The notes beneath the pieces are model-generated. The model was given only the letters and a program-made list of their open reading frames with translations, did no database searches and was not told where the DNA came from. Of a stretch of 28,641 nucleotides of DNA, positions 1 to 28,641 are shown in pieces. Positions within the stretch are counted from its first letter, which is position 1; each line of letters begins with the position of its first letter. This DNA is from a virus: positions 1 through 28,641 of IMG/VR virus record IMGVR_UViG_3300025141_000552; one strand, given 5' to 3'. The position numbers were made by a program, and so were the translations under genes.

Positions 1-2
1 TA

Positions 3-302
3 GGTATAATAGTAGTTTTACTAGGTATACTTACATTAAATACTTTCAGAAAAAGAAAAACAGTTGAAAAAATCGATGAAAAAATCGATGAAAATGAAAA
101 AGCTGTAGAAAAATTGCAAGGAAAAGTTGAACAAGTAGAAGACCAAAAAACTGAAGTTAAAAAGAAAATTGTTGCTAAAAAGAAACAAATTCAAAAAACA
201 AAATCATCAAAATTCAAAAAGCCAGCTACAAAACATCCTCCAAAGAAAAAGTCTGCAGCTGCAGCAAAGAAAAATATTATATCTAAAACAAAGAAAAAAT
301 GA
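3..302 (+). CDS. Small membrane protein with Lys-rich tail (5' end outside window)
   Basis: The reading frame is open from the left edge, so the start codon lies outside the window. The visible part begins with a hydrophobic stretch (GIIVVLLGILTL) that looks like a membrane segment. A charged, coiled-coil-like stretch rich in Glu and Lys follows, including the repeated unit EKIDE. The last ~45 residues are strongly basic, with Lys-, Ala- and Pro-rich runs resembling histone H1-like tails. The stop overlaps the next start by ATGA, so the two genes are probably translated together. I do not recognise the family. A membrane anchor plus basic tail could bind DNA or acidic surfaces, but that is speculation. 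Confidence 0.6.
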   Translation, partial: GIIVVLLGILTLNTFRKRKTVEKIDEKIDENEKAVEKLQGKVEQVEDQKTEVKKKIVAKKKQIQKTKSSKFKKPATKHPPKKKSAAAAKKNIISKTKKK

Positions 303-679
303 AATGGTTGATTTACGTATTATTTTTTATTATATGCAATTATTCATTTGCACAAGTAGATACATGTTTTACTCAAGAACAAATTCATGATATCTCTGAA
401 ACGTTAGATTCATTATATTATACAGATTCAATTAATAATCAATTGATATCACAACAATCATCATTAATTCAAGATTTAGATCATTTAATTAAATTAGATT
501 CATTACAACTTGAATATAAAGAACAACAAATTACATTATTAAAAAATAATATAAATTTATATGTTGAACGTCAAAAAAGACTTCAACCAAAATGGTATGA
601 TAGTAAATTATTATGGTTTAGTGGTGGAATATTAACAACAACCGTAACTAGTATATTTATCATACAAGCTATAAAATAG
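299..679 (+). CDS. Exported or membrane protein with signal peptide, coiled coil and C-terminal TM
   Basis: This protein has 126 residues. Residues 1-19 form a signal-peptide-like N-terminus (Lys, hydrophobic core, then NYSFAQ), and the FAQ end is typical of signal peptidase I sites in Bacteroidota. The middle (about 30-95) is Leu/Gln/Glu/Asp-rich and probably helical or coiled coil. A C-terminal hydrophobic segment (about 103-124) ends in a Lys, so the middle would lie outside the inner membrane. The start overlaps the preceding gene by 4 bases, and the stop is directly next to the terminase start. A lysis (spanin-like) role is possible from the topology, but there is no convincing lipobox (the Cys is preceded by Ile-Ile), so the function is left open. 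Confidence 0.65.
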   Translation: MKWLIYVLFFIICNYSFAQVDTCFTQEQIHDISETLDSLYYTDSINNQLISQQSSLIQDLDHLIKLDSLQLEYKEQQITLLKNNINLYVERQKRLQPKWYDSKLLWFSGGILTTTVTSIFIIQAIK

Positions 680-2263
680 ATGACTAATAAACCAAATATA
701 AAAGATTTAATTCGACAGCAGTATACAATGTGTGCTGCCGATCCTATATTTTTTATGCGGCAATATTGTTATATTCAACACCCAAAAAGAGGAAAAATAA
801 AATTTAATTTATATGATTTTCAGGAAACATCATTAGCTCAATTAAAAGACAGTAGATATAGTGTAATTTTAAAATCCAGGCAACTAGGTATTTCAACATT
901 GACTGCCGGCTATGCTTTATGGTGTATGTTATTTAAAGAAGATTTTAACACATTAGTAATTGCAACTACACAAGAAGTAGCTAAAAATTTAGTTACTAAA
1001 GTTAGAATAATGCATGACAATTTACCAAGTTGGCTTAAAGGTAATATAGAGGCAGATAATAAATTATCATTAAAGTTTAAAAATGGATCGCAGATAAAAG
1101 CGGTATCTTCTGCTACAACAGGTGCTCGTTCAGAGGCATTGTCATTGTTAATAGTAGATGAAGCTGCATTTATCCGGAACGTAGAAGAAATATGGATAGC
1201 ATCGCAAGCAACATTATCAACTGGTGGATCGGCTATTGTACTTTCTACCCCAAATGGTATAGGAAATTGGTTTCATAAAACATGGGTTGACGGAGAAACA
1301 AATCCAAATACAGAATGGCATAATATAAAATTACATTGGACAGTACATCCAGAACGAGATCAAGAATGGAGGTCAAGACAAACCCAATTATTAGGAGAAA
1401 GGGGGGCAGCACAGGAATGTGATTGTGATTTTGTTTCATCCGGGCATACTGTTGTAGAAGGTAAATGTTTGCAAGAATATGAAAATAATTGTATTGAACC
1501 TGTTGAGAAACGAGGGTATGACAATGCGTATTGGATATGGGAATATCCGGATTATAGTCAAGATTATGTAGTAGTTGCTGATGTCGCTCGGGGTGATGGT
1601 GCTGATTGGTCTACATTTCATGTTATAGAAATTGAATCTATAAAACAAGTTGCTGAATATAAAGGTAAACTTCCACCGAAAGACTTTGGAAATATGCTAG
1701 TAACAGTGGCAACAGAATGGAATAATGCATTACTAGCAATTGAAAATGCTAATATAGGATGGGCCGCAATTCAACCAGCATTAGATAGAAATTATGAAAA
1801 TTTATTTTATACATATAAAGACGATGGATATGTAGATTTAGAGGTACATCTTAAGAAAGGTTATGACATTAAAGATAAAACAAAAATGGTACCGGGAGTA
1901 TCTACTACTAGTAGAACCAGACCATTAATGATATCTGCGTTAGAAATGTATATGAGAGAAAAGACTCCTTTAATTCGCAGTAAAAGGTTAATACAAGAAT
2001 TATTTGTGTTTATTTGGCTAAATGGAAAAGCACAAGCACAAATAGGTTATAATGATGATTTAGTAATGAGTTTTGCTATCGGCCTTTGGTTACGAGATAC
2101 ATCATTAAAATTAAGACAACAAGGAATTGATCTAAATAAGCGAGCTATTAGTCGTTTACAAAAATCAGATCCGGTTATATACACAGGAAAACCAAACGCA
2201 GAGAATTCAGGCTGGAAATGGAATAATGGTTCAAATGATGAAGATTTGACCTGGCTTCTGTAG
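680..2263 (+). CDS. Terminase large subunit (T4 gp17-like packaging ATPase/nuclease)
   Basis: This is the motor that pumps genomic DNA into the prohead and cuts the concatemer. It has 527 residues, against 610 in T4 gp17. The ATPase domain shows an adenine-binding Q motif (YDFQ, ~45-48), Walker A (SRQLGIST, 66-73), Walker B with catalytic Glu (LLIVDEAAF, 156-164) and the coupling motif STPNG (189-193). The RNase H-like nuclease domain shows Asp301 (VADVARGDGADW), Glu355 (AIENANIGW) and Asp459/460 (YNDDLVMSFAIG), the three acidic positions expected. It starts immediately after the upstream stop and is followed by the portal gene, as in many T4 relatives. The small terminase is not in the window. 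Identification is secure from the motifs. Confidence 0.97.
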   Translation: MTNKPNIKDLIRQQYTMCAADPIFFMRQYCYIQHPKRGKIKFNLYDFQETSLAQLKDSRYSVILKSRQLGISTLTAGYALWCMLFKEDFNTLVIATTQEVAKNLVTKVRIMHDNLPSWLKGNIEADNKLSLKFKNGSQIKAVSSATTGARSEALSLLIVDEAAFIRNVEEIWIASQATLSTGGSAIVLSTPNGIGNWFHKTWVDGETNPNTEWHNIKLHWTVHPERDQEWRSRQTQLLGERGAAQECDCDFVSSGHTVVEGKCLQEYENNCIEPVEKRGYDNAYWIWEYPDYSQDYVVVADVARGDGADWSTFHVIEIESIKQVAEYKGKLPPKDFGNMLVTVATEWNNALLAIENANIGWAAIQPALDRNYENLFYTYKDDGYVDLEVHLKKGYDIKDKTKMVPGVSTTSRTRPLMISALEMYMREKTPLIRSKRLIQELFVFIWLNGKAQAQIGYNDDLVMSFAIGLWLRDTSLKLRQQGIDLNKRAISRLQKSDPVIYTGKPNAENSGWKWNNGSNDEDLTWLL

Positions 2264-2269
2264 TTAGTT

Positions 2270-2278
2270 ATATTTATA
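2270..2278 (+). promoter_or_regulatory. ATATTTATA motif, candidate late promoter for portal gene
   Basis: An exact 9-mer ATATTTATA lies in the 35-base gap between terminase and portal, 20 bases before the portal ATG. It is one of a family of identical motifs at gene-cluster starts in this window. No -35 element is obvious. The role is inferred from position and recurrence. Confidence 0.5.
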
Positions 2279-2298
2279 AAAAAAAATAATATATTAAA

Positions 2299-4134
2299 AT
2301 GGCGTCATTAAGAAAACGTTTACGAACTTTATTTAGTACTAATGTTATCGTACGAGCATATGGTAAAGATAAAATACGAGTAGTAGATACCAATAGATTA
2401 CAGTCTTCTGGTAATATAAGTCAAACAAAAATAGCTGATCGATATACAAGATTACATGGATCTAATCGTTGGAAAGTCGGTGGTCATGGAGGGTATGATT
2501 CAAATTATTATGCAAACCAAAATCGTATACAGTTATATGTTGATTATGAAATGATGGATAAAGATCCAATAATTAGCTCGGCATTAGATATATATTCAGA
2601 CGAATCTACATTAGCTAATCAATTTGGAGAAGTATTGGCTATTAAATGTAATAAAACAAATATTCAAAAAATACTTCAAAATTTATTTAATGATGTTTTA
2701 AATATAGATTTCAATATGTGGCCATGGATTAGGAATATGGCAAAATATGGCGATTTCTTTTTAAAATTAGATATTGCTGATGAATTAGGAATAGTAAACG
2801 CAAGGCCTTTTTCTAGTTATGAAGTAGAACGTACTGAAGAATATAATGAAGAAACAGGTGAATATAATATAAAATTTCGTCATGCTTCAAGTCCCCATGC
2901 CGGATATGATGTTTATGAAATGGCACATTTCCGTATGATATCAGATTCAAATTTTTTACCATATGGTCGTAGTATGCTCGAAGGAGCAAGAAAAGAATTT
3001 CAGAAATTAATGATGTTAGAAGATGCAATGTTAATTCATCGTATAATGAGAGCTCCAGAAAAACGTATTTTTAAAATTGATATTGGTAACATTCCACCAA
3101 ATGAAGTTGATACATATATGGAACAAGTTATTAATAAAATGAAAAAGATACCACATATTGACACAGCTACCGGAAATTATAATCTTAAATTTAATCTTAA
3201 TAATATGTTAGAAGATTATTATTTACCAGTAAGAGGAGGACAGTCATCAACATCTATTGATACTTTACCAGGAATGACTTTTACTGGTATTGAAGATATT
3301 GATTATGTTAAACATAAAATGATGGCTGCTCTTAAAATACCAAAACCATTTTTAGGATTTGATGAGGGGGTTGAAGGCAAAACTACATTAGCATCCATGG
3401 ATATTAGATTTGCTAGAACAATAGAACGATTACAAAAAATAATGATATCTGAATTAACTAAGATTGCTATAGTTCATTTATATGCTCAGGGGTTTGAAGG
3501 AGAAGATTTAGTAGGATTTGAATTAGAATTAACAGCACCATCAATAATTTACGATCAACAAAAAGTAGCGTTAATGACTGAAAAAATGACATTAGCTAAT
3601 ACAATGAAAGATAGTAAATTAGTTTCTGACAAATATATTTATGAATATATATTTAATATGTCAGAAGAACAATGGTTACATGAAAGAACTAATGTTATAG
3701 AAGATCTTAAATTAAGATTCCGACAAACACAAATAGAACAAGAAGGAAATGATCCATCAGTAACAGGCGTATCATATGGTACTCCTCATGATTTAGCGTC
3801 AATACATATGTCATCTGACGAAGTAGAAGAAAAAGATCAGGGAGGCCGTCCAAAAGAAGGAATTAAATTTGGACAACATGATAATGCATTTGGATGGGAT
3901 GCAACCGGCCAGAAAACATTAAAACAATCTTTTGATGTTGATAATCAAAAAACAGCATTCCGGCCAAATCCAGACAAAAGAAAAATGTCATTTACTACAG
4001 AAAATAATAATTTACTAAAAATGTTAAAAAATAAATATAATAAAACACCTGATATAATTACAGAATCATTAAAAGAAAAACAACAAAATAATGACACTGG
4101 AACTATGTTAGATGAAGATAATATACTAGAATAA
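2299..4134 (+). CDS. Portal vertex protein (T4 gp20-like)
   Basis: The portal is the dodecameric ring at the head vertex through which DNA enters and to which terminase and neck attach. The protein has 611 residues; T4 gp20 is 524. Diagnostic stretches are the early YEMMDKDPIISSALDIYSDE region (~90-110), the helical EFQKLMMLEDAMLIHRI stretch (~235-250), and DYYLPVRGGQSSTSIDTLPG (~307-326), which matches the gp20 signature of a tyrosine/leucine-proline segment before a glycine-rich turn and TLPG. The C-terminal ~110 residues are polar and low complexity (Lys, Asn, Asp, Gln). The gene follows the terminase, the normal arrangement, and has its own upstream promoter-like motif. No Shine-Dalgarno sequence is visible; the start lies in an A-rich context. 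Confidence 0.95.
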   Translation: MASLRKRLRTLFSTNVIVRAYGKDKIRVVDTNRLQSSGNISQTKIADRYTRLHGSNRWKVGGHGGYDSNYYANQNRIQLYVDYEMMDKDPIISSALDIYSDESTLANQFGEVLAIKCNKTNIQKILQNLFNDVLNIDFNMWPWIRNMAKYGDFFLKLDIADELGIVNARPFSSYEVERTEEYNEETGEYNIKFRHASSPHAGYDVYEMAHFRMISDSNFLPYGRSMLEGARKEFQKLMMLEDAMLIHRIMRAPEKRIFKIDIGNIPPNEVDTYMEQVINKMKKIPHIDTATGNYNLKFNLNNMLEDYYLPVRGGQSSTSIDTLPGMTFTGIEDIDYVKHKMMAALKIPKPFLGFDEGVEGKTTLASMDIRFARTIERLQKIMISELTKIAIVHLYAQGFEGEDLVGFELELTAPSIIYDQQKVALMTEKMTLANTMKDSKLVSDKYIYEYIFNMSEEQWLHERTNVIEDLKLRFRQTQIEQEGNDPSVTGVSYGTPHDLASIHMSSDEVEEKDQGGRPKEGIKFGQHDNAFGWDATGQKTLKQSFDVDNQKTAFRPNPDKRKMSFTTENNNLLKMLKNKYNKTPDIITESLKEKQQNNDTGTMLDEDNILE

Positions 4135-4145
4135 TTTTTTTAAAT

Positions 4146-4154
4146 ATATTTATA
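4146..4154 (+). promoter_or_regulatory. ATATTTATA motif, candidate late promoter
   Basis: An exact ATATTTATA lies in the 38-base gap after the portal gene, 18 bases before the next ATG. Spacing and sequence match the copy before the portal gene. Confidence 0.5.
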
Positions 4155-4172
4155 ATAAACTATCGGTATAAT

Positions 4173-5021
4173 ATGAAAAAATTAAAACATTCGAAATATA
4201 GAAACACCGGAATTCTATTTGAATTATTAGTAAGAAAATTAACATCAGAAACAATGACATCTGATAAGTCCATGACTATTGATATAATCAAAAAATATTT
4301 TGGTAAAAATACCGAATTAGCAAAAGAATTACAACTTTATAATAGTTTATTAAAAGAACATTATAAATCTGAAGCGTATGCATTAGAATTTATACGCAAC
4401 GTTAAAAATGCACATGCTAAATTAAATCAAAGTGTGTTAAAAAGACAGCGATATAATTTAGTAAAAGAAATTTCTAAAAATTTTGTATTTGAAAATATTT
4501 CAAAAACTCATATTAATGATTATAAAGTTTTAGCATCAATATACATGTTATTTGAACATTCTGAATCCGCAAATCCACAACAAATAATGAAATGTAAATT
4601 GATTATTGTAGAAAATGGAATACCGTCTAAAAAATTAACAAATAAAGATATAGTTTTAGAGTCATATACAAAACAACCAGAAGATATGAGATTACTATCA
4701 TATAATTTATTAGTTGATAAATTTAATAAAAAATATGGTGTATTATCAAAATCACAAAAAAATCTTTTAGGTGAATATATAACTAGCGTAAATGATTCTA
4801 ATGCTTTTAAGCAATATATAGGAAAAATTATTCCTAAAATTAAAAAACAATTAAAAGAATATGCAATTAATATAACAGATAAGCCTACTCAAATTAAAGT
4901 AGAAAAAATATCTGAAATGTTATGTTCTGTAGAAAATAAAAAGAAAATCAAAGAATCTCATGTTTTATCATTGTTACGATATATGGATTTAATTAACGAA
5001 TTAACGCAGGTGAATAAATGA
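4173..5021 (+). CDS. Conserved head-module protein between portal and protease, unknown function
   Basis: This 282-residue basic protein begins with Lys/His-rich residues followed by NTGILFELLVRKLTSET. I associate this opening and position (right after the portal, before the protease) with a conserved but uncharacterised protein of distant T4-like phages. It is predicted all-helical, with no membrane segment and no enzymatic motif I can see. It could take the place of the T4 prohead core proteins gp67/gp68, which sit between genes 20 and 21 in T4, but it is much longer and the sequence shows no proof. It overlaps the next gene by 4 bases (ATGA), suggesting coupled translation. Confidence 0.75.
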   Translation: MKKLKHSKYRNTGILFELLVRKLTSETMTSDKSMTIDIIKKYFGKNTELAKELQLYNSLLKEHYKSEAYALEFIRNVKNAHAKLNQSVLKRQRYNLVKEISKNFVFENISKTHINDYKVLASIYMLFEHSESANPQQIMKCKLIIVENGIPSKKLTNKDIVLESYTKQPEDMRLLSYNLLVDKFNKKYGVLSKSQKNLLGEYITSVNDSNAFKQYIGKIIPKIKKQLKEYAINITDKPTQIKVEKISEMLCSVENKKKIKESHVLSLLRYMDLINELTQVNK

Positions 5022-5854
5022 AATCATTTTTACGAGAAATAGAAGATAAGTTTGTTGAGTTAGAAGAAAAAATCGAATCTCCTGAAAAAATCAAAGCTGC
5101 TAAAGAAGAATTAGAAAAATATAATCTCGAATTACAAAAAACAAAAGAAATGATACAAGCTGGATATTCAAACGACATAAATGGAGACGGAATTTCAGAT
5201 CATAACGGTATGCCATTAGACGAAGAACATGATTGTGAAATGTGTGGCGAAGTTCATGAAGGTACTTGTGGATATGCACCTGGAGGTAATATCGACGTAA
5301 ATAATACTGATGAATTAACTCCTGCAGGACCACATTTATTTAAAGTTAAATCAATATGTAAAATGTGTGGTAAAGCACATAAAGGTGAATGTGGGTCTCA
5401 TCACGAAGAACATAGTTGTGAAATGGACCACCCGGGTTTAAGTCATGAAGTGTGGGAAGATAAACAAACAAATGAAATGTCTACTAGTGCAGCAACGCCT
5501 GGATATAATATTCCTGCAGCATTTTCAAAAAGATCCAATTGGAAAAATAAAAAATTAAAATATGAAACGGTACAAGAAGCAATGGATCGTAAATATGAAC
5601 GTTTAATTGAATCATATACTAACTTTTCTAATGGAAACCCTAAAATGACTCCTAAAAGAAAAGTAGAACGAACTATTCAAGAAGTTTCAAAAAAATTAAA
5701 AGAGATTGAAACATTAGTTAGTCATACTAATAAATTAAAAACAGAATCTGGTATGTCAAGAGATAATTATGGGCCCAGAACAGAAAAAGCACTTAATAAA
5801 ATATCACAAAAATTAATTAAAATAGCAGAGCGCGTTAGAGCATTAGGGGAGTAA
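5018..5854 (+). CDS. Cys/His-rich head-module protein with two short zinc-knuckle-like motifs
   Basis: This 278-residue protein has three parts. Residues 1-48 form an acidic, coiled-coil-like helix that contains FLRE (4-7), a possible prohead-protease L-x-E site. Residues 53-61 read DINGDGISD, a Ca-binding DxNxDG-type loop. Two near-identical Cys/His units follow: C73-x2-C76-x3-H80-x3-C84 and C114-x2-C117-x3-H121-x3-C125, each of the form CxMCGxxHxGxCG. A His/Cys-rich tail runs to ~140. Residues 200-278 form a basic helical C-terminus. The spacing is close to, but shorter than, the retroviral-type CCHC knuckle (x2, x4, x4). It lies between the portal-adjacent gene and the protease, so it is probably a head core or scaffold component. 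Function unknown. Confidence 0.75.
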   Translation: MKSFLREIEDKFVELEEKIESPEKIKAAKEELEKYNLELQKTKEMIQAGYSNDINGDGISDHNGMPLDEEHDCEMCGEVHEGTCGYAPGGNIDVNNTDELTPAGPHLFKVKSICKMCGKAHKGECGSHHEEHSCEMDHPGLSHEVWEDKQTNEMSTSAATPGYNIPAAFSKRSNWKNKKLKYETVQEAMDRKYERLIESYTNFSNGNPKMTPKRKVERTIQEVSKKLKEIETLVSHTNKLKTESGMSRDNYGPRTEKALNKISQKLIKIAERVRALGE

Positions 5855-5855
5855 T

Positions 5856-6488
5856 ATGACAAAACAACTAATCATGGATTATATGCAATTTAAACCAATT
5901 GGTTCATTAAATGAAGCAAATGGAGCTAAATATGGCGTACCTGGAGGATTTATTGTACAAGGAGTATTACAAAGAGCAGGAGCTAAAAATCAAAACGGCC
6001 GGGTTTATCCGAAACATATTTTATTAAGGGAGTGTGAAAAATATAAAAAAGAATATATAGATCAACATAGAGCTTTAGGTGAATTAGATCATCCAGAATC
6101 ATCTGTAGTTAATTTAAATAATGTATCTCATAATGTTTTAAAAGTTTGGTGGGATGGTGATGATTTAAACGGAACAGTACAAGTCTTAGATACGCCATCT
6201 GGAAATATTTTAAAATCTTTATTTAAAGCTGGAATAGTTTTGGGTATTAGTTCTAGAGGTTTAGGATCTGTTAAAGAATTAAGAAATGAAGGAGTAGTAG
6301 AAGTTCAAGAAGATTTTGAATTAATATGTTGGGACTTTGTTTCTAATCCATCTACTCACGGAGCATTTATGCGCCCTAAGTCGATGAATGAATCAGTTAA
6401 ACATATAACAACAAATAAATATAATAAAGTAAATGAAATTATAACTTCGATATTATGTGAAGATGGAAAATGTAGGATATTAAAATGA
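5856..6488 (+). CDS. Prohead core protease (T4 gp21-like serine protease)
   Basis: This protease matures the prohead by cutting scaffold and capsid proteins, usually after (L/I)-x-E. The protein has 210 residues, about the size of T4 gp21. Signature elements are NGRVYPKHIL (48-57), GELDHPES with the catalytic His79 (75-82), and GISSRGLGS with the Ser nucleophile (Ser132 or Ser133). CWDFVSNPSTHGAF (159-172) carries a conserved Asp. An N-terminal SLNE-A site (18-21) fits self-cleavage of a short propeptide. The start is one base after the previous stop, with GGGGAG about 5 bases upstream. The position before scaffold and capsid genes is as in T4. Identification is secure. Confidence 0.95.
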   Translation: MTKQLIMDYMQFKPIGSLNEANGAKYGVPGGFIVQGVLQRAGAKNQNGRVYPKHILLRECEKYKKEYIDQHRALGELDHPESSVVNLNNVSHNVLKVWWDGDDLNGTVQVLDTPSGNILKSLFKAGIVLGISSRGLGSVKELRNEGVVEVQEDFELICWDFVSNPSTHGAFMRPKSMNESVKHITTNKYNKVNEIITSILCEDGKCRILK

Positions 6489-6886
6489 AAAGTAACATAA
6501 AAGCAATACAACAATTATTAAGAGAAGAAACTAAGAAAACTGTATTTACAGAACAACCAGCACCATTAACTACAGAAGAAAAACTGGCTTTTCGTCATGC
6601 ATTAAAAGGATTTTCAAAAATGGGAGAATCTGTATATGGAACTGGTAAATTAAAAGAAGTTATACAAAATCTTAGCAAAGTTGTTGAAACTGCAAATCGT
6701 TTAGTAACAGAGGAAGCTGATGATTTAGTAGATGGAGTATCTGCATCTAGACAATTTAAAGGGATAAATGCTGCATTAAATGAATTTACAAAATCTGCGA
6801 ACGAAGTAATGATTCATGAACGCAGAATGGCTGCAGCTTTTGAAGACATTGCTGGAGGAATACAAAAATATTATGATGTTGATTAA
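6485..6886 (+). CDS. Small helical head-module protein, possible protease substrate
   Basis: This 133-residue protein is predicted mainly helical, with no membrane segment or known motif. Its first 16 residues (MKSNIKAIQQLLREET) contain LLRE, a candidate prohead-protease site close to the N-terminus. This resembles the capsid-targeting peptides of T4 internal head proteins. The gene overlaps the protease gene by 4 bases (ATGA) and is followed by another small gene of unknown function. It may be an internal head or core protein, based on position and the L-x-E site only. Confidence 0.65.
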   Translation: MKSNIKAIQQLLREETKKTVFTEQPAPLTTEEKLAFRHALKGFSKMGESVYGTGKLKEVIQNLSKVVETANRLVTEEADDLVDGVSASRQFKGINAALNEFTKSANEVMIHERRMAAAFEDIAGGIQKYYDVD

Positions 6887-6927
6887 TTTGGTTTAATGAA
6901 AAAATATATATATTATAAGGTAATACA

Positions 6928-7317
6928 ATGAATATATTCAAAAAAATGTATCAAGATTATTTCGGATATAAAAAATTAAATGAAATGCAAGATATAGAAG
7001 AAGCACAACTCATAAATAATCTTTCTGATTATAGAGGGGGGGTTGAATATATTATTAATGATCCTGCTGCAGCACAAACGACTGCTGACGAAATTCGACA
7101 ATGGACTGAAAGAAAAGGATTTACTATTATAAATCATACTATATCAAAATCGGGTAAGATTGGATATTTTTATTTTAGATTAGGAGATGATCCAGGAGAT
7201 GAATCACAAAAAATCCAAGGATATTTTTCACAAAAACCAGAATTAAAACATTTTAGATTCAATGTTAAATCTAAAAAACCAAAACCAGTTATACCAAAAA
7301 GAAAATTAAAAATATAA
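6928..7317 (+). CDS. Hypothetical protein of the head module
   Basis: This 129-residue protein is basic overall. The N-terminal ~22 residues are helical and aromatic (MNIFKKMYQDYFGYKKLNE), ending in KLNE, which fits the prohead-protease consensus L-x-E. The body (about 30-110) has an alternating pattern (IINDPAAAQTTADEIRQW, then FTIINHTISKSGKIGYFYFRLG) that suggests a small alpha/beta fold. The tail is Lys/Pro-rich. AAGG lies about 10 bases before the ATG. I do not recognise the family. Confidence 0.6.
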   Translation: MNIFKKMYQDYFGYKKLNEMQDIEEAQLINNLSDYRGGVEYIINDPAAAQTTADEIRQWTERKGFTIINHTISKSGKIGYFYFRLGDDPGDESQKIQGYFSQKPELKHFRFNVKSKKPKPVIPKRKLKI

Positions 7318-7322
7318 GTTAT

Positions 7323-7562
7323 ATGACTAAAAAACAAAAACAACATAAAACTATAGTTCCAGGAAATGGAATTGCAGTTTCCGTAGTAGATCGAGACTTA
7401 AGTTTCGCATTAAGAACATTTAAACGTAAAATTAAAGAATCTAAAATTTTAGATAATTTTAAAGATAATCAAACATTTATAAAGCCGAGTAATAAACGAC
7501 GAACTCAAATTAGTAAAGCAAAATATATACAACAAATTAAAGATATACAAAATAATTTTTAA
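7323..7562 (+). CDS. rpsU: Phage-encoded ribosomal protein bS21
   Basis: bS21 is a small-subunit ribosomal protein near the 3' end of 16S rRNA (anti-Shine-Dalgarno region) and influences initiation. The 79 residues comprise a 14-residue basic extension, then the bS21 body: IAVSVVDRDLSFALRTFKRK (17-36), a short helix, FIKPSNKRRTQ (52-62) and SKAKYIQQIKD (64-74). The core FALRTFKRK and KPS-KRR elements match bS21. The KAKYIQ C-terminus resembles the Bacteroidota version rather than the E. coli one. Tyr68 lines up without gaps with the Tyr at about position 54 that I recall as contacting the anti-Shine-Dalgarno in Flavobacterium ribosomes. No Shine-Dalgarno sequence precedes the gene, and a terminator follows it. 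bS21 is one of the commonest ribosomal proteins carried by phages. Confidence 0.88.
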   Translation: MTKKQKQHKTIVPGNGIAVSVVDRDLSFALRTFKRKIKESKILDNFKDNQTFIKPSNKRRTQISKAKYIQQIKDIQNNF

Positions 7563-7584
7563 TTTTATATTTTATATTATATAA

Positions 7585-7613
7585 AGTCCTAGCAGCAATG
7601 TTAGGGCTTTTTT
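7585..7613 (+). terminator. Rho-independent terminator after bS21
   Basis: A stem AGTCCTAG (7585-7592) pairs with TTAGGGCT (7601-7608) with G-T wobbles, around an 8-base loop. It is followed by a T run. It separates the terminase-bS21 transcript from the scaffold-capsid unit. Confidence 0.85.
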
Positions 7614-7634
7614 ACTGTTTTTTTAAACTTAGTT

Positions 7635-7643
7635 ATATTTATT
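7635..7643 (+). promoter_or_regulatory. ATATTTATT motif, candidate late promoter for scaffold-capsid unit
   Basis: This is a one-base variant of the recurrent ATATTTATA motif, just after the terminator and 106 bases before the scaffold ATG. It would give a longer leader than elsewhere. It is the best promoter candidate for the scaffold and major capsid genes. Confidence 0.4.
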
Positions 7644-7650
7644 GTAGAAT

Positions 7651-7674
7651 ACGCTATCGATCTTTATATAGCGT
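7651..7674 (+). promoter_or_regulatory. 7-bp hairpin in the scaffold-capsid leader
   Basis: A perfect inverted repeat ACGCTAT (7651-7657) / ATAGCGT (7668-7674) has a 10-base loop and no following T run, so it is not a terminator. It begins 7 bases after the candidate promoter motif, placing it at or near the 5' end of the predicted mRNA. There it could stabilise the transcript. The rest of the 187-base gap (7563-7749) is A+T-rich with nothing else recognised. Confidence 0.4.
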
Positions 7675-7749
7675 CTATAAAAAATTATTTATTCTTATTA
7701 AGATTTAAAATAATCTTATTTCCAAAAAACAAATTTAAGGAGAAAAACT

Positions 7750-8814
7750 ATGGCAAAATCAGATTTGCTAAAAGAAGCGATTGCTGATGCTAAAGCGGTT
7801 AAAGAAACTGCATTGGCTAATGCAAAGATTGCGTTACAAGAAGCATTTGCTCCAAGAATCCAAAACATGCTGTCAGCTAAATTATCTGAAGATCTTGCAG
7901 AACAAGATGAAGAAGAAATGGAGCCAGAAGCAGGTATGGATGACATGGGTGATGCTGAAGGAGAAATGGGTATGGATGACATGGGTGATGAAATGGGCCA
8001 AGATGTTGGTGATATTTCAATTGATACTGATGACGATGGCGAAATGGATTTCTACGGAGATATTATGTCAAAAGAAGCACCTGGTGCTGAAATGGAAGAC
8101 GAACCGATGGAAGACGAACCAATGGATGACGCAGCAGCTGACGAAGAATATGGTGAAGCTGGAATGGAAGAAGGCGATTTAGGCTTAGATGAAATTATTG
8201 CTGAATTAGAAAGTGATATGGAACCAGAACCAGAAAATGACCCAGTTTTAGATTCACCCGTAGAAGAATACCCTGAACCTGAAATTGAAGAAGAACTTTA
8301 TCAAAATGAAAGTATCGATGATATAATCAACGAAATTCTTGCAGAAGATGATCAGGATGAAGAAGAAAAAGTTGTTGAAGAAGCACAAGTTAGTGCAGAA
8401 TCTGCAGATGATGATGGGTTAAATTTAGAATTAAAAGAATCTTTAAATGCATTAGAAGACTCATATAAAACTATTCATCATTTAAAATCAGTTATTAATG
8501 AAGTCAATCTTTTAAACGCAAAACTTCTTTACACAAACAAGTTATTCCGCAATTTTGAGTTATCAGAATCGCAAAAAATGAAAGTAATTGAAAACTTTGA
8601 TAGAGCTACAACTACTAGAGAAACGAAATTAGTATTCACAACATTAGCAGAAAGTTTTAATAAACCAGCTAAAAAACGTGTTGTAAAAGAATCTTATGCG
8701 TCTCGTCCTAGTACGTCAACAGCTCCATCTAAAAAGTTTAAAGAAAAAACGCAAATTTTGTCTGAAGGATTTGAACATGCAAATCGTTGGAAAAAATTAG
8801 CAGGATTAATTTAA
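7750..8814 (+). CDS. Prohead core scaffold protein (T4 gp22-like)
   Basis: This is the internal scaffold on which the capsid shell assembles and which the gp21-type protease later degrades. The protein has 354 residues; T4 gp22 is 269. The helical N-terminus (1-50) holds several protease-like sites (LLKE-A, LQE-A). The centre (about 53-215) is extremely acidic and Met/Glu/Asp-rich with internal repeats. The C-terminal helical region (about 225-300) contains YKTIHHLKSVINEVNLLNAK, and the protein ends in RWKKLAGLI, an ending I associate with this scaffold family. It has one of the strongest Shine-Dalgarno sequences of the window (AAGGAG) and lies directly before the capsid gene, the invariant gp22-gp23 arrangement. 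Confidence 0.9.
   Translation: MAKSDLLKEAIADAKAVKETALANAKIALQEAFAPRIQNMLSAKLSEDLAEQDEEEMEPEAGMDDMGDAEGEMGMDDMGDEMGQDVGDISIDTDDDGEMDFYGDIMSKEAPGAEMEDEPMEDEPMDDAAADEEYGEAGMEEGDLGLDEIIAELESDMEPEPENDPVLDSPVEEYPEPEIEEELYQNESIDDIINEILAEDDQDEEEKVVEEAQVSAESADDDGLNLELKESLNALEDSYKTIHHLKSVINEVNLLNAKLLYTNKLFRNFELSESQKMKVIENFDRATTTRETKLVFTTLAESFNKPAKKRVVKESYASRPSTSTAPSKKFKEKTQILSEGFEHANRWKKLAGLI
7933..7990 (+). repeat. 22-bp direct repeat in the scaffold acidic region
   Basis: An identical 22-base unit occurs at 7933-7954 and 7969-7990, encoding GMDDMGD-type segments. A looser GAACC-ATGGA-GAC repeat follows at ~8101-8130. The repeats explain the length excess of the acidic linker and suggest expansion by slippage. 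Confidence 0.75.
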
Positions 8815-8836
8815 TTTAAAAAAAAAGGATAAAAAA

Positions 8837-10480
8837 ATGAGTTTAAGTAACTTATTACAAAGTCCCGACGGATCTCAAAGAAAACAAGCGCTAGCGCATG
8901 TTAATAAATGGGAAAAGACAGGACTTTTAGAAGGTCTCAGATCTGAGACAGAAAGAGCAGGAATGGCTCAGCTTCTTGAAAACCAAGCAAGACAATTGGT
9001 AAAAGAAGCATCACAAACAGGAACAAACACAGGAGCAGAAGAATGGTCTGGTGTAGCACTTCCATTAGTAAGAAGAATCTTTGCTGAATTTGCAGCAAAA
9101 GAATTCGTATCAGTACAACCAATGAATCTTCCTTCGGGTCTAGTATTCTATTTAGATTTTAAATATGGTACAGCTCAAGCAGGATTTACACAAGATCAAT
9201 CAGATCCAGTAGATGCAAACGCACACCCATTTGGTTCTGCAGAATCCGCTGACTCGATGTTTGGTGCTACTAATTTAACTTCAGATCCATCAGGTGGTCT
9301 TTATGGTGCAGGTAGATTTGGTTACTCAATTAATGATGTATCTACAACAACAGTAACAGCTACAACATCATCTATAACATCAGCATCAGTTAATTTTGAT
9401 TCTACATTAACAGATGAATCAGGCTTTTCTGCTAATTATTGTATAATGCAAATCAACACCGGTTCTATTTCAGGATATGATCCAAAAGGTGTTAGAGCAT
9501 TTACTGTATCTTCCGCATCATTTGTTGATACTATATATCATGCATATACTAAACACGAAAGTACAGCTGGTAATGGTAAAATTGATATTGTTGTTAAAAA
9601 AGGTTCAGGTGAATTTATAGATAATTCTACAACAACAGTAAATTATCATAAACAACCGACTGATATTACTAGAGGCGACTTTGAAGATGCTGGAACATCA
9701 TTCTCAAATGGGTATAGCACTGATGTAGATATCCCAGAAGTTAACTTAGAAATGCAGTCTGAAGCAATTGTTGCTAAAACACGTAAATTGAAAGCAGTAT
9801 GGACGCCTGAGTTCGCTCAAGATCTTAATGCTTATCATTCAATAGACGCAGAAGCAGAATTAACTTCAATGCTATCTGAGTATGTATCGATGGAAATTGA
9901 TTTAGAAATACTTGATATGTTAATTTCAGCTGCACCTACTACTGAGTATTGGTCTGCACAAAACAATGAAATTTATAACTCAGCAACAAGTGCATTTGAA
10001 GATGCTACAAGTGGATATTATAATACACAAGGTGGTTGGTTCCAAACATTAGGTACTAAACTGCAAAAAGTATCAAATAAAATTCACCAAAAGACTTTAC
10101 GTGGTGGTGCAAACTTCTTAGTAACATCTCCTGCAGTAGCAACTATCCTAGAATCAATTCCAGGATTTGCAGCAGACACAGATGGAACTAAATTAGAATT
10201 TGCCGCTGGTGTTCAGAAAATTGGTGCAATCAATAATAGATACACTGTATATAAAAATCCATACATGAAAGAGAACATTATATTGATGGGCTTCAGAGGC
10301 TCTCAGTTCCTTGAATGTGGAGCAGTTTATTCACCATATGTTCCGTTAATCATGACTCCATTAGTATACGATCCAGTTAACTTCACTCCAAGAAAAGGTG
10401 TTATGACTAGATATGCTAAGAAAGTTGTTAGACCAGAATTTTATGGTAAAGTATATGTTAAAGGATTAAATACTCTATAG
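8837..10480 (+). CDS. Major capsid protein (T4 gp23-like)
   Basis: This 547-residue protein builds the icosahedral shell; T4 gp23 is 521. The segment WSGVALPLVRRIFAEF (68-83) followed by VSVQPMNLPSGLVFYLDF (~91-108) matches the gp23 core, where VQPMN-P-G is highly conserved. The C-terminal part has YVPLIMTPLVYDP and FTPRKGVMTRYAKKVVRPEFYG, also typical. By alignment with T4, maturation should remove the first 57 residues by cutting VKE-A (55-58). A Thr/Ser-rich stretch at about 165-200 probably forms an inserted loop domain. The upstream AAGGA lies 7-8 bases before the ATG. The gene ends in a terminator, as expected for the most abundant product. Confidence 0.97.
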   Translation: MSLSNLLQSPDGSQRKQALAHVNKWEKTGLLEGLRSETERAGMAQLLENQARQLVKEASQTGTNTGAEEWSGVALPLVRRIFAEFAAKEFVSVQPMNLPSGLVFYLDFKYGTAQAGFTQDQSDPVDANAHPFGSAESADSMFGATNLTSDPSGGLYGAGRFGYSINDVSTTTVTATTSSITSASVNFDSTLTDESGFSANYCIMQINTGSISGYDPKGVRAFTVSSASFVDTIYHAYTKHESTAGNGKIDIVVKKGSGEFIDNSTTTVNYHKQPTDITRGDFEDAGTSFSNGYSTDVDIPEVNLEMQSEAIVAKTRKLKAVWTPEFAQDLNAYHSIDAEAELTSMLSEYVSMEIDLEILDMLISAAPTTEYWSAQNNEIYNSATSAFEDATSGYYNTQGGWFQTLGTKLQKVSNKIHQKTLRGGANFLVTSPAVATILESIPGFAADTDGTKLEFAAGVQKIGAINNRYTVYKNPYMKENIILMGFRGSQFLECGAVYSPYVPLIMTPLVYDPVNFTPRKGVMTRYAKKVVRPEFYGKVYVKGLNTL

Positions 10481-10506
10481 AATTTAATTTTTAATATCAT
10501 AATATT

Positions 10507-10535
10507 AGGGTGGATTTTTTAATTCACCCTTTTTT
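10507..10535 (+). terminator. Rho-independent terminator after major capsid gene
   Basis: The stem AGGGTGGA (10507-10514) / TTCACCCT (10523-10530), with one G-T pair and an 8-base A+T loop, is followed by a T6 run. It ends the scaffold-capsid transcript. Confidence 0.88.
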
Positions 10536-10548
10536 ACTGATTTTTTTG

Positions 10549-10557
10549 ATATTTATA
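10549..10557 (+). promoter_or_regulatory. ATATTTATA motif, candidate late promoter
   Basis: An exact motif lies directly behind the capsid terminator and 16 bases before the next ATG, so a new transcript would begin here. Part of it lies within the longer palindrome GATATTTATATC. Confidence 0.55.
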
Positions 10558-10573
10558 TCAAAAGGAATATTAA

Positions 10574-10801
10574 ATGTCATTTCGAAATATATTTAAAGAT
10601 AAAAATGATGTCAATGAAAAATCTGTTATAGGATTCTTTTCATTTGCAGTAATGGTTATTGTGATAATAGTAGATATAATAACAGGATATACCGGTAAAG
10701 ATTTAGTTATTAATGAATTTATTTATAATTCTTTTGTAATAATTACTTTAGGAAGTTTTGGTATTTCTGGTTTAGAAAAAATTTTTAAGAAAAAAGAATA
10801 A
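10574..10801 (+). CDS. Small two-TM membrane protein (holin-like)
   Basis: This 75-residue protein has an N-terminal charged segment (MSFRNIFKDKNDVNEKS). Two hydrophobic segments follow, at about 18-38 (VIGFFSFAVMVIVIIVDIIT) and 48-68, separated by a short polar loop. It ends in a basic tail (KIFKKKE). Two TMs, small size and a basic C-terminus fit class II holins, and similar short proteins ending GISGLEKIF-like occur in phages. No lysin gene is visible nearby, so the lysis assignment is tentative. AAGGA precedes the ATG by ~8 bases. Confidence 0.65.
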   Translation: MSFRNIFKDKNDVNEKSVIGFFSFAVMVIVIIVDIITGYTGKDLVINEFIYNSFVIITLGSFGISGLEKIFKKKE

Positions 10802-10803
10802 TA

Positions 10804-10948
10804 ATGAAAAAGATATTATCCAACTGTTATATTATTTTATAACGGAAGCCAGCGTGAAAAATATAAAGCAGATTTAATGTTTAATCTCAAAGCAACATAT
10901 AAAGAAATACAAAGAGAGGTTGATGATTTGTTTTTAGACAAATTTTAA
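10804..10948 (+). pseudogene. Small gene interrupted by a +1 shift in an A5 run just after its ATG
   Basis: ATG at 10804 (overlapping the previous stop region as TAATAATG) is followed by AAAAA and reads only 12 codons to a TAA. In the +1 frame an open frame runs from 10808 to the TAA at 10946-10948. It encodes a natural-looking 45-residue sequence (RYYPTVILFYNGSQREKY, later YKEIQREVDDLFLDKF). With one A fewer, the ATG would open a 47-residue protein beginning MKRYYPTV. Without a shift, only a 23-residue product from ATG 10877 is possible. It may be a real frameshift mutation, programmed slippage, or a homopolymer sequencing error. The product is unknown. Confidence 0.5.
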
Positions 10949-10954
10949 TTAAAT

Positions 10955-10963
10955 ATATTTATA
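10955..10963 (+). promoter_or_regulatory. ATATTTATA motif, candidate late promoter
   Basis: An exact motif 13 bases before the next ATG. The overlapping downstream sequence 10964-10971 reads TATAAATA, the T4 late-promoter core, so both orientations are present here. Confidence 0.5.
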
Positions 10964-10976
10964 TATAAATAACATT

Positions 10977-11252
10977 ATGGCAGTCACTCGAAACAAATAT
11001 TCAATGCAAATTCGTATACGATATACAGGACGTCTAGTAGATGTATTAGATCGAATTCGTGCAATACGATTAGTATTAATGGTTCATATAGAAAAAGATT
11101 TAGGAAAGGAACATGAATTAGTAACAATTAAAGTAATGACTCAATATCCTGCGCGCCAAACATTTTTTGCTATACGTAAAATGTGTATCGGAAGAATTGA
11201 AACTCTTAAAGATATGACTCTATTGGAAAGTACTCTTACTAAATTATTCTAA
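10977..11252 (+). CDS. Small basic hypothetical protein
   Basis: This 91-residue protein is Arg/Lys-rich. The alternation IRIRYTGRLVDVLDRIRAIR, then VLMVHIEKDLG, VTIKVMTQYP and a helix at FFAIRKMCIGRIETL suggests a compact ferredoxin-like beta-alpha-beta fold; this is read from the pattern only. It lies between the capsid unit and the neck genes, where T4 relatives often keep small connector or assembly proteins. No Shine-Dalgarno sequence is visible. I do not recognise the family. Confidence 0.65.
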   Translation: MAVTRNKYSMQIRIRYTGRLVDVLDRIRAIRLVLMVHIEKDLGKEHELVTIKVMTQYPARQTFFAIRKMCIGRIETLKDMTLLESTLTKLF

Positions 11253-11260
11253 CATACTTG

Positions 11261-11269
11261 ATATTTATA
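11261..11269 (+). promoter_or_regulatory. ATATTTATA motif, candidate late promoter for neck genes
   Basis: An exact motif 18 bases before the ATG of the gp13-like gene, in a 35-base gap. Confidence 0.55.
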
Positions 11270-11287
11270 TTAAAATAAGGTTTACTT

Positions 11288-12511
11288 ATGGATTATAGCG
11301 AAAATAAACCAGTTTGGCCAGGCAGTTCATCATTTTCTGCTGGTAAAACACCTTTTGGTTTCTTTGATGATGATACTATATTTCAGGACCATGCAGATAA
11401 ATTTGCAAAATATGCTGCACAACATATTGGTTATCCTATTATGGATATTGAATTACAAGATATAAATTTCTATACTGCATTTGAAGCAGCTGTGATTGAA
11501 TATTCAAATCAAGTTAATCAAGTTAATATTGTTAATAATTTAGTAAATACAATCGGAATACAGACAGGATCAGATTTTATGAATGATTCTGGATTTACTG
11601 GTACTGTTGTTGGTAATTCATTTGGATATATAACTAAATTATCAAAAGCATATGGTACAGAAGCAGAGTCAGGCGGATATACTAAATGGTATTCTGCATC
11701 AATTGATGTTATTCCCGGACAACAAACATATAATCTTAAATCAGCTGCGGAAAATGCATTAGGAACTACATTATCTACGTCTAATGGAATTGAAGTAAGG
11801 AGAGTATTACATAATGCACCTCCAGCTCTAATAAGATATTTTGATCCATTTGTTGGAACTGGTTTAGGTTCGCAACAATTATTAGATGCATTTGATTTTG
11901 GAGGGTTTTCTCCATCAGTTAATTTTATGTTAATGCCATTACATGCAGATTTATTAAGAATACAAACTATAGAATTTAATGACAGAATAAGAAAATCACA
12001 TTATACATTTGATATACATGGAGATGATATACGATTATATCCAGTTCCTACTGTATCCGGATCAAATATGGAACCATTTTTTAAAAATGTCTGGTTTGAA
12101 TTTATGCTCGAAGAAGATAAAGCAAATGACGCAGTTTTATTTGGTAACACTGCATTAACAAAGGGAGCTATATCTGATGCATCAAATATACCATATACAT
12201 ATCAACAATATAATACAATTAATGATATGGGTCGTGCGTGGATAATTAGATATGGTTCTGCATTAGCAAAAGAGATGTTAGGCCGAGTAAGAAGTAAATA
12301 TTCATCTGTACCTATCCCTAATGGAGAAGTAACATTAGATGGGAGTGATTTAGTTTCTCAAGGCCAAACTGAAAAAGAATCGCTTATAACACAACTTCGT
12401 GAATTCTTAGAAAAAATGACTAAAGAACAAATGTTAACAAGACAAAATACAGAAGCAACACAAATAAATGAAATGATGGCTAAAATACCACTTCGTTTAT
12501 ATGTTGGATAA
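11288..12511 (+). CDS. Neck protein (T4 gp13-like)
   Basis: This 407-residue protein has an N-terminal domain containing AAQHIGYPIMDIELQDINFY (44-63) and AFEAAVIEYSNQVNQV, a pattern I associate with gp13-type neck proteins of T4 relatives. Further signs are the beta segments IDVIPGQQTYNL and the DIHGDDIRLYPVP stretch. The C-terminus is helical and charged (EKESLITQLREFLEKMTKEQ). T4 gp13 (309 residues) seals the filled head with gp14. This protein starts a tight three-gene run with the gp14- and gp15-like genes (gaps of 8 and -1 bases), supporting a connector role. AAGG lies ~9 bases before the ATG. Confidence 0.75.
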   Translation: MDYSENKPVWPGSSSFSAGKTPFGFFDDDTIFQDHADKFAKYAAQHIGYPIMDIELQDINFYTAFEAAVIEYSNQVNQVNIVNNLVNTIGIQTGSDFMNDSGFTGTVVGNSFGYITKLSKAYGTEAESGGYTKWYSASIDVIPGQQTYNLKSAAENALGTTLSTSNGIEVRRVLHNAPPALIRYFDPFVGTGLGSQQLLDAFDFGGFSPSVNFMLMPLHADLLRIQTIEFNDRIRKSHYTFDIHGDDIRLYPVPTVSGSNMEPFFKNVWFEFMLEEDKANDAVLFGNTALTKGAISDASNIPYTYQQYNTINDMGRAWIIRYGSALAKEMLGRVRSKYSSVPIPNGEVTLDGSDLVSQGQTEKESLITQLREFLEKMTKEQMLTRQNTEATQINEMMAKIPLRLYVG

Positions 12512-12519
12512 GGAAAATT

Positions 12520-13041
12520 ATGGCACTTTTTGGAGGAAAACGAGATGCGAGATTTATAGCAGCTATTAACTCCGAACTGATTAATTCCATAATTGATATA
12601 GAAATTGAATTCTTTAAACTTATTGTAGAACAAAGTAATTCAAATATATATGGCGAGTCTGAAAATAAAACATATTATAATTCTATATTAATTCCATGTG
12701 TCGTTACAAAAGATGATAAAACTGCAAATATGGATGATTACGGTCATACATATACTCGATCAGCTACATTTGCAATTGCAAGAGATTTATTGGAAAAAGC
12801 TGGATTTTATCCCGAAATAGGAGATATCGTTGCATGGGATAATGAATATTATGAATTAGATAATATAGACGCAAATCAATATTTTACTGGTAAAAATCCA
12901 GATACATGGCCAAATGGATCAGAACATGGATATAGTGTATCTGTTGTATGTAATGCACATGTTACAAGACAAACACCACAAGGTATAATAGACATTAGAA
13001 CAGGCGGAAATACAAATTCTCCTGCATATAAAGGATTCTAA
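12520..13041 (+). CDS. Neck protein (T4 gp14-like)
   Basis: This 173-residue protein opens with an N-terminal helix (FIAAINSELINSIIDIEIEFFKLIVE). A beta-rich body follows with NIYGESENKTYYNSILIPC and the GDIVAWDNEYYELDNIDANQYF segment, typical of small connector proteins that form the neck ring. It is shorter than T4 gp14 (256). Assignment rests on position between gp13- and gp15-like genes and on the general pattern, not on a catalytic motif. The stop overlaps the next start (TAATG). AAGGA lies ~7 bases upstream of the ATG. Confidence 0.65.
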   Translation: MALFGGKRDARFIAAINSELINSIIDIEIEFFKLIVEQSNSNIYGESENKTYYNSILIPCVVTKDDKTANMDDYGHTYTRSATFAIARDLLEKAGFYPEIGDIVAWDNEYYELDNIDANQYFTGKNPDTWPNGSEHGYSVSVVCNAHVTRQTPQGIIDIRTGGNTNSPAYKGF

Positions 13042-13913
13042 TGGCTAGATTAAATCGAAATAATATAGATCGCAAAACTAATAAACCTAATCCTAAAAAA
13101 ACAGAAGGATTATTAAATGATCAGTTATTAAATCGAGCTGATCAAGTACGGCGTGATGATGATGTAATTCGATCACCAAAACGATCGTTATATGATATTG
13201 ATTATGCAATGAAATGGTATATCGAAAACGAAATTCAGCCGCAAGTAACCGCAAATAAAAATTTAATTCCAGTTCCTGTAATATATTCAAGTGGAGAAAA
13301 ATGGGATAATGTAAGAAGATTAGGATATATACGAGATGAAAAAGGAATGTTACAATCTCCACTTATTATGTTAAAAAGAAATTCAGCAACAGAACGAGAT
13401 AATCATCTAGATGTAAATCGACCACATGTAGATAATCGATTAATTTATCGATCTAAATATAATGAACGTAATAGATATGAAGATGAATTATTTCCTATAC
13501 CTATTAATAAAAAAGCTAATTCAAAAAAAATATATGTAGTTGATATTCCAAAATATGTTGATATTGAATATGATATGATGTTATGGTGTGATTTTACAAC
13601 TCAATTAAATGATTTAGTAGATCAAATTTTACCATATAGTAGATTTGCTTGGGGAAATGAAGGAAATAAATTTACGACAATGTTAGGAGCAATAAGTTTT
13701 GAAACAGTAAATACTGCAGGTGAAGATAGATTAGTTAGAGCTACTATTCCATTAACCGTACAAGGAACATTATTATCAGCACAAGAAACTAGAATTGAAA
13801 CAGTTAAAAAAATGTATTCAGTAAAAAAAGTATCATATGATACAACATTAAATAATGAAACTATAACACCATCCACATCTGGTAGTGTTAATAGCCAAAA
13901 TGTTTTAGAATAA
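13041..13913 (+). CDS. Tail completion / sheath-stabilising protein (T4 gp15-like)
   Basis: This 290-residue protein is close to T4 gp15 (272). The basic, Asn-rich N-terminus is followed by SLYDIDYAMKWYIENEIQPQ, an intermediate domain with PLIMLKRNS, and a C-terminal part with VDIEYDMMLWCDFTTQLNDL (~175-194), QILPYSRFAWG and an ATIPLTVQGTLL strand. T4 gp15 caps the end of the tail and joins it to the neck. Location directly before the sheath module and after two neck proteins agrees. Family assignment is moderate; the order of genes is the main support. Confidence 0.7.
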   Translation: MARLNRNNIDRKTNKPNPKKTEGLLNDQLLNRADQVRRDDDVIRSPKRSLYDIDYAMKWYIENEIQPQVTANKNLIPVPVIYSSGEKWDNVRRLGYIRDEKGMLQSPLIMLKRNSATERDNHLDVNRPHVDNRLIYRSKYNERNRYEDELFPIPINKKANSKKIYVVDIPKYVDIEYDMMLWCDFTTQLNDLVDQILPYSRFAWGNEGNKFTTMLGAISFETVNTAGEDRLVRATIPLTVQGTLLSAQETRIETVKKMYSVKKVSYDTTLNNETITPSTSGSVNSQNVLE

Positions 13914-13950
13914 ATTTTGATATTTAATATTTTTTATATATAATATTTTT

Positions 13951-14217
13951 ATGAAACAGAAATTAGATAAATCTCATATAGATTCTATTCAAGACTTGAG
14001 ACAGAATTTTGCAGATAACGCAAATTCTATAGGAAATATAACTATAGAGCGAGAATTTTTAAAAATACAATTAGAAGATTTAGAACATGAATCTAAAAAG
14101 TATTTACAAGAATTTAAAGATTTAAAACAAAAAGAAGAGTCACTATTTGCTGAATTAAAAGAACGATACGGCGATGGACAAATTAACATTGGAGAAGGAA
14201 CATTTGATCCTTCGTGA
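13951..14217 (+). CDS. Small coiled-coil protein before the sheath gene
   Basis: This 88-residue protein is almost entirely a Leu/Glu/Lys-rich helix (about 30-72, FLKIQLEDLEHESKKYLQEF and following), predicted coiled coil. It ends in ERYGDGQINIGEGTFDPS, a glycine-rich closing motif (YG-G-INI--G) I have seen in small phage proteins of unknown role. It lies alone between the gp15-like and sheath genes, with an ATATTTAAT near-match at 13920 and no Shine-Dalgarno sequence. It may be a structural or assembly factor; no function is proposed. Confidence 0.65.
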   Translation: MKQKLDKSHIDSIQDLRQNFADNANSIGNITIEREFLKIQLEDLEHESKKYLQEFKDLKQKEESLFAELKERYGDGQINIGEGTFDPS

Positions 14218-14235
14218 TTTTACGTATGTTATAAC

Positions 14236-14244
14236 ATATTTATA
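14236..14244 (+). promoter_or_regulatory. ATATTTATA motif, candidate late promoter for tail sheath
   Basis: An exact motif 29 bases before the sheath ATG. It overlaps TATAAATA at 14241-14248, so the T4-type orientation is also present. Confidence 0.5.
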
Positions 14245-14273
14245 AATAAAGAAATATATATAGGAGTATCATA

Positions 14274-16811
14274 ATGGCAGAAAGAATCGTTTCGCCCGGA
14301 GTATTTACCAACGAAGTAGATCAATCATTTCTAGCACCAGGAGTTGCACAAATAGGTGCAGCAGTAGTAGGTCCTACAGTAAAAGGACCAGCATTAATAC
14401 CTACACAAATAAGATCATTTGGAGAATATGAATCAATATTTGGACCACATTCCAAAGATTCGTATGTTCCTATGCTAGTTAATGAATATTTAAGAAATGG
14501 CGGAAATGTAATCAATGTAACACGTTTATTATATGAAGATGGATATACGTTAACCAATGGCGCATTGGCAGTAGTTGCATATAGTGGTTCAGTATCTGCA
14601 TCACTTATTGAACCGGCTATGAGTCAATCAAATTTTGGTTATCCTATAGTTACTCATGTATTACATCCTACACAACCAGTAACTACAGATGGTTTTGCCA
14701 AAAGTTTATTATTTTTAGATTCAACTTCTGGAAGTTTTTCATTACATTATTCAGGATCTTTAGTTGCCGGTTCGGATTCAGCAATTAATTTTGACGGATC
14801 ATTTTTAGTAGCAGAAGATGTTGGTATATCGGCATCAATTGATGATGATAGTAACAAATATATTACAAAAGTATTTGGTAGATCTCCGAAATCAGTAGAC
14901 TATCCTCTATATGTTCAATATGAAGATAAAGAAGCTTTTGGAAATAGAATTGTAAGCACTACTGATACTATAGTTTCATTATTACCAATTCCAACATATG
15001 CAGTTGCAACAGATTTTAGTGTTGCGGCAACTCCATATATAACATCACAAAAAATTGGATCTACTACTAAAAACTTGATTAAATTTCATACTTTATCTCA
15101 TGGTACATCTGTAAATCATGAAGTTAAGATTGGAATTGAAAATGTTAAAATAGCAGCAGAAGTTGCAGATCTAAATGGTTATGGAACATTTGATGTTGTT
15201 GTTAGAAGAGTAAATAATACAAATATTCCTAATTCGCCTTATGGTCAAATTGACGACACAGATTCTGTACCAGTAACATTGGAGGCATTTCGTAATGTTA
15301 ATTTAGATCCAAATTCGGTTAGATATATTTCTAGAGTAATTGGAGATAGATATCAAACAATTACTGATGCAGGAGATCTTCTCGTAAATGGAGATTATTC
15401 AAATTTATCTAAATTTATAAGAGTTTCTGTTGATGCTGGAGTTTCAGAAGGAACTAATGATAAATCATTAATACCATTTGGATTTAGAGCTCCAAAATCT
15501 CCAATACCAAATATATTATTTGAAACTAGTGCTAGTATTAATATTAATGTTAATTTTGCATCTGCTTCATATGTAACATCACAAACACCATCAGGTGGAA
15601 GTCATAACGCTGTAAATTATCATGGATTTGATTTTACTAATTATAATAATTTAAATTATTTAGCTCCTATTCCATCAACTGGAAACACAACAGCAAGTAA
15701 TGCTGATTTTTATTTAGGAGACGTTACACAAGACGGATCGGCTAATTTTCCAACATTGGCCACTGCATATAGTGGATCATTACAAGATTCTTTAACAGGT
15801 GGAACATTTACAACTAAAGTTGCAACCACAACGAGAAAATTCATAGTTCCATTACAAGGAGGGTTTGATGGCGCAAAACCAAACCTAAAAAAATATTCAG
15901 GAACAAATATAACTGCAGCAAATACCTTTGGCTATGATTGTAGTTCTGCTACATCAACAGGTACCAAAGCATATAACAAAGCATTTACATTATTAGAGAA
16001 TACAGATTTTTATGATATTAACATGTTAATAACACCAGGTATTATTGATAGTTTACATTCATCAGTAACTACAAAAGCAAGAAATTTAGTAGAAGCTAGA
16101 CAAGATACATTTTATGTAATGGATACAAATGCATTAACAGATAGTATATCTACCGTTGAATCGCAAGTAACTACATTGGATAATAATTATACAGCAGCAT
16201 ATTGGCCATGGTTAAAAGTAAGAAATCCAGATGGAAATATTCCACAATGGGTACCACCATCTGTAATAGTACCAGGAGCATTAGCGTTTAATGATGCGGT
16301 AGCAGCACCTTGGTATGCACCAGCTGGTTTAAATCGAGGAGCCTTAACAAGTGTGGAAAATACATATATAACTCTTAAACAAAAACAAAGAGATACCTTA
16401 TATGAAGCACGTGTTAATCCTATTGCTAACTTCCCTAATGATGGAATTTGCATTTGGGGTCAAAAGACACTACAAGCAAGACCAAGTGCTTTAGATCGTG
16501 TTAATGTGCGTCGTTTATTAATTACGGTTAAGAAATTTATTGCATCGTCGACTAAATTCTTAGTATTTGAACAAAACACGGCAGCTACTAGAAATGCATT
16601 TTTATCAATTGTTAATCCATATCTAGAACAAGTAAAAAGAGATCAAGGATTGTCTGCATTTCGAGTAGTAATGGATTCTACTAATAATACCCCAGAAACA
16701 ATAGATCAAAATATTTTATATGGACAATTATTTTTACAACCAACAAGGACAGCAGAATTTATAATATTAGACTTTAATATACAAGCTACTGGCGCAAGTT
16801 TTCCAGAATAG
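14274..16811 (+). CDS. Tail sheath protein (T4 gp18-like)
   Basis: The sheath is the contractile outer tube of the tail. The protein has 845 residues, larger than T4 gp18 (659). The N-terminus PGVFTNEVDQSFLAPGVAQI (8-27) is characteristic: sheath proteins open with a PGV---E-D segment. The C-terminal domain carries ICIWGQKTLQARPSALDRVN, VRRLLITVKKFI and VFEQNTAATRNAFLSIVNPY, which form the conserved sheath handshake core. The extra length lies in the middle (roughly 100-500), rich in Ser, Thr and Asn, probably surface domains facing outward. AGGAG lies ~8 bases before the ATG. It is followed by the tube gene, as in T4. Confidence 0.95.
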   Translation: MAERIVSPGVFTNEVDQSFLAPGVAQIGAAVVGPTVKGPALIPTQIRSFGEYESIFGPHSKDSYVPMLVNEYLRNGGNVINVTRLLYEDGYTLTNGALAVVAYSGSVSASLIEPAMSQSNFGYPIVTHVLHPTQPVTTDGFAKSLLFLDSTSGSFSLHYSGSLVAGSDSAINFDGSFLVAEDVGISASIDDDSNKYITKVFGRSPKSVDYPLYVQYEDKEAFGNRIVSTTDTIVSLLPIPTYAVATDFSVAATPYITSQKIGSTTKNLIKFHTLSHGTSVNHEVKIGIENVKIAAEVADLNGYGTFDVVVRRVNNTNIPNSPYGQIDDTDSVPVTLEAFRNVNLDPNSVRYISRVIGDRYQTITDAGDLLVNGDYSNLSKFIRVSVDAGVSEGTNDKSLIPFGFRAPKSPIPNILFETSASININVNFASASYVTSQTPSGGSHNAVNYHGFDFTNYNNLNYLAPIPSTGNTTASNADFYLGDVTQDGSANFPTLATAYSGSLQDSLTGGTFTTKVATTTRKFIVPLQGGFDGAKPNLKKYSGTNITAANTFGYDCSSATSTGTKAYNKAFTLLENTDFYDINMLITPGIIDSLHSSVTTKARNLVEARQDTFYVMDTNALTDSISTVESQVTTLDNNYTAAYWPWLKVRNPDGNIPQWVPPSVIVPGALAFNDAVAAPWYAPAGLNRGALTSVENTYITLKQKQRDTLYEARVNPIANFPNDGICIWGQKTLQARPSALDRVNVRRLLITVKKFIASSTKFLVFEQNTAATRNAFLSIVNPYLEQVKRDQGLSAFRVVMDSTNNTPETIDQNILYGQLFLQPTRTAEFIILDFNIQATGASFPE

Positions 16812-16833
16812 TGAATAAATTTTTATAATGTTT

Positions 16834-16842
16834 ATATTTATT
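16834..16842 (+). promoter_or_regulatory. ATATTTATT motif, candidate late promoter for tail tube
   Basis: A one-base variant of the recurrent motif, 16 bases before the tube ATG in the 47-base gap after the sheath. It could add extra transcripts of the abundant tube protein. Confidence 0.4.
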
Positions 16843-16858
16843 AAAAAAAGGACATATA

Positions 16859-17383
16859 ATGGCATTAGAAGATCAGGTTAATGGCAATTTGACAGATTTC
16901 GGGACTGAAGTTGAATTTTGGGAAAAAGCGTATGCTTGGGAACCAAAAAAACAGAATCAGTTTATTATGTCAATATCAGGAATTCCAGCATATTTGATAA
17001 AAACATCAGATAAACCTAAATTAGCTAACGGAGAAATTGCATTAGATCATATAAACGTTAAACGTTATGTTAAAGGTAAATCAGAATGGGACGCAATCAC
17101 CGTAACATTATATGATGCAATTGCACCCCAAGGAGCAGCAGATGTAATGAATTGGGTGCGAGACCATCATGAATCAGTAACTGGACGAGATGGGTATTCT
17201 ACATTTTATAAGAAAAATATTAAATTGCAACAATTATCTCCATTAGGTGAAATTATTGAAGAATGGGAATTAAAGGGGACATTTATAACAAATGCAGATT
17301 TTGGATCTTTAGATTGGGGCACACCTGAAGCTGTTGAAATTTCATTAACATTAAGATTTGACTACGCAGTTAAGCAATTTTAA
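16859..17383 (+). CDS. Tail tube protein (T4 gp19-like)
   Basis: This 174-residue protein is close to T4 gp19 (163). It forms the inner tube through which DNA passes. The pattern NQFIMSISGIPAYLIKTSDK (32-51), the WDAITVTLYDAIAPQGAADV segment (~75-94), the VTGRDGYSTFYKKNI region and the strand ISLTLRFDYAV at the C-terminus are typical of the gp19 fold. AAGGA lies ~8 bases before the ATG. A strong terminator follows, closing the sheath-tube unit. Confidence 0.93.
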   Translation: MALEDQVNGNLTDFGTEVEFWEKAYAWEPKKQNQFIMSISGIPAYLIKTSDKPKLANGEIALDHINVKRYVKGKSEWDAITVTLYDAIAPQGAADVMNWVRDHHESVTGRDGYSTFYKKNIKLQQLSPLGEIIEEWELKGTFITNADFGSLDWGTPEAVEISLTLRFDYAVKQF

Positions 17384-17407
17384 AATCAAATAAAAATATA
17401 TTAGTAT

Positions 17408-17434
17408 AATGGGAGATTTATTCTCCCATTTTTT
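17408..17434 (+). terminator. Rho-independent terminator after tail tube gene
   Basis: A perfect 9-bp stem AATGGGAGA (17408-17416) / TCTCCCATT (17422-17430) with a 5-base loop is followed by Ts. It is the strongest terminator in the window. Confidence 0.92.
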
Positions 17435-17443
17435 ATATCCTTT

Positions 17444-17452
17444 ATATTTATA
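17444..17452 (+). promoter_or_regulatory. ATATTTATA motif, candidate late promoter for baseplate unit
   Basis: An exact motif directly behind the tube terminator and 22 bases before the next ATG. Confidence 0.55.
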
Positions 17453-17474
17453 ATAAAGTTATACGGAGTACAAA

Positions 17475-18245
17475 ATGAGTAGAATGACCGATCGACTTGG
17501 TTCAAAAGACATAGTAACTAAAGCTCGAAAACAATATGAAAATGATCAATTTTCAAAATTACCGACAATAGCAATATCATTACCTAGTGAAGGAAAAACA
17601 TATCCAAAATCACATCCTTTAAAGGAAGGATTTGTAGAAATGAGATACCCAACTGCATATCATGAAGATATTTTAACTAATACGTCATATATTAAACAAG
17701 GTATTGTGTTAGATAGATTATTAGAATCATTATGTGCATCAGATATAAATATAAATGAATTATTAGTTGCTGATAAAGAAAAAATGATATTATCAGCAAG
17801 GATATTAGCATATGGACATGAATATCCAGTAACAGTAATCGATCCTAAAACTAAAAAACCAATACAACGAATTATAGATCTGAATAATATTTCTATAACT
17901 AATATAAAGTTAGATTCAGATGATAATGGCGAATTTAACTACAAATCAGAAGAATTCTCTTTAAAATTTATATTTCCAACCGCCGGCGTATTATCTAATA
18001 TTCGAGAAGAATCTACAATTTCAGATTTACTTAAAAATTTAATTCGTGAAATAGATGGTAACCGAGAGCAATCAGTTATAGATGATTTTATTAAATATAA
18101 ATTATTAGCTAAAGACGCAAAAAAATTCAGAAAATATATAGAAGAAAATGTTCCGGTAATGGATAGATCAACAGAATTTAAGGGTGAAGATGGGAGCACC
18201 TTTACTGCCGGGTTTCAAATTGGGCCGGACTTTTTTTGGACTTAA
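17475..18245 (+). CDS. Baseplate/tail-assembly chaperone protein (T4 gp26-like)
   Basis: This 256-residue protein shows SLPSEGKTYPKSHPLKEG (35-52), the YHEDILTNTSYIKQGIVLDR segment and a following NELLVADKEKMILSARILAY-type stretch. This is the pattern of the T4 gp26/baseplate family (T4_baseplate). It lies between tail tube and tape measure, the place of the tail assembly chaperone in nearly all long-tailed phages. It ends at a T7 run (codons TTT TTT TGG ACT TAA), and the next frame-shifted gene overlaps this end by 62 bases. A +1 slip on the T run would join the two (see the next entry). GGAG lies ~9 bases before the ATG. Confidence 0.82.
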   Translation: MSRMTDRLGSKDIVTKARKQYENDQFSKLPTIAISLPSEGKTYPKSHPLKEGFVEMRYPTAYHEDILTNTSYIKQGIVLDRLLESLCASDININELLVADKEKMILSARILAYGHEYPVTVIDPKTKKPIQRIIDLNNISITNIKLDSDDNGEFNYKSEEFSLKFIFPTAGVLSNIREESTISDLLKNLIREIDGNREQSVIDDFIKYKLLAKDAKKFRKYIEENVPVMDRSTEFKGEDGSTFTAGFQIGPDFFWT

Positions 18246-18474
18246 ACCTAATGATCGAATAAAATTACATGATAATATATTTGAATTATTGTGGCACGGA
18301 GAAGGTAGATGGGATTGGGATACCATTTATACAATGCCAATATTTCTTCGCGTTTATCTAGTTAAAAAAATAAATTCAAAATTAAATCCTCCTATAACAA
18401 CAGCAAAATCCGAAAAAATTTCTAAAAGCCAAGTGAAACGGCCACCTAAACCTATTCCAAAATATAAACGGTAA
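18184..18474 (+). CDS. Overlapping second-frame tail-chaperone protein, possible +1 frameshift product
   Basis: As a free gene this gives 96 residues from GTG 18184, or 94 from ATG 18190. The region before residue ~19 is simply the upstream gene's end read in another frame. The credible protein begins at FGLKPNDRIKLHDNIFELLW and continues with WHGEGRWDWDTIYTMPIFLR, resembling the small protein that follows gp26 in T4 relatives (aromatic/Gly turn, then MP-LR). No ATG, GTG or TTG occurs in frame between 18193 and ~18288. The true product may therefore be a fusion made by a +1 slip at TTTTTTT (18231-18237), giving ...GPDFFGLKPND.... The tail is basic (KRPPKPIPKYKR). It stops 15 bases before the tape measure gene. 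Confidence 0.75.
   Translation: MKMGAPLLPGFKLGRTFFGLKPNDRIKLHDNIFELLWHGEGRWDWDTIYTMPIFLRVYLVKKINSKLNPPITTAKSEKISKSQVKRPPKPIPKYKR
18231..18237 (+). other. T7 run, candidate +1 ribosomal frameshift site
   Basis: In the zero frame this is TTT TTT T before GG ACT TAA. Skipping one T moves translation to TTT GGA CTT AAA, which stays open for 80 more codons. The site is two codons before the zero-frame stop, where a slow stop could favour slippage. The -1 frame closes after only ten codons, so +1 is the useful direction. Confidence 0.5.
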
Positions 18475-18483
18475 ATATTTATA
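18475..18483 (+). promoter_or_regulatory. ATATTTATA motif only 6 bases before the tape measure ATG
   Basis: An exact motif in the context AATATTTATATATGTAATGG. If it acts as a -10 element the transcript would start at or next to the ATG (leaderless). The same 15-base context AATATTTATATATGT recurs at 28165. Confidence 0.5.
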
Positions 18484-18489
18484 TATGTA

Positions 18490-20199
18490 ATGGATAATTC
18501 TGAACTCATATTAAAATTAAGAAATTTACCCAGATCTGGAAGAGCATCTGTATTTGACGACCTGGAGGCAATGAAAACTGCTCTGGGATCTTTGACGTCT
18601 GTACAAAATAATACTGTTCTAGGTACCCAGCTGATAATCGAACAAAATCATAAATTATTAAAATCATACGAAGCGATTGCAGCACCAATGATGCAGCTAG
18701 AAATGCGTAGTGCTGCATTGCAAAAACAATACGGATTGAACATAGAACAAGCTGGTGCCATGGGCTATGAATTAGACAAAATGGCTGAAAGCTTCGGTAC
18801 TGGCGGCCGTCATATGCGTAAGTATGCATTAAATCTTAAAGGTATTATTGGAAATTTCACAACTGCAAAAACCATAATTACTGAAACTGGTAGAAGCATG
18901 TTATATACTCAAAGAATGCTTACTGATAAATTAGGTGTAACAGACAAAGCAGCACAGGAATATGAATTTTATTCATCTACTATTGCAGATAAAAGCTCAG
19001 ATCAACTAGTTATGACTTCTAAAATTGCAAAAGAAATTGAAGGAATAACAGGACAACAAGGATTATTCAAAGAAATTGTATCAGATATTGGTAGCTTAAC
19101 AGCTGATTTACAAATTCAATACGGCCGTATTCCAGGCCAATTAGAATTAGGTTTAGTTAAAGCTAAAGCATTAGGCCTAACAATGCAAAATCTTTCTAAT
19201 GCAGGCAAAAATTTATTAAACATAGAATCTTCAATAGGCCAAGAATTAGAATATCAATTATTAAGTGGTAAACGATTAGTTGATAATGACGGAAAAAGTT
19301 TAACTAATAAATATCGGATTGCAACCTTATCAGGAAAAGCATCAGATCAAGCAGATGTATTAAATGACATATTAGAAAGTGAAGGTGACACATTAAAAGA
19401 TAATTTATTTGCTAGACAACAAATGAGTCAATTATTAGGTATGGACGAAGCTGCATTATCTAGAGCATTACAGAAAAAATCTATATTAGAAGATTTACCA
19501 GGTGGCGACGCTTTATTTGATAAAACAGGAGACGAATTAATTTCAGCTGCCAAGGCAATGGGTGCAACAGAAGGCCAACTAAAGGAGTTACAGGAAACTG
19601 AAGATAAACGACAAACGCCAGATATATTATCAGATATAAAAGATTTAATGATAACTGATGGTATAAAAACAATACCAGCTGGAACAACACAAGATATTTC
19701 ACAAAGTTTGATAAAAGGAATGACAGATTTTGCTGACGTTATTGAAGCTCCAAGTAAAACCATGGCTGTTATTGCTGGAGAAGCTAAAACATTCCACTCA
19801 ATAGCTAAAGAATCAAAAAAACTATTTGATGAATACCAAGGAATTCTTTCAGGAAACAAAGATGTGATTGAAAAACTTACAGGAGTTATTGCTGCGTCAG
19901 ATGCAACTTTTGGTGTTTCTACAACTGGCGAAGTTAATGTAAATGAAGCTGCAGAAGATTTTATTTTCTCCCAAGGCCAAATTACACCATTTCATCCAGG
20001 AGATCAATTAGTAGGTGGCAAAGACGGAGGCCCTATACTTGATGCGATATCAAATTCAGGAACTAATATTGATTCTAAACAAATTGGAATGGATATAGCA
20101 AATGCAATTTATAATGTATTAAAAGAAAAGCAAGTAATAAAAATAGTACCAGATTTATTATTCAGCGGTCAGGGAGGAAATAATGGAGCATTTGCATAA
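18490..20199 (+). CDS. Tail tape measure protein (T4 gp29-like)
   Basis: This 569-residue protein is close to T4 gp29 (590), so the tail should be about T4 length. It is mainly alpha-helical, with long amphipathic stretches, the GLTMQNLSNAGKNLLNIESS segment (~228-247), ELEYQLLSGKRLVDNDGKSL, and FARQQMSQLLGMDEAALSRA. The C-terminus has the turn ITPFHPGDQLVGGKDGGPI (~498-516), also typical of tape measures. The position after the chaperone pair and before baseplate genes is standard. The ATG at 18490 has no Shine-Dalgarno sequence. An internal ATG (18571) has GGAGG but only 2 bases of spacing, so the first start is kept. Base composition is slightly richer in G+C at the 5' end. Confidence 0.88.
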   Translation: MDNSELILKLRNLPRSGRASVFDDLEAMKTALGSLTSVQNNTVLGTQLIIEQNHKLLKSYEAIAAPMMQLEMRSAALQKQYGLNIEQAGAMGYELDKMAESFGTGGRHMRKYALNLKGIIGNFTTAKTIITETGRSMLYTQRMLTDKLGVTDKAAQEYEFYSSTIADKSSDQLVMTSKIAKEIEGITGQQGLFKEIVSDIGSLTADLQIQYGRIPGQLELGLVKAKALGLTMQNLSNAGKNLLNIESSIGQELEYQLLSGKRLVDNDGKSLTNKYRIATLSGKASDQADVLNDILESEGDTLKDNLFARQQMSQLLGMDEAALSRALQKKSILEDLPGGDALFDKTGDELISAAKAMGATEGQLKELQETEDKRQTPDILSDIKDLMITDGIKTIPAGTTQDISQSLIKGMTDFADVIEAPSKTMAVIAGEAKTFHSIAKESKKLFDEYQGILSGNKDVIEKLTGVIAASDATFGVSTTGEVNVNEAAEDFIFSQGQITPFHPGDQLVGGKDGGPILDAISNSGTNIDSKQIGMDIANAIYNVLKEKQVIKIVPDLLFSGQGGNNGAFA

Positions 20200-20212
20200 A
20201 TAAAGGAATTTA

Positions 20213-21979
20213 ATGCCACAACAAAATATAATTAACATAGGACCATCACAATCTCTTCCTGTTAGTCCAGGATTTAATCCTACATCTGTATTTGGGATAG
20301 GGGGAACTGTACCTATAACAAGTGCACCAATTTTTTCATTATCATCTACACTACCAGATCCATATATTGTTAATATAACAACTACAAACATGACTCAACA
20401 GAGTGCAGAAGAAAAATTAAAAAGACAGGCAGGCCGAGCAGCTGCATCTTTTTTACATGTACCATCAGTTATTTCAGATCCATTATTAAATACCCTTGGA
20501 TCTGGTAAAGACTCGGTATATAGACAATATACTTCATTACCATTAGTTTCATTAAATAAACTACCAGGAATACAAATTCAAGATTTTAGAAGCAGAATTT
20601 CACCAATTATAGGAATTGAATCTAATTCAGTTACATTTGATGGTGAAAATGCAAATTCATATTTAAATCAACGACTTGATGGTGCATCTGCAGTTTTACG
20701 TGGCTCAGGTCGAGCTGCCTTATACTCTGCAGCTACAATAGCTCCAGGTGGTGCATATACAATTTTTAATAGAAATGCACCTGGTAAGCTCGGTTATGGA
20801 ATGGGCGACCCTGGCGATCCTCACGCACTTAGAAATGATTTTACTGCTCGAAGCCAAGTAGCTACACGATGGAAAAAAGAAAAAAAATTTAAATTTGGTA
20901 AAAATAAAGGCAAAACGAAAAAAGTAGGAAAATTTATAGCTACTATAAACCCTATAGAAAAAGCTACGCCATTTAGAGGAGATAAAGTTAATGTTATTGA
21001 CTTTGGTCAGCGTAGATTAAATCATGCATACCAATGGAGGCCTGATGCATTTGTTCCTGGAAGTGGATTTGGAGAATTGTTAGGTCGATCTATGAGAAAA
21101 GCCGGCCGCACTAATGATTTTATTAAATTTTTAATCACTGGCCCTAAAATAACAGCTAATGAATTTAAAAAACCTCATCATACTGATGACATATTTGCAT
21201 TTCGTTGCACTGATTTATCAGTATCTGATAATTTTAATGCTGCATATAGTCAAGTAAATATGATAGGTAGAGCTGATCCAAATTATCATTATGGTGGATA
21301 TACTAGAGATGTATCTATAGGATTCACGGTGCATGCAACAGATCGAGATGAATTAAAACCCATATGGAGAAAATTAAACTTTTTAGCAAGTTATACTGCA
21401 CCTGAATATAATCCGACACAATTAGGTTTAACTGCACCATGGATGCGTATAACAGTAGGAGATTTATTTGTTCAACAACCTGCATTAATTAGTAGTTTAG
21501 GATATGAATTAGCAGGAACAGATACCTCATGGGAAATTAATATAGAAGGTGACCCAACTAATATGCAAGTACCGCATAGTGTTAAAGTATCAATGACATT
21601 ATATATGATAACTGATTATTTACCGCAGAAAGGTGGTAATATGTATACTTTAGCTAAATCATTTAATAAAGATGGACTCCCAGAACCAGGTAAAGATAAT
21701 TGGTTAAGTGATGCTATGTCAGTTGCTGAAAAACCTACACTAGAAACTGATAAAGACGGGAAAAATAAACCTAACACTTTAGAATCAGATAAAGACTCAA
21801 AAAGAAGAAGCGATGCACTTAAAACAGATAAAGACGGCGACCCAACTAATGAAAATACGTTAAAATCAGACCAAGAAGGAAAAGGTAATACATATACACA
21901 AAATATTAAACAACAAACTCCTATAAAGGAAGTGAACGATGTTGCTGGAGTCCAAATAGACGCAGATAAAATTAGCTAA
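20213..21979 (+). CDS. Baseplate / tail tube-baseplate junction protein
   Basis: This 588-residue protein has a Pro/Ser/Thr-rich N-terminus (1-60) and a middle with Gly-rich turns (LGYGMGDPGDPHALRNDFTA). A conserved tube-like domain at about 325-495 contains FRCTDLSVSDNFNAAYSQVN, YHYGGYTRDVSIGFTVHATD, LNFLASYTAPEYNP and MRITVGDLFVQQP. This combination (GYTR-VSI-F--HA-DR-EL, then TAP-Y, then VGDL) is typical of phage proteins that nucleate the tube on the baseplate, equivalent in role to T4 gp48/gp54. The specific T4 partner is not certain. The C-terminal ~75 residues are hydrophilic repeats (separate entry). It starts 13 bases after the tape measure with AAGGA. Confidence 0.72.
   Translation: MPQQNIINIGPSQSLPVSPGFNPTSVFGIGGTVPITSAPIFSLSSTLPDPYIVNITTTNMTQQSAEEKLKRQAGRAAASFLHVPSVISDPLLNTLGSGKDSVYRQYTSLPLVSLNKLPGIQIQDFRSRISPIIGIESNSVTFDGENANSYLNQRLDGASAVLRGSGRAALYSAATIAPGGAYTIFNRNAPGKLGYGMGDPGDPHALRNDFTARSQVATRWKKEKKFKFGKNKGKTKKVGKFIATINPIEKATPFRGDKVNVIDFGQRRLNHAYQWRPDAFVPGSGFGELLGRSMRKAGRTNDFIKFLITGPKITANEFKKPHHTDDIFAFRCTDLSVSDNFNAAYSQVNMIGRADPNYHYGGYTRDVSIGFTVHATDRDELKPIWRKLNFLASYTAPEYNPTQLGLTAPWMRITVGDLFVQQPALISSLGYELAGTDTSWEINIEGDPTNMQVPHSVKVSMTLYMITDYLPQKGGNMYTLAKSFNKDGLPEPGKDNWLSDAMSVAEKPTLETDKDGKNKPNTLESDKDSKRRSDALKTDKDGDPTNENTLKSDQEGKGNTYTQNIKQQTPIKEVNDVAGVQIDADKIS
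21740..21898 (+). repeat. Four imperfect 13-14-residue acidic repeats at the end of the baseplate protein
   Basis: The translated units LETDKDGKNKPNT, LESDKDSKRRSDA, LKTDKDGDPTNENT and LKSDQEGKGNTYT follow each other directly (residues ~510-562). Each carries L-(E/K)-(S/T)-D-(K/Q)-(D/E). The DNA of the units has diverged, so this is an old protein-level repeat. The DKDG cores resemble calcium-binding loops. Confidence 0.75.
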
Positions 21980-22017
21980 TGGGGAGAACCCGGATAAAAT
22001 TAAAGATTAAATTATGA
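21979..22017 (+). other. 12-codon mini-ORF bridging two baseplate genes
   Basis: The stop of the upstream gene forms TAATG, opening a 12-codon frame (MGRTRIKLKIKL). Its TGA overlaps the next ATG (ATGA at 22014-22017). A ribosome could cross the 34-base gap by stop-start coupling. Product not assumed functional; chance is possible in such a short stretch. Confidence 0.35.
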
Positions 22018-22310
22018 GATATTCTATAACAGATATAATAAATGATGATACTGGTAAACGCAGATTTGCTTCAACAATTTTGCCGGTTATTCCTATTAGT
22101 GATGATGATATATATATCAAAACAACATCAATAGAGCGATTAGATAAATTAGCCCAAACATTTTATGAAAATCCGTCATTGTGGTGGTTGATTGCAGCTT
22201 GTAATGGTTTAGGAAAGGGTTCGTTAATTGTCCCAAGAAATACTAGACTACGTATCCCACCAAACCAAAATATTAGAGAATATATTAATATTTTAAATTC
22301 AGAAAGATAG
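22014..22310 (+). CDS. LysM-domain tail/baseplate protein (gpX / gp53-N-terminus-like)
   Basis: This 98-residue protein contains ERLDKLAQTFYENPSLWWLI (~41-60), then AACNGLGKGSLIVPRNTRLR and IPP. This is the LysM-like pattern of phage tail protein X and of the N-terminal part of T4 gp53: D-LA--FY--P-LWW-IA--N, then P-G--LRIP. Such proteins sit at the hub or wedge, and the order tape measure, junction protein, LysM, hub is common in contractile tails. The ATG is coupled to the upstream mini-ORF by ATGA. It ends 2 bases before the hub gene. Confidence 0.82.
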   Translation: MRYSITDIINDDTGKRRFASTILPVIPISDDDIYIKTTSIERLDKLAQTFYENPSLWWLIAACNGLGKGSLIVPRNTRLRIPPNQNIREYINILNSER

Positions 22311-22312
22311 TT

Positions 22313-24796
22313 ATGAATATATTATATACAGAAGTTGATTCGAATTTAAGAAGTGAATTAGATACACGAGCAGCTGCTGGAATGTTTAGTAAAACTACAA
22401 AAGATTTGCAATATATGATCGAAAAAATTGCAAATGTTGAAATAACTGCATATGACGAATCTGATAGTAAGTCTGATATTGTTGGCAGACTCGGAGGATA
22501 TACAACAAGATCCGGCCGATTTATGCCAAATGGACAAATAACAGATCAATTTGACAAAATTCATCAAGGATATTTACAAGATCAAAAATATACGATAGAT
22601 AACATAGAATTTAATGATGAAGGAAGAGCAGCGAAATTAGTTTCAACTCATTTTGATGATCAATCTAAACGAGTAGGACCTTATGCAACAACTGTTGATG
22701 TAACAATTGGAGATCACTCAATGGGTTTATTAAATAAAGCATCTATTGCATTATCTATTCCAAATCCAAAGAGAGATTTAGATAATATAGAAAGTACATG
22801 GTTTCGTCCAGGCAGATTTGTTCGTATTAAAATAGTACATCCGGAATCGGCTGTAATTACTAGAGATGAAACTGGAGGTATATTACCAGATATAAAAAAA
22901 TCAATCGAAGTAGCTCAAGATAAATTAATTAAATCGCTTAAAAAGAAAAAAAAAGAAGGCGCAGATATTTTTATTCCAGAAAAAAAGACTGTTTGGCCGA
23001 AAATGAATGAAGTTTTTTTTGAAGGATTAATAACATCATTTGATTTTTCATTTCAAGCAAATGGTTCTATAGATGCAACATTGTCATTGACTGGAACGAG
23101 TAATGTATATACAGAAGTTAGTATGTATATGAATAATAATCAATCTGAAAAAGCAAAAAAACAAAAAGATAAAAAGCCTAATCAAAATCCTGTATTAGAT
23201 CCAAAGGTTGATATTGAAAGAAAACGAGAGATTTTAGAAAATATAGACAGTGGTAGTATATTAATGAGTGTATCTGGTAATGAATTAATAGCATCTGCTT
23301 CTGCAATGGGAGCTACTCCAGATATAATAGCACAATTAAAACAAACCGAAACTGCTTCCACAAGTTCTTCACAATTTTATGATGCATTTTATGATACTGT
23401 GAAAATGGATATAGCACTAAATGAAAGAGAACTCGGATTTCTAATTAGTCCTGGAGGAGTTGAATCGATATTATTTCAACCACGTGGTATCAACGAAAAT
23501 GATACTGATTCATTTATTATACATGGATATACAACACCACAAACTCCACCACAAGAAGAAGGCTCTTTTTCACCTCCATTAGTTCTTACCAATGAACATT
23601 ATGAACAGTATGTAACATTAGGATATTTAATAGAATATATTAATGATAATATTCTTACAGAAATAAATAAAAAAGTACCTACTGCTAATATATATTGTGA
23701 TGATAGCATATGTTTTAGCAATTATTACGAACATTTAACTTCATGTAATCCAGAAGAAATATTATTTTTACCTAATCCTAGTGGAACTGGAAATCTTTTT
23801 CTTGATCGTTCAACTCGTCAAGTTAATCAATACGGAACAACAATTTATTATGACTTACAGAAAACAGCACGTATGGCCGATTGGAAAGGTATTGCTGGAA
23901 AAATAGAAGAAACAGACGCAAATGGAAATGTAACAACGTCTGATGATAATGTAATATTTCCTACTAGAATTTTTATTAACATAAATACTATACGAGAAAT
24001 TATTATAGGTAAAGATGGAAAGGGGGGTATTTCTAAAGGAGGCAGTAGAGGATTTAATTTAAAAACATTTTTAAGTTCTATTAGTAATAAAATAAGTTAT
24101 GCTACAGGCCGAGCAATAAGTATGTCTGTCATGACACATCCTGATATATCAGATATGTTGCTATATACTGACAGAAAATATGTTAAAAGTAAATCTAAAT
24201 CAGATACTGTAGTGATAAAGCCATATCATATACCATTATATCAAGACACTGGCAAAGGAACATTAGTACGAAATTTTTCATTATCAGCAACAATTCCAGA
24301 ATCTGTAAAAAATTTATCATATGTATTAAATCAAAAAGGAGAAGATATATCAGAAGAAGAAATATCTCCATATATGAATTTTATGTATCAAAAGAAAGAT
24401 GTAGATAGTATTAATAAAGCATATAAAGAATATGGAAAGAGACATACAAAGTCTATACAAACTCTACAAGATGCTCGTAGAATATACGGAAACCATAAAG
24501 GAGTAATTGAAAAACAACATGCTTTATATAAAGCATTAATACAATATATTAAATATCCAACTGATGATATCCGAGTTAGCAATTTATTATCAGCTCCAAT
24601 ATTTCCATTTACTGCTAATTTTGAAATAGATGGTATTAATGGATTTAGATATGGAGATGTATTACAATTTGATGCATTACCATTAAGATACAGAGTAAAT
24701 ACTGTATTTAGTGTAATTAGTGTATCACATAATTTAACCACAAATGGTGAATGGACAACAAATGTTAAATGTATAATGCGGCCGAGTATAGACTAA
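22313..24796 (+). CDS. Baseplate hub protein
   Basis: This 827-residue protein has an N-terminal region with the segment GDHSMGLLNKASIALSIPNP (~138-157), a Lys-rich loop (KSLKKKKKEG, ~202-211) and FEGLITSFDFSFQANGSIDA (~236-255), the alternating strand pattern of hub proteins (T4 gp27 / P2 gpD class). The last ~55 residues (FEIDGINGFRYGDVLQFDAL, then YRVNTVFSVISVSHNLTTNG, EWTTNVKCIMRP) are the classic hub C-terminus: 'GD-----LP--Y----F-V--V-H------W-T'. It is larger than T4 gp27 (391). Middle parts are poorly conserved to my eye and may include a spike or carrier domain. The stop overlaps the next start (TAATG). Confidence 0.8.
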   Translation: MNILYTEVDSNLRSELDTRAAAGMFSKTTKDLQYMIEKIANVEITAYDESDSKSDIVGRLGGYTTRSGRFMPNGQITDQFDKIHQGYLQDQKYTIDNIEFNDEGRAAKLVSTHFDDQSKRVGPYATTVDVTIGDHSMGLLNKASIALSIPNPKRDLDNIESTWFRPGRFVRIKIVHPESAVITRDETGGILPDIKKSIEVAQDKLIKSLKKKKKEGADIFIPEKKTVWPKMNEVFFEGLITSFDFSFQANGSIDATLSLTGTSNVYTEVSMYMNNNQSEKAKKQKDKKPNQNPVLDPKVDIERKREILENIDSGSILMSVSGNELIASASAMGATPDIIAQLKQTETASTSSSQFYDAFYDTVKMDIALNERELGFLISPGGVESILFQPRGINENDTDSFIIHGYTTPQTPPQEEGSFSPPLVLTNEHYEQYVTLGYLIEYINDNILTEINKKVPTANIYCDDSICFSNYYEHLTSCNPEEILFLPNPSGTGNLFLDRSTRQVNQYGTTIYYDLQKTARMADWKGIAGKIEETDANGNVTTSDDNVIFPTRIFININTIREIIIGKDGKGGISKGGSRGFNLKTFLSSISNKISYATGRAISMSVMTHPDISDMLLYTDRKYVKSKSKSDTVVIKPYHIPLYQDTGKGTLVRNFSLSATIPESVKNLSYVLNQKGEDISEEEISPYMNFMYQKKDVDSINKAYKEYGKRHTKSIQTLQDARRIYGNHKGVIEKQHALYKALIQYIKYPTDDIRVSNLLSAPIFPFTANFEIDGINGFRYGDVLQFDALPLRYRVNTVFSVISVSHNLTTNGEWTTNVKCIMRPSID

Positions 24797-25416
24797 TGAG
24801 AAAAAAACTTTTTTATACAGCAGATGAAATAAGTAATAATTTATATACTACTGGCTCGTTGTTAATGTATGAAGACGGAACAAATTATATAGGATTATAT
24901 CATTTATATACTACCGGCGAAACATATACGGGTGGGAAGTGGTCTAGTAAACAATCAATTAAACTAATTCCATATGTAGAGAGAGATACTCCCATAAATA
25001 CAGTATATAATTCATTAAAATCTATAAATATCAGTACTAAACCAGTATCAAAATATCAACCTATGATTACCGAATCTGATAAACAATCAGGCTTTATAAT
25101 TCGATATTTTCTTAAAAAAGTAAATGAGCAATTAATATTGGAAGTTTCTGATAAAACTTATAAAAATTGGAAACAAGGATCGATTGATAACAAAATGTAT
25201 ATAGGAATTCAATTAAATTGGTATATAACTGGTGACATTGAAGATAAATACGATGGGCCCACTCTAATACGTGGAGTTATTAGTCAAAATAATCGACAAA
25301 TAAAAGCAGCAAAATTTACAATTTCTGATATAGATAATATATTAAATAATCCATTAGAATTATATAATGATATTGATTATATAGTACCAAAAGATATTAA
25401 CAATTCGGCTATTTAA
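24796..25416 (+). CDS. Probable virion protein of conserved unknown family
   Basis: This 206-residue protein starts at ATG 24796, overlapping the hub stop as TAATG. The upstream in-frame extension to 24769 is only the hub gene read in another frame. The N-terminus has NNLYTTGSLLMYEDGTNYIG followed by YHLYTTGETYTGGKWSSK (G-YHL----G-TYTG-K), a repeated-aromatic pattern I know from tail-region proteins of marine T4-like phages without an assigned function. The remainder is beta-rich with Lys and Asn. Its place at the end of the baseplate module makes a baseplate or tail role likely. No Shine-Dalgarno sequence. Confidence 0.7.
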   Translation: MRKKLFYTADEISNNLYTTGSLLMYEDGTNYIGLYHLYTTGETYTGGKWSSKQSIKLIPYVERDTPINTVYNSLKSINISTKPVSKYQPMITESDKQSGFIIRYFLKKVNEQLILEVSDKTYKNWKQGSIDNKMYIGIQLNWYITGDIEDKYDGPTLIRGVISQNNRQIKAAKFTISDIDNILNNPLELYNDIDYIVPKDINNSAI

Positions 25417-25439
25417 CTTTTTTTTCTTATTATTAATAT

Positions 25440-26762
25440 ATGATACTGGATCATGACGAAGAAGTTACTGCAATATTGCAAGATATACAAAATAAAAAAA
25501 CTTTATTAGTACCCATATTTTGTAACTCGCAACACCATGTATCTACATCAAATTTATCCGCAATATACATATATTCAGAAAATGATATAGAAGTTATAAT
25601 TCCAATACATCATACAGAGCAAGTAAGGGGCTTTCGCAAGTATATACACGACTTTTTACAACTAAAAGACATCTTTGTTCATGACAAAAAGAAATGGCTA
25701 CAAATAGGTGGAAATGATGCTGTATGGGATGTAAAAACATTGTGGTGGTACACCTATGGAGAGTCATATGAAGAATCACATTATCCCACACCAGCTCATG
25801 AATTTTATTGGCGCAGACATTCTAATTTACCACAAGTAAATGGTATAGTTCCAATGCAACAACATTTGTCTATGTGTCAAAAGATAAGAAAATATGCATG
25901 GCCAATGATAATAAACTCAAAATTATCAGATTCATATAAACAATTCAATAGCATATATCCTAAAGTATTTGCTGATATAGAACAAAATGGATTAAAAGTA
26001 ACAAATTCGTTTAAATTGCCTGAATTAATAAATAATGATTATGTTTATTCTCAATATCATTATCATACAGCAACAGGAAGACCGTCAAATGCTTTCAGAG
26101 GCTTTAATTTTGCAGCAATGAACAAAACAGATGGCACTAGAGATGCATTTTGTAGCAGATTTAAAGATGGTGCTTTAGTTGAAATGGATTTTGATGCATA
26201 TCATGTACGGCTTATTGCAAGATTAATAGGATATAAATTACCACATGGATCTATACATGAATATTTTGGTAAATTTTATTTTGGTGTAGAAACATTAACT
26301 AAAGAACAATATGAAAAAAGCAAACAAATAACATTTAGACTATTATATGGTAATATAGACAAAGAATTTTTATCAATTCCATTTTTTAAACAAGTAAATT
26401 CGATGATATATGAATTGTGGGATAAATGGAAGCGGCAAAAGTATATAGAAACCCCAATATTAAAAAGGCGTCTTAATTCAGACTTTTTAAAGAATATGAC
26501 CGCAAATAAATTATTTAATTATTATTTACAAGCAGTAGAAACAGAAGTATCTGTGCAAAAATTAGATAAAGTTCAAGACATATTAATCGGTCGTAAAACG
26601 TGTATGATATTATATACATATGACTCTATTTTATTTGATGTTCCTATATCAGAAGCTAAATACGTGCTTCCTGATATTAAAAATTCGTTAGAATCTGGAA
26701 ATTTCCCGGTTAAATGTAAAGTAGGAAATATTTATAGTAAAATGAAAACTATATTGTTATGA
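25440..26762 (+). CDS. Divergent family-A DNA polymerase-like protein
   Basis: This 440-residue protein carries the palm/fingers motifs of DNA polymerase I in order. HTATGRPSNAFRGFNFAAMN (209-228) equals the TATGR-S---NLQNI stretch. Motif A is VEMDFDAYHVRLIARL (247-262), with the metal-binding Asp250 kept and Klenow Glu710 replaced by His255. Motif B is SKQITFRLLYG (294-304), with the Lys, Phe and Tyr-Gly kept and the first Arg lost. Motif C is LYTYDSILFDV (391-401), where the usual HDE is YDS, keeping Asp395. Residues ~20-105 look like a worn 3'-5' exonuclease domain (FVHDKKKWL, then D97) without a clear DxE. It is about half the size of normal PolA. It lies after baseplate genes and overlaps the next gene by 4 bases. 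Activity cannot be judged, but both catalytic aspartates remain. Confidence 0.82.
   Translation: MILDHDEEVTAILQDIQNKKTLLVPIFCNSQHHVSTSNLSAIYIYSENDIEVIIPIHHTEQVRGFRKYIHDFLQLKDIFVHDKKKWLQIGGNDAVWDVKTLWWYTYGESYEESHYPTPAHEFYWRRHSNLPQVNGIVPMQQHLSMCQKIRKYAWPMIINSKLSDSYKQFNSIYPKVFADIEQNGLKVTNSFKLPELINNDYVYSQYHYHTATGRPSNAFRGFNFAAMNKTDGTRDAFCSRFKDGALVEMDFDAYHVRLIARLIGYKLPHGSIHEYFGKFYFGVETLTKEQYEKSKQITFRLLYGNIDKEFLSIPFFKQVNSMIYELWDKWKRQKYIETPILKRRLNSDFLKNMTANKLFNYYLQAVETEVSVQKLDKVQDILIGRKTCMILYTYDSILFDVPISEAKYVLPDIKNSLESGNFPVKCKVGNIYSKMKTILL
26728..26736 (+). promoter_or_regulatory. ATATTTATA motif inside the polymerase-like gene, before the nuclease-like gene
   Basis: An exact motif in the last 35 bases of the upstream coding region, 22 bases before the next ATG. 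This is the same spacing as in intergenic copies, so it may give the downstream gene its own transcript. It could also be chance in coding sequence. Confidence 0.35.
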
Positions 26763-27775
26763 CAGATATGCATAAAATTTTAACTGAATGGACGTATCGT
26801 TTAGATTCAGGATATCCCAAAACAGATTCAGATTATGAAGTGTTGCGAGATGTATTAGTAGAAAAAACTGATTTAAATAAGTCGGCTATTAATAATATTG
26901 TTAATCAATCAAAAGGATTAAAAGAACAAAAACAACAATTAAATGAACGATCAGACGATTATGATAGTGCAATTCGTAGCAGACTGGGATTAGAAGAGGA
27001 GGAACCTATACCTCAAGTTACAGGTAATTATGTACTTAATGCAGGACCGTTACCATTACACCCTGATGATGCAGAAATAGTTAAAACACTATGGCCAGAA
27101 ACAATGAATCTTAGTAATGTTGGTAAAGGAGAAATATCAATATATTGGTTGTATCAATATCAAAATCCACCTAAAGATACTGAAGATTTAAGAGGAGATG
27201 ATAACCCAGATTTAAAAATAGCTGGAGTTCCTGCAGAAATTAAAAGTTACAGTTCACACAAAAAACGAATTGGTTTAGGCCGGTTTTCAAAATTTAAAGA
27301 ATCTAGAAGAATAATATCAATATTATTTGGAATACAAACATTAACAAATTTATTTTCAGAAGAAAAAAAAGTATATTCAGATACTGATTTTTACGCAAAA
27401 GACATGATAGCTTCATTTGATAGTTTAATGGCTTTAGATGTTTTAGAAAATAAACAAGAATTAATGCAACGATTTCCGTTGTTTAAAACAATGTTTGAAC
27501 AAATCAATGAATTAAAAATTACTTTAAATTTACAAGAAGGTTATACTTCAACAGAAGGTGCAGCAGCTATATTTAAAAGATTAATAACTGAAAAATTCAT
27601 GATAAAACCTGGAAATCATGGTTATATTATGAATCTAATAGATAAAGATCCTGCTAATATTTATACATTTGAAGTAGATTTAGAATCCTTAACTGATGAA
27701 GATATATTAAAAAACGTTGCAGTATCTGGAGCAGATATTAAAGTTAACTATTGGGAGCTTTTTTCGAAAGGATAA
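26759..27775 (+). CDS. PD-(D/E)XK nuclease-like protein
   Basis: This 338-residue protein has an N-terminal segment KILTEWTYRLDSGYPKTDSD (6-25) followed by a helical Lys/Gln-rich part, a recurring N-terminus in phage proteins (L-EW-YRL--GYP). The middle shows GKGEIS with Glu125, then NPDLKIAGVPAEIKSY with Asp151, Glu160 and Lys162: E-x25-D-x8-E-x-K, the layout of a PD-(D/E)XK nuclease core. It overlaps the polymerase-like gene by 4 bases (ATGA), so the two are probably co-translated. A role in DNA end processing, head completion or recombination is possible, as is a catalytically dead structural protein. The nuclease reading is based on four residues and spacing only. Confidence 0.6.
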   Translation: MTDMHKILTEWTYRLDSGYPKTDSDYEVLRDVLVEKTDLNKSAINNIVNQSKGLKEQKQQLNERSDDYDSAIRSRLGLEEEEPIPQVTGNYVLNAGPLPLHPDDAEIVKTLWPETMNLSNVGKGEISIYWLYQYQNPPKDTEDLRGDDNPDLKIAGVPAEIKSYSSHKKRIGLGRFSKFKESRRIISILFGIQTLTNLFSEEKKVYSDTDFYAKDMIASFDSLMALDVLENKQELMQRFPLFKTMFEQINELKITLNLQEGYTSTEGAAAIFKRLITEKFMIKPGNHGYIMNLIDKDPANIYTFEVDLESLTDEDILKNVAVSGADIKVNYWELFSKG

Positions 27776-27778
27776 TTA

Positions 27779-28162
27779 GTGAAAACACAATTACTATGCA
27801 CATTTGCACATCGCAATAATCTTGATATCGTAATAGAATATATCAAACAAAACTTTAGTATACCAGAGAACCGAATATTTGTATTTGAAAACGCAAATAA
27901 ACAACATGAATTATATTGCACATATAATGCAGAAGATACCGGCTTCAGAGGTAAAAATACCATATCGATACATAGAAAAAAAGAAACAAATACTTTATAT
28001 ACCGTTAATGCTCTAAATGAAATAATTATAGAACAAAATAACGGAGTGTTAGACAAAAGTTTTCAATTATATTGGCCTAAATATGAAAATTCTTTTATAT
28101 TAACTGCTAACCCAGGATATAAAATTGTTGCATTAACATATTTTACAAGAATATCATTTTAA
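27779..28162 (+). CDS. Conserved small phage protein of unknown function
   Basis: This 127-residue protein starts with GTG (27779), with AAGGA ~6 bases upstream. The opening KTQLLCTFAHRNNLDIVIEY, RIFVFENANKQHELYCTYNA (~43-62), ISIHRKKETNTLYTVNALNE (~71-90) and NGVLDKSFQLYWPKYENSFI form a pattern that I have seen conserved in late regions of T4-like marine phages, without a known role. It is a compact alpha/beta protein with no membrane segment. It is in line with the two upstream genes (3-base gap) and so probably shares their transcript. Confidence 0.75.
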   Translation: MKTQLLCTFAHRNNLDIVIEYIKQNFSIPENRIFVFENANKQHELYCTYNAEDTGFRGKNTISIHRKKETNTLYTVNALNEIIIEQNNGVLDKSFQLYWPKYENSFILTANPGYKIVALTYFTRISF

Positions 28163-28165
28163 ACA

Positions 28166-28174
28166 ATATTTATA
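28166..28174 (+). promoter_or_regulatory. ATATTTATA motif only 6 bases before an ATG
   Basis: An exact motif in the context AATATTTATATATGTCATGA, identical over 15 bases to the copy before the tape measure gene. It would give a leaderless or nearly leaderless mRNA. Confidence 0.5.
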
Positions 28175-28180
28175 TATGTC

Positions 28181-28474
28181 ATGATCAAATTAAAACCCTT
28201 ATTACAAGAATCACAACCACCAAAAGACAAAGTAATCGACATCAAAGGATCTTTACCATATGTCAATGTTATATATGATGATAATGGTACTACAGTTAAC
28301 ATTGACTTTGATGACTATGAGTTAGAAGATCAAGTAGATAATTATACTTGGCACGGTGATTTAAAAGGAACGGATCAACAAGGAGGGGATTGGACAGTAA
28401 TGGCATCAGCAGTTGTCATGGGTGGCGGAGATTATGATTGGGACGTGGATTGGGACACTATAAAAAAACAATAA
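28181..28474 (+). CDS. Small acidic protein with capsid-targeting-like N-terminus
   Basis: This 97-residue protein is acidic, with many Asp, Trp and Gly (DYDWDVDWDTIKK at the C-terminus). The first ten residues MIKLKPLLQE followed by Ser look like the N-terminal targeting peptide of T4 internal head proteins, with an L-x-E site for the gp21-type protease. It is the last late-type gene before a change of promoter. No known domain is visible. It could be a packaged internal protein ejected with the DNA; this is a hypothesis from the N-terminus. Confidence 0.65.
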   Translation: MIKLKPLLQESQPPKDKVIDIKGSLPYVNVIYDDNGTTVNIDFDDYELEDQVDNYTWHGDLKGTDQQGGDWTVMASAVVMGGGDYDWDVDWDTIKKQ

Positions 28475-28491
28475 AAAAATTAAACAATTAC

Positions 28492-28520
28492 TTTGAATTA
28501 ACGATTTAAATATATATAAT
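28492..28520 (+). promoter_or_regulatory. Sigma70-like promoter candidate before gp32-like gene
   Basis: TTTGAA (28492-28497), a 17-base spacer and TATAAT (28515-28520) lie 42 bases before the ATG. The ATATTTATA motif is absent here, which would fit an early/middle gene read by the host polymerase. The region is very A+T-rich, so chance matches are easy. Confidence 0.35.
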
Positions 28521-28528
28521 ATAATTAA

Positions 28529-28544
28529 TAAATAAATAAATAAA
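28529..28544 (+). repeat. Four tandem TAAA units in the leader of the gp32-like gene
   Basis: TAAA occurs four times in a row, 18 bases before the ATG and just upstream of AAAGGA. Such an unstructured A/U leader resembles the operator that T4 gp32 uses to repress its own translation. The 10-mer TAAACAATTA occurs both at 28481-28490 and 28541-28550. Confidence 0.45.
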
Positions 28545-28562
28545 CAATTAAAGGAATAAACT

Positions 28563-28641
28563 ATGAGTTTAGATTTAAACGCCATCAAGGCAAAACTTAA
28601 CCAATTAAACAAAACCGACGAAAAGAGAAACAATCTTTGGA
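28563..28641 (+). CDS. gp32-like single-stranded DNA-binding protein (3' end outside window)
   Basis: Only the first 26 residues are visible: MSLDLNAIKAKLNQLNKTDE and then KRNNLW. An N-terminus of this form (M-x-hydrophobic-D/N-LxAIKAKL--LN, then a Trp) is what I recall for gp32-type ssDNA-binding proteins of distant T4 relatives, where it is followed by KP-G-x-IRI-P. The protein coats single-stranded DNA in replication and recombination. AAAGGA lies 7-8 bases before the ATG, behind an A/T-only repeat. It marks the switch from late structural to replication genes. Confidence 0.6.
   Translation, partial: MSLDLNAIKAKLNQLNKTDEKRNNLW

Follow-up and report, generated by a model that had tools for sequence, protein, structure and literature searches.

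Why does a gene for a half-size family-A DNA polymerase stand directly behind the tail genes of a phage, and what would such an enzyme do there? The question is raised by a 440-residue open reading frame (ORF) near the end of IMGVR_UViG_3300025141_000552, a viral contig of 28,641 nucleotides that was analysed at its full length and is called the window below. By its major capsid protein the contig comes from a Far-T4-type phage, a group described in PMC4360716: identity is 55-56% to the capsid proteins of Flavobacterium phage immuto, Microcystis phage Mel-JY01 and the uncultured phage LR756508, and 38% to that of Rhodothermus phage RM378.

A divergent family-A DNA polymerase

The gene and its landmarks, equated with Klenow residues, are as follows.

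25440..26762, + strand: divPolA1 gene, divergent family-A DNA polymerase of 440 aa (Pfam, PHROG, PDB, AlphaFold2)
Residues ~1-135, ~136-185 and ~185-440 of its product: degenerate DEDD-exonuclease-like domain, shortened thumb, and palm with fingers
26187..26204, + strand: motif A, with catalytic Asp250, Asp252 and His255 (positions of Klenow D705, S707 and E710)
26322..26351, + strand: motif B, with K295, F299 and Y303 (Klenow K758, F762 and Y766)
26613..26627, + strand: motif C, YTYDS, with catalytic Asp395 (Klenow D882)

The ORF is a divergent family-A DNA polymerase that has kept all catalytic residues. Its residues 171-427 match the Pfam family DNA_pol_A (E 6e-9, 35.7 bits, above the Pfam cut-off of 34.3 bits), the protein matches PHROG 17 'DNA polymerase' (E 2.5e-12), and its best match by sequence in the PDB is Klenow, which a profile of the relatives also recovers (E 3e-6) together with other Pol I structures. 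An AlphaFold2 model built from 38 relatives (pLDDT 83, pTM 0.85) finds Klenow first in a PDB fold search (E 1.7e-16, TM 0.72), and PolA proteins are among its matches in a search of viral structures. The original prediction had described a half-size polymerase-like protein with a degenerate exonuclease-like N-terminus, the motifs TATGR, A (D250), B (SKQITFRLLYG) and C (YDS with D395), and the replacement of Klenow Glu710 by His and of the HDE Glu by Ser. All of this holds, and the comparisons with Klenow and DNA_pol_A that it had proposed bear it out. In the alignment with Klenow, Glu710 becomes His255, Glu883 of HDE becomes Ser396, His881 becomes Tyr394 and Ser707 becomes Asp252.

Relatives are numerous in viral contigs (231 with a single query, at least 339 with a profile), and nearly all the complete ones that were kept measure 430-443 aa. 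Eight Klenow residues, R668, D705, K758, F762, Y766, N845, Q849 and D882, have equivalents (R214, D250, K295, F299, Y303, N360, Q364 and D395 of the window protein) that are invariant across 83 aligned sequences with identities as low as ~26%. Given this invariant active site and at least 339 viral relatives, the reading of the ORF as a polymerase is not due to chance. The departures from Klenow are equally fixed, since His255 and Asp252 show no variation in the same 83 sequences and Tyr394 is invariant too, while the Arg754 equivalent is lost in most members (mostly to Tyr). Glutamate at the 710 position is kept in T7 gp5, in LP65, in a Twort-like phage and in the full PolA of immuto itself. 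The dN/dS values of ~0.06-0.25 in usable pairs indicate purifying selection; the pair L051/L040, compared without gaps, gave no usable value, its copies probably differing by an indel. Together, the invariant catalytic residues and the purifying selection argue that the enzyme is active and that its active site has changed. A pattern scan of ~85,000 bacterial and archaeal species found no relative, and a cellular origin was rejected on that ground.

The N-terminal 135 residues retain an exonuclease-like shape but, as far as the sequence alignment goes, not the catalytic carboxylates. Alignment and model show no acidic residue where the first strand of this domain ends, Asn134 falls at Klenow Asp501 in a weak Klenow alignment, and a Pfam search of the protein yields no match to the exonuclease family PF01612. 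The catalytic aspartates of the 3'-5' exonuclease thus appear to be replaced, and the domain looks dead. The thumb is cut down as well: residue ~187 aligns to Klenow chain position 224, in a weak alignment, and residue 190 to position 318, so that ~90 Klenow thumb residues are missing.

Among known enzymes, the large fragments of E. coli (Klenow), Bacillus and Taq polymerases share the fold, motifs A-C and the catalytic residues with divPolA1, which differs from the Klenow type in its size (440 versus ~600 aa), its shortened thumb and the changes E710H, H881Y, E883S, S707D and R754 to mostly Tyr. Bst and Taq polymerases also carry a dead exonuclease domain. Among phage PolA proteins, those of Herelleviridae (LP65, Twort-like) come next in similarity by tblastn. 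Their motif C, HDS, likewise lacks the Glu, but they reach 988-1072 aa and keep the Glu at the 710 position.

The window ORF is a further member of divPolA1, which Yutin et al. described in 2024 in 14 phages around immuto as an enzyme extra to the regular polymerase (PMC11348598); what had been put forward as new thus belongs to a kind already published. That paper reports replication genes downstream, an intact catalytic palm, a truncated thumb and an inactivated exonuclease, and names MK892584 and LR796625 as members. Membership of the window protein rests on its comparison with the immuto divPolA1, to which it is 31% identical over 92% of the query (tblastn, E 3e-51) with every motif co-aligned, and which shares with it the catalytic palm, degenerate exonuclease, small size, status as an addition to the regular polymerase and replication genes downstream. 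The ~440-aa relatives collected here, whose identity to the window protein is ~64-100%, make up a separate group much larger than immuto's branch. The divPolA2 of barbaviruses is similarly an extra divergent PolA beside a regular PolB, but according to PMC11348598 it has another N-terminal domain and a variable gene neighbourhood, and it is possibly an RNA polymerase.

Place at the head of the replication module

The genes that frame divPolA1 in the window are these.

14274..16811, + strand: tail sheath gene, in the upstream structural module
24769..25416, + strand: last gene upstream of divPolA1, 215 aa, no known family; precedes the polymerase in 54/55 loci
26759..27775, + strand: gene X, overlapping the polymerase stop codon, with a constant N-terminal ~52 aa and a body of swappable type
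27779..28162, + strand: gene Y, which belongs to no known family and is conserved in relatives, where it lies between X and gp32
28563..28641, + strand: start of the gene for a gp32-type single-strand DNA-binding protein, truncated where the contig ends

In relatives, the order runs sheath, tube, several tail genes, divPolA1, X, Y, gp32, uvsX, 5'-3' exonuclease, DnaB-like helicase and RNR, and immuto, Mel-JY01 and LR756508 have the same arrangement around the polymerase gene. Wherever the flank suffices, gp32 (48/48 loci), the 5'-3' exonuclease (33/33, ~5 kb downstream) and DnaB (29/29) follow, and the upstream tail genes are as constant as these. The original prediction was right to place the gene after tail genes and mistaken in setting it outside a replication cluster; that view, with the late, virion-linked reading attached to it, arose because the window, a 28.6-kb fragment, ends inside the gp32 gene, just before the replication genes.

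A recombination mosaic tells to which side the gene belongs. The point of comparison is contig L004, whose divPolA1 is 99.5% identical to that of the window and whose gp32-start stretch matches the last 172 bases of the window at 96.5%. Between positions 25380 and 28641, identity to L004 is ~68% in the tail genes, 97.6% across the polymerase and the first ~165 bp of X, and ~96% in Y and the gp32 start, the body of X being largely different. Since the two contigs differ by ~32% in the tail genes and by 2.4% across the polymerase, divPolA1 travels with the replication side. The conserved gene order makes it the opening gene of the replication/recombination module of these phages. A small ORF of 97 aa (28181-28474) before gp32 is absent from the same place in L004.

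The main polymerase of the window phage, itself represented by the 28.6-kb fragment, is deduced from its relatives. Their contigs, where they reach far enough downstream, encode a PolB with an intact-looking exonuclease domain; L004 is one of them and has a clamp-loader-like ATPase alongside. In LR756508 the PolB-matching stretches lie in two frames, and immuto has a full 777-aa PolA with exonuclease in place of PolB. Unlike a replicase of the T7 gp5 type, with active proofreading and no partner, divPolA1 combines a degenerate exonuclease with a separate full polymerase in relatives, which bears out the earlier view that the ordinary replicase is another enzyme. Because a Toprim primase occurs in 8/8 genomes checked (PF01807 alone being too weak), a primase role for divPolA1 is unnecessary, and its use as a primase replacement was rejected. 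RM378 was rejected as a model for PolA in split form: its polymerase is of family B, and it has no PF00476 match. It does have a 318-aa gene annotated as 'similar to DNA polymerase I', whose product is possibly a 5'-3' exonuclease domain.

Queuosine-pathway genes were noted in L083/L175, L004 and L088: immuto (L083/L175) carries QueC/D/E/F and DpdA, and a GTP cyclohydrolase, a QueD-type gene and a TGT-family protein lie in the vicinity on L004. Such genes suggest 7-deazaguanine-modified DNA in these phages.

Roles beside a regular polymerase

We regard as fairly probable that divPolA1 is an accessory second polymerase, active and proofreading-deficient, which would fill gaps with the 5'-3' exonuclease beside a PolB replicase. 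Judged from its residues, the enzyme is probably active and probably lacks proofreading. Its processivity would probably be low, and it could act on short gaps at lesions, at recombination intermediates or where primers have been removed, in concert with the separate 5'-3' exonuclease, gp32 and UvsX, while PolB would replicate the genome. The polymerase and the 5'-3' exonuclease together would resemble a bacterial Pol I divided between two genes. Against such a role, E710H, H881Y and the loss of Arg754 could mean altered or weak activity, a DNA ligase was found in only 1/7 genomes, and RM378, with its 'DNA polymerase I'-like gene but no PF00476 match, indicates that genes of this kind do not require divPolA1. 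Yutin et al. infer a role in replication and report no experimental test of it. What the present data bring out is a widespread phage group that keeps a second, apparently proofreading-dead PolA beside a T4-like replisome. To divPolA1 as presented in the consulted passages of PMC11348598 they add hundreds more members, an invariant unusual active site (His255/Asp252), a putative sigma70-like promoter of a type common with the helicase gene, and a fixed place before the swappable gene X.

It is rather unlikely that the triad His255/Asp252/Tyr394 sets an altered choice of sugar or template (tolerance of ribonucleotides, of lesions or of the bases of 7-deazaguanine type that may occur in these phages). 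Glu710 is the ribonucleotide gate of Klenow; it is changed here, and the three changes are invariant in the 83 sequences. DpdA and the queuosine-pathway genes of immuto, with related genes on the L004 contig, would fit the same idea. However, histidine is not small and may still block a 2'-OH, and the Toprim primase is present. We give little weight to an active site rebuilt around invariant His, Asp and Tyr and specialised for an unusual substrate, be it ribonucleotide-containing, damaged or base-modified phage DNA, in a T4-like replisome where PolB is present already.

Nor is divPolA1 likely to be the main replicase itself, for instance of one strand, with the 'regular' polymerase in another role. 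The idea draws on synteny, as the neighbourhood of replication genes around divPolA1 is constant here and, according to PMC11348598, better conserved than the surroundings of the regular polymerase; it also draws on the persistence of divPolA1 while the regular polymerase switches family, stated in the same source and seen here as PolB versus the full PolA of immuto. Against it stand the half size, the shortened thumb and the apparent lack of proofreading, and on L004 divPolA1 coexists with the intact-looking PolB and the clamp-loader-like ATPase.

The original prediction had suggested, as one possibility, a polymerase made late and carried in the virion or used for DNA end repair, its gene lying after late-type promoters. 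Such an enzyme would act on injected DNA or in end repair. The position of the gene directly after tail genes speaks for this reading, as does gene X next door, which has a late-type motif and couples a constant head with swappable bodies, as would fit a packaged protein. The relevant signals in the window are the following.

25404..25433, + strand: probable divPolA1 promoter, with -10 TATTAT (25428-25433) and weak -35 TTCGGC (25404-25409)
2271, 4147, 10550, 10956, 11262, 14237, 17445, 18476, 26729 and 28167, + strand: forward copies of TATTTATA before gene starts

In the window, 10/12 forward copies of TATTTATA stand 12-40 nt ahead of a start codon (binomial p ~3e-14), mostly that of a structural gene, portal and sheath included, and the copy at 26729 sits inside the polymerase gene, before X. 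The tube gene is preceded by the motif in 15/16 cases, and TATTTATA may serve this phage group as its late promoter. Its reverse complement is the T4 late box TATAAATA, which was itself rejected as evidence, its forward-strand copies being few and its total counts not above shuffles. Upstream of divPolA1, TATTTATA is absent from 33 distinct sequences, 31 of which instead contain TTGnnn-16/18-TATnnT (1.8 in shuffles); the same pattern precedes the helicase gene in 18/20 (shuffles 0.6) and none of four genes examined on the tail side (tube, up98, up827 and up215). These matches rest on a consensus and do not prove transcription; they predict that divPolA1 has its own sigma70-like promoter in relatives, of a type common to the DnaB helicase gene. 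The window's copy pairs a good -10 with a weak -35, the strong form being found in relatives. Promoter type, synteny and the linkage with the replication block revealed by the comparison with L004 led us to reject the late, virion-linked reading as very improbable.

The least probable suggestion, an inactive relative turned to another use, could cite the substitution of Glu710, His881 and mostly Arg754, but it is scarcely credible in view of the purifying selection and of both catalytic Asp and the Lys758, Phe762, Tyr766, Gln849 and Arg668 equivalents being invariant to ~26% identity.

The gene X slot

Gene X is more unusual than the polymerase it follows. Its head has the pattern [IL]TEWxxRLxxGYP..., and its bodies fall into six clusters without mutual similarity detectable by blastp. 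Polymerases 95-99% identical can accompany X bodies at chance-level identity, and the bodies are <30% identical in 65/111 pairs with polymerase identity >=80%. The slot is at the same position in L003-L082 and at L170:15385-16461, and LR756508 has a similar head on a different body. No convincing family for X emerged from searches of Pfam, PHROGs and NCBIfam, and its weak structural model gave no fold match. The window body contains a PD-(D/E)xK-like pattern (E125, D151, K162), which recurs in some X bodies only. Overall, gene X resembles a slot for polymorphic effectors or internal proteins.

Between the polymerase and RecA genes of Mel-JY01, a 428-aa protein (L087:35406-36692) carries an S-adenosylmethionine lyase domain (PF23780, E 4e-10). 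S-adenosylmethionine lyase is a known anti-restriction activity, and this protein suggests an anti-restriction role for the X slot. Its start, MQFKQYILGE, is reminiscent of T4 capsid-targeting sequences.
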